From Thermodesulfobacteriota bacterium (GTDB lineage: Bacteria > Desulfobacterota_D > UBA1144 > Nemesobacterales > CSP1-2), in assembly GCA_035559815.1 (NCBI GenBank), contig DATMAT010000054.1:1-38227 (forward strand): 38,227 nucleotides of DNA, given 5' to 3'. The notes beneath the pieces are model-generated. The model did no database searches and was not told where the DNA came from. It saw nothing but the letters and a program-made list of their open reading frames with translations. The translations under genes were made by a program, and so were the position numbers. Positions 1 through 38,227 of this stretch are shown one piece after another; positions within the stretch are counted from its first letter, which is position 1, and every line of letters starts with the position of its first letter.

Positions 1-243
1 GACGTTTATTTTCCCTCCAACAAACCACTTGGAGTATGGCGCTTTCCAATCGAGCACCTTTTTCCACTTCTTATACCAGTGAAGCTCCTTTGCAAAACCC
101 TCCCAGAATGCCTCCCGGTTACGCTCCGCTTTTTTATAAACCGAGTTATCCTTTACATGGGCGCTCGCCCTAAGTTTTTTAGGAGGTGGAAAAGACCTTG
201 CTTCCTCTAGAAGGGCTTCAATGGGTTTTGCCTTAACTTCCAC
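1..243 (-). CDS. acs: Acetyl-CoA synthetase, N-terminal part (cut by window edge)
   Basis: The first 81 codons of an AMP-forming acetyl-CoA synthetase, which makes acetyl-CoA from acetate, ATP and CoA in the cytoplasm. The gene continues past the window edge. The visible protein has the N-terminal cap typical of the family: a run of charged residues, then FWEGFAKELHWYKKW, VLDWKAPYSKWFVGGKINV, which match the conserved Acs segments FW...A.EL.W, VLDW..P..KWF.GG.LN. The start is GTG at 243, preceded by AAAAGGAG seven bases upstream. It lies downstream of a symporter-type sensor kinase and an NtrC-type regulator on the same strand, with a sigma-54 promoter candidate in the 284-base gap, which suggests regulated acetate uptake and activation. 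Identity is seen from sequence; regulation is inferred. Confidence 0.92.
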   Translation of the reverse strand, partial: MEVKAKPIEALLEEARSFPPPKKLRASAHVKDNSVYKKAERNREAFWEGFAKELHWYKKWKKVLDWKAPYSKWFVGGKINV

Positions 244-308
244 TGTTTAACTCCTTTTTGATGTATAGTAAAGTTCTATTTGGGACGTTTTAAGCTAATC
301 AATCAGAT

Positions 309-324
309 AGCAACTTTTGTACCT
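309..324 (-). promoter_or_regulatory. Sigma-54 (-24/-12) promoter for acs
   Basis: On the minus strand this reads AGGTACAAAAGTTGCT. It holds the GG and GC dinucleotides exactly 10 bases apart, as sigma-54 promoters require, and matches TGGCACG-N4-TTGCW at GG, AC, and TTGCT. Transcription would begin near position 298, leaving a leader of about 55 bases before the acs GTG. No comparable sigma-70 promoter was seen in the gap. Not tested by any scoring matrix. Confidence 0.6.
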
Positions 325-397
325 AGTCCAAGGAAATAAAAAACTTTAATAATTTCAGGAAAAACAAGAGGTCACTTCAAACCTATGCAAATAGAAT

Positions 398-435
398 TTG
401 GTTTTGTTACCAAAATTTATTGGTTTTATTACCAA
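398..435. promoter_or_regulatory. Two tandem palindromic operator sites (enhancer candidate)
   Basis: TTGGTTTTGTTACCAA (398-413) and TTGGTTTTATTACCAA (420-435) differ at one base and each has half-sites TTGGT/ACCAA separated by six bases. They start 22 bases apart, about two helical turns, so two dimers would sit on one DNA face. They lie about 100-130 bases upstream of the predicted sigma-54 start point, the usual place for an NtrC-type enhancer. The neighbouring NtrC-type regulator is the obvious binder, by inference. Confidence 0.6.
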
Positions 436-527
436 TAGCAGAAAAGAGGTAATCAAGAAACAGATTTTGATTTCAAGATATCCTCAAAATCGGCAAATCT
501 ATTGGTAGGCCTCGAAGAATTTAGATC

Positions 528-1904
528 CTATTCAGAAAACGCATCTCTTTTGATTTCGTATTTCTTCATCTTTTCCCAGAAGTTTTTTACGTCCATATTT
601 GCATGTTTTGCCGCTGTCGTAATTTTCCCTCCATAGATTTCTAGGAGTCCAGATATATAAGTTCTCTCAAAATCCTCGACCACCTTGATCTTGGCCTCTT
701 TGAAGCTTGCAGAAAGGTCAACTGAATTCGTCTCCTTTCTCGTTGATAATAGGTTCTCAATATCGGTGATTATCTCTCCATCCTCGATAATAATGGCCCT
801 TTCAATTATGTTCTCCAGTTCTCTAACATTTCCAGGCCAAGAATAGTTAACTAAAGTGCCGATCGCTTCCTCTGAGATAGATTTTATAGTCTTATTAAAC
901 TTATTAGCATATTTCTTAAGGAAAAATACTGCAAGAAGGGGTATGTCCTCTTTTCTTTCTCTAAGGGGTGGTAATTCGATAGGCATGATATTTAACCTGT
1001 AGAAGAGGTCTCTTCTAAAATTTCCTTTTTCCACCTCTACCTCTAGATTCTTATTGGTAGTGGCGATAATCCTCACGTCAATGTCTACACTTCTTTCACT
1101 GCCTAGACTTATAACCTTTTTATCTTCGATCACCCTGAGAAGTTTGGCTTGAAGTTTGAATGGCATCTCTCCTATTTCGTCGAGTAGAATAGTCCCTCCG
1201 TTTGCCATTTGAAAAAGCCCTCTTTTATTCTCATTTGCCCCAGTGAATGCACCTTTTTTAAAACCAAAAAGCTCGCTTTCAAAAAGCTCGTCTGGAATTG
1301 CCGCGCAATTAACCTTAATGAAAGGTTTTTCTCGTCGCGGACTATTAAAGTGAATGGCATTAGCAAGAAGCTCTTTGCCGGTGCCGGTTTCACCGTAGAT
1401 AATAATGGTGGTGTCGAGATCCAGTATGCTCTTCGTAAGTTCAAAAATTTTCATCATTTTTTTGCTCTGAGCAACTATGTTTTCAAACGTAAAACGCTTG
1501 CTATACTTATTTATTCGGTATTTATTAGCAAAGCTAAGTTCCTGCCACTTTAGGGCTTTTTCAATTGCCATTAGCATCTCTTCGTTCGAGAAGGGCTTTA
1601 CCAAGTAATCCTCGGCTCCAAGCTTCATTACCTCAACCGCAGATTCAATAGTGCCGTAAGCGGTCATCATAATAATTGCTAAATCTGCATTCTCTGCCTT
1701 AACCTGCTTTATGAATTCCACTCCGTCCATATCTGGAAGCTTTTTGTCAGTAATTATTAGGTCGAAATCCTCTTCTCTTAAAAGACTGAGTGCCGCTTTA
1801 GCATTGTCTACAGTTGCTACTCGGTATCCCGCGCGTTCGATATTTTTTAGAAGTGGTTTTAGAAAAATCTCGTCGTCTTCAACTATTAAAATATTTCTTT
1901 TCAT
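528..1904 (-). CDS. NtrC-family sigma-54-dependent response regulator
   Basis: A 458-residue enhancer-binding response regulator of standard three-domain length. The receiver domain spans about 1-120 with phosphoacceptor Asp53 (ITDKKLPDMDG), Thr81 and Lys103. The AAA+ domain spans about 140-385, with Walker A GETGTGKE at 171-178, the sigma-54-contacting GAFTGA loop at 218-223 and Walker B GGTILLDE at 236-243. A Fis-type helix-turn-helix closes the protein (about 430-455). With GAFTGA intact it should activate sigma-54 promoters. The ATG at 1904 has a strong site, GGGAGGTG, inside the end of the kinase gene, and the two genes overlap by 26 bases, so they are co-translated partners. The pair resembles CbrA/CbrB of Pseudomonas; its likely target is acs, next downstream. 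Target and signal are inferred. Confidence 0.95.
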   Translation of the reverse strand: MKRNILIVEDDEIFLKPLLKNIERAGYRVATVDNAKAALSLLREEDFDLIITDKKLPDMDGVEFIKQVKAENADLAIIMMTAYGTIESAVEVMKLGAEDYLVKPFSNEEMLMAIEKALKWQELSFANKYRINKYSKRFTFENIVAQSKKMMKIFELTKSILDLDTTIIIYGETGTGKELLANAIHFNSPRREKPFIKVNCAAIPDELFESELFGFKKGAFTGANENKRGLFQMANGGTILLDEIGEMPFKLQAKLLRVIEDKKVISLGSERSVDIDVRIIATTNKNLEVEVEKGNFRRDLFYRLNIMPIELPPLRERKEDIPLLAVFFLKKYANKFNKTIKSISEEAIGTLVNYSWPGNVRELENIIERAIIIEDGEIITDIENLLSTRKETNSVDLSASFKEAKIKVVEDFERTYISGLLEIYGGKITTAAKHANMDVKNFWEKMKKYEIKRDAFSE

Positions 1905-4896
1905 GGAATGCCACCTCCCCCATGGGTAAAGTTATTTTTAGCCTTGTGCCCTCCTCGGGCACGCTCCTTATATCTATATCGCCTTTATGAAGGTCTATTA
2001 TCTTCTTTACTATAGCCATTCCCAGTCCTATCCCATTCGGTTTCGTCGTAAAAAATGGATGGTACATCCTTTGTAAATTTTCTTTCGAGATTCCGATGCC
2101 GTTATCAATAAACTCTATAAAAACATAGGATTCATTATTATAAAGATTAATCAAGATTCTTCCTTCTTCGTGATTTATTGCTTCAATTGCATTCTTTAAA
2201 ATATTCGCAAATACTTGTCTAATTTTTATCCCGTCAACATTCAGGTTGATGTCATCTCGAAACCTATCATATAGGACCTGAATCCTCTTTTCCCTGATTT
2301 CACGATGGAAAGAATTAACGACTCCTCTAATTATTCGAGCGATGTTGTAGTATTCTTTTTCAAGCTTAGTTTCTCGTGTGAAATCTAGTAGATCATTTAT
2401 TATGTTTTCTATATCTTTTATTCCTGATAGAATGCTATCAAGCATATCGGTAGTGAAACTCTTTTCACCTAGGTCTCCGCGGATAAGGCCAACGGCCATC
2501 TTGATGCCTCCGAGAGGATTTCTTATTTCGTGAGCCACTCCGGCCGCCATTTCTCCCAAGGACGCTAGTTTTTCTTTCTGGATTAATCTTTTCTGCATCT
2601 CAATCTGATCAGTTATATCCCTCAGGACTCCCACTATGCCAATCGTGTCTCCTCTCTCATTCAAGATCGAGGTTATAGAGAGATACGCCTGGAATGTATC
2701 CCCGTTCTTTTTTCTTACTACGACCTCGCCTCTCCAACTGCTTCCTAGTTGTGTTTCCTTTAGAATCCTTTTCCTTGTTTCTTTGGGTGTGTTTTTGTCT
2801 ATCAGTTTCAGATAACGCTTTCCTGTAATCTCTTTATTTGAATATCCAATAAGCTTCTCTCCTGCGGCGTTAATAGTTATGACTCTTCCAAACATATCCG
2901 TGATGATAATACCGTCGTCCACGCTTCTTACGACGCTCGCAAAAAGCCTCTCCCGCTTTCTCATCTCTTCCTCGGTTACGCGGAGCGATGTTTGCATTCT
3001 CTGGAACGACTCGACTATCTTTTCAGCCTCCGCTTTGGAAATCGTAAATTTATCCTCGACGATAAATCTTGCTGCCGCCACGCCTAAATAGGCAGAAAGG
3101 AGTTTCTCGACTTTAATCCTCATTTCAAGGAGTTCGTGTATAGAAAAATCGGGCTTTTCCAATCTCTGCTCTGGAAAGAGCTCTTTTAAAAGTAAGTTCG
3201 CTCCTTCGTGACCAATATATTTATGGATAAGCTTCTTAATCTCATCCGTAGAGAGTATCGCTTTTCTTTGAAAGAGAGGTTCAAACTCGACTTTCTGAAA
3301 AACCTTAACGAATGAGTTTGACTGTATGCTCTCCTCTTCATCCTGCCCGCTGAGAAGGGAGACAAGAATATATGCACCCACATTAAAGAACATAGACCAA
3401 AAGACCGTATGCGTTATATCGTCTAAACCACGAAGCCCGAGAAACTCCGTTGGCTTAAGTAAAGAAATATCGAACAGCCCATTAGCTATAATCTCAGATG
3501 AAAGAAACCCTTTTTCAACCAGTGCCGGAATAATTAAAGTGTAAAACCAGATAAAAAATCCAAGAGAAATGCCGGTAAATGCGCCTTTCTTGTTTCCCTT
3601 GTCCCAGAATATACCTAGCAGTATGGCAGGGGCACACTGAGTTACTGCAGTAAATGAGAGGAGTCCAATGTCTACAAGAAGGTGTCCTTTCCCCAAAATA
3701 TTTGCATAAAGATAGCCAAGAAGTATTACAACGAGAATCGAGATTCTAGTTGAATATAGGTTTGCTTTGTATATATTCCCCAGTTTTTGCATCTTCAGGA
3801 TAATGGGAATAACAATATCGTTTGTGATCATCTTGCTTACAGCAATAGAGGAAACCATAACCATGGCGGTTGCTGCTGAAAACCCACCCAGAAACACTGT
3901 CATTAGAACTGGATTATTTTTATGGCTTTGTGGAATAAGCAGTATGAAATCGTCAGCCTGGGATATAGGAAACTCGAGAAGAAGCCCTGAAAGTGCTATT
4001 GGAAGTACAAAGACGTTTATGAGAAAAAGATAAAGCGGAAACATCCACTTAAGCTGACTTATATGTCTTTCATCACGATTTTGCACGACCATGACGTGAA
4101 ATTGTCTGGGAAGAAACATAACCGCCATCATGGATATAAAAAGTAATGAGAACCATCTTGAGTAAGAGGTAAATTCATTATTCAAGATTAAAAGCCTTCT
4201 ATATTCAGAATTCTCATATGCCCTCCTGAATATATCACCAAATCCATCAAAGATTCCGAAGGTCACGTAGAAGCCGACTATGAGAAAAGCAAGGAGCTTG
4301 ACTAAGGATTCAATAGCTATAAGTGTGAGCAGTCCCTTTTGTTCTTTTGTAAAATCCAGGTTCTTTACACCGAATATAATGGCAAAGATTCCAAGCACTA
4401 TTACGGCAAAGAAAGTAGGGTCAAAGGATTTAAAAGTAGAGCCCTCTCCTATTATTACGTTTAGTGAAAGTGAAATGGCCCTTAGTTGTAAGGCGATGTA
4501 AGGGATAACGCCAAATAATATTAGTACAGTAACCAAGGTGCCTAAAGCATGGGACTTTCCATACCTGCTGTTTATGAAGTCGGATATCGAGGTGATGTTT
4601 TGCTCTTTAGAAATTCGGATAATCTTCTTAAGAATAATAGGCCAGAGAATGGCTATAAGAGCGGGACCCAAGTAGATTGTTAAAAATTCTAATCCTCTAT
4701 TTGCTGCAAGCCCTATACTTCCATAAAAAGTCCATGCCGTACAGTATACAGAAGCGGCAAGAACGTATACAATGGATCGCAATCTATAAGAATCCAAATA
4801 TTTGCCGTACTTTTCGGAAAAGTAAGCTACAAAAAAGAGGAAGGTCAAATAAATTACGATTATTAAAAAAAGAGAAATATAGGTTACTTGACTCAT
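1879..4896 (-). CDS. Sodium-solute-symporter-type sensor histidine kinase (CbrA/CrbS-like)
   Basis: A 1005-residue hybrid of a PutP-like sodium:solute symporter and a histidine kinase. Residues about 5-515 are a string of hydrophobic segments of the SSS fold, beginning with YISLFLIIVIYLTFLFF. A linker leads to a PAS domain at about 650-765 (DDGIIITDMFGRVITINAAG), a dimerisation/phosphoacceptor segment EMAAGVAHEIRNPLGG with His near 788, and an ATP-binding domain to the C terminus (NAIEAI, DNGIGI, GIGLGMAIVKKI). Family members CbrA and CrbS sense or carry a nutrient, CrbS controlling acs in Vibrio and Pseudomonas. The start ATG lies two bases after the stop of the small membrane gene, and the stop overlaps the regulator gene. 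The substrate here is unproven, though acetate is suggested by acs. Confidence 0.95.
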   Translation of the reverse strand: MSQVTYISLFLIIVIYLTFLFFVAYFSEKYGKYLDSYRLRSIVYVLAASVYCTAWTFYGSIGLAANRGLEFLTIYLGPALIAILWPIILKKIIRISKEQNITSISDFINSRYGKSHALGTLVTVLILFGVIPYIALQLRAISLSLNVIIGEGSTFKSFDPTFFAVIVLGIFAIIFGVKNLDFTKEQKGLLTLIAIESLVKLLAFLIVGFYVTFGIFDGFGDIFRRAYENSEYRRLLILNNEFTSYSRWFSLLFISMMAVMFLPRQFHVMVVQNRDERHISQLKWMFPLYLFLINVFVLPIALSGLLLEFPISQADDFILLIPQSHKNNPVLMTVFLGGFSAATAMVMVSSIAVSKMITNDIVIPIILKMQKLGNIYKANLYSTRISILVVILLGYLYANILGKGHLLVDIGLLSFTAVTQCAPAILLGIFWDKGNKKGAFTGISLGFFIWFYTLIIPALVEKGFLSSEIIANGLFDISLLKPTEFLGLRGLDDITHTVFWSMFFNVGAYILVSLLSGQDEEESIQSNSFVKVFQKVEFEPLFQRKAILSTDEIKKLIHKYIGHEGANLLLKELFPEQRLEKPDFSIHELLEMRIKVEKLLSAYLGVAAARFIVEDKFTISKAEAEKIVESFQRMQTSLRVTEEEMRKRERLFASVVRSVDDGIIITDMFGRVITINAAGEKLIGYSNKEITGKRYLKLIDKNTPKETRKRILKETQLGSSWRGEVVVRKKNGDTFQAYLSITSILNERGDTIGIVGVLRDITDQIEMQKRLIQKEKLASLGEMAAGVAHEIRNPLGGIKMAVGLIRGDLGEKSFTTDMLDSILSGIKDIENIINDLLDFTRETKLEKEYYNIARIIRGVVNSFHREIREKRIQVLYDRFRDDINLNVDGIKIRQVFANILKNAIEAINHEEGRILINLYNNESYVFIEFIDNGIGISKENLQRMYHPFFTTKPNGIGLGMAIVKKIIDLHKGDIDIRSVPEEGTRLKITLPMGEVAFHEKKYFNS

Positions 4897-4898
4897 TC

Positions 4899-5120
4899 TC
4901 AGGAGTCCTCTTCGTTGTCTTCTATAAGATTTATAATAAAAAGAGTGACTATGATGACCAACCAGATAAAGAGCAAGTAAAGTACGAAAACCGGAATTCC
5001 AAAAATAAGATTAGGCTGATTGAATATGGTAATTAGGGGCCAGCTAAGGAAAGCTAAAAAGATTATAAAAATTGCTATCCAGAGTTCTTTTGTTACCCCA
5101 TCACGACCTGTACTGAACAA
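4899..5120 (-). CDS. Small two-helix membrane protein upstream of the symporter kinase
   Basis: A 73-residue protein with two hydrophobic segments (about 14-32, LWIAIFIIFLAFLSWPLI, and 41-64, FGIPVFVLYLLFIWLVIIV) and an acidic tail EDNEEDS. It ends two bases before the kinase start, so the two are surely co-translated. Small two-helix proteins are commonly paired with SSS symporters, and cbrX sits in the same place ahead of Pseudomonas cbrA; I infer an accessory subunit. The start is uncertain: no ATG or GTG is available in frame upstream of the first helix, and the only usual alternative is TTG at 5120 without a Shine-Dalgarno site. A -10-like sequence overlaps that TTG, so the transcript may begin after it. 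The reading frame itself is convincing; the exact start is not. Confidence 0.7.
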   Translation of the reverse strand: MFSTGRDGVTKELWIAIFIIFLAFLSWPLITIFNQPNLIFGIPVFVLYLLFIWLVIIVTLFIINLIEDNEEDS

Positions 5121-5149
5121 TTATAAAGGATTTGGTATTTGGAATACAA
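5120..5149 (-). promoter_or_regulatory. Sigma-70-type promoter candidate for the kinase operon
   Basis: Minus-strand TTGTAT (5149-5144), an 18-base spacer, and a perfect TATAAT (5125-5120). It lies between the unknown gene at 5157-5570 and the small membrane gene. The -10 overlaps the TTG assigned as start of the small gene, so either this promoter or that start is wrong. Confidence 0.4.
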
Positions 5150-5156
5150 CCTCTTT

Positions 5157-5570
5157 TTAATTTAGTGAGGATTTCACAAACAGCGTATTGAGAACCGGGA
5201 ATAGAGTGGTAACATTGAGTTCCACTTGGTCTAGCACCTCCGGATATTCAATAGGGTGTTTCATCTTCTTAACACCGTATTTCATAGAAAGTGTGTTAGC
5301 TACTACTCTTTCGACGCATACCCGTTTTAGTCTCTCTGGGTTTTCAGAAATCAGGTCCATTATCAAATCATTCAGTCTTTCTATAGCCATAGGGACTTGG
5401 TATAGGTCTCGGCAGTAAGGCTCTTCAGGAGTTCCAAAAATCAAATCTAATTTCTTTAAAGCTTTTACGAGCTCATCTGTTTCAATCCATACTCTCATGT
5501 AATAAACTTTATTCTCTAGATTTATGGGAAGGAAGGCCTCGTAGTGACCTGTATTAAGGTAACGCGACAT
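5157..5570 (-). CDS. Conserved-looking hypothetical protein, 137 residues
   Basis: I do not recognise this protein. The frame is open further upstream (to 5738), but the ATG at 5570 is the likely start: AGGAGGG lies about eight bases before it, and the upstream extension looks like translated leader DNA. The product begins MSRYLNTGHYEAFLPI and is soluble, with no signal peptide or membrane segment. It is rich in Leu, Glu and Val, with a hydrophilic helical middle (AIERLNDLIMDLISENPERL). Its C-terminal part is IEYPEVLDQVELNVTTLFP. It lies 181 bases after lipA and 36 bases before the kinase operon on the same strand, so it could be the tail of the first or the head of the second transcription unit. 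No function is proposed. Confidence 0.68.
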   Translation of the reverse strand: MSRYLNTGHYEAFLPINLENKVYYMRVWIETDELVKALKKLDLIFGTPEEPYCRDLYQVPMAIERLNDLIMDLISENPERLKRVCVERVVANTLSMKYGVKKMKHPIEYPEVLDQVELNVTTLFPVLNTLFVKSSLN

Positions 5571-5751
5571 ATCTATTTCCCTCCTATGATATTTTATTAT
5601 AAATTCGATTTTATTATAATCCAAAGCGCTTATGTCGCTCATACATTTTCTAGACACTAACCTAGTTTCGGAGATGACGCATGGGAATGAGGGATTAAAG
5701 AACTGATCAAACCACAAAAAAACGGAATAAAAAACCAAATCTTAGCTCGAA

Positions 5752-6678
5752 TTAACTCACCCCTCCACCCAGCTTAATCACCTGCTTCTGCGCATGGTAG
5801 GAGCTTCTGACGAGGGGGCCGGCCTCTATGTGGGGGATTCCGATCATGGTCTCGCCGTATATCTTCAGGGATTCAAACTCAAGAGGGTGGTAATACCTGG
5901 TGATGGGAAGGTGGTCCGGAGATGGCTGCAGATACTGGCCGATTGTGACGATGTCACAGCCGACGTCCTTCAAGTCCCGAAGCGTACCCAAAACTTCCTC
6001 TAGTTCTTCGCCAAGGCCGACCATGATCCCCGATTTGGTGAGTAGTCCCTCGTGTCCAATCCTTTTACTTTCTTCCAGGACCCGGAGCGACCACTCGTAT
6101 CTTGCCTGAGGTCGCACAGCCCTCCTCCGTCCGGATGGAGACTGCTGGGGGAGGTAGTAGAGCCGGGGCACGGTTTCGATGTTGTGGTTCAAAACATCCG
6201 GCCTTGCATCCAATACCTCTTTTAATGCGTTCATGTCACCCTTAAAATCGGGGATCAGAACTTCTATGTTAACGTCCGGATTGTATTCTCTTACCTTCCT
6301 GATGGTTTCGGCGAATAACAGCGCGCTTTCGTAGTTCTTGTCGTCGCGGTTGACCGATGTGATGACGATGTGGTTGATATAAGCGTTGTTCTCTACAAGC
6401 TTGCTGACTGCTTCAGCAACCCTCTCCGGCTCATGCCAGTCAAGCTCCCCACCCCTCCCCGTTTTTACGTTGCAGAATCCGCAGCTTCTGGTGCAGATAT
6501 CGCCGAGAATCATGAAAGTGAGCGTTCCCGCTCCCCAGCACTCACCGATATTAGGGCATCTGGCCTCTTCACAAACGGTGTGAAGATTGAGGCTTCGCAT
6601 GAGGGTTTTTAAGTGCTTATAGTTAGCGCCGGAAGGAACCTTGGCCTTGATCCATCTTGGTTTTTGGAGTGTCTGCAT
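5752..6678 (-). CDS. lipA: Lipoyl synthase
   Basis: A 308-residue radical-SAM enzyme that inserts two sulfur atoms into protein-bound octanoyl groups to make lipoate for 2-oxoacid dehydrogenases and the glycine cleavage system. Both iron-sulfur motifs are complete. The auxiliary cluster motif CX4CX5C uses Cys36, Cys41 and Cys47 (CEEARCPNIGEC), and the radical-SAM motif CX3CX2C uses Cys62, Cys66 and Cys69 (CTRSCGFC). Family signatures NHNIETVPRLY and GLGE also occur. Length is usual for the family. The ATG at 6678 has no Shine-Dalgarno site; an AT-rich TTATATTATATAT just before it could be a -10 element giving a very short leader. It follows the LapA-domain gene after 44 bases. No lipB is visible nearby. 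Confidence 0.98.
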   Translation of the reverse strand: MQTLQKPRWIKAKVPSGANYKHLKTLMRSLNLHTVCEEARCPNIGECWGAGTLTFMILGDICTRSCGFCNVKTGRGGELDWHEPERVAEAVSKLVENNAYINHIVITSVNRDDKNYESALLFAETIRKVREYNPDVNIEVLIPDFKGDMNALKEVLDARPDVLNHNIETVPRLYYLPQQSPSGRRRAVRPQARYEWSLRVLEESKRIGHEGLLTKSGIMVGLGEELEEVLGTLRDLKDVGCDIVTIGQYLQPSPDHLPITRYYHPLEFESLKIYGETMIGIPHIEAGPLVRSSYHAQKQVIKLGGGVS

Positions 6679-6722
6679 ATATATAATATAACTCTAATCT
6701 AAAAACATAGAGCAAGAAATTT

Positions 6723-7067
6723 TTATTCCGTTTTTTCTGTCTCGGTGGATGGAGCGCCGAAAGGAGAGGGAGAAAGTATGGATTCTCTTTTATCCCTTTC
6801 CAGCTCCTTTATTCTTCTTTCTTTTTCCCTTAGCTTCGACCTCAAAGTCACCGAAGAAAAAGCTCCCCAAATCACGGCAAAGAATACGCCGATTAGAAAT
6901 GCGGCGACCGTCAGCACCAGATTGGAAGTCAGGTAGGGACCGATTTTATAAACCATGAGGTCGAGCTTAAGCTCAAACTTGTGTGTGAAAACTTCCTGGT
7001 TTTGAATAATGAGGACTAGGGCCACGACGAATAGCAAAGCAATGATGATTATCTTGATAAACCTCAT
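6723..7067 (-). CDS. LapA-domain (DUF1049) inner-membrane protein
   Basis: A 114-residue membrane protein with two hydrophobic segments (about 5-22, KIIIIALLFVVALVLIIQNQ, and 48-73) joined by a loop rich in FxLKLDL, then a basic coiled-coil-like stretch KLREKERRIKELERDKRE and a Ser/Pro tail. The QNQE motif after helix 1 is characteristic of the LapA (lipopolysaccharide assembly protein A) domain. In enterobacteria LapA works with LapB in controlling LPS synthesis. Here it sits four bases after the HIT gene in a housekeeping operon. Family placement is by pattern recognition; a role in LPS is only inferred. Confidence 0.85.
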   Translation of the reverse strand: MRFIKIIIIALLFVVALVLIIQNQEVFTHKFELKLDLMVYKIGPYLTSNLVLTVAAFLIGVFFAVIWGAFSSVTLRSKLREKERRIKELERDKRESILSPSPFGAPSTETEKTE

Positions 7068-7070
7068 TTC

Positions 7071-7565
7071 TCACCTCTCTCCTTTGATTTTTAATTCTTG
7101 AGCAAGCCTGAGATAAGTCTGGTCAAGGTATTCCGGCATAACCCTCAGGTCGCCGATGACCGGCATGAAATTCGTGTCTCCATTCCATCTCGGCACTACA
7201 TGAAAATGAAGATGATCGTCTATACCCGCCCCGGCCACCCGGCCCAGGTTCATTCCTACATTAAATCCATCCGGCTTAATAACCTTAAGCAACTCCACAC
7301 ACATTATAGTAAGATTCATCAGCTCAAGCCTTTCCGAATCGCTAAGCTCGCTGAGATCACTAGTGTGTCTGTAGGGTACCGACATTAGATGTCCGTTAGA
7401 ATAGGGGTAACGGTTCAAAATAATAAATCCACTCTCACCCCTATAAAGAATGAGGTTTTTCCGGTCATCCTTTTCTTTTGGTTTTTCACAGAAGATACAT
7501 ACATCTTCCTTTTCCTTGGTGACATAATCTATTCTCCAAGGAGCCCAGATAGTTTTCATAATCAA
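7071..7565 (-). CDS. HIT-family nucleotide phosphorylase/hydrolase (AP4A-type)
   Basis: A 164-residue histidine-triad protein. The triad HLHFHVVPRW is present with His118, His120 and His122, the last being the usual nucleotidyl acceptor, and an N-terminal CIFC pair (Cys23, Cys26) probably binds zinc with downstream histidines. The segment RYPYSNGHLMSVPYRH is typical of the AP4A phosphorylase-like branch, whose members split diadenosine polyphosphates or nucleotide conjugates. The first ATG overlaps the end of sppA by four bases (translational coupling); a second ATG two codons on is an alternative. The physiological substrate cannot be told from sequence. Confidence 0.93.
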   Translation of the reverse strand: MIMKTIWAPWRIDYVTKEKEDVCIFCEKPKEKDDRKNLILYRGESGFIILNRYPYSNGHLMSVPYRHTSDLSELSDSERLELMNLTIMCVELLKVIKPDGFNVGMNLGRVAGAGIDDHLHFHVVPRWNGDTNFMPVIGDLRVMPEYLDQTYLRLAQELKIKGER

Positions 7566-8443
7566 CGTATTATATCAACAAGATAAAAAAGTCCAAAACG
7601 TTCTTTTACGGGAAAACCGGATATATTCGGAACTTGAAACTTGGAAAGGAGGAGGTCAATGAATGGCGCCTTTCTTTTAGGGTAGTAAACGACGTCGGGC
7701 TCCTCGCCTATTCCGCCCTTGGTTCCAGCCAGATTTATTGCATCGCTGAGGGTGCCGAATTCATCGACCAGCCTCAGGTTTTTTGCCTGCTCTCCGGTGA
7801 ATACCCTACCATCAGCAATCCTATCTATCTCATCGGGGGCGATTCCCCGGGCTTCGGAAACAGCCAGCTTAAACTGGGAATGCACGTTATCGATGAGTTC
7901 CTGGAAATATTCTCTTTCTGCTTCGCTCATTTCCCGGAAGGGGGAGCCGGCGTCCTTGAATTGGCCGCTCTTTATTACCTCAACATCCATCTTCGCCCAT
8001 CTTATGAGCTGGTCGTAGTTCACAAATTGGGCGATCACGCCAATGCTGCCGGTAATGGTACCGGGGTTGGTTAAGATTTTCTCGGCCCCACAGGCTATGT
8101 AGTAACCCCCGGATGCACCGACAGCCCCTAAGCTGGCGATAACCGGCATCTTCTCTCTTAATTCTTTTATCTCGCCGTATATTTCCTGTGACGGACCAAC
8201 TGCACCGCCCGGAGAGTTTATTCTCACGACCAGGGCTTTAATGCTATCGTCCTTTTTAATCTTGGAAATACTGTCGAGATATATTTGGGAGTCTAAAACT
8301 ATGTCATCTATGGTCAGTACAGCAACTCTATCCCTAGCCCCAAAGGCATCTTCTCCGGAGATTAAAAGGCCAAACCCCATGCCTATCAGGAATACAAAAA
8401 ATATGATTGCTAAAACTGCTATAGCAAGAAGGAAACTCCGCAA
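7562..8443 (-). CDS. sppA: Signal peptide peptidase SppA (S49 family, short form)
   Basis: A 293-residue membrane-anchored serine protease that degrades cleaved signal peptides. An N-terminal anchor (about 3-29, FLLAIAVLAIIFFVFLIGMGFGLLI) precedes the S49 domain. The catalytic pair fits the Ser-Lys dyad of the Bacillus enzyme: Ser111 in GAVGASGGYY and Lys163 in KSGQFKDAGSP, 52 residues apart. The substrate-groove segment RINSPGG is also present. It is the single-domain short form, not the tandem 67-kDa form of Escherichia coli. The start is TTG at 8443, with GAGG and AGGA upstream. It lies 11 bases after rpsA and overlaps the HIT gene by four bases. The rpsA-sppA neighbourhood is common in several Gram-negative phyla. 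Confidence 0.94.
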   Translation of the reverse strand: MRSFLLAIAVLAIIFFVFLIGMGFGLLISGEDAFGARDRVAVLTIDDIVLDSQIYLDSISKIKKDDSIKALVVRINSPGGAVGPSQEIYGEIKELREKMPVIASLGAVGASGGYYIACGAEKILTNPGTITGSIGVIAQFVNYDQLIRWAKMDVEVIKSGQFKDAGSPFREMSEAEREYFQELIDNVHSQFKLAVSEARGIAPDEIDRIADGRVFTGEQAKNLRLVDEFGTLSDAINLAGTKGGIGEEPDVVYYPKRKAPFIDLLLSKFQVPNISGFPVKERFGLFYLVDIIR

Positions 8444-8454
8444 ATCCTGTTACC

Positions 8455-10134
8455 TCACTCTTCTTTGCCAAAGGATTTTAGTTTATCCCCCAATAGGTCT
8501 CCCAGCTTTATCGAAGACTCTCCCTGTGACGATAGAAAGCTCGATACCCTCTCCTTCTCCAGCCAAGCTTCGTATTGTTTCTTGCTCAAATTAACCTGGC
8601 GTTTCTTCTTATCAAACCCGGTCACCTGAGCAGTGATTTCTTCATCCAGCTTAACCAGCTTGGATAGGTCTTTTGTTCCATCTTGTCCCAGGTCGGAGCC
8701 CCTGATGAAGCCCTCGATTCCGTTTTCGAGCTCAAGAACCACCCCTCTTTCCTTGATATAAATTACCTTTCCAGTGAGGATGGTCTCACCCGGTTTATAT
8801 TTCTGGAGCGCCTCTTCCCAAGGGTCCATGGTTAGCTGTTTTATCCCCAAGTTGATTCTTCTATTTTTTTCATCCACGTTCAGGACAACTACCTCAATCT
8901 GGTCATCAACCTTGAATGACTCGTTAGGGTCGGTATTGCCTCTCCAGGAAATGTCCTGGGGCCTGACCAACCCGACCAAATCCTCGCTTACCTCCGCGAG
9001 TATACCCTTAGCCGTGACCTTTTTGACCTTCACCTCTATTCTGGTTCCAGCCGGATTTTGCTCCTTGAATAGTTCCCAAGGGCTGCGCTCGATACGCCTA
9101 AGGCTTAACCCGATCCGTTTCTTGCCCGTATCGACCTCGAGCACTACTGCCTCGACACGACTGCCGATGTTAACTACTTCCTTGGGATGTCTGAATTTCT
9201 TAGTCCATGTTATCTCCGAGACGTGTACTAGTCCTTCTACCCCCGGCTCGATCTCCACAAAAACGCCAAAATCGGTGATGGAGACCACCTTTCCCCTGAT
9301 CTTAATCCCTGGTTTATACTTCTTCTCGACCAGAGTCCACGGGTCTGGTTTGGTCTGCTTGAGGCTTAAAGATATCTTTCCACCCTCTTCGATTTTTAAT
9401 ACCACGACCCTTATTTCATCGCCCTCCGAGACAACATTGCTGGGATGTCTTACCCTGCCCCAGGAGAGTTCACTTGCCGGGATAAAACCGTCAACACCCT
9501 CTAAGTCTACAAAAACACCCTGGTCGATTATTTTTACCACTTTTCCGGTGACAGCTTTTCCTTCCGTCAGTGTGGAGAGGGCCTTTTTTCTCAGAATTTC
9601 TCTCTGCTCTTCGAGATAGATTCTTCTGGAGAGAATTATTCCCTCGTTGGATAGCTTGGTGATCCTAGCTTCCAACTCCTTGCCCACGAATTTATCCAGG
9701 TTGGCCTGTGGTCTTAGGTCGATTTGGGAAGCAGGGATAAATGCCCTTATCTCTGCCTCCTTACCTATATCGGCAATAAGCCCCCCCTTCACCTTTTGTA
9801 TTATTCTAGCGCTCACCAAACTACCGCTTTCCTGAATTTTTTGAAGCCTTTCCGATTCCTTGACCAGGTCGGCCCTTCTCTTGGAAAGCCGGGGAAGTCC
9901 CTCGTTGTCTACCCACTTCTCCAGAATCACATCGATTTCGTCTCCTATATTTATCTCCGGCTCGCCGTTTTTCGCCCGAAATTCCTCTACGGCCACGATT
10001 CCCTCGGACTTGTAGCCAAAATCGATAAAGGCGTATTCATCGTCGATGCGCACCACTCTACCCTTGAACATTTCTCCCCTGTCCGGCACATTCAGGTTCT
10101 CTTCAAGAAGCTCGGCAAAGTTTTTCTCTTCCAT
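8455..10134 (-). CDS. rpsA: 30S ribosomal protein S1
   Basis: A 559-residue S1 protein with six S1 (OB-fold) repeats, the usual number for Gram-negative bacteria. Repeats start near residues 20 (GEMFKGRVVRIDDEYAFIDFG), 105, 190 (KAVTGKVVKIIDQGVFVDL), 275 (KIRGKVVSITDFGVFVEI), 362 and 450. Repeats 3 and 4 are closest to consensus, with GVDGFIPASELSW and GVEGLVHVSEITW. S1 binds mRNA leaders and helps recruit them to the 30S subunit, important here since several genes in this window lack strong Shine-Dalgarno sites. ATG at 10134 follows AGGGA by nine bases. It lies downstream of ispH by 48 bases, in the ispH-rpsA order also seen in clostridia and deltaproteobacteria. Confidence 0.97.
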   Translation of the reverse strand: MEEKNFAELLEENLNVPDRGEMFKGRVVRIDDEYAFIDFGYKSEGIVAVEEFRAKNGEPEINIGDEIDVILEKWVDNEGLPRLSKRRADLVKESERLQKIQESGSLVSARIIQKVKGGLIADIGKEAEIRAFIPASQIDLRPQANLDKFVGKELEARITKLSNEGIILSRRIYLEEQREILRKKALSTLTEGKAVTGKVVKIIDQGVFVDLEGVDGFIPASELSWGRVRHPSNVVSEGDEIRVVVLKIEEGGKISLSLKQTKPDPWTLVEKKYKPGIKIRGKVVSITDFGVFVEIEPGVEGLVHVSEITWTKKFRHPKEVVNIGSRVEAVVLEVDTGKKRIGLSLRRIERSPWELFKEQNPAGTRIEVKVKKVTAKGILAEVSEDLVGLVRPQDISWRGNTDPNESFKVDDQIEVVVLNVDEKNRRINLGIKQLTMDPWEEALQKYKPGETILTGKVIYIKERGVVLELENGIEGFIRGSDLGQDGTKDLSKLVKLDEEITAQVTGFDKKKRQVNLSKKQYEAWLEKERVSSFLSSQGESSIKLGDLLGDKLKSFGKEE

Positions 10135-10182
10135 ATGTTAAATCCCTGTCAACTATTTTTGCAGATTTAATCGAATGAAGGA

Positions 10183-11037
10183 TTATATTTCTTGAATGCC
10201 CTGCAGTATTTCCTCTATGATCCAGGACGGGGTCGAAGCCCCCGCCGTAACCCCCACCGTCTTCTCATTCAGGTCCAGGCCCAAAGAACGAATCTCATTT
10301 GCCGTCTCTATCTGATAGGTATTGGGGTTTACCTCATGGCATAGTTTGGCGATTTTGGTCGTGTTCGAGCTGTTCTTCCCGCCTATCACCACCATTACAT
10401 CCACAGACTTGGCCAGCTCGATGGCTTCGCGCTGTTTGTTGAAAATATCATCACAGATAGTGTTAAAAATCTTTATTTCTTCGGTGCTTCGGGCCAGGAA
10501 TTCGTCCACAACCTCGCGAAACCTTTCGAAAGCTATCGTAGTCTGTGCAACGATTCCAATCTTCCTTTTGGCAAATATTTCCTCTCCTATCTCCGATTTA
10601 CTTTCCACAATAATCATCTTCTCCGGCTCGGCGTAGCTCCTTGCCCCGATGATCTCTGGATGTTTCTTGTCGCCAACTATTACAATGAAGTATCCCTCTT
10701 CGGACAGCTTCTTCACCGCATACTGAAGCTTTTTTACTATGGGGCAGGTAAGGTCGACCACGTTGAGCCCCCGCTCCTTTGCCGTTCCCACCGTTCCCAC
10801 CGGCACGCCGTGAGCACGGATTATGACCGTCCCGCTGGAAGTATCGTCAAGCTTTTCAGCCACCTTTATGCCCCTTTCCTCTAGGCGTTTCACTACCTGA
10901 GGATTATGTATTATGGGACCAAGTGAGTAAACCTCTTGACTATTAGAGTCATCCATAACCTCGAAGGACTTTCTAAGAGCCCTTTCTACCCCAAAGCAAA
11001 CTCCAGCCGTCTCTGCCAGTATAATCTTTCTAACCAT
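10183..11037 (-). CDS. ispH: 4-hydroxy-3-methylbut-2-enyl diphosphate reductase
   Basis: A 284-residue IspH (LytB), the last enzyme of the MEP isoprenoid pathway, which reduces HMBPP to IPP and DMAPP using a 4Fe-4S cluster. The three cluster ligands are Cys14 (AGVCFGV), Cys98 (DLTCPIV) and Cys195 (NTICDDIFNKQ). Other landmarks are HNPQVVKRLEERGI, IRAHGVP, GDKKHPE and the C-terminal VGVTAGASTPSWIIEE. It starts four bases after the cmk stop, so the two are co-transcribed. Its presence says the organism makes isoprenoids through the MEP route. Confidence 0.98.
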   Translation of the reverse strand: MVRKIILAETAGVCFGVERALRKSFEVMDDSNSQEVYSLGPIIHNPQVVKRLEERGIKVAEKLDDTSSGTVIIRAHGVPVGTVGTAKERGLNVVDLTCPIVKKLQYAVKKLSEEGYFIVIVGDKKHPEIIGARSYAEPEKMIIVESKSEIGEEIFAKRKIGIVAQTTIAFERFREVVDEFLARSTEEIKIFNTICDDIFNKQREAIELAKSVDVMVVIGGKNSSNTTKIAKLCHEVNPNTYQIETANEIRSLGLDLNEKTVGVTAGASTPSWIIEEILQGIQEI

Positions 11038-11041
11038 CGTG

Positions 11042-11716
11042 CTATTTAGACGCCTCCAGCTTCATAATTATCCGGTTGACCACTTCCTCTACGGTAAGGT
11101 TAGTGGTATCTATTATGACCGCATTCGGGGCAGGATGCAAGGGCGACTCTGAGCGCTCCATATCCTGTTTATCCCTTTCTTCCATTTCTACCCTTACCTT
11201 GCCTATATCCTCATCGATTCCACTCTCTTTTAGTTGGAGCCATCTTCTTCTGGCCCTCTGGTCGAGCGTGGCCTCAAGATAGAACTTGAAATCCGCATCC
11301 GGAAAGACATACGTTCCCATATCCCTTCCCTCGGCCACTATATTTCCACCCCTTCCGATCCTCTTTTGCATCCTTTTGAGCACATCCCTAACTATCTTTT
11401 TCGTGGCTATGTACGAGGAAAGGCTGGATATCTCCGGGGTCCTGATTTCCTCGGTTATATCCTCTTCATTCAGGATTACCCTTAAATCGGAATTAGAGTC
11501 CCTTTGAAGAGAGATATGAACATCGAAAAGCAGGTCGGTAAGCTCTTTTTGGTTATTTAAATCGGTTCCTTTTCTCTTTGCATGAAGAGCCACGGCCCTA
11601 TACATCGCCCCGGTATCCAGGTAGATAAACCCAAGCCTTTTGGCCAAGGCTCTGGCCACCGTTCCTTTCCCCGCTCCAGAAGGGCCGTCGATTGTTATGA
11701 TAATCCCTTTTTTCAT
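11042..11716 (-). CDS. cmk: Cytidylate kinase
   Basis: Phosphorylates CMP and dCMP to the diphosphates. The protein begins MKKGIIITIDGPSGAGKGTVA with the P-loop GPSGAGKGT, then the monophosphate-binding segment FIYLDTGAMYRAVAL and the conserved EGRDMGTYVFPDADFKFYL, RDKQDMERSESPLHPAPNAV and IDTTNLTVEEV. I take ATG at 11716 (224 residues). The frame stays open to a TTG at 11743, but the added residues are absent from the family and fall in a repeat. No clear Shine-Dalgarno site precedes the ATG. The element at 11738-11883 ends 21 bases upstream of it. Confidence 0.96.
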   Translation of the reverse strand: MKKGIIITIDGPSGAGKGTVARALAKRLGFIYLDTGAMYRAVALHAKRKGTDLNNQKELTDLLFDVHISLQRDSNSDLRVILNEEDITEEIRTPEISSLSSYIATKKIVRDVLKRMQKRIGRGGNIVAEGRDMGTYVFPDADFKFYLEATLDQRARRRWLQLKESGIDEDIGKVRVEMEERDKQDMERSESPLHPAPNAVIIDTTNLTVEEVVNRIIMKLEASK

Positions 11717-11737
11717 CTTGTTTACTAGCCCCGAAGT

Positions 11738-11883
11738 CACCAAGACACTAAGTTATAGTTTAGAAAGAAGGAGTCAGAACCCAGGAGTCAGTAGTCAGAA
11801 GCAAAAAGAAAACTTCTAAATTCTGTATTCTGGCTCCTGGCTTTAAACTCATATTCTTCCTTTGTGCCTTCGTGCCTTAGTGG
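11738..11883. repeat. Dispersed imperfect palindromic repeat, copy 1 (146 bp)
   Basis: Fills the gap between aroA and cmk. It begins CACCAAGACACTAAG and ends CCTTCGTGCCTTAGTGG, near-complementary ends, and the interior has matching inverted blocks (GTAGTCAGAAG facing CTTCTAAATTC, and GTATTCTGGCTCCTGG). Its reverse complement aligns along its length with the element at 16231-16358, sharing CCACTAAG, AAAGGAAGA, TATGAGT, AGCCAGAATACAG, TTCTGACT and CTTAGTGTCTT. The copies differ by small gaps and substitutions. It resembles a non-autonomous MITE or REP-type element; no coding content. Confidence 0.8.
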
Positions 11884-11894
11884 CTAAAATTTCA

Positions 11895-13184
11895 TCAACT
11901 TCTGAGCTTACTCATCACATCAAAAAAACCAGGAAAGGACACGGACACGCACTTGGCATCCTCTATCTCCGTAACACCCTTAGCCCGTGTACCGGCAACG
12001 GCCAGGGACATGGCAATACGGTGGTCTCCCCAGCTTGAGCACTTGGCCCCTTTTAATATCTCCTTTCCCTTGATTATCATCCCATCATCGAGCTCTTCGA
12101 CCTCCGCACCCAGCTTTTTGAGTTCGGCAGTCATAGCCCTAATCCTATCCGTTTCTTTTACCCTAAGTTCCCTTGCATCCTTTATTACCGTCTCCCCCTC
12201 GGCGAAACACGCTGCCACGGCAATCACCGGAAGCTCGTCTATTGCCTTTGGAATCATTTCACCCTTTATTTCTATACCCCTGAGCATGCTTGATTTAGCT
12301 AATATGTCTCCTGCGGGCTCTCCGCTTAGTTCCCTCTCATTCAGGACTTCAATATTACCCCCCATGTTCTTCAATATTTGCAGGATACCGGTTCTGAGCG
12401 GGTTTATACCAACATTCCTTATCAGGACTTCCGAGCTTGGGTTAATGAGGGCGGCGACTATGAAGAAGGACGCCGAGGAAATGTCGGCGGGAACAAATAT
12501 TTGTCTGCCTTTGAATGTGCATCCATTTTTAATCTTAACGCATGTTCCATCCCTGCCACAATTAACCCCAAAATAGGACAGCATCCTTTCCGTATGGTCT
12601 CTTGTCGGTGATGGTTCTATGACCTCTGTCTCTCCTTCGGCGTGAAGACCGGCCAGAATCAGAGCAGATTTTACCTGGGCACTGGCCATCGGCATTCGGT
12701 AACTGATTCCGGAGAGCTTACTTCCCTGTATGGCCAAAGGAAGCCTTTTCCCGTCATCCCTCCCCCAGATTTTTGCTCCCATAAGGGTGAGGGGTTTTAC
12801 CACCCTGTCCATAGGGCGGGCCCTTAAATACTTATCTCCGGTTATGGTAGTGAAGAAGTTCTGGCCACTCAGAATTCCTGTAAGCAGCCTTGCCGTAGTC
12901 CCGGAGTTGCCGGCATCGATGAAGTCTTCGGGCTCGTTAAGACCAAAAAGTCCTTTTCCTTCTACCTTAACCCTATCATTATTTATCTCCATCTGAACCC
13001 CGAGCATCTTCATGGCTTTGGCGCTGGATAACGTGTCATCACAATTCAGGAACCCATTAACCTCGGTAAAGCCTTCTGCCAGCGACCCGATGATAACTGC
13101 TCGGTGGGAGATAGACTTGTCCCCAGGGGGAGTGAATTCCCCTTTTAATGGAATAGAATCGCCTTGAACAATTTCTATCGACAT
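11895..13184 (-). CDS. aroA: 3-phosphoshikimate 1-carboxyvinyltransferase (EPSP synthase)
   Basis: A 429-residue EPSP synthase, the sixth step of the shikimate pathway, joining phosphoenolpyruvate to shikimate-3-phosphate. Landmarks are PPGDKSISHRA with the substrate-binding Lys23, the signature DAGNSGTTARLLTG, ARPMDRVVKPL, SAQVKSALILAGL, DELPVIAVAACFAEG with its catalytic Asp, RVKETDRI and WGDHRIAMSLAV. Usual length. The ATG at 13184 lacks a clear Shine-Dalgarno site. It is the first gene of the housekeeping run toward lipA; a toxin-antitoxin pair now lies upstream where tyrA-like or pheA-like genes often sit, which suggests that pair inserted here. Confidence 0.98.
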   Translation of the reverse strand: MSIEIVQGDSIPLKGEFTPPGDKSISHRAVIIGSLAEGFTEVNGFLNCDDTLSSAKAMKMLGVQMEINNDRVKVEGKGLFGLNEPEDFIDAGNSGTTARLLTGILSGQNFFTTITGDKYLRARPMDRVVKPLTLMGAKIWGRDDGKRLPLAIQGSKLSGISYRMPMASAQVKSALILAGLHAEGETEVIEPSPTRDHTERMLSYFGVNCGRDGTCVKIKNGCTFKGRQIFVPADISSASFFIVAALINPSSEVLIRNVGINPLRTGILQILKNMGGNIEVLNERELSGEPAGDILAKSSMLRGIEIKGEMIPKAIDELPVIAVAACFAEGETVIKDARELRVKETDRIRAMTAELKKLGAEVEELDDGMIIKGKEILKGAKCSSWGDHRIAMSLAVAGTRAKGVTEIEDAKCVSVSFPGFFDVMSKLRS

Positions 13185-13251
13185 AAGTTTAAGAAGCTAC
13201 CATTTATACCTAAACTGAACAAGTTAAACAGTTCTCGAGGTTGCTTTTGGG

Positions 13252-13662
13252 CTATAATTTTTTACTCTTGTAGGGAAGGATCTCTTGTTCTACTTCATCT
13301 TTTAGCGTCTCATATTCGGGGTCTTTATGAACTAGGATAGCGCTATGACGAGCGGCGAAAGCTGCAATTATAGAATCAGGAATAGAGATGGAGTGCCGTC
13401 CTTTATAACGCGCAGCGGTTAGCAGGATCGGTTCATTCATCTCCCAAAGATGCGTCACTCTTAATGCTTTCAGCATAGCGTAGCGATAACCGGCCGTTTG
13501 TTCGTCCTTCTCCTGTAAAGTGATGTAATAGACCTCAAACGGGACAACAAAAGGCAATAAAACCGACTCATTTCGGAGAATTTCTTCTACATGGTCGGCA
13601 CCAGCTTCGTTCTCCATAAGCGTCATAATAGCAGATGTGTCCAGCAAATAAGGTTTCTTCAT
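13252..13662 (-). CDS. PIN-domain toxin (VapC-like ribonuclease)
   Basis: A 136-residue PIN-domain protein. The four acidic residues that bind Mg/Mn in PIN nucleases can be placed: Asp8 (YLLDTSAIM), Glu43 (VPFEVYYI), Asp96 (SIPDSIIAAFAA) and Asp114 (LVHKDPEYE). VapC toxins of this type cut tRNA or rRNA to stop growth when the antitoxin is lost. It lies 31 bases after the AbrB-type antitoxin on the same strand, the usual antitoxin-first order. The first ATG at 13662 is taken as start. Target RNA unknown. Confidence 0.87.
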   Translation of the reverse strand: MKKPYLLDTSAIMTLMENEAGADHVEEILRNESVLLPFVVPFEVYYITLQEKDEQTAGYRYAMLKALRVTHLWEMNEPILLTAARYKGRHSISIPDSIIAAFAARHSAILVHKDPEYETLKDEVEQEILPYKSKKL

Positions 13663-13693
13663 CTAGGATTGCTGGCGTGTGTATTTTGACCGG

Positions 13694-13927
13694 CTATCTC
13701 TTCTCGCGAATTTTATCTTCCCTTCTTGTTCTCAGAAGTTTTTCGGTTAATTTCTCACCCTTTGCTGAGCCTCGTAAAGCCTGGATTAGGTCTTGAGGCA
13801 TGGGTATTACGCGAATCTCCATTCCCGTATCAATCCATTCCAAGATAGCGCCTTCATCAATCCTATACTTTCGACGCAGTTCCGCAGGGATTACCGTTTG
13901 CCCTCTTTTTGTGACTGTAGTTTTCAT
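13694..13927 (-). CDS. AbrB/SpoVT-type antitoxin (VapB-like)
   Basis: A 77-residue protein with the swapped-hairpin AbrB domain at 1-45: MKTTVTKRGQTVIPAELRRK followed by YRIDEGAILEW. The basic C-terminal tail would thread into the PIN toxin. ATG at 13927 has TAAGGA seven bases upstream; the frame stays open farther back but codes for low-complexity residues unlike the family. Family knowledge says VapB neutralises VapC and, with it, represses its own promoter. A matching pair of direct repeats lies just upstream. Confidence 0.87.
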   Translation of the reverse strand: MKTTVTKRGQTVIPAELRRKYRIDEGAILEWIDTGMEIRVIPMPQDLIQALRGSAKGEKLTEKLLRTRREDKIREKR

Positions 13928-13947
13928 GCAATAATCCTTATTTACTG

Positions 13948-13976
13948 TACAAGATAAAAATAAAATATACAAGATA
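13948..13976 (-). promoter_or_regulatory. Promoter and twin direct-repeat operator of the toxin-antitoxin pair
   Basis: TACAAGATA occurs at 13948-13956 and 13968-13976, exactly 20 bases apart, in an AT-rich tract ending 20 bases before the antitoxin ATG. On the minus strand TTGTAT, a 17-base spacer and TACAGT form a plausible promoter overlapping both repeats, as expected for an autoregulated toxin-antitoxin operon. Confidence 0.45.
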
Positions 13977-14192
13977 TATTTCTGATACGACTTGGAACTT
14001 AGGTATTGACTTATGTGATTATTCGTCGCTCTTGCAAAGGAGATCATCTTGTGAGATATTGGCAATAGGTGCAAAAAACAAGAAATGGCAGAGAACAGAT
14101 ACTTTGGGTTTAATTATCCCAGTACACAGCTTTTCTAGGACCCTCGAGCTAGTGCGTGTCATGACTTTTTGTTTCTCTAAGCTTTTGCCAAA

Positions 14193-14801
14193 CTACAATC
14201 CCAACGACTGGTAGCTCGGTCTCGATTTTATCCTTTCTATCCAATCCGCCAAGTTCCCGAATTCGGAAGAAACTGAAATGCCAAATGAGTCTAGGAGTAC
14301 TACCCTTGGAGTAAAGGCTATGTCGGCAAGACTATAGTTTCCGGCCAGATAGTCGCTTTTTTCCAATAGCTGGTTAAGATAGCTAAGGTGCTTATTTAGC
14401 TCGTCTTTGCTCTTTTCTATCAGTTCTTTATCGCGCTTATCTACCGGCCTAAAGGTCATCTGCATGTAGATGTTGAACCAGGGATGGTGAAAATGGGACT
14501 CGCAGAAGTCCACCAGAATTCTCACCCTTGACCTGTCCTCAGGAGTAGCAGGCATAAGCGGCGGTTCCGGATATTTTTCTTCGAGATATTCATTAATTAC
14601 GGTTGATTCATAAATCACCACACCGTTTTTGACCAGTACCGGCACCTTGCCGTAAGGATTGAGTTTTAGAAAATCTTCACTCTTCTGCTCCTTCTTTCTC
14701 AAATCTACGAACACCTTCTCATATTCTATTCCCTTTTCGGCCAGAGCCACTCTCACCTTTCGACAAAACGGGCACTGGGGGTAATCGTAGAGTTTGATCA
14801 T
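14193..14801 (-). CDS. Glutathione S-transferase family protein
   Basis: A 202-residue soluble protein of GST fold. The thioredoxin-like N-terminal domain (1-78) opens MIKLYDYPQCPFCRKVRVAL with a glutaredoxin-style CPFC motif (Cys10, Cys13), then NPYGKVPVLVKNGVVIYES, where cis-Pro and Glu-Ser bind glutathione in the family. An all-helical C-terminal domain follows with YLAGNYSLADIAFTPRV. The CPFC motif suggests a Cys-type (omega or glutaredoxin-2-like) enzyme working on mixed disulfides or dehydroascorbate-type substrates rather than a classical Tyr/Ser transferase. It is a single-gene unit beside the toxin-antitoxin pair. Confidence 0.9.
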   Translation of the reverse strand: MIKLYDYPQCPFCRKVRVALAEKGIEYEKVFVDLRKKEQKSEDFLKLNPYGKVPVLVKNGVVIYESTVINEYLEEKYPEPPLMPATPEDRSRVRILVDFCESHFHHPWFNIYMQMTFRPVDKRDKELIEKSKDELNKHLSYLNQLLEKSDYLAGNYSLADIAFTPRVVLLDSFGISVSSEFGNLADWIERIKSRPSYQSLGL

Positions 14802-14898
14802 GACGAATAGTATACCTAGACTTCATGCAGGGATTATAAGCTGGATTTTTAGCGCCATAGTTATAGCAATACATGGGCTTGCTAAATACGTGAATGAT

Positions 14899-14926
14899 GT
14901 AGGGAACGCATATATGTGTTCCCTAC
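14899..14926. repeat. REP-like palindrome (GTAGGGAAC type)
   Basis: Arms GTAGGGAACGCA and TGTGTTCCCTAC pair over 12 positions with one mismatch and a TATA loop. On the plus strand it is followed by GTTTTTAT, so the transcript would look like an intrinsic terminator, but no plus-strand gene lies upstream. It shares its GTAGRGR...CTAC ends with the palindromes at 17159, 21637 and 24057. The rest of 14802-15084 shows no gene. Confidence 0.7.
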
Positions 14927-15084
14927 GTTTTTATCCGGCCGGGGAATTAAAGAATTTCGGCCTTACCCCTCCACTAAGGTTTTGATAGCGAGGGTAGGAT
15001 TAAAAATTCCACTTTCTTATTGTTCTTGACTTATAATGTTAAAAAAGGGTAATTTTATGCTCGGTGTTATTAGATCTTTAACAA

Positions 15085-15252
15085 CACAGATTCTCAAGCG
15101 CCGACATAGGCTTAAAAGGGAAATCCGGTGAGAGTCCGGTGCAGCCCCGCTGCTGTGAGTAGCCCATAAGGCGCCTTGCAAGACGCCACTGGTTTTTAGT
15201 GTTCTGGGAAGGCGCAAGGTGCTCAGGCTACGAGCCAGAAGACCTGCTTGGG
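15085..15252 (+). promoter_or_regulatory. Cobalamin (adenosylcobalamin-type) riboswitch
   Basis: The conserved core is easy to read: AGGGAAATCCGGTGAGAGTC, then CCGGTGCAGCCCCGCTGCTG, a peripheral arm, GGGAAGGCGC, and the B12 box AGCCAGAAGACCTGCT at 15233-15248. It lies on the same strand about 100 bases ahead of a B12-type ABC importer. Bound cobalamin should shut off expression of the downstream gene. Outer boundaries are approximate. Confidence 0.94.
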
Positions 15253-15309
15253 ACTCCAGTTTTCACTTATCTTCGAGGGAAGAGGGTGATGTATTCCTTG
15301 GACAAGGAT

Positions 15310-15344
15310 AATCCTCGCTCCTCTTCTTTCGAAAGGCGAGGATT
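15310..15344 (+). promoter_or_regulatory. Shine-Dalgarno-masking hairpin (riboswitch expression platform)
   Basis: A perfect nine-base-pair stem, AATCCTCGC (15310-15318) with GCGAGGATT (15336-15344), buries the GGCGAGGA ribosome site of btuF two bases before its ATG. There is no following U-run, so control is probably translational. A competing pairing, CGAGG (15274-15278) with CCTCG (15313-15317), would free the site. Which state cobalamin favours is inferred from the usual off-switch behaviour. Confidence 0.6.
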
Positions 15345-15346
15345 TG

Positions 15347-16237
15347 ATGAAAAGATATCTCCAAATCTACTTAATTTTTCTTACTCTAGTACCTTTTGGT
15401 TTCTCTTATTCCTCTTCACGGCCTTTTCCAGAAAGAATAATATCCCTCTCTCCGAATATAACCGAGATCATCTACGGACTTGGAGCAATGGAGAAGGTTG
15501 TCGGCGTTACGCTTTACTCCGATTTCCCACCGGAAGTCGAAGGTCTTCCAAAAGTCGGGGGCTGGATCGACCCCAACCTAGAAGCGATACTAGAGTTAAA
15601 ACCGGACCTGGTAATCATGATCGAGGACCAGAATGAAATCTTCGGAGATAAAATCAGAAAACTGGGCTTAAACACGCTCTCCGTAGATTGCAACGGCTCG
15701 ATCAAAGATATAGCGGACTCGATAGAGCAAATAGGTAGAGCCCTGGGTAAAGAGGCAGAAGCCAAGAAACTGGCGGAAGACATGGATTCCGATTTGGAAG
15801 AGATTAGGACGAAAACAAAAAACATCACTCCTAAGAGGCTACTTTTTGTCGTGGGAAGAAACCCGGGGACGCTCGAAGACATTTATGTCATCGGAAGAAC
15901 CGGTTTTATGAACGAGATGATAACCATCGCCGGGGGTGAAAATGTGATAGATAGCGACAGGCTGGCAGTAAAGGTTTCTAGGGAGGCTATACTCAAGCTC
16001 AATCCGGAGGTAATAATCGAGATAAATCATGAAAAGCTGGACAAGAAAGACAAGGTACTGGCGGAATGGGGCGAGCTTAAGCGGGTATCAGCGGTGAGCA
16101 ATAAAGAGATTTACTCTGTATCCAGCACTGTTCTTCTTCATCCAAGCCAGCGGGTGGTGGAAGGAACCAGAATTTTAGCCAGGATCTTGCACCCGGAGAT
16201 TTTTGACAGATACGGAAGGATAAATATTCACCACTAA
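15347..16237 (+). CDS. btuF: Periplasmic cobalamin-binding protein of ABC importer
   Basis: A 296-residue class III solute-binding protein. A signal peptide (MKRYLQIYLIFLTLVPFGFS, cleaved before YSSSRPF) lacks a lipobox Cys, so the protein should be free in the periplasm. The mature protein opens RIISLSPNITEIIYGLGAM and has VGVTLYSDFPPEV, VGGWIDPNLEAILELKPDLVI, typical of BtuF and relatives; EVIIEINH and LLHPSQRVVEG follow. Sequence alone could also fit a siderophore or haem binder, but the riboswitch decides for a corrinoid. ATG at 15347 follows GCGAGGA by five bases. Its stop codon TAA lies within the first bases of the repeat at 16231. Confidence 0.88.
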   Translation: MKRYLQIYLIFLTLVPFGFSYSSSRPFPERIISLSPNITEIIYGLGAMEKVVGVTLYSDFPPEVEGLPKVGGWIDPNLEAILELKPDLVIMIEDQNEIFGDKIRKLGLNTLSVDCNGSIKDIADSIEQIGRALGKEAEAKKLAEDMDSDLEEIRTKTKNITPKRLLFVVGRNPGTLEDIYVIGRTGFMNEMITIAGGENVIDSDRLAVKVSREAILKLNPEVIIEINHEKLDKKDKVLAEWGELKRVSAVSNKEIYSVSSTVLLHPSQRVVEGTRILARILHPEIFDRYGRINIHH

Positions 16238-16358
16238 GACACAAAGGAAGAGTATGAGTCTCAACAAGAATCCAGAAGCCAGAATACAGGAGAGACAACT
16301 TCTCTTCTTCTGACTTCTACATTCCGTATTCTAACTTAGTGTCTTAGTGCCCTCGTGG
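16231..16358. repeat. Dispersed imperfect palindromic repeat, copy 2 (128 bp)
   Basis: Opens CCACTAAGACACAAAGGAAG and closes CTTAGTGTCTTAGTGCCCTC then GTGG, so its ends are inverted repeats. It is the reverse-complement relative of 11738-11883. It supplies the btuF stop codon and ends 17 bases before the btuD ATG, filling the whole spacer. Confidence 0.8.
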
Positions 16359-16375
16359 TTTAGTCACAAGAAAAT

Positions 16376-17149
16376 ATGGAAAAGATAATCGAAGGGGAGA
16401 ACATAAGGTTTTCCTATGACGGGACCGAGGTTTTAAAAGGGATAGATATCTCCATTGCCAGAGGCAAGATGGTCGGGCTTCTTGGCGCGAATGGCGCCGG
16501 AAAGTCGACCCTCCTCAAGATTCTCTCCGGGATAATTAACATAAAGAGCGGACGGTTGTTCTACAAAGGCAAAGAGCTAAAGGGCTTGGACAGAAGGGAA
16601 ATTGCTAAAAAAATTGCCTATGTTCCCCAGAGTCCGGCCTTCGGTTTTCCTTTCAGCGTTGCGGAAATAGTTCTTATGGGAAGGTCCCCTTATGTGGGAA
16701 GGTTTGAATTTGAGAGGGAAAGCGACTGGAAAATCGCTCTCGATGCCATGGAGACGGTGGGAATAGCCCACCTAAAAGAGCGGCTCGTCACCGAGATTTC
16801 CGGCGGGGAGAGACAGCTCGTTTCACTCGCCCGTGCTCTAGCCCAGGAGCCTGAAATCATGATTCTTGACGAGCCGGCCACCTTCCTGGATTTAAAGCAC
16901 AAAACCGAAGCCATGAAATTGCTGAATAAGCTGAAGGAGGAAAAAAACATCTCCGTTATCGCCGCAACGCACGATATCTTCTCAGGGCTATTTTACTTTG
17001 ACCAGGTCTTAATGCTCAAGGACGGAAGGATATTTGCGTCGGGTGAGTGTGAAGAGATATTGAAAGAAGACGTGTTAACCGCCGTCTATGGAATAGAGGT
17101 CAGAGTGAGAAAAGAGGATGGGAAGATATTCGTCCTTCCCGCAGAGTAA
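16376..17149 (+). CDS. btuD: ATP-binding protein of cobalamin ABC importer
   Basis: A 257-residue ABC ATPase of the FecE/BtuD type. Walker A GANGAGKS is at 37-44, the Q-loop near VPQSP (83-87), the signature ISGGERQ at 141-147, Walker B IMILDEP at 161-167, the D-loop FLDLKH and the switch His in AATHD near 205. It powers import through the BtuC-like permease 48 bases downstream. The ATG at 16376 has no clear Shine-Dalgarno site; the spacer before it is almost entirely repeat DNA, which may have displaced the native leader. Symbol given by context (riboswitch), since the sequence cannot separate corrinoid from siderophore systems. Confidence 0.9.
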   Translation: MEKIIEGENIRFSYDGTEVLKGIDISIARGKMVGLLGANGAGKSTLLKILSGIINIKSGRLFYKGKELKGLDRREIAKKIAYVPQSPAFGFPFSVAEIVLMGRSPYVGRFEFERESDWKIALDAMETVGIAHLKERLVTEISGGERQLVSLARALAQEPEIMILDEPATFLDLKHKTEAMKLLNKLKEEKNISVIAATHDIFSGLFYFDQVLMLKDGRIFASGECEEILKEDVLTAVYGIEVRVRKEDGKIFVLPAE

Positions 17150-17158
17150 AAAAATTAA

Positions 17159-17188
17159 TGTAGAGACGCATGGCAATGCATCTCTACA
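17159..17188. repeat. REP-like palindrome (TGTAGAGACG type) in btuD-btuC spacer
   Basis: Arms TGTAGAGACGCAT and ATGCATCTCTACA are complementary at 12 of 13 positions around GGCA. The same arm start, TGTAGAGACG, forms the long palindrome inside the transposase gene at 24057-24093. It occupies most of the 48-base btuD-btuC spacer. Confidence 0.75.
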
Positions 17189-17197
17189 ATAGAAAAG

Positions 17198-18199
17198 ATG
17201 AACGCCAAGAAGAAGCTGATCGTCTCGTTGAGTTTACTGTTCCTTTTATGGATTCTAATCGCCGGAATTAGCGTATTTGCCGGAACCTACCAGGTGAACC
17301 CGATAAAAGCGCTTCTGTCTGGTGACGAATTATCGAAAACAGTCCTCTTAAAGATTAGAGTTCCCCGGGTGCTGATGGCCGCAGTTGCCGGGGGCACTCT
17401 GGCGGTGTGCGGTGCCGGACTTCAGGCCCTTTTTAGAAACCCTCTCGCCTCTCCTTTTACACTGGGCGTCTCGGGCGGAGCGTCGCTGGGCGCACTCATC
17501 GCCATAAGGTTGGGATTGGCACAGACCGTTTTTGGCTTCTCATCCATTACTATCTTTGCCTTTCTCTTTGCCGTATTCACCATATTTTTTGTCTATTCAA
17601 TCTCTAAGGTGAGAGGAGTTGTAGCTACGGGAAGGCTTCTGCTGGCCGGGGTCGTGGCCAACTTTCTCTATTCCGCACTGATCCTGTTCATCCAGTTCTT
17701 TTCAGACTTCACTCAATCGCTCCAGACCATGAGATGGATCATGGGAAGTCTTGATGTAGTGGGACTCGACTCCGTTTGGAAAACCGTTCTCCTTGCCATT
17801 CCCGGCTGTCTCATTTTACTTTCCATCACCAAGGATATGAATCTATTTGCCCTCGGAGACGACGTTGCTTGCTCCCTTGGGGTGGACGTGGATTCTATGG
17901 AGAAAAAAATCTATTTCGCCACCTCGCTCGCGGCGAGCGCGGTAATCTCGGTGACCGGGCCGATCGGGTTTGTCGGGCTCATAATACCACACGTTCTCCG
18001 GATGATTCTGGGGGTGGATAACCGGGTTATTCTTCCCTGTTCATTCCTTCTCGGGGCGTCATTCCTCATGGCGATGGACACATTATCCAGGACCCTTTTC
18101 TCTCCCGTTGAAATCCCGGTGGGTATAGTTACAGCTTCCATAGGAGGCGTTTTTTTCTTGTGGCTTCTCCTCAGGACAAAAAAGGAAGTGATAGTTTGA
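17198..18199 (+). CDS. btuC: Permease of cobalamin ABC importer (FecCD family)
   Basis: A 333-residue polytopic membrane protein of the BtuC/FecCD fold, usual length, with about ten hydrophobic segments starting LIVSLSLLFLLWILIAGISV. Family signatures are present: RVPRVLMAAVAGGTLAVCGA, then QALFRNPLASPFTLGVSGGA, and near the C terminus GPIGFVGLIIPHVLR, the loop that contacts the ATPase. It is the last gene of the riboswitch-led unit; no TonB-dependent outer-membrane receptor is found within the window. Confidence 0.9.
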   Translation: MNAKKKLIVSLSLLFLLWILIAGISVFAGTYQVNPIKALLSGDELSKTVLLKIRVPRVLMAAVAGGTLAVCGAGLQALFRNPLASPFTLGVSGGASLGALIAIRLGLAQTVFGFSSITIFAFLFAVFTIFFVYSISKVRGVVATGRLLLAGVVANFLYSALILFIQFFSDFTQSLQTMRWIMGSLDVVGLDSVWKTVLLAIPGCLILLSITKDMNLFALGDDVACSLGVDVDSMEKKIYFATSLAASAVISVTGPIGFVGLIIPHVLRMILGVDNRVILPCSFLLGASFLMAMDTLSRTLFSPVEIPVGIVTASIGGVFFLWLLLRTKKEVIV

Positions 18200-18259
18200 A
18201 TAGCCGCCAGGGGTATTGAAGCGGTAGCATTCAACTTATCATCCTGGCATGCTCGAACA

Positions 18260-19117
18260 TCAAAGCTCGATGATCAGGTTCCTTCCACTGTTCTTAGCCT
18301 TATACAGGGCATCGTCCACTCTCTTGATGAGCTTATCGATATCATCTCCTGGCCTAAACTCGGTCAATCCAAAGCTGGCAGTTACCTTTCCGACGTCATC
18401 AAATTTATAGCTCTCTATACTACCCGCGGTTCTCTTAGCCAGTATCTTGGCGCCCTCCGAATTAGTTTGGGGTAGAAGCATAACAAATTCCTCTCCCCCC
18501 CACCTTCCAAAGTAGTCCGTTTTTCTGATAGTTGTCCTGATAATATCTGCAACCTTTTCCAGGACTAAATCGCCGACCTGATGCCCGTAAGAGTCGTTTA
18601 TTTCCTTGAAATGGTCCAGGTCAAACATGATCAAAGATAAATCGATTTTATATCTTCTGGCAATCTCTATTTCGTGCTCAAGAACTTCGGTGATCTTGCT
18701 TCTGTTGTAGGCTTTGGTGAGTGTGTCTATGGCTGCCACTTTCTTAAGCTGGTTTGCCTGAAGCTCTCTTATGTACTCATAAGAAAACGCCAGAATAGAA
18801 ACTATGACAAAGCTGAAAAACGCCTGGTGGAGGGTTTCCGATGAATAGGGAACATCGAGAAAATCCCAGTGATGGAGCAGCAAGACGATAAATTCCACAA
18901 GAAGCAAAAGGACTATCCACAGGAGCCCTTTCTTTTTACCCTTGAGAAAAAAGGCAAGGAGTGGAAAGGTGGAAAACCAAAAAATACCGGTGTTTTCAAA
19001 TCCCCCGGTTGCAAGCAGAAACGAAAGAAGAAAAATCATCAGTATAAGGACTATGGAACCAGCCAGCCGTTTATGCGGGTTTAATCTTAGGCGAGACGGG
19101 GCGTTTCTAGTTTCCAT
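18260..19117 (-). CDS. Membrane-anchored diguanylate cyclase (GGDEF)
   Basis: A 285-residue protein that should make the second messenger c-di-GMP. The first 120 residues hold several hydrophobic segments (about 20-37, 44-60, 64-82, 98-115) with few charged loops, a simple membrane anchor or sensor. The GGDEF domain (about 125-285) has DTLTKAYNR, FDLDHFKEINDSYGHQVGD and the active site GGEEF at 207-211. An RKTD motif at 198-201, five residues before GGEEF, is an intact inhibitory I-site, so the enzyme is probably active and product-inhibited. It converges with btuC, with a short 60-base gap; no receiver or PAS domain is present. Confidence 0.93.
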   Translation of the reverse strand: METRNAPSRLRLNPHKRLAGSIVLILMIFLLSFLLATGGFENTGIFWFSTFPLLAFFLKGKKKGLLWIVLLLLVEFIVLLLHHWDFLDVPYSSETLHQAFFSFVIVSILAFSYEYIRELQANQLKKVAAIDTLTKAYNRSKITEVLEHEIEIARRYKIDLSLIMFDLDHFKEINDSYGHQVGDLVLEKVADIIRTTIRKTDYFGRWGGEEFVMLLPQTNSEGAKILAKRTAGSIESYKFDDVGKVTASFGLTEFRPGDDIDKLIKRVDDALYKAKNSGRNLIIEL

Positions 19118-19520
19118 TATGCTCGCTCTCTGGGTTTGTCTTGCTTCCCGACCGGGCCTTCATAATCTGCCTTGATTGCCTGTATGCACCTACCTGCTAA
19201 AAAATCGAATTATTGTTTTATTGATTGTATCAAAAAATCTAATAGATTTGAATCTCAAAAATAAATATAACTATTACGAAAATAGGGAGGTTAAAAAGGT
19301 TACAGTGAAGTTTACCGGTTGTTCCGTAGCATGATAAAGATTAAAGAAGACACGTTTAAAACCTGGTAGCCGGTATCGCCAATGGCCTTCCCGCTTTGGT
19401 TATATACTGGTCGCCTGTTGGAATATTCTCAAAAGCTCAGCAGCTAGCCTTTGAGGGTTATTTTCTATCGATGCCCTTGAAATATGCAGGCAAATGTTAA
19501 TCTTAATACTGTAGACTGAG
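19118..19520. other. Intergenic region between diguanylate cyclase gene and nadC
   Basis: About 400 bases between divergently placed genes. I see an AT-rich stretch at 19200-19290, which could hold promoters for either side, but no confident -35/-10 pair, no riboswitch fold, no tRNA and no strong hairpin. I looked for a c-di-GMP riboswitch ahead of the cyclase and found none. Confidence 0.5.
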
Positions 19521-20366
19521 ATGAAAGAAGTAGGACTGGACTGGAACAAACTGGAACCAATCATAGAAAACGCACTCCGTGAGGATGTTGACGGTGGGGA
19601 TATCACCACAAACCAACTATTTCCCGAGGGAGGAAAATGCCGGGCGGTAATTATGGCGAAAGAAGAGGGTAGAGTGGCTGGCCTTCCCATTGCCAGAAAG
19701 GTTTTTATGAAGCTCGATAAAAATGTCCTCTGGAATGAGAGAATGCGAGACGGCCAAACAGTAAGGCCAAAAGATATTCTCGCTGAAATCGAGGGCTCAA
19801 CCCGGGCCATCCTCACCGGAGAGCGCACAGCGCTCAATTTTCTTCAGAGGCTATCCGGGATTGCCACCCTTACCTCCAAATTCGTGAAAGCGGTAGAGGG
19901 GCTTCCGGTAAAGATACTGGATACGAGAAAAACCGCACCGGGACTCAGAATCATGGATAAATATGCAGTATCGGTTGGCGGCGGATACAACCACCGCTTC
20001 GGGCTTTATGACGGCGTTTTAATTAAGGATAACCATATAAAACTCGCTGGTGGTATAACGAATGCAGTCAGGCTCATCCGCCAGAGTGGTAAAACTGAAT
20101 CCAAAATAGAGGTGGAGACATCTACTCTCGAGGAAGTAAAGGAGGCACTTTCTGTCGGGGTAGACTGGATTATGCTAGATAACATGCCCATAGAGCTAAT
20201 GAAAGAGGCGGTGAGAATCATAGACCACAAAGCCATCACCGAAGCATCGGGGGGAGTCACATTGAAGAACATCAGGAGCATCGCTGAGACCGGGGTTGAT
20301 TCTATATCCATAGGCTCTCTTACGCATTCTCCCAGCGCTTTAGACGTAGGGATGTATATGGTATAG
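19521..20366 (+). CDS. nadC: Nicotinate-nucleotide pyrophosphorylase (quinolinate phosphoribosyltransferase)
   Basis: A 281-residue enzyme converting quinolinate and PRPP to nicotinate mononucleotide in de novo NAD synthesis. Signatures: NALREDVDGGDITTNQLFP, the TGERTALNFLQRLSGIAT motif, LDTRKTAPGLRIMDKYAV, GGGYNHRFGLYDGVLIKDNH, IEVETSTLEE, MLDNMP and EASGGVTLKNI with the phosphate-binding SIGSLTHS. Length is standard. It is followed after 41 bases by nadA. nadB is not in the window, so aspartate oxidation must be encoded elsewhere or replaced. Confidence 0.97.
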   Translation: MKEVGLDWNKLEPIIENALREDVDGGDITTNQLFPEGGKCRAVIMAKEEGRVAGLPIARKVFMKLDKNVLWNERMRDGQTVRPKDILAEIEGSTRAILTGERTALNFLQRLSGIATLTSKFVKAVEGLPVKILDTRKTAPGLRIMDKYAVSVGGGYNHRFGLYDGVLIKDNHIKLAGGITNAVRLIRQSGKTESKIEVETSTLEEVKEALSVGVDWIMLDNMPIELMKEAVRIIDHKAITEASGGVTLKNIRSIAETGVDSISIGSLTHSPSALDVGMYMV

Positions 20367-20407
20367 TAATCAACATCAAGGCAGGTACAGCAGGTATAAG
20401 AAAAGAG

Positions 20408-21361
20408 ATGGAAGACCGCACTCGGGTTGTTGAAGAAATCGATAGGCTCAGAAAACAAAAAAATGCGGTGATAATTGCCCACAATTATCAAATAGGAGAG
20501 GTCCAGGATATCGCCGACTTTGTGGGGGACTCTCTTGCTCTCTCCCAAATGGCCGCTAAAACCGAGGCAGATATAATTGTATTCTGCGGCGTTCACTTCA
20601 TGGCCGAAACCGCATCTGTAATCTGTCCAGATAAGAAGGTGCTAATACCCGACCTTCAAGCGGGATGCTCTCTTGCCGATACGATCGACGCAGAACAGTT
20701 GAGGGAATGGAAAGAGGAACATCCCAATGCGGTTGTGGTCTCTTACGTAAATACCAGCGCCGAGGTTAAAGCGGAGAGTGATTACTGCTGCACTTCCTCT
20801 AACGCGGTAAAAGTGGTGAACTCAATCCCTGAAGATAAGGAGATTCTCTTTCTGCCGGATATGTTTCTTGGAACTTATGTGGCTAAGGTTACTGGACGAA
20901 AACTCAATATCTGGCTTGGAGAGTGCCACGTTCATGCCGGTATCAGGCCTTCTAATATCGACAAGATGAGGGAAGCTCACCCGGAAGCGGAAATGCTCAT
21001 CCATCCCGAATGCGGCTGCACCACGTCTTTCATGTGTTATACAGCCAACGGGTCGATTAAAAATGGGCACACCCATTTCCTTTCCACCGGCGGGATGATC
21101 AACCATCCGAAACGCTCTAAGGCAAGGGAATTTATAGTGGCTACCGAGACCGGAATACTCCACAGGATGAGGAAAGAGAATCCGGATAAGACCTTTTACC
21201 CGGTCAAGGAAGACGCAATTTGTAAATACATGAAAATGATAACCCTGGATAAGGTCTTAACTTCCTTAAGAGAGGAAGTATACGAAGTAAAGGTTCCGGA
21301 AAAGATCGCCCTAAGAGCCAAGAAGGCCATCGACCGGATGCTGGAGATATCGGCTAATTAA
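20408..21361 (+). CDS. nadA: Quinolinate synthase
   Basis: A 317-residue 4Fe-4S enzyme that condenses iminoaspartate with dihydroxyacetone phosphate to quinolinate. The three cluster cysteines fit Cys87 (LQAGCSLAD), Cys173 (LGECHVHAG) and Cys272 (DAICKYMKM), with spacings like those of the Escherichia coli enzyme. Other signatures: AHNYQIGEVQDIADFVGDSL, VFCGVHFMAETA, VSYVNTSAEVKAESD, FLPDMFLG, HPECGC and FLSTGGMI. The ATG at 20408 is preceded by AAGAAAAGAG. It supplies the substrate of NadC, encoded just upstream. Confidence 0.98.
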   Translation: MEDRTRVVEEIDRLRKQKNAVIIAHNYQIGEVQDIADFVGDSLALSQMAAKTEADIIVFCGVHFMAETASVICPDKKVLIPDLQAGCSLADTIDAEQLREWKEEHPNAVVVSYVNTSAEVKAESDYCCTSSNAVKVVNSIPEDKEILFLPDMFLGTYVAKVTGRKLNIWLGECHVHAGIRPSNIDKMREAHPEAEMLIHPECGCTTSFMCYTANGSIKNGHTHFLSTGGMINHPKRSKAREFIVATETGILHRMRKENPDKTFYPVKEDAICKYMKMITLDKVLTSLREEVYEVKVPEKIALRAKKAIDRMLEISAN

Positions 21362-21446
21362 GCCCTGATTTTGGTCTTGTTTTAAATTCCCTTTCAATCC
21401 ATAAATCAAATTCATCTTCACCAGTTTTGTCCGGATTTTCTCTGTC

Positions 21447-21938
21447 CTAGTGCCAACGAAGCGGATTATTGATAATATACTCGCGGATGCGATTGAGGGA
21501 GCCTTCGTCCCGGATAATATGTTCGTAGTAGCTGCGTTGCCAAAATTTTCCAACGGCGTCAAGCATATTTTCTTTTATATATTTCAACCATTCATTTACA
21601 TATATCGACTTAAAGGCCCCGATAATTTCACCGATGGTAGGGGCGGGGCTTGCACCCGCCCTATTATTTTGGGCAACCACTAGGGTTGCCCCTACAATTA
21701 TTAGTATCCCATGTATATGATTTGGCATAATGATAAATTCACTCAACTGAACACCTGGGTATCCGTTAGGTATCTTTAGCCATTCTAGATTAACAATTTC
21801 TTTAAACTTAGCATATTTTTCAAAGTACAATTCTCTATCTTTCGTGCATATCGTTACAAAATAAGCACTAGGCTTTGAATAATTATATTCTTTCAATCTA
21901 ATACTACGCCTATAGTACCTCTTGGAATCGCGGGACAT
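21447..21938 (-). CDS. REP-associated tyrosine transposase (Y1/IS200-like)
   Basis: A 163-residue HUH-type single-strand transposase. Features: N-terminal YFVTICTKDRE strand, the metal-binding HxH pair His74/His76 in MPNHIHG, the catalytic tyrosine in WQRSYYEHIIRDE (Tyr137 or 138) and the closing REYIINNPLRW. Such enzymes process hairpins at REP elements rather than forming a full insertion sequence. Residues 82-101 (GATLVVAQNN...SPAPT) are encoded by a palindromic element, see 21637-21695. It is about 40 percent like the second copy at 23820 by eye. It sits just downstream of ggt on the same strand. Appears intact. Confidence 0.92.
   Translation of the reverse strand: MSRDSKRYYRRSIRLKEYNYSKPSAYFVTICTKDRELYFEKYAKFKEIVNLEWLKIPNGYPGVQLSEFIIMPNHIHGILIIVGATLVVAQNNRAGASPAPTIGEIIGAFKSIYVNEWLKYIKENMLDAVGKFWQRSYYEHIIRDEGSLNRIREYIINNPLRWH
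21637..21695. repeat. REP/BIME-like double hairpin within the transposase gene
   Basis: Outer arms GTAGGGGC (21637-21644) and GCCCCTAC (21688-21695) enclose two hairpins: GGGCGGG/CCCGCCC (21641-21647 with 21655-21661) and GGGCAACC/GGTTGCCC (21671-21678 with 21684-21691). It keeps the transposase reading frame open. Confidence 0.75.
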
Positions 21939-21977
21939 CGCTTTATAGATTAATTATATCAATTTTAAAACCGTAGA

Positions 21978-23732
21978 CTAATACCCCTCGGCCAACCCGC
22001 CCGGGTTTCTGGGGTCGGATGCACCGTAGAAGAAATCTCCTATGCGCATAACGCTCTCTGCGTTGCCCATCGTATTACCAACCACAACTTTATGGCCTTT
22101 TTCCGTCAGTAAGCGAATCGTATCCAGATTTAACCCCTTCTCCACCCGCAGTTCATCCGGCAGCCATTGATGGTGAATACGTACGGCATTGGTTGCCGCT
22201 TCTATATTCATCCCGTGGTCGATTACGTTCATTATCATTTGCAGTACGACGGTGATTATTCGACTGCCGCCGGGGCTTCCGGTGACCAGGAACGGTTTTC
22301 CGTTCTTCATTACAATCGTCGGGGTCATAGAACTCAGCATTCTTTTCCCGGGCTCGATAGCGTTATACCTTCCGCCAATTAGCCCGTAGGCATTCGGCTC
22401 GCCCGGTTTTGCGGAGAAGTCATCCATCTCGTTGTTTAGAAGAATACCAGTACCCGGAATAGTAATCCCCGTCCCATAGCTGAAGTTTAAGGTGTAGGTG
22501 TTGGAGACGGCGTTTCCGTATTTGTCCATAACCGAGAAGTGGGTGGTGTTGTTGTCCTCTTCGAATTTAACCGGGTTCCCGGGCAATATTTCCGCACTGG
22601 GTGCGGCTTTGGAGAAATTTATTTTAAGCCTCAGCTCATCTGCATATCTCTTTGATATCAATCCCGAGACCGGCACATCCACAAAGTCAGGGTCGCCTAA
22701 ATGCTTTGAGCGGTCGGCATAAGCCAATTTCATGCTCTCCGCCATGAGATGAATTGTTTGTGCTGTGTTATGTCCGAATTTGCTCATGGGAAATGGTTCA
22801 AGCAAATTCAGCACCTGGATTAGATGTACCCCGCCCGAGCTGGGTGGAGGCATGGAGTAAATGTCATACCCCCTATACTTACCATGAACGGGTTCACGAA
22901 TGACCGCTTCATACGAGGCCAGGTCCTCCTTGGTAATCAAACCGCCGTTCGATTTCATGGTGAAGGCGATTTTCTGGGCAATTTCCCCTTTGTAGAAGGC
23001 AGCCGGTCCATGTCGAGCAATTTGTTTCAAGCTCCAGGCCAGGTCTCTTTGAACCAAAAACTCGCCGACTCGGTAAGGAGTGCCGTCCTTTTTGAAGAAA
23101 ATCCCCATGCTGGCCGGGGAAGCCCTCAATCTATCCCTTGCATCGAGCAACGACCTCTGAAGCTCCTCATCCACCGGTAATCCTCTCTCCGCGAATTCTA
23201 TAGCAGGCTTCAACGCCCTTTCCAGACTGACCGTCCCGTATTTCTCAAGCGCCAAGGTAAGGCCGGCAACCGTCCCCGGAACTCCTACGGCAAGGTAGCT
23301 ATGCCTTGATTTCTCGGTATTTACGTTGCCGCTTTTATCTAGAAACATATCTTCGGTTGCCGCCTTGGGAGCCTTTTCCCGATAATCAATAGCCACGACT
23401 TCATTAGATTTTGCAAGGTAAACCAGCAGGAATCCCCCGCCGCCTATGTTTCCGGCGCGGGGATAGGTAACGGCAAGCGTAAATCCGATGGTCACGGCGG
23501 CATCTATGGCGTTTCCTCCTTCCTTTAAAATCTGTAGTCCGGCCTCGGTTGCATAGCGGTTATCCGTGGCCACCATACCGTTTCGAGATGTGACCGGATG
23601 GAATATGTCCTGTGGGTTGAAGAGGGGAGATTCTTCTGCCTGAACATGTGTCCTTATTTGAATTAATAAAAGTAATGCAACTATAAAGATTATCTGTCTT
23701 CGGGCCAAGTGAACTAGAGGTTTTTTATGCAT
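21978..23732 (-). CDS. ggt: Gamma-glutamyltransferase (periplasmic)
   Basis: A 584-residue Ntn-hydrolase that cleaves gamma-glutamyl bonds, for example in glutathione, in the periplasm after autoprocessing into two subunits. A signal sequence ends near QAEESPLF (IIFIVALLLLIQIRTHVQA). Motifs: GMVATDNRYATEAGLQILKE, the catalytic nucleophile Thr396 in NNTTHFSVMDKYGNAVS, the substrate loop ILLNNEMDDFSAKPG, MLSSMTPTIV and VTGSPGGSRII. Length is normal. The gene lies between two REP-associated transposase genes on the same strand. A role in glutathione recycling would fit the GST-like gene upstream in the window, but this is speculative. Confidence 0.97.
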   Translation of the reverse strand: MHKKPLVHLARRQIIFIVALLLLIQIRTHVQAEESPLFNPQDIFHPVTSRNGMVATDNRYATEAGLQILKEGGNAIDAAVTIGFTLAVTYPRAGNIGGGGFLLVYLAKSNEVVAIDYREKAPKAATEDMFLDKSGNVNTEKSRHSYLAVGVPGTVAGLTLALEKYGTVSLERALKPAIEFAERGLPVDEELQRSLLDARDRLRASPASMGIFFKKDGTPYRVGEFLVQRDLAWSLKQIARHGPAAFYKGEIAQKIAFTMKSNGGLITKEDLASYEAVIREPVHGKYRGYDIYSMPPPSSGGVHLIQVLNLLEPFPMSKFGHNTAQTIHLMAESMKLAYADRSKHLGDPDFVDVPVSGLISKRYADELRLKINFSKAAPSAEILPGNPVKFEEDNNTTHFSVMDKYGNAVSNTYTLNFSYGTGITIPGTGILLNNEMDDFSAKPGEPNAYGLIGGRYNAIEPGKRMLSSMTPTIVMKNGKPFLVTGSPGGSRIITVVLQMIMNVIDHGMNIEAATNAVRIHHQWLPDELRVEKGLNLDTIRLLTEKGHKVVVGNTMGNAESVMRIGDFFYGASDPRNPGGLAEGY

Positions 23733-23819
23733 AGGATTTTCGATTAATTTTAAAAGTGAATTAACAAAAAGTTGAAATCTGGCTCCTCCAGAAAGTTTGA
23801 ACAGAAAGCCACGGAATAA

Positions 23820-24362
23820 TTATTTTTCACTTTGTATTTTTGCGACGATTAAGTTCTCAGGATGGTATTCATCCAATTCCCATTTTATAGGGTTATTCAA
23901 AATGTATTCCCTGATTTTTTCTAGGGATTCCTCGCTTCTGACGATGTGCTCGTAAAACCGTGGTTGCCAGGCGAAATCTGAATAACCCTTTGCACGAATC
24001 CTCTTAGTGGTAACAGATTTAAATTGTCCTATAATTGCACCCAGTGAATTTGGTTTTAATGTAGAGACGACCCGGCGGGTCGTCTCTACATTATTTGTAA
24101 TGATGACTATACCGTGTATATGATTCGGCATTACTACCCATTCGTCCAATTTTACATTTTGACGGATTTGTTCTGTCTTCTGCCATTCCTCTGCCGCAAT
24201 TTCTCCAGTTTCAAATAATCTAATTTGACCATCTACAACCTCACCAAAAAAACACTCTTGTTTTTTGGTACAGATAGTAACAAAGTAATACCCACTGGAT
24301 GAATAATCCCAATCTTTTAATCGGGTGGAATCGATGCGGTATTTATCTTTGTATAATCCCAT
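23820..24362 (-). CDS. REP-associated tyrosine transposase, second copy
   Basis: A 180-residue HUH transposase related to the gene at 21447-21938. Shared blocks: YFVTICTKKQECFFG, VVMPNHIHGIVII (His81, His83), then IIGQFKSVTTKRI, AWQPRFYEHIVRSEESLEKI with catalytic Tyr137, and REYILNNPIKW. Residues 90-103 (NVETTRRVVSTL) are encoded by the perfect palindrome at 24057-24093, at the same point of the protein where the other copy carries a different palindrome. It has an extra C-terminal tail (ELDEYHPENLIVAKIQSEK). Apparently intact. Confidence 0.93.
   Translation of the reverse strand: MGLYKDKYRIDSTRLKDWDYSSSGYYFVTICTKKQECFFGEVVDGQIRLFETGEIAAEEWQKTEQIRQNVKLDEWVVMPNHIHGIVIITNNVETTRRVVSTLKPNSLGAIIGQFKSVTTKRIRAKGYSDFAWQPRFYEHIVRSEESLEKIREYILNNPIKWELDEYHPENLIVAKIQSEK
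24057..24093. repeat. Perfect 37-base palindrome inside the transposase gene
   Basis: Position 24057 pairs with 24093 and so on inward: TAATGTAGAGACGACCCG faces CGGGTCGTCTCTACATTA around a single central G, 18 base pairs without mismatch. The arm start TGTAGAGACG is the same as in the btuD-btuC palindrome at 17159. Confidence 0.85.
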
Positions 24363-24404
24363 ACTGAACTCTGTTATACTTTTCAGATAAAAATGAACCG
24401 ATTA

Positions 24405-25589
24405 TCATTTGATCTTCTTCTCTTTCTTATTAAACGTAATCCTCAGCACTCCGTCCTGCATGTGGGCTCTCTGCACAGAAAGTTTTGCCAGGAATCCGGG
24501 TAAGAAGAGATTGCGGCGGTGGTTTTCGACCTGAATCGTTAGCTCATCGCCGATCTGTGAGAGCTTGACCTCTTCCTTGGAAACAAAGGGAAGCTTCAAG
24601 AGTAACTGGTAAGAGCCGCCATCCTTGGTGATTTCATACGGTTTTCCCTCAAAAAAGACCTTGGTTGGGTCGTTGTCCGAAAAGAGGGTGAGGGCAAATT
24701 CTTCGAGCGATTTCACCCCCAGAACCTCCTTGGAGAATAAAGGGGCTTCGAAAGTGGGGAGCGGGCTGAAAAGCTCTTCCAGTTCCTCTCGATAAACCTT
24801 CTGGGATTTCTTCCATTGCTCAAAATAGGGATGGTCCAGTTCTTTAGGCATGGTCCTATTGACGATGACCGAATCAACCGGGTATCCGTAAAGATGAAGA
24901 TAGGTATAAGCCCTTTGCGTTTCCTTCATCACCATCTTTTCCAGGTTTAGGACGAGGCGAATCGAGCTTATTTCAGGGTCGGAAAATACCTTGTGAATCG
25001 AGTCCAGTTTCTGGAAAAGGTCTTCGACGGCGTCGTAGGTATGCTCTTCGGGGAGGGGCATATCCGTCACCACCTTCATCGCCGGTCTTATTACCTTCAC
25101 CACCTTTCTCTCTATGGGGAATATCTTCACTATCCACCAGCGGGCTACGTCAGGGAGAGAAAGCAGTCTCAGAGTCTCGCCAGTCGGAGCGCTATCCACT
25201 ATGATGACGTCGTATGACTCCTCCTGAAAATGCTGGTAAACCCAGAGGAAACAGGAAACCTCTTCCATCCCCGGGAGGATGCTGAACTCCTCGGATAAAA
25301 CATCATCCACTTTCATCCAGCCAAACAAGGACTGCATGTATTCCATCAGCTTTCCCCAATATTTTTCGAGAGAGTAATAGACGTCTATCTCCTGGGCGTG
25401 AAGGTTTGGCATAATCCTCTTGGGCTCCGGGCCCAATTCCATATCATAGGAATCCCTCAAGCTGTGTGCCGCATCGGTCGAGACAACCAGCGTCTTGTAT
25501 CCCTTCTTTGCCGCCAGGAGCCCGGTCGCCGCAGCCACCGTAGTTTTACCTACTCCCCCTTTTCCGGTATATAGAATTATTCTCTTCAT
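24405..25589 (-). CDS. ArsA/Get3-family ATPase with C-terminal HSP20-like domain
   Basis: A 394-residue, single-copy ArsA-type ATPase. The deviant P-loop GKGGVGKTTVAA is at 9-20, the switch I segment VSTDAAHSLRDSYD follows, then DSAPTGETLRLLSLPD (switch II) and VILNR-type motif SVIVNRTMPKE. Residues from about 310 form a beta-rich domain (YQLLLKLPFVSKEEVKLSQI...GDELTIQVENHRRNLFLP) like the small-heat-shock ArsA_HSP20 domain found in this subfamily. No arsenite-binding Cys triad is seen, and no ars genes are nearby, so arsenic export is unlikely; a Get3-like chaperone or membrane-protein role is possible but unproven. Start ATG 25589. Confidence 0.92.
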   Translation of the reverse strand: MKRIILYTGKGGVGKTTVAAATGLLAAKKGYKTLVVSTDAAHSLRDSYDMELGPEPKRIMPNLHAQEIDVYYSLEKYWGKLMEYMQSLFGWMKVDDVLSEEFSILPGMEEVSCFLWVYQHFQEESYDVIIVDSAPTGETLRLLSLPDVARWWIVKIFPIERKVVKVIRPAMKVVTDMPLPEEHTYDAVEDLFQKLDSIHKVFSDPEISSIRLVLNLEKMVMKETQRAYTYLHLYGYPVDSVIVNRTMPKELDHPYFEQWKKSQKVYREELEELFSPLPTFEAPLFSKEVLGVKSLEEFALTLFSDNDPTKVFFEGKPYEITKDGGSYQLLLKLPFVSKEEVKLSQIGDELTIQVENHRRNLFLPGFLAKLSVQRAHMQDGVLRITFNKKEKKIK

Positions 25590-25645
25590 TTTGTATGATT
25601 CCCCAATCTATTATGGTTGCTTACTATTCTACCTAATCCCTGTTC

Positions 25646-25673
25646 TTGACATATAACCAAGCGTGCTTATTAT
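25646..25673 (+). promoter_or_regulatory. Sigma-70 promoter of the small membrane gene
   Basis: Perfect TTGACA (25646-25651), a 16-base spacer and TATTAT (25668-25673), giving a start near 25680 and a leader of about 35 bases before the ATG at 25715. Confidence 0.6.
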
Positions 25674-25714
25674 TACTCCGTTATACGAATTCTATACACC
25701 TTAGGGGTAAAAAA

Positions 25715-25843
25715 ATGACAGCTTCTAACGAAAACGGATTTCTCGACTTATTGTTTGCCGTCTTGGCGTTTTTGCTCATTGCTGGTACAGTTCTTATCGC
25801 CATCGGCGGCATCTATTATAGCTTTATGGAACCTAACTTTTAG
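25715..25843 (+). CDS. Small single-pass membrane protein, 42 residues
   Basis: Begins MTASNENGFLDLLFAVLAFL and continues LIAGTVLIAIGGIYYSFMEPNF: a short polar N terminus, one hydrophobic helix of about 25 residues (9-34) and a short aromatic tail. ATG at 25715 has TTAGGGG seven bases upstream and a good promoter, so expression is credible; the frame is open to 25646 but the longer start overlaps the promoter. It is divergent from the ArsA/Get3-type ATPase. I do not recognise a family. Confidence 0.65.
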   Translation: MTASNENGFLDLLFAVLAFLLIAGTVLIAIGGIYYSFMEPNF

Positions 25844-25944
25844 TTATTCCCGCTTCTCTTTAATACGTCCCCAATCTTGATATAAACTGAGCGCTCACAT
25901 TCCGGGTTGTCAATATTAGGTCAGAAGCTGAATTGGTAAAAGTT

Positions 25945-25973
25945 TTGAATCCTTTTATTTAGTTATTTATCTA
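25945..25973 (+). promoter_or_regulatory. Promoter of trxA
   Basis: TTGAAT (25945-25950), a 17-base spacer and TATCTA (25968-25973) in an AT-rich tract; start would be near 25980, 31 bases before the trxA ATG. Four of six bases match consensus in each element. Confidence 0.45.
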
Positions 25974-26010
25974 AATATATAAATTAATCCATCAATAGGA
26001 GGAATTAGAC

Positions 26011-26343
26011 ATGAGTAAGCCGATTCTGCTTACCGACGAGAATTTTGAGAAGGAGGTGATTGGTTCTCAGGTTCCGGTCGTAGTGGACTTTTGGGCTGAA
26101 TGGTGCGGCCCATGCCGTATGATAAGCCCTATACTGGAGGAGCTGGCCGAGGATTATCAGGGAATAATCAAGGTTGGAAAGCTAAACGTGGATGAAAACC
26201 CGGGAGCCACAACGCTTCATGAAATAAGGAGCATACCGACCCTAATCATCTACGATGAGGGAAAACCGGTAGACAAGATCATCGGAGCCGTCCCCAAAAG
26301 CCGGCTGGTAGAGGTCATCGAGGGGGTCCTCAGCAAGAACTAG
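26011..26343 (+). CDS. trxA: Thioredoxin
   Basis: A 110-residue cytoplasmic thioredoxin with no signal peptide. The active site is WAEWCGPCRM, the buried Asp precedes it (VVVDFWAEW), and the cis-Pro is in RSIPTLIIYDEGK, all standard. It donates electrons to reductases and keeps cytoplasmic thiols reduced. ATG follows a strong AGGAGG eight bases upstream. It is 63 bases ahead of the HtrA-like gene on the same strand, likely co-transcribed. Confidence 0.97.
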   Translation: MSKPILLTDENFEKEVIGSQVPVVVDFWAEWCGPCRMISPILEELAEDYQGIIKVGKLNVDENPGATTLHEIRSIPTLIIYDEGKPVDKIIGAVPKSRLVEVIEGVLSKN

Positions 26344-26406
26344 GATAAGGTATGAACTGGAAAACCCTCTTTCATGTAATAGCTTAATTGGTAGGGGGAT
26401 TCGAAT

Positions 26407-27459
26407 ATGACAAATAGCCTAAAATACATTAAAGCACAGGACGAAAACGAGTGGGGTCACTCAAGTCAATCCCCTCGTTCAAGGGAAGAAAAGGAACAAA
26501 GGGCCGAGGAGTTACTGGATGCATACTCCCGTGCCGTAGTTACCGTGGCGGAAAAGGTTAGCCCCTCGGTCGTTAGCATTAAAACAACCCAGGAGGTAAG
26601 GGCTCAAACACCCAGAGGTGTGGTTCCTTTCGATATGACCGGCAGCGGCTCCGGGGTAGTAATCACTCCGGATGGCTATATTCTCACCAACAGCCACGTG
26701 GTTAATAACACCAAGGGCCTGGAGGTTTCCCTTTCCGATGGGCGCATATTCCCTGCTCAATTAATCGGACAGGACCCAGATACCGATTTGGCGGTCATCA
26801 GGATACCTTCATCCGACCTTCCGGCGGCGGAGCTTGGCGATTCGGATAAGCTTAAAGTCGGCCAGCTCGTAATTGCCATAGGCAATCCCTTTGGATTTCA
26901 GGCTACGGTCACGGCGGGCGTAGTCAGTGCCATGGGGAGGTCGATGCGGGGTCAATCGGGAAAACTGATCGAGAATGTGATTCAGACCGATGCCGCTTTG
27001 AACCCGGGCAACTCCGGAGGGCCACTGGTGGACAGCCGGGGCAGGGTCGTAGGAATTAACACGGCTATAATTCAGTATGCCCAGGGAATCTGCTTCGCCA
27101 TTCCCGTAAACACAGCGCGCTGGGTGGCGGGGTTGTTGATAAAAGAGGGAAGAATCAAAAGGGCCTACCTGGGAATACTGGGCCGGAATAAGCCTTTGAA
27201 TAGATTCGAACTTAGAAGGTTCGGCATAAATAACCAACTCGGTGTTGAAGTGCATCAGGTGTTAAAAGATAGCCCGGCCGAGCGTGCGGGCATTCATAAC
27301 GGAGATGTGATCTTATCGATAAACGAGAACCCGTTGGAGAGCGTCGATGATATTCATAGATTTTTAGCCAAAATAGAAGTTGGCACGAGCCTGAACATCA
27401 CAGTTTTACGAAATGGAAGGAAATTAGAGCTTAACGCCCAAGCCGAGGCCGCCCAGTAA
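26407..27459 (+). CDS. HtrA/DegP-type serine protease with PDZ domain, no evident signal peptide
   Basis: A 350-residue S1C protease. The trypsin-like domain (about 45-240) has the triad His in TNSHVVNN (near 98), Asp in DPDTDLAVIRI (near 128) and Ser in NPGNSGGPLVD (near 202); the oxyanion context GSGSGVVI and GNPFG is normal. One PDZ domain follows (about 255-345: GVEVHQVLKDSPAERAGI, GDVILSINENPLES). Unlike DegP/DegS, the N terminus (MTNSLKYIKAQDENEWGHSS) is highly charged, with no signal peptide or membrane anchor, so it may act in the cytoplasm beside thioredoxin. AGGGGG lies nine bases before the ATG. The start could be later, but no hydrophobic segment occurs downstream either. Confidence 0.93.
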   Translation: MTNSLKYIKAQDENEWGHSSQSPRSREEKEQRAEELLDAYSRAVVTVAEKVSPSVVSIKTTQEVRAQTPRGVVPFDMTGSGSGVVITPDGYILTNSHVVNNTKGLEVSLSDGRIFPAQLIGQDPDTDLAVIRIPSSDLPAAELGDSDKLKVGQLVIAIGNPFGFQATVTAGVVSAMGRSMRGQSGKLIENVIQTDAALNPGNSGGPLVDSRGRVVGINTAIIQYAQGICFAIPVNTARWVAGLLIKEGRIKRAYLGILGRNKPLNRFELRRFGINNQLGVEVHQVLKDSPAERAGIHNGDVILSINENPLESVDDIHRFLAKIEVGTSLNITVLRNGRKLELNAQAEAAQ

Positions 27460-27586
27460 TGCTTGAGCATCATCCTAATACTACTTATCATCGGGCTAAA
27501 ACATGTCCCAATATGTAATAGTTAGTATTTAACCGAGACGCTGTCCTAGCTAGTCGTATCTTACAGAACAACTTCAATTATTGAAA
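27460..27586. other. Spacer after the protease gene
   Basis: The gap of 389 bases up to the MarR gene is mostly explained by the repeat at 27587, the hairpin at 27773 and a promoter. In this first part I see no gene, no clear terminator and no motif. Confidence 0.5.
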
Positions 27587-27671
27587 TGTCATCCCGAGCG
27601 GCAGCGAAGGACCTAGATTCTTCGCTGCGGAATCCTACCCTGAGTCAGCCGAAGAGCCGCTCAGAATGACA
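27587..27671. repeat. Palindromic repeat (TGTCATCCCGAG... type)
   Basis: Begins TGTCATCCCGAGCG and ends CGCTCAGAATGACA, ends that are inverted with small differences; inside, GCAGCGAAG faces CTTCGCTGC around a loop. Elements with these ends and an inner GATTCTTCGC are widespread intergenic repeats in many bacterial genomes. It has no coding content. Confidence 0.72.
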
Positions 27672-27772
27672 GTAGTGGCAATTTGCCGGGAAAGTGTAGC
27701 CTCTCCCGACGCTGTCCGCCCAATTAAATCCTGATTATTACACCAAGACTTTTTATCGTAAAATCCATGGAT

Positions 27773-27796
27773 AGGAGGGACAATAATGTCCCTCCT
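27773..27796. terminator. Perfect hairpin ahead of the MarR promoter
   Basis: AGGAGGGACA (27773-27782) pairs with TGTCCCTCCT (27787-27796) around ATAA, 10 base pairs without error. On the minus strand a T-rich TTTTTTATTTGC precedes rather than follows it, and on the plus strand no U-run follows, so it is a poor intrinsic terminator. It may insulate the downstream promoter or be another small repeat. Confidence 0.4.
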
Positions 27797-27811
27797 GCAA
27801 ATAAAAAATGC

Positions 27812-27840
27812 TTGACAAGACTAAAATAGGTGTATATACT
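27812..27840 (+). promoter_or_regulatory. Strong sigma-70 promoter of the MarR-type gene
   Basis: Perfect TTGACA (27812-27817), an optimal 17-base spacer and TATACT (27835-27840). Transcription would start near 27847, two bases before the ATG at 27849, so the mRNA is probably leaderless; there is no Shine-Dalgarno site. Confidence 0.85.
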
Positions 27841-27846
27841 CCTAAA
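27828..27846. promoter_or_regulatory. Operator over the -10 of the MarR-type gene
   Basis: AGGTGTATATACTCCTAAA, near-palindromic, covering the -10 box. It matches 17 of 19 bases with the site at 28318-28336, upstream of the next gene. A repressor bound here would block its own promoter, as MarR proteins commonly do. Confidence 0.7.
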
Positions 27847-27848
27847 TC

Positions 27849-28301
27849 ATGAGTAGCCAGATAGCTCGTTCCGACATGGTCAAATGTATGGACTGTGCCT
27901 GCTTTAACTTGAGAAAGGCCGCCCGAGCCATCACTCATCTTTATGATGAAATGTTGCGACCGGCTGGGCTTAGGACCACGCAGTTTACACTCCTGGTTGC
28001 CACTAAAATGCTCGAGCCAATAACAGTGACTCGCCTTGCCAAGATAGGAGTGATGGACCGAACCACGTTGACCCGTAACCTCAGGCCGCTCGAAAAGCAG
28101 GGTTTGGTCCAGATTGCGCTGGGAAAAGACCAGCGTACAAGAGTGGTGAGGTTGACGCCAGAAGGCCAGAAGGCCTTAGCACGAGCGTTTCCGCTCTGGA
28201 AAAAAGCGCAGGCACGGGTTATTAAAGAACTCGGCCCGGAGAGATGGAATTCTTTGAGAGCATATTTGGGAGAGGTAGTATCTCTTGTAGATAAGAACTA
28301 A
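27849..28301 (+). CDS. MarR-family transcription regulator with N-terminal CxxCxC
   Basis: A 150-residue winged-helix regulator of usual MarR length. After a short arm comes VKCMDCACFNLRKAARAITH with Cys13, Cys16 and Cys18, then the dimer/ligand helix YDEMLRPAGLRTTQFTLLVA. The DNA-binding part reads ITVTRLAKIGVMDRTTLTRN, then LRPLEKQGLV and the wing GKDQRTRVVRLTPEGQ. The clustered cysteines could sense oxidants or bind metal, as in cysteine-based MarR members; that is inference. Operator copies overlap its own promoter and lie ahead of the FeS/SCP2 gene downstream, which suggests that both are repressed together. Likely leaderless mRNA. Confidence 0.93.
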   Translation: MSSQIARSDMVKCMDCACFNLRKAARAITHLYDEMLRPAGLRTTQFTLLVATKMLEPITVTRLAKIGVMDRTTLTRNLRPLEKQGLVQIALGKDQRTRVVRLTPEGQKALARAFPLWKKAQARVIKELGPERWNSLRAYLGEVVSLVDKN

Positions 28302-28317
28302 ATTTTTTTGGATATAA

Positions 28318-28336
28318 AGGTGTATATACACTTAAA
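28318..28336. promoter_or_regulatory. Second copy of the MarR operator, ahead of the FeS/SCP2 gene
   Basis: AGGTGTATATACACTTAAA contains the perfect palindrome GTGTATATACAC (28320-28331). It is 17/19 identical to the site at 27828-27846 and lies 118 bases before the next ATG. A TATAAA at 28313-28318 just upstream could be a -10 box, but I find no convincing -35. Confidence 0.7.
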
Positions 28337-28453
28337 TGGTCCTGGAGCACGTTTGGCGAACCGGTTGCCCTCGTAGGATTAGAGCTACTACTCTGGATAG
28401 TGGTTGCTCTTTCCTAGGGAATAGTAATAACAAAGATTTACGGAGGTCGGTAA

Positions 28454-29794
28454 ATGATGAAACTGGAAGAGCATCCCATAGTGAAACGATATAATGAGAA
28501 GCCAAAAACAGAGCCGTCACCAAACCCAAAACTCGATTCGGAATGGCTTCTAAATCTTTGCCTTGAGGCGGGCGCGGATGACGTCGGATTGGTCGGTATA
28601 GACCGCCCCGAGCTTGATACTGATCGTGAGGATATATTGAATGTGTTTCCACACACGAAAACGCTGGTTAGCCTGGTCTGTCGTATGAACCGAGAGCCCA
28701 TACGGAGCCCGGCTCGTTCGATTGCAAATACAGAATTTCATCAAGTTGGGGACCACGTTAACGAGGTATGTCATCGGGTCGTTTCAGAACTGGAAAATCT
28801 GGGTATACGTGCTCTGAATCCGGCGATGGGGTTTCCTATGGAGATGGATAAATGGAACACCGGTAAAATCTGGGTTGTTTCACACAAGCTCGTTGCCGTT
28901 GCTGCCGGTCTCGGCCGGATGGGAATACATAGAAATGTCATTCACCCGAAATTTGGAAGCTTCATTTTACTGGGCACGATTCTTATCGATGCGGAAGTTA
29001 CAAAATACAGCCAGCCGATTGACTACAACCCCTGCGTCGAATGTAAGTTGTGCGTAGCCGCCTGCCCCACCGGAGCCATCGGGGCAGACGGCCATTTTAA
29101 TTTCTCTGCATGTTATACACATAACTACCGGGAGTTTATGGGCGGGTTCGTAGATTGGGTTGAGAATATTACGGACAGCAAAAATAGCCGGGAATATCGA
29201 AGCAAAGTCAGCGATTCGGAAACCGTATCCATGTGGCAGAGTTTGTCCTATGGGGCCAACTACAAAGCGGCTTATTGCCTTGCCGTATGTCCCGCAGGCG
29301 AGGACGTCTTTGGGCCGTTTCTTGACGACCGGAAGAACTTTTTAAAAGACGTGGTCAGGCCTTTACAGGAGAAAAAAGAAACTGTTTACGTCGTTCCTAA
29401 TTCCGATGCTGAAGTTTATGTGGCACGCCGGTTTCCCCACAAGACCACAAAACGGGTCTCAAACGGGCTCAGGCCTACCTCGATAAAAAGGTTTCTCCGA
29501 GGGTTACCCCTATCATTTCAAAGAGACCAATCGGAAGGACTAAATACGGTCTATCACTTCACCTTTACCGGTGAAGAAGCAGGTGAAGCAAACGTCACAA
29601 TTCGGGACAAGACCATTCAGGTTCACGATGGACACGTCGGAACCGCAGATTTGCATATAACTGCCGACAGCCGCACCTGGCTTGGATTCCTGATGAAGGA
29701 ACGCAGCCTAATCTGGGCATTGGTTGCGAGGAAAATAAAACTAAAAGGGTCTCATCGTTTGCTTAAAGCTTTCGGCAAATGCTTTCCGTCGTGA
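28454..29794 (+). CDS. QueG/reductive-dehalogenase-like FeS protein fused to an SCP2 domain
   Basis: A 446-residue protein without signal peptide. The N-terminal two thirds resemble epoxyqueuosine reductase and reductive dehalogenases: a GADDVGLVGIDRPEL start, FPHTKTLVSLV, AAGLGRMGIHRNVIHPKFGS, then a ferredoxin-type motif CVECKLCVAACPTGAIG (Cys194 to Cys205) and a second, incomplete set (SACYTHN, YCLAVCPAG near 275-279). About residues 350-446 (YHFTFTGEEAGEANVTIRD, ADLHITADSRTWLGF, ALVARKIKLKGSHRLLKAFG) look like an SCP2 sterol/lipid-carrier domain. The combination suggests a reductase acting on a hydrophobic substrate, possibly corrinoid-dependent; both are inference. ATG 28454 follows GGAGG by seven bases. 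A MarR operator precedes it. Confidence 0.88.
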   Translation: MMKLEEHPIVKRYNEKPKTEPSPNPKLDSEWLLNLCLEAGADDVGLVGIDRPELDTDREDILNVFPHTKTLVSLVCRMNREPIRSPARSIANTEFHQVGDHVNEVCHRVVSELENLGIRALNPAMGFPMEMDKWNTGKIWVVSHKLVAVAAGLGRMGIHRNVIHPKFGSFILLGTILIDAEVTKYSQPIDYNPCVECKLCVAACPTGAIGADGHFNFSACYTHNYREFMGGFVDWVENITDSKNSREYRSKVSDSETVSMWQSLSYGANYKAAYCLAVCPAGEDVFGPFLDDRKNFLKDVVRPLQEKKETVYVVPNSDAEVYVARRFPHKTTKRVSNGLRPTSIKRFLRGLPLSFQRDQSEGLNTVYHFTFTGEEAGEANVTIRDKTIQVHDGHVGTADLHITADSRTWLGFLMKERSLIWALVARKIKLKGSHRLLKAFGKCFPS

Positions 29795-29861
29795 TAACAT
29801 CTTCAACAGTTCAGCAGGGTCTATTAATTTGTTGCTTCTGAATCTTTAAGGAGAAGCTAAT

Positions 29862-30107
29862 CTAGCCTTCATCCTCATCAATATCGTCAGGCATCTCAAT
29901 ATAGTCTGGTAGTCCTTGAGGTAGTACCACAATTCCTAAGACATCAACCCTTGAAAGCCCCTTCTCAAGCCAATTGGAATTGGAGGTAGTCTTCCAAGAA
30001 TATAGAACGCCGCTGGATTCCATGGCTAATTGCCGTGCTTGGGCTAACTCCTCAGTGTTAAATAATTCCAAATCAAGTATTAGGGACAGGCTTAGTTTCA
30101 TGCTCAT
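29862..30107 (-). CDS. Small hypothetical protein of the accessory pair
   Basis: An 81-residue soluble protein that I do not recognise. It begins MSMKLSLSLILDLELFNTEE with a hydrophobic beta-like N terminus, has SWKTTSNSNWLEKGLSRVDV and VLPQGLPDYIEM in the middle, and ends in an acidic tail, PDDIDEDEG. ATG at 30107 has GAGG seven bases upstream. It starts 34 bases after the HARE-HTH/nuclease-like gene on the same strand, so the two form a unit. The acidic small partner behind a possible nuclease could be an inhibitor, but nothing in the sequence proves this. Confidence 0.6.
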   Translation of the reverse strand: MSMKLSLSLILDLELFNTEELAQARQLAMESSGVLYSWKTTSNSNWLEKGLSRVDVLGIVVLPQGLPDYIEMPDDIDEDEG

Positions 30108-30141
30108 AGGTTTACCTCGTATAAGTTTTTTTACTATTTGA

Positions 30142-30885
30142 CTAGATCACAACTTCCAATTTCTCATAACCCATGGCGTATTCATATTGTTTAACGAGTG
30201 ATTCGAAATCTAAGAATTGTACTCGATCATTTATTTCCTTGAACGAGAAACGCTTGATCTTAGTTTCATAATCCCGCCGTCTTATTTTGTCAGCGACAAT
30301 GAACATCCTCACGTAAAAATCTTGCAGGTCATAATATTTTGCGAGTGAGCTTTGAATATCAGTCGAAGTTTCAACTTCGAAAAAACTGTGTGGCATCCCT
30401 CTATGATTGAACCAAATTACATCAATTGTCTCACTTCTTTTCACTAATTCCGGGTAAGAGAAAGGCGGGATCTTAACAAGTGACCTCAAATCATTGAGTG
30501 TTTTATTTAGAAACCTCTTGTTCTTATCCTGATTAGGGGCGAAGGTCTTGAACTGTTTCAAGTTTCCCAGTGTCAATAATAATCCCTGGTAATAATAATG
30601 ATTTGAGATTTGAAGCTCCGGACTGTTCCTGTTTTCTTTGGTTTCTGATAAGATTCCCTTTGCTTCGTTCTGTTTTCGAAATTTTACCAGTCCATATAAG
30701 CCGGGCTTTATTTTGTATATCTCTGGACGGAGTTGAACTATGCGGCGAATACTAGCAAAAGGAGTTTTTGTGCCCCATTTGCAATCAGGTATTTTTAATA
30801 CCTCTTGGTATAGCTGGCCCAAAGTGGCAACTCCGCCTAGCCTTTCTATTGTTTGTATAACCGCCTCATGCTGTTTAATTGGCAT
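30142..30885 (-). CDS. HARE-HTH-like protein with possible PD-(D/E)XK nuclease domain
   Basis: A 247-residue soluble protein. Residues 1-70 look like a HARE-HTH winged helix: AVIQTIERLGGVATLGQLYQ, GTKTPFASIRRIVQ, IYKIKPGLYGLVKF. Such domains are found in RNA polymerase delta and in restriction enzymes. A middle helical part (about 75-150) follows. The C-terminal part has IDVIWFNHRGMPHSFFEVET with STDIQSSLAKYYDL after it, beta-rich with an Asp and an E-x-E, resembling the core of restriction-type nucleases, although the usual Lys is absent. I infer a restriction- or defence-type nuclease or a decayed relative. ATG 30885 follows GGAG by seven bases. DNA here looks more AT-rich than the flanking pnt genes, consistent with transfer. 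Confidence 0.7.
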   Translation of the reverse strand: MPIKQHEAVIQTIERLGGVATLGQLYQEVLKIPDCKWGTKTPFASIRRIVQLRPEIYKIKPGLYGLVKFRKQNEAKGILSETKENRNSPELQISNHYYYQGLLLTLGNLKQFKTFAPNQDKNKRFLNKTLNDLRSLVKIPPFSYPELVKRSETIDVIWFNHRGMPHSFFEVETSTDIQSSLAKYYDLQDFYVRMFIVADKIRRRDYETKIKRFSFKEINDRVQFLDFESLVKQYEYAMGYEKLEVVI

Positions 30886-30993
30886 AAAGCTACTCCAATA
30901 TTAATTGCCAATCTTTTAAGGGAATTAATTTATACTGATCAGATAGTAACGAAGAAGTTGGGAAAATCAAGAAAGGAAAAGATCAGTTACCTC

Positions 30994-31203
30994 TCAATAT
31001 TCTGGCCAAGTTTTCAGCTCATGGTCTATTCCCTCTTTAGCGAGCGTTTGCTCGAATTGCCGGTCTAGTTCGGTGCATTCCCTTAACAGGCGTCCCCGCT
31101 TCATTTTGGTAAGTTTATTCTTGATAGCCCGCTGAATCGCTTCGCTCCGGTTAGGTAAGATGCGCTTTTCAACCATTTGGACCTCTATTGTCAGATTGCT
31201 CAC
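30994..31203 (-). pseudogene. Truncated MazE/CopG-like antitoxin, toxin missing
   Basis: The 69 residues EVQMVEKRILPNRSEAIQRAI, RLLRECTELDRQFEQTLAKEG and the end ELKTWPEY match the body of small antitoxins that normally precede MazF/PemK toxins (helix 1 and helix 2, RSEAIQ, and the C-terminal WPEY). The usual first beta strand, which supplies DNA contacts, is missing: the frame begins with a GTG that overlaps the pntB stop by four bases (GTGA). No toxin frame follows; a HARE-HTH gene lies downstream instead. So it is probably a remnant, although a short, still expressed protein cannot be excluded. Confidence 0.62.
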
Positions 31204-32603
31204 GCCCCCTTAAGAGCTGATACCAGGGCCGTGGCCATCTTCTTTGCATCCCCAAAGAGCATGAGGGAGTTGTCCGCAGCGAATAGGGGATTGGGAATTC
31301 CGGCAAATCCGGGCGCAAGGCTGCGCTTGACGATCACGACTGAGCGGGCTTCGTCCACGTTCAGTATGGGCATCCCGGCAATCGGGTTTGACGGGTCGGT
31401 TACGTTCCGGGCGATGGGATTGACCACGTCGTTAGCACCGATAACGATCACTACATCCGTCTCCCGGAAAGTGGGGTTGATCTCATCCATCTCCTTGAGC
31501 TTATCGTAAGGAATGTTTGCCTCCGCCAAGAGGACGTTCATGTGTCCGGGCATTCGGCCGGCGACGGGATGAATAGCAAAATCTACTTCTACTCCTTTGG
31601 ATTCGAGGTAGTTAGTCAAGTCCTGAATAGCATATTGTGCCTGGGCAACTGCCAACCCATATCCGGGAACGATGACCACTCGCCTGGAACCCTCCAACAA
31701 CATCGCCACTTCCTCTGGCGATGCAGCCTTTACCCGACCGGCATATACATCCTTGCTCTCCGCCTCGGAGGCAACTATCTCTCCCACACCAGCGAACATT
31801 ACGTTGGTTAGAGAACGGTTCATGGCTTTACACATTATGGCCGTAAGAATGAATCCGGCAGAGCCCACCAGGGAGCCGGAAATTATCAGCACGCTGTTGT
31901 TGAGGACCCATCCGTGGCCAGCAGCAGCCAGTCCGGAATAGGCGTTGAGAAGGGATATGACTACGGGCATGTCCGCGCCGCCAATAGGAATCACCAATGT
32001 GATCCCGAGAATACAGGAAACCGCGAGCATAATCCAATAGGTCGTAGAAGATGTAGGGTTCACCACGAACATGACGCTTAAAACTACACAGGCTAGCGCC
32101 AATACTATATTAATCAAATGTCTATGTGGTAAAAGGGTTGGGCGCTCATCCATCAGTCCCTGAAGCTTGGCAAAAGCGACCAAACTCCCGGTAAAAGTAA
32201 TACCCCCGATAAAACCTGCGGCTGCAACTGAAGTAGTGAAGAGGACATTAATCGACTCGAAGAAGCTTCCCTTAAGAGCCTCTATAAACGCTGCGCCCAC
32301 TGCCAGGGCCGAGGCACCTCCTCCAAAACCGTTAAAGATTGCTACTACCTGAGGCATAGCAGTCATAGGTGCCCGGTATGCCATTACCGCTCCTATCAAT
32401 CCCCCTACCACCAGCCCGGCTACGATCACCTGATAACTGATGATATGTTTGTCAAAAAGGGTAACTACGATGGCTATAAGCATCCCCAGTGCACCCAGGA
32501 GGTTTCCACGCACAGCAGTACGGGGATGGGCCATATCCTTTAACCCTAGTATGAAGAGGACTGAAGCAATAAGATAGAAAAAGTTAATGAGTTGTAGTTC
32601 CAT
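31200..32603 (-). CDS. pntB: NAD(P) transhydrogenase subunit beta
   Basis: A 467-residue subunit of the proton-translocating transhydrogenase, which uses the proton gradient to transfer hydride from NADH to NADP. N-terminal two thirds: about eight to nine membrane segments (NFFYLIASVLFILGL, GNLLGALGMLIAIVVTLF, and so on). C-terminal NADP-binding domain III (from about 285) has VVIVPGYGLAVAQAQYAIQD, FAIHPVAGRMPGHMNVLLAE, VVIVIGANDVVNP and KRSLAPGFAGIPNPLF, all highly conserved. It is the last gene of the pnt set; its stop overlaps the truncated antitoxin start. Confidence 0.97.
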   Translation of the reverse strand: MELQLINFFYLIASVLFILGLKDMAHPRTAVRGNLLGALGMLIAIVVTLFDKHIISYQVIVAGLVVGGLIGAVMAYRAPMTAMPQVVAIFNGFGGGASALAVGAAFIEALKGSFFESINVLFTTSVAAAGFIGGITFTGSLVAFAKLQGLMDERPTLLPHRHLINIVLALACVVLSVMFVVNPTSSTTYWIMLAVSCILGITLVIPIGGADMPVVISLLNAYSGLAAAGHGWVLNNSVLIISGSLVGSAGFILTAIMCKAMNRSLTNVMFAGVGEIVASEAESKDVYAGRVKAASPEEVAMLLEGSRRVVIVPGYGLAVAQAQYAIQDLTNYLESKGVEVDFAIHPVAGRMPGHMNVLLAEANIPYDKLKEMDEINPTFRETDVVIVIGANDVVNPIARNVTDPSNPIAGMPILNVDEARSVVIVKRSLAPGFAGIPNPLFAADNSLMLFGDAKKMATALVSALKGA

Positions 32604-32605
32604 GC

Positions 32606-32890
32606 TTATTCCCCCTTTCGGCGAAACATTGCCAGCATACGGTGGGTTACCAAGAATCCGCCAACCACATTAGCTGTTGCCATAACCACGGCAACGAAGC
32701 CGAGGATCGTGGTAAGGGTGGTCAGTTGTGTACCCGAAGTTACCAGCGTTCCTACCAGTGTAATTCCGGATATGGCGTTGGCTCCGGACATGAGCGGCGT
32801 GTGTAATAGGGGCGGCACCTTCGAAATCACTTCAAACCCCACGAAAAGGGCCAATATAAAAATGGTCAAAGCGGGCACGAAAACTTCCAT
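32606..32890 (-). CDS. pntAB: NAD(P) transhydrogenase subunit alpha part 2
   Basis: A 94-residue membrane protein, the split-off domain IIa of the alpha subunit. Three hydrophobic segments: VPALTIFILALFVGFEV, GANAISGITLVGTLVTS and ILGFVAVVMATANVVGGF. The PPLLHTPLMSGANAISG motif is characteristic. In Escherichia coli this is part of a single PntA; a separate gene is usual in many other bacteria. It lies two bases before pntB and 22 bases after pntAA. Confidence 0.95.
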   Translation of the reverse strand: MEVFVPALTIFILALFVGFEVISKVPPLLHTPLMSGANAISGITLVGTLVTSGTQLTTLTTILGFVAVVMATANVVGGFLVTHRMLAMFRRKGE

Positions 32891-32912
32891 GGGTTAGTAC
32901 CTCCTCGTAATC

Positions 32913-34085
32913 TCAGATTTTCACTGCGCCTGTGGGCAGGTCGAGCAACTGGCGCACCTGGGGATTAATCACCTCACCGTTGTGCGTTAATAAAGTGTCC
33001 CGAATTATTTGGTCTTCCGTATTCAGGTTCAGGTTGCCGTTTTTTACCAGATTCTGGATAAAGGCAGTGATGTTTTTAGCGTACATCTGGCTGGCATGGT
33101 AGGGAATGGCAGAAGGGAGGTTGAGTGGGCCGAGTATCCTGACGCCATTATGCTCTACCACCTCTCCAGGCCTGGTAAGCTCGCAGTTGCCGCCTGTTTC
33201 CGCGGCAACATCGACTATCACCGACCCCAGCCGCATTGCCTGAACCATGTCTTGTGTGATCAGAACAGGCGCTTTCTTGCCGGGAACCGCCGCCGTGGTG
33301 ATTACCACGTCGGTTTCGGCTATTACACGAGACAACATCTCTCGCTGTTTTCGGTAGAATTCTTCATCCATGGCCTTGGCGTAACCGCCGGCAGTCTCGG
33401 ACTCTTTAGTTTCTATACCTAGCTCGACAAACTTCGCCCCCAGGCTTTCCACCTGCTCTTTTACTGCCGGGCGCACATCATAAGCCTGCACCGATGCCCC
33501 AAGCCGGCGCGAGGTGGCGATTGCTTGAAGACCGGCCACGCCTGCTCCCAATACGAAAACCTTGGCCGGGGTAATGGTTCCGGCAGCAGTAATCATCATA
33601 GGAAACATCTTCTTCAGATTATCTGCCGCTATCAGGGCTGCTTTGTATCCGGCTATCGTGGCCATAGAGCTCAATACGTCCATAGACTGAGCCCGGCTTA
33701 TTCGGGGAAGAAGCTCGAGTGCGAAGGCGGTAACACCTCTTTTAGCCAGTTCCAGCGCCGTTTCCGGAGACCCCAAAGGATTGAGAAGCCCCACCAGTAC
33801 CTGACCCGAATGTAATAATCCTGCATCGGCATGACCGGCGTCTGAGTTAGCACCAATGGCGAGAACTCGAACGAGTATATCGGCGGAGGTGAATAGCTCT
33901 TTTCGGTTTATCGAAATACGGGCTCCCTGCTTTTCATATTCAGTGTCGGGATAACCAGCCTTACTTCCTGCCCCCTTCTCTACTAAAACCTCGAGTCCAA
34001 GCTTGGTTAAAGAAGGAATCAGCGCAGGGATTAAAGCCACTCGTTGCTCGTTAGGGTAAGTCTCGGCAGGCACTCCGATTACCAT
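32913..34085 (-). CDS. pntAA: NAD(P) transhydrogenase subunit alpha part 1 (NAD-binding)
   Basis: A 390-residue soluble NAD(H)-binding domain I. Two Rossmann-like halves are visible: VIGVPAETYPNEQRVALIPA with LGLEVLVEKGAGSKAGYPD in the first, and VFVLGAGVAGLQAIATSRRLGASVQAYDVRP in the second, followed by DVVITTAAVPGKKAPVLI and VDVAAETGGNCELT, hallmarks of the alanine dehydrogenase/PntA superfamily. It lacks alanine dehydrogenase context and is followed by pntAB and pntB, so the transhydrogenase call is firm. ATG 34085 is preceded by AGGGGG with five bases between. The 242 bases upstream show AT-rich DNA but no promoter I would defend. Confidence 0.97.
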   Translation of the reverse strand: MVIGVPAETYPNEQRVALIPALIPSLTKLGLEVLVEKGAGSKAGYPDTEYEKQGARISINRKELFTSADILVRVLAIGANSDAGHADAGLLHSGQVLVGLLNPLGSPETALELAKRGVTAFALELLPRISRAQSMDVLSSMATIAGYKAALIAADNLKKMFPMMITAAGTITPAKVFVLGAGVAGLQAIATSRRLGASVQAYDVRPAVKEQVESLGAKFVELGIETKESETAGGYAKAMDEEFYRKQREMLSRVIAETDVVITTAAVPGKKAPVLITQDMVQAMRLGSVIVDVAAETGGNCELTRPGEVVEHNGVRILGPLNLPSAIPYHASQMYAKNITAFIQNLVKNGNLNLNTEDQIIRDTLLTHNGEVINPQVRQLLDLPTGAVKI

Positions 34086-34327
34086 TTGAACCCCCTTTTT
34101 AGCTGAAACTTATATAACTAGGTGGAATACAAACGATATAATTATCCAAGCTAAGTTCGCTTATAAAACTATACAAAAGTACTCCATCGGGCAAGTATAT
34201 AGCATAGGTGACCCCCTAAGTCAACTGGTTTTTTGATGTGCGTTTTCAACCCTTACCTAGCTCTTTCGGGCGAGCAATTTGCGCTATTCAAGAAAGACTG
34301 TTGTCTTTTTAAACTAACTATCCCGAT

Positions 34328-35683
34328 TTAGCTCTTAACTCTACCTATTTTCCAGAGCCTTTTCACCAGAATACCCAATGGTATAAGAAGATATAAGAGG
34401 AGCGATGTCGGGGAGTTGCTCTTGACAACCGAGCATCCTTCCCCGGCTCCTTTCGGTACGGTGAATGAGGTCAAGGTTTCACCGGCTTCATTGCGAAAGG
34501 ATGCCTTCCAATCATTATGCTCCCTTTCGAAGAGAAGATAGCCGAACCGGTCGACGGTCTCAAAGCCGGCTACCCTAGCTTCGGCAACCGTTGTCCCGGT
34601 TACGGTCATCGTTATCGGGGGGTCGAGTTCTGTACCTCCGGTGCCGACAATAACTTGACGAGGACGGGGTATATCAAAACGGAGTGTCTCGAATGTGTGG
34701 ATGTGCCCTGTTAAGATGAGTTTTACCCCGTTCGGGAAGTCGTTGTTGGATGCCGTCTGCATGGTTATGCTCAGGTTCACCAGTTGGTTGCCGTCTTCCA
34801 CTATGCCCCAGAGCGGCTTGTGGGTAAGGAACCAGGCGTTATCTGAGGTAACCGTCCGTAACGAGGCCAATTGTGCGGAATATATGTTAACGACTGTCGA
34901 ATCCGGGGGCGGAGGTGATGTGTCCTGGGCCATGGACGAGTCAAACACCTGAATCTGCAGGTCGCCCGCCTGGATAGTATATGGGTCGGTGAAATCCAGG
35001 CATTCCCCGGGCATAGGCCTTGGGTCGAAGAAAAGAAACCACCCGGAACCAGCCCTTTTACAGGTCTCGTGGTCCCCCCGTGTGAGTATCCATGGTGAGG
35101 CCCTCAATAATTCTGCCTGGGGTATGAAGAAGTCGGCATTAAAAGTATCCCAGTTATATCCGGTGGGGCTATTGCCGCACTTGGAAGAATCTTCCGGAGG
35201 GCACGGCCTTTCCCGGTAGAGAATATCGCCAACATGCACGACTAGGTCCGGTTTTTCCGAAGCGGCGGTCTTCGAGATCTTTTCTGCAGGCCAGGCATTC
35301 GGGTCGTTACAATCCTGAACCACGTCCTCGGGCGGTTTGATGCGGCAACCGGCATCTCCAAAGGCTACAATCCGTTTTGAACTCGGTTTTGGTAACGGTA
35401 AAAGCCGGCCTTCAATCTCTGCCGAGGCCACTCCGAGCGGAATTACCGATTCACAAACCAGAACCGGATAGTCGGTCGATGGCTCGGCCCTTACCTGCAT
35501 TGGTTGTGAGATAGCATCAAGCACGATTGATGGACATTTCGAGCCCGTAGTTACCGCACGGGCGATTACCTCTCCCTCCGGTCCCAGCAACACCCATGTT
35601 GAACTAACTGGCCCGGTTTCGGATTGAGCCATGGATGCCTGCATGATCATGAACAGGCTTAGTGTCCAATAAATTATCTTCAT
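34328..35683 (-). CDS. Secreted calcineurin-like metallophosphatase with C-terminal membrane tail
   Basis: A 451-residue exported phosphoesterase. A signal peptide (MKIIYWTLSLFMIMQASMAQ) leads to a small N-terminal domain. Metal-binding motifs follow in order: AFGDAGC (Asp110), HVGDILY (Asp153), TRGDHET (Asp204, His205) and LTGHIHTFETL near 330, as in purple-acid/calcineurin-type phosphatases. Many cysteines (REPCPPEDSSKCG and others) suggest disulfides. The end GAGEGCSVV, a hydrophobic stretch LLLYLLIPLGILV and the basic KRLWKIGRVKS looks like a C-terminal sorting signal with Cys417, see findings. Substrate unknown. It stands alone, with large gaps on both sides. Confidence 0.88.
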   Translation of the reverse strand: MKIIYWTLSLFMIMQASMAQSETGPVSSTWVLLGPEGEVIARAVTTGSKCPSIVLDAISQPMQVRAEPSTDYPVLVCESVIPLGVASAEIEGRLLPLPKPSSKRIVAFGDAGCRIKPPEDVVQDCNDPNAWPAEKISKTAASEKPDLVVHVGDILYRERPCPPEDSSKCGNSPTGYNWDTFNADFFIPQAELLRASPWILTRGDHETCKRAGSGWFLFFDPRPMPGECLDFTDPYTIQAGDLQIQVFDSSMAQDTSPPPPDSTVVNIYSAQLASLRTVTSDNAWFLTHKPLWGIVEDGNQLVNLSITMQTASNNDFPNGVKLILTGHIHTFETLRFDIPRPRQVIVGTGGTELDPPITMTVTGTTVAEARVAGFETVDRFGYLLFEREHNDWKASFRNEAGETLTSFTVPKGAGEGCSVVKSNSPTSLLLYLLIPLGILVKRLWKIGRVKS

Positions 35684-36098
35684 TGTTTTTATTTCGTTGT
35701 TTCCTCATCTTAAAGGCAAAAACGATAATCCTAAAATTAAAAAATAAACATAGCAAACGAGAGTCCGATACAATTTTTAGAGCTTATCGTTGCGAACCCA
35801 GTCCAGAAATGTATACCTTATAGGAATTCATACTTCGATTTGACTCAGTATGAGCGGATGCATACATCCGCTGGTAAGAAGAGATAAAAAGCCCGCTCGT
35901 CCTGAGCCGGTTAAACCGGGGGAAAGGCGAACACCTTACTTTTTAAATTCATCCTCGCGATGACGTTCGAAGCACTACTCGGACCGAAATTCTACTCCTT
36001 AATTACAGGGAAGGAAAAAAATATCTGCGGGCCATTAACCTTATTGCACCGAAGTCTCATTTTTCTTATGTATTGAGGGAGGTAGATAGATATCCAGA
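35684..36098. other. Intergenic region with small palindromes
   Basis: About 415 bases without a gene. Two features stand out: AGCGGATG/CATCCGCT (35853-35872), a perfect eight-base-pair hairpin with a CATA loop, and CCGGTTAAACCGG (35907-35919) within a GC-rich stretch that may be the relic of another repeat. A promoter for the metallophosphatase could lie in the AT-rich tract near 35700-35760. Confidence 0.5.
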
Positions 36099-37169
36099 TT
36101 AACCGACTGGAACAGCTTCGATTATGCTGAATTCCGATTGCGAGCGGAAGATAGACCGCATCGAAAAACCGGATAGCTTAAGCAGTCCTTCAAAGTCTTC
36201 TCTCGTCCTCTCCCTGCTCTTTTGCAAGACCAGAAGTTGCAAGTCCATTAGTTTCCCGTAATCCGGCTCGTTCGCCGGCAACAAGACCGGCTCGATGATG
36301 ATGAGTTTGCCGTCTGGGTTCATCGACCTTCTGCAGTTACTTAGCACCTTGACTGCATCTTCATCTTCCCAATTATTGATGAAAGACTTTAACACATACC
36401 CATCTCCACCCTCCGGTATTTTGTCAAAGCAATCCCCGGCAATAAGCGTAATTCGCTCGCCAACTCCGGAATTGGCAATATTCTCTCCCGCCCCTTCAAT
36501 AACTTTAGGTAAATCAAAAAGTATCCCTCGGGTGTTTGGGTTACTTTTTAGAATCTCTATGAGCAACTGCCCATAACCCCCGCCGACGTCGACCACCGTA
36601 TTGAAACCGGAGAAATCGTAAGTTTTCAAAATAGACGGAATCACGCCTCTATACTTCTCCACCATGGCCTGGTTAAAGACGCCAGCAAATTCGGCTTTTT
36701 TCTCGACGTATTGCAGGAATTCTTGGCCAAAAACGTGCTCAAATGAGGACCCTCCGGTTTTTACGCTGTAAAGAAGGTTTCCCCATGACTGATAGCACTC
36801 CTTTTCGTTTATCATGATGATGTATGCATTTAGAGAGTTAGGTGATTCTCTACCGAGTAATTCACCCATGGCGGTTAAAGAAAAGCGCTTACCGGGCTCT
36901 TCGTGGAAAACGCCCAAGCCGGAAAGGGCGCGCAGCAATCGATATAGTGCCCTAGGCTCGGCGCCAATGATATGAGACAGTTCATCTGAGCTTTTGGGAC
37001 CTTCTTTCAGATGGTCGGCAATACCCAGCTTGGCAGCAACATAAATACACTGGGCCAGCCAATTGCCGTGTATCATCTCCATTAGTTTGTCTCGATTTTC
37101 TTCTGCCGCAGTTACATTCATTTTCAGGCAAACTGGAAATGTTCTCTTTTCTATTGTATTGTCCCACAT
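36099..37169 (-). CDS. O-methyltransferase-like SAM-dependent methyltransferase
   Basis: A 356-residue protein of the acetylserotonin/hydroxyneurosporene O-methyltransferase type. An N-terminal dimerisation/winged-helix domain (about 30-110, GNWLAQCIYVAAKLGIADHL, GAEPRALYRLLRALSGLGVF) precedes the methyltransferase domain. SAM-binding motif I is VVDVGGGYGQLLIEIL, followed by GILFDLPKVIEGA, ERITLIAGDCFDKIPEGGDG, YVLKSFINNWEDEDAVKVL and GKLIIIEPVL. Such enzymes methylate hydroxyls of secondary metabolites, pigments or quinone-like compounds; the substrate is unknown. ATG at 37169 is the longest start; ATG at 37121 (codon 17) fits the domain better, and neither has a good Shine-Dalgarno site. 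Divergent from the efflux gene, so the two may be co-regulated. Confidence 0.9.
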   Translation of the reverse strand: MWDNTIEKRTFPVCLKMNVTAAEENRDKLMEMIHGNWLAQCIYVAAKLGIADHLKEGPKSSDELSHIIGAEPRALYRLLRALSGLGVFHEEPGKRFSLTAMGELLGRESPNSLNAYIIMINEKECYQSWGNLLYSVKTGGSSFEHVFGQEFLQYVEKKAEFAGVFNQAMVEKYRGVIPSILKTYDFSGFNTVVDVGGGYGQLLIEILKSNPNTRGILFDLPKVIEGAGENIANSGVGERITLIAGDCFDKIPEGGDGYVLKSFINNWEDEDAVKVLSNCRRSMNPDGKLIIIEPVLLPANEPDYGKLMDLQLLVLQKSRERTREDFEGLLKLSGFSMRSIFRSQSEFSIIEAVPVG

Positions 37170-37278
37170 GACGAAAACTCAAGTCAATAACGCATTTTAT
37201 TCCGGCCAATAGGGAACACAGGCCGATATAGGGCTCATTTCAGATAGGCCCGCTTCTTTGCCTTATTATTCTTTATTA

Positions 37279-37307
37279 TTGACAAATATCCTGGGATTAA
37301 GAAAATA
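37279..37307 (+). promoter_or_regulatory. Promoter candidate for the efflux transporter
   Basis: A perfect TTGACA (37279-37284) lies 37 bases before the ATG. The -10 is weak: with spacers of 16 to 18 bases the best hexamers are AT-rich but match only about half of TATAAT. Shared divergent gap with the methyltransferase gene is 151 bases. Confidence 0.35.
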
Positions 37308-37320
37308 TCTGGGACTAAGT

Positions 37321-38227
37321 ATGGGTAATCATTTCAAAAACTCCTCTGCCCAGAAGGTCATAAAGTCTGATTTGGACACCACTCAAGTTAAGGCACATAA
37401 CGGCAATTGGGTTCTTGCCGCGGCCATCCTGGGAACGGGCATGGCTCTTATCGATAGCACTGCGCTTAACGTTTTGCTTCCGGTCTTACAGTTGGAACTC
37501 CACGCCAGCATAACCACTATACAGTGGATTATCGAGGCTTATGCGCTATTCCTGGCCTCTCTGATGTTGCTGGGCGGCTCGCTGGGAGACCACTTTGGAC
37601 GGAAGAAGATATTTGCCGCCGGCGTCGTGCTATTCACGATAGCATCCGTTTATTGCGGTGTAGCCAAAGATGCAACCCATCTGATCATCGCCCGGATTTT
37701 CCAGGGAATTGGGGGAGCCTTACTGGTACCGGGGAGTTTAGCCATTATTAACATATCGTTCAAACCAAGGCAGAGGGGGCGGGCCATCGGAACCTGGTCT
37801 GGTTTCACCGCCATAACCACCGCTCTCGGCCCGGTTCTCGGGGGTTGGCTGGTTGATAACGTATCCTGGCGGAGTGTATTTTTTATAAACATTCCTATTT
37901 CCATAATAGTGCTCTCCATTTTGTTCACGCGCGTTCCGGAAAGCCGGAACGAAAACAGTAACGGCAAGCTGGATTTGTGGGGTGCTCTCTTTGTAACACT
38001 GGCACTCGGAGGTATTGTTTTCGGACTAATCGAATCGTCTAACCTGGGATTTGACCACCCTTTAGTGTTGACCGCACTGCTGGTAGGACTCTTCCTATTA
38101 ATCTCCTTTATAGCCTTTGAAGGTCGTATCTCGACGCCGATGATGCCCCTTACCTTGTTCAACTCAAAAAACTTCAGCGGGGCTAATCTGGTTACTTTGC
38201 TTTTGTATGCGGCTTTTGGCGGGTCGC
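37321..38227 (+). CDS. DHA2-type major facilitator drug efflux transporter, N-terminal part (cut by window edge)
   Basis: The first 302 codons of an EmrB/QacA-type proton-coupled efflux protein, running off the right edge. After a polar start (MGNHFKNSSAQKV) the first helix is WVLAAAILGTGMALIDSTAL, with the ALxxIDxTxxNVxLP motif of the DHA2 family. Motif A follows (LGGSLGDHFGRKK), then ARIFQGIGGALLVPGSLAII and motif C (ALGPVLGGWLVDNVSWRSVF). About nine helices are visible of the expected 14. It probably exports drugs, dyes or an endogenous metabolite; the adjacent, divergent methyltransferase suggests a link to a secondary product, by inference. The start is ATG at 37321. Confidence 0.92.
   Translation, partial: MGNHFKNSSAQKVIKSDLDTTQVKAHNGNWVLAAAILGTGMALIDSTALNVLLPVLQLELHASITTIQWIIEAYALFLASLMLLGGSLGDHFGRKKIFAAGVVLFTIASVYCGVAKDATHLIIARIFQGIGGALLVPGSLAIINISFKPRQRGRAIGTWSGFTAITTALGPVLGGWLVDNVSWRSVFFINIPISIIVLSILFTRVPESRNENSNGKLDLWGALFVTLALGGIVFGLIESSNLGFDHPLVLTALLVGLFLLISFIAFEGRISTPMMPLTLFNSKNFSGANLVTLLLYAAFGGS

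Follow-up and report, generated by a model that had tools for sequence, protein, structure and literature searches.

A protein of 446 residues from a Thermodesulfobacteriota bacterium is a member of an undescribed, widespread family related to the vitamin B12-dependent reductases. Its gene lies in the 38,227-nucleotide stretch that was analysed, here called the window (contig DATMAT010000054.1 of assembly GCA_035559815.1). A module of the type known from epoxyqueuosine reductase (QueG) and reductive dehalogenases (RdhA), spanning residues ~28-285, is fused to a C-terminal SCP2 domain. Pfam and fold searches agree on this combination, which an earlier note had read from the letters of the sequence. 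The same note knew of no assigned function for such an architecture, and none has come to light: a literature search on the QueG-like plus SCP2 architecture yielded no paper.

What the protein does can be proposed only tentatively. The best explanation is an inducible, probably corrinoid-dependent cytoplasmic reductase of lipophilic electrophiles, although the full mechanism, taken as a whole, is still somewhat doubtful. The corrinoid, the direction of electron flow, the lipophilic electrophile as substrate and the detoxifying role are parts that we infer. If the proposal holds, the family could bring a third chemistry to the B12/[4Fe-4S] enzymes and show SCP2 domains in a redox role.

Table 1. 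Features of the locus, in window coordinates
Feature	Position	Strand	Basis
Putative MarR promoter, TTGACA-17-TATACT	27812..27840	+	11/12 consensus matches; consensus match only
Candidate operator, copy 1, GTGTATATACTC	27830..27841	.	Covers the -10 of that promoter; sites also precede MarR in relatives
MarR-family regulator, 150 aa	27849..28301	+	MarR_2 E 9.2e-7, MarR E 1.5e-6, both over cut-off
Candidate operator, copy 2, perfect palindrome GTGTATATACAC	28320..28331	.	About 19 bp past the MarR stop; flanks covary as a dyad
Ribosome-binding site GGAGG	28442..28446	+	Sequence; 7 bp 5' of the ATG of the fusion gene
Fusion protein, 446 aa	28454..29794	+	ORF call, Pfam, NCBIfam
Nitroreductase-like cobalamin-type module, residues 28-185	28535..29008	+	Foldseek matches, conservation; model partly low-confidence
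First cluster motif CVECKLCVAAC, Cys 194, 197, 200, 204	29033..29065	+	Invariant, 75/75
Cys220, cluster II ligand by homology	29111..29113	+	Invariant, 75/75
Ala272, where the eighth Cys is missing (QueG Cys236)	29267..29269	+	Profile alignment and family alignment
Cys275 and Cys279 (CLAVC), last two cluster ligands	29276..29290	+	74/74 where aligned
SCP2 domain, residues 357-442	29522..29779	+	Pfam over cut-off; fold search
Cys443 in SCP2 tail, proposed replacement ligand	29780..29782	+	46/47 SCP2 members without Cys272

Domain architecture and fold

In Pfam the protein matches Fer4_16 over residues 194-281 (30.7 bits, cut-off 30) and SCP2 (PF02036) over its C-terminal part (E 3.7e-5; 24.4 bits, gathering cut-off 21.3). 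A chance match to SCP2 is ruled out by Pfam matches in 22 of 30 family members and by the fold search. Nor is the architecture itself accidental, since it recurs at 46-83% identity across phyla.

Two AlphaFold2 models were built from family alignments, one of full length and one of the N-terminal part alone. The SCP2 part of the full model reaches a pLDDT of mostly 82-95. Parts of the nitroreductase-like core are confident; the Fe-S part and the active-site loops stay below 50, and a separate model of the N-terminal part left the confidence of the Fe-S part no higher. Foldseek, given the N-terminal model, retrieved QueG, PceA and NpRdhA, all with E <= 1.1e-4, followed by human MMACHC. The SCP2 part found the SCP2-like domains of alkylsulfatases (~105 columns, rmsd 1.7-2.6 Å) as well as human and archaeal SCP2; the predicted structure thus bears out the fold that the earlier note had put up for checking.

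Class III cobalamin enzymes combine a nitroreductase-like cobalamin module with a ferredoxin module. Both were found by the fold search, within the limits set by the low confidence of the Fe-S model, and by its predicted fold the assignment of the protein to this QueG/RdhA superfamily is well supported. For base-off cobalamin binding in this class no sequence motif exists, and the authors of the QueG structure considered that further B12/[4Fe-4S] families may exist without a recognisable cobalamin motif (PMC4646009).

Relation to QueG and RdhA

The NCBIfam models of QueG (TIGR00276) and RDH (TIGR02486) reach 57 bits (cut-off 200) and 31.6 bits (cut-off 160), respectively, and both match residues ~142-221 only. 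A separate full QueG (392.8 bits) is encoded elsewhere in the same genome. The Asp-Tyr-His motif and the catalytic Asp of QueG are not present by alignment, where the local register is uncertain by a few residues, and the C-terminal alpha-helical (HEAT) repeat domain of QueG is absent, its place being taken by SCP2. A normal QueG, from which the earlier note had already set the protein apart, is ruled out by the sub-cut-off score, the separate genomic QueG and the family alignment. Membership in RdhA is ruled out by the low RDH score and by an active-site Tyr that is not conserved.

In QueG (PDB 5d6s, 5d08), too, a two-cluster ferredoxin module comes after the nitroreductase-like module, and its AGxGxxG and CxxCxxCxxxCP regions align with those of the fusion family (hhalign probability 97.6%); the fusion protein differs in having SCP2 instead of alpha-helical repeats and seven Cys. 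The RdhAs (PceA, NpRdhA, JtRdhA) share fold and module order. Here the differences are the added SCP2, a twin-arginine signal that was not seen, and the RdhA Arg positions, which are Phe170 and mostly Leu at 172 in the fusion family (Leu172 in the window). The SCP2/alkylsulfatase C-terminal domains (PF02036, PF14864) have the fold of residues 357-442, yet in the present family this fold is attached to an Fe-S reductase and carries a conserved Cys at its very end.

Two kinds of outgroup are closer. L117 is likewise fused to SCP2 (over the Pfam cut-off) and shares the architecture over residues 18-444 at 32% identity; unlike the family, it keeps Cys272 and has Ile at 443. Three unnamed QueG-like Fe-S proteins of ~260 aa (L118-L120) share the common core at 26-28% identity and the same insertion before the second cluster motif, but have eight Cys, Tyr at position 99 and no SCP2.

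Cluster motifs and active site

The family alignment comprised 75 members and eight outgroup sequences (L117, the three short cousins and four QueGs). Seven Cys (194, 197, 200, 204, 220, 275, 279) are kept wherever aligned. The second motif reads Y-K-A-A-Y-C-x3-CP in the window, as compared to C-x2-C-x3-CP in QueG, and a family-to-QueG profile alignment places Ala272 on the first Cys of the latter. This position is Ala in 47 members, Ser in 27 and Cys in none, whereas all eight outgroup sequences have Cys. The second motif, which had been called incomplete from the single sequence, thus lacks its eighth Cys throughout the family.

The alignment also refines this claim: the missing residue corresponds to a ligand of the very cluster that touches the cobalamin in QueG. 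In the Streptococcus thermophilus enzyme Cys236 ligates the cluster contacting cobalamin, the ligands being Cys194/210/236/239 (PMC4646009). Because the lost Cys corresponds to Cys236, the change affects the cluster nearest the cofactor. There is precedent for an unusual second cluster: some RdhAs combine a [4Fe-4S] with a [3Fe-4S] cluster (PMC6095959).

Within the nitroreductase-like module N92, H96, P128, R160 and F170 are conserved family-wide, and E94, F95, E130, H144, K145 and H164 are nearly invariant. H223, N224 and Y225 are equally conserved, and K271 is nearly so. The family can be recognised by its seven Cys together with NxEFH, FPxE, HK and THNYxEF. The catalytic Tyr of RdhA presumably falls on position 99, as judged from the multiple alignment and the RdhA consensus. 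Tyr is found there in the short cousins but in only 16 of the 75 members; the window has Gly99. As hhalign sets the QueG Tyr about two residues off, an exact equivalence at position 99 is best taken as provisional. Phe95 had also been considered as the counterpart of the catalytic Tyr; it was displaced by the cousin sequences, which put the RdhA Tyr at 99.

Enzymes with a [4Fe-4S] cluster held by three Cys are known. The present family could similarly have given up cobalamin and use cluster II, with its free iron corner, as the catalytic centre. The position of the lost Cys, right at the cluster in contact with the corrin in QueG, would suit this idea, as would the loss of the conserved Tyr and the appearance of N224, Y225, K271 and Y274 as newly invariant or nearly invariant residues near the cluster motifs. 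The fold, however, is still closest to that of B12-binding proteins, and the RdhAs with one [3Fe-4S] cluster retain their cobalamin (PMC6095959). We therefore regard a loss of cobalamin as rather unlikely and keep to a corrinoid-dependent reductase.

The SCP2 domain and Cys443

On the preferred reading the SCP2 domain would bind or present a lipophilic ligand. Alternatively, it might be a scaffold or a regulatory lid rather than a substrate carrier, and the substrate need not be lipophilic at all. Its mean pairwise identity of 48.7%, as opposed to 57-68% in the core, speaks for such a subordinate role, and so does its absence from an actinobacterial clade of 24 members. Yet it is retained in all other sampled lineages of many phyla, and redox enzymes and membrane exporters recur among the neighbours; a scaffold or lid is accordingly judged unlikely.

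A Cys near the C-terminus is present in 46 of the 47 SCP2-bearing members without Cys272, even where the SCP2 domain is very divergent; the exception is L020. L117, which has retained Cys272, does not have it. Conceivably, the eighth ligand of cluster II moved to Cys443, and docking of the loaded lipid domain would complete the cluster beside the active site; the protein would then be a redox enzyme gated by lipid. For the SCP2-less clade the idea puts Ser272 or the substrate at the ligand site instead. This idea is quite improbable. With L117 as the single known outgroup of this kind, and with common descent among the members, the reciprocal pattern of Cys443 and Cys272 is a lead and not a test. 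No further SCP2-bearing relatives with Cys272 were found on plasmids and viral contigs.

The MarR regulator and its palindromes

The fusion gene lies directly 3' of a MarR gene. MarR proteins of one group occur in 40 of 49 non-actinobacterial family loci, mostly directly upstream and on the same strand. A core TGTATATACA, with one mismatch at most, is found at 34 of 44 MarR genes, on both sides in 21. Perfect palindromes (22 of 45) compare with 0.02 expected from shuffles, and at the first flanking pair 49 of 55 sites show complementary bases, where 18.6 would be expected. In the genome of origin the palindrome pattern is almost confined to the MarR/fusion locus; the only other hit of the pattern search, G000:C42:24417, was at chance level according to its control. 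The conserved palindromes look like the operator of a dimeric regulator. Conserved gene pair and conserved dyads together uphold the earlier proposal of MarR control, which by such comparison is well supported as a prediction. A dedicated regulator with its operator also offers a route to the inducer and hence to the substrate.

The regulator is not the same everywhere. Priestia, Nannocystis and G996 (L154) have a TetR in place of MarR. In L005-L008, relatives from the same taxonomic order, another MarR of this group follows the gene, e.g., at L006:836-1351, and the palindrome does not adjoin it. In L111 and L145 a long near-perfect inverted repeat, TGACAACTATATTGTC, is seen upstream of MarR, separate from the operator. 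In the window, a 14-nt inverted repeat with flanking words of the GAGCGGC type lies between an HtrA-like gene and the MarR gene (27596-27667). It may be a REP-like element, although the GAGCGGC-type word is no commoner in the window than by chance.

Neighbouring genes and cobalamin

Apart from the regulator, the neighbours vary, though with a common redox and detoxification character: SDR, NmrA-like protein, aldo-keto reductase (AKR), GST, GNAT, alpha/beta hydrolase, ketoacyl synthase and MFS. A YhgE/Pip membrane protein adjoins the gene in Priestia and, with a TetR, in the SCP2-less actinobacterial clade. In two SCP2-fused loci of Streptomyces type (L020, L121) a PDR-like NAD(P)H:2Fe-2S reductase follows directly downstream, the two being 85% identical; the same kind of reductase is a known partner of catabolic RdhAs (PMC10463259), and its place beside the fusion gene is a further likeness to them. 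The SDR, NmrA, AKR, GST, YhgE/Pip and MFS neighbours and the SCP2 fold would fit the reductase for a greasy substrate that the earlier note had suggested.

Cobalamin riboswitches were found in 21 of 24 host genomes and in 8 of 14 control genomes, a weak indication because most bacteria use B12 anyway. There is none at the fusion gene. The window does contain one (RF00174, 104.6 bits) at 15079-15265 on the + strand. It is followed by genes for a periplasmic-binding protein, an ABC ATPase and a FecCD permease (15344-18199) with BtuF and BtuC among the best named matches, a set that probably serves B12 uptake. Further along, on the - strand, are an IS200-like transposase (Y1_Tnp, 23820-24362), perhaps of the REP-associated type, and an ArsA ATPase fused to an HSP20-like domain (24405-25589).

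MMACHC, the next fold match after QueG and RdhA, might suggest that the protein handles cobalamin, as a CblC-like dealkylase or in B12 repair, or simply transfers electrons, with no small molecule being reduced. Its surroundings are MarR or TetR regulators and exporters, not B12 genes, the gene has no cobalamin riboswitch, and an SCP2 domain would be unexpected in such a function, which we consider improbable.

Proposed mechanism

The preferred reading, a reductase of lipophilic electrophiles, would work as follows. MarR, bound to the two palindromes, would keep itself and the fusion gene repressed; its release by a toxic hydrophobic compound would start induction. Electrons would come from the PDR-type NAD(P)H reductase in Streptomyces, and from a general ferredoxin or reductase elsewhere. 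Their point of entry would be [4Fe-4S] cluster I. They would then move on to cluster II, for which the ferredoxin module provides, by sequence, only three Cys ligands, and from there to a putative base-off corrinoid in the nitroreductase-like module, a site that the modelled fold supports. The SCP2 domain would present the lipophilic electrophile, possibly of the epoxy-, halo- or quinone-type, for reductive inactivation; in the one actinobacterial clade that lacks SCP2, the gene for a YhgE/Pip membrane protein adjoins that of the enzyme. Against this scheme count the low model confidence in the Fe-S and active-site loops, the lack of the RdhA catalytic Tyr from most members, the variation among the non-regulator neighbours and the dispensability of SCP2 in one clade.

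Distribution and evolution

Relatives at 46-83% identity were found in Deltaproteobacteria, Methylomirabilota, Nitrospirota, Cyanobacteriota, Planctomycetota, Verrucomicrobiota, Acidobacteriota, Myxococcota, Actinomycetota, Alphaproteobacteria and Bacillota; the family spans at least ten phyla, and plasmids carry copies in Priestia and Nostoc. The distribution is patchy. The actinobacterial copies come from the order of G301, where 24 of 344 genomes have the gene; the phylum of G329 yielded 13 among 294 genomes and a wide sample 12 among 387. Spread, plasmid copies and patchiness point to horizontal transfer. In phages no full-length relative of the fusion protein was found.

Members without SCP2 form the one actinobacterial clade mentioned above (SH-aLRT 100 in a quick tree); L153 lacks the domain only since its sequence runs off the contig. 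As L117 also has SCP2, an old fusion followed by a single loss is the simplest reading, with deep forks and a placement of L117 that are poorly supported. One genome (G709) harbours both forms, SCP2-fused L121 and SCP2-less L144, with different neighbours.

The closest relative (L010:7001-8347, identical to L004/L110; 83% identity) is interrupted in frame by a TAG at codon ~103, reads CHTG instead of CPTG in a cluster motif, and is probably decaying. That the window gene, too, is a decaying copy or an ordinary QueG variant, as this relative and the weak QueG match could insinuate, is hardly credible in view of the full QueG in the same genome, the missing alpha-repeat domain, the strong conservation across phyla and the intact window copy. 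The short cousins L118-L120, with their RdhA-like Tyr and Arg positions, are possibly another class III family.
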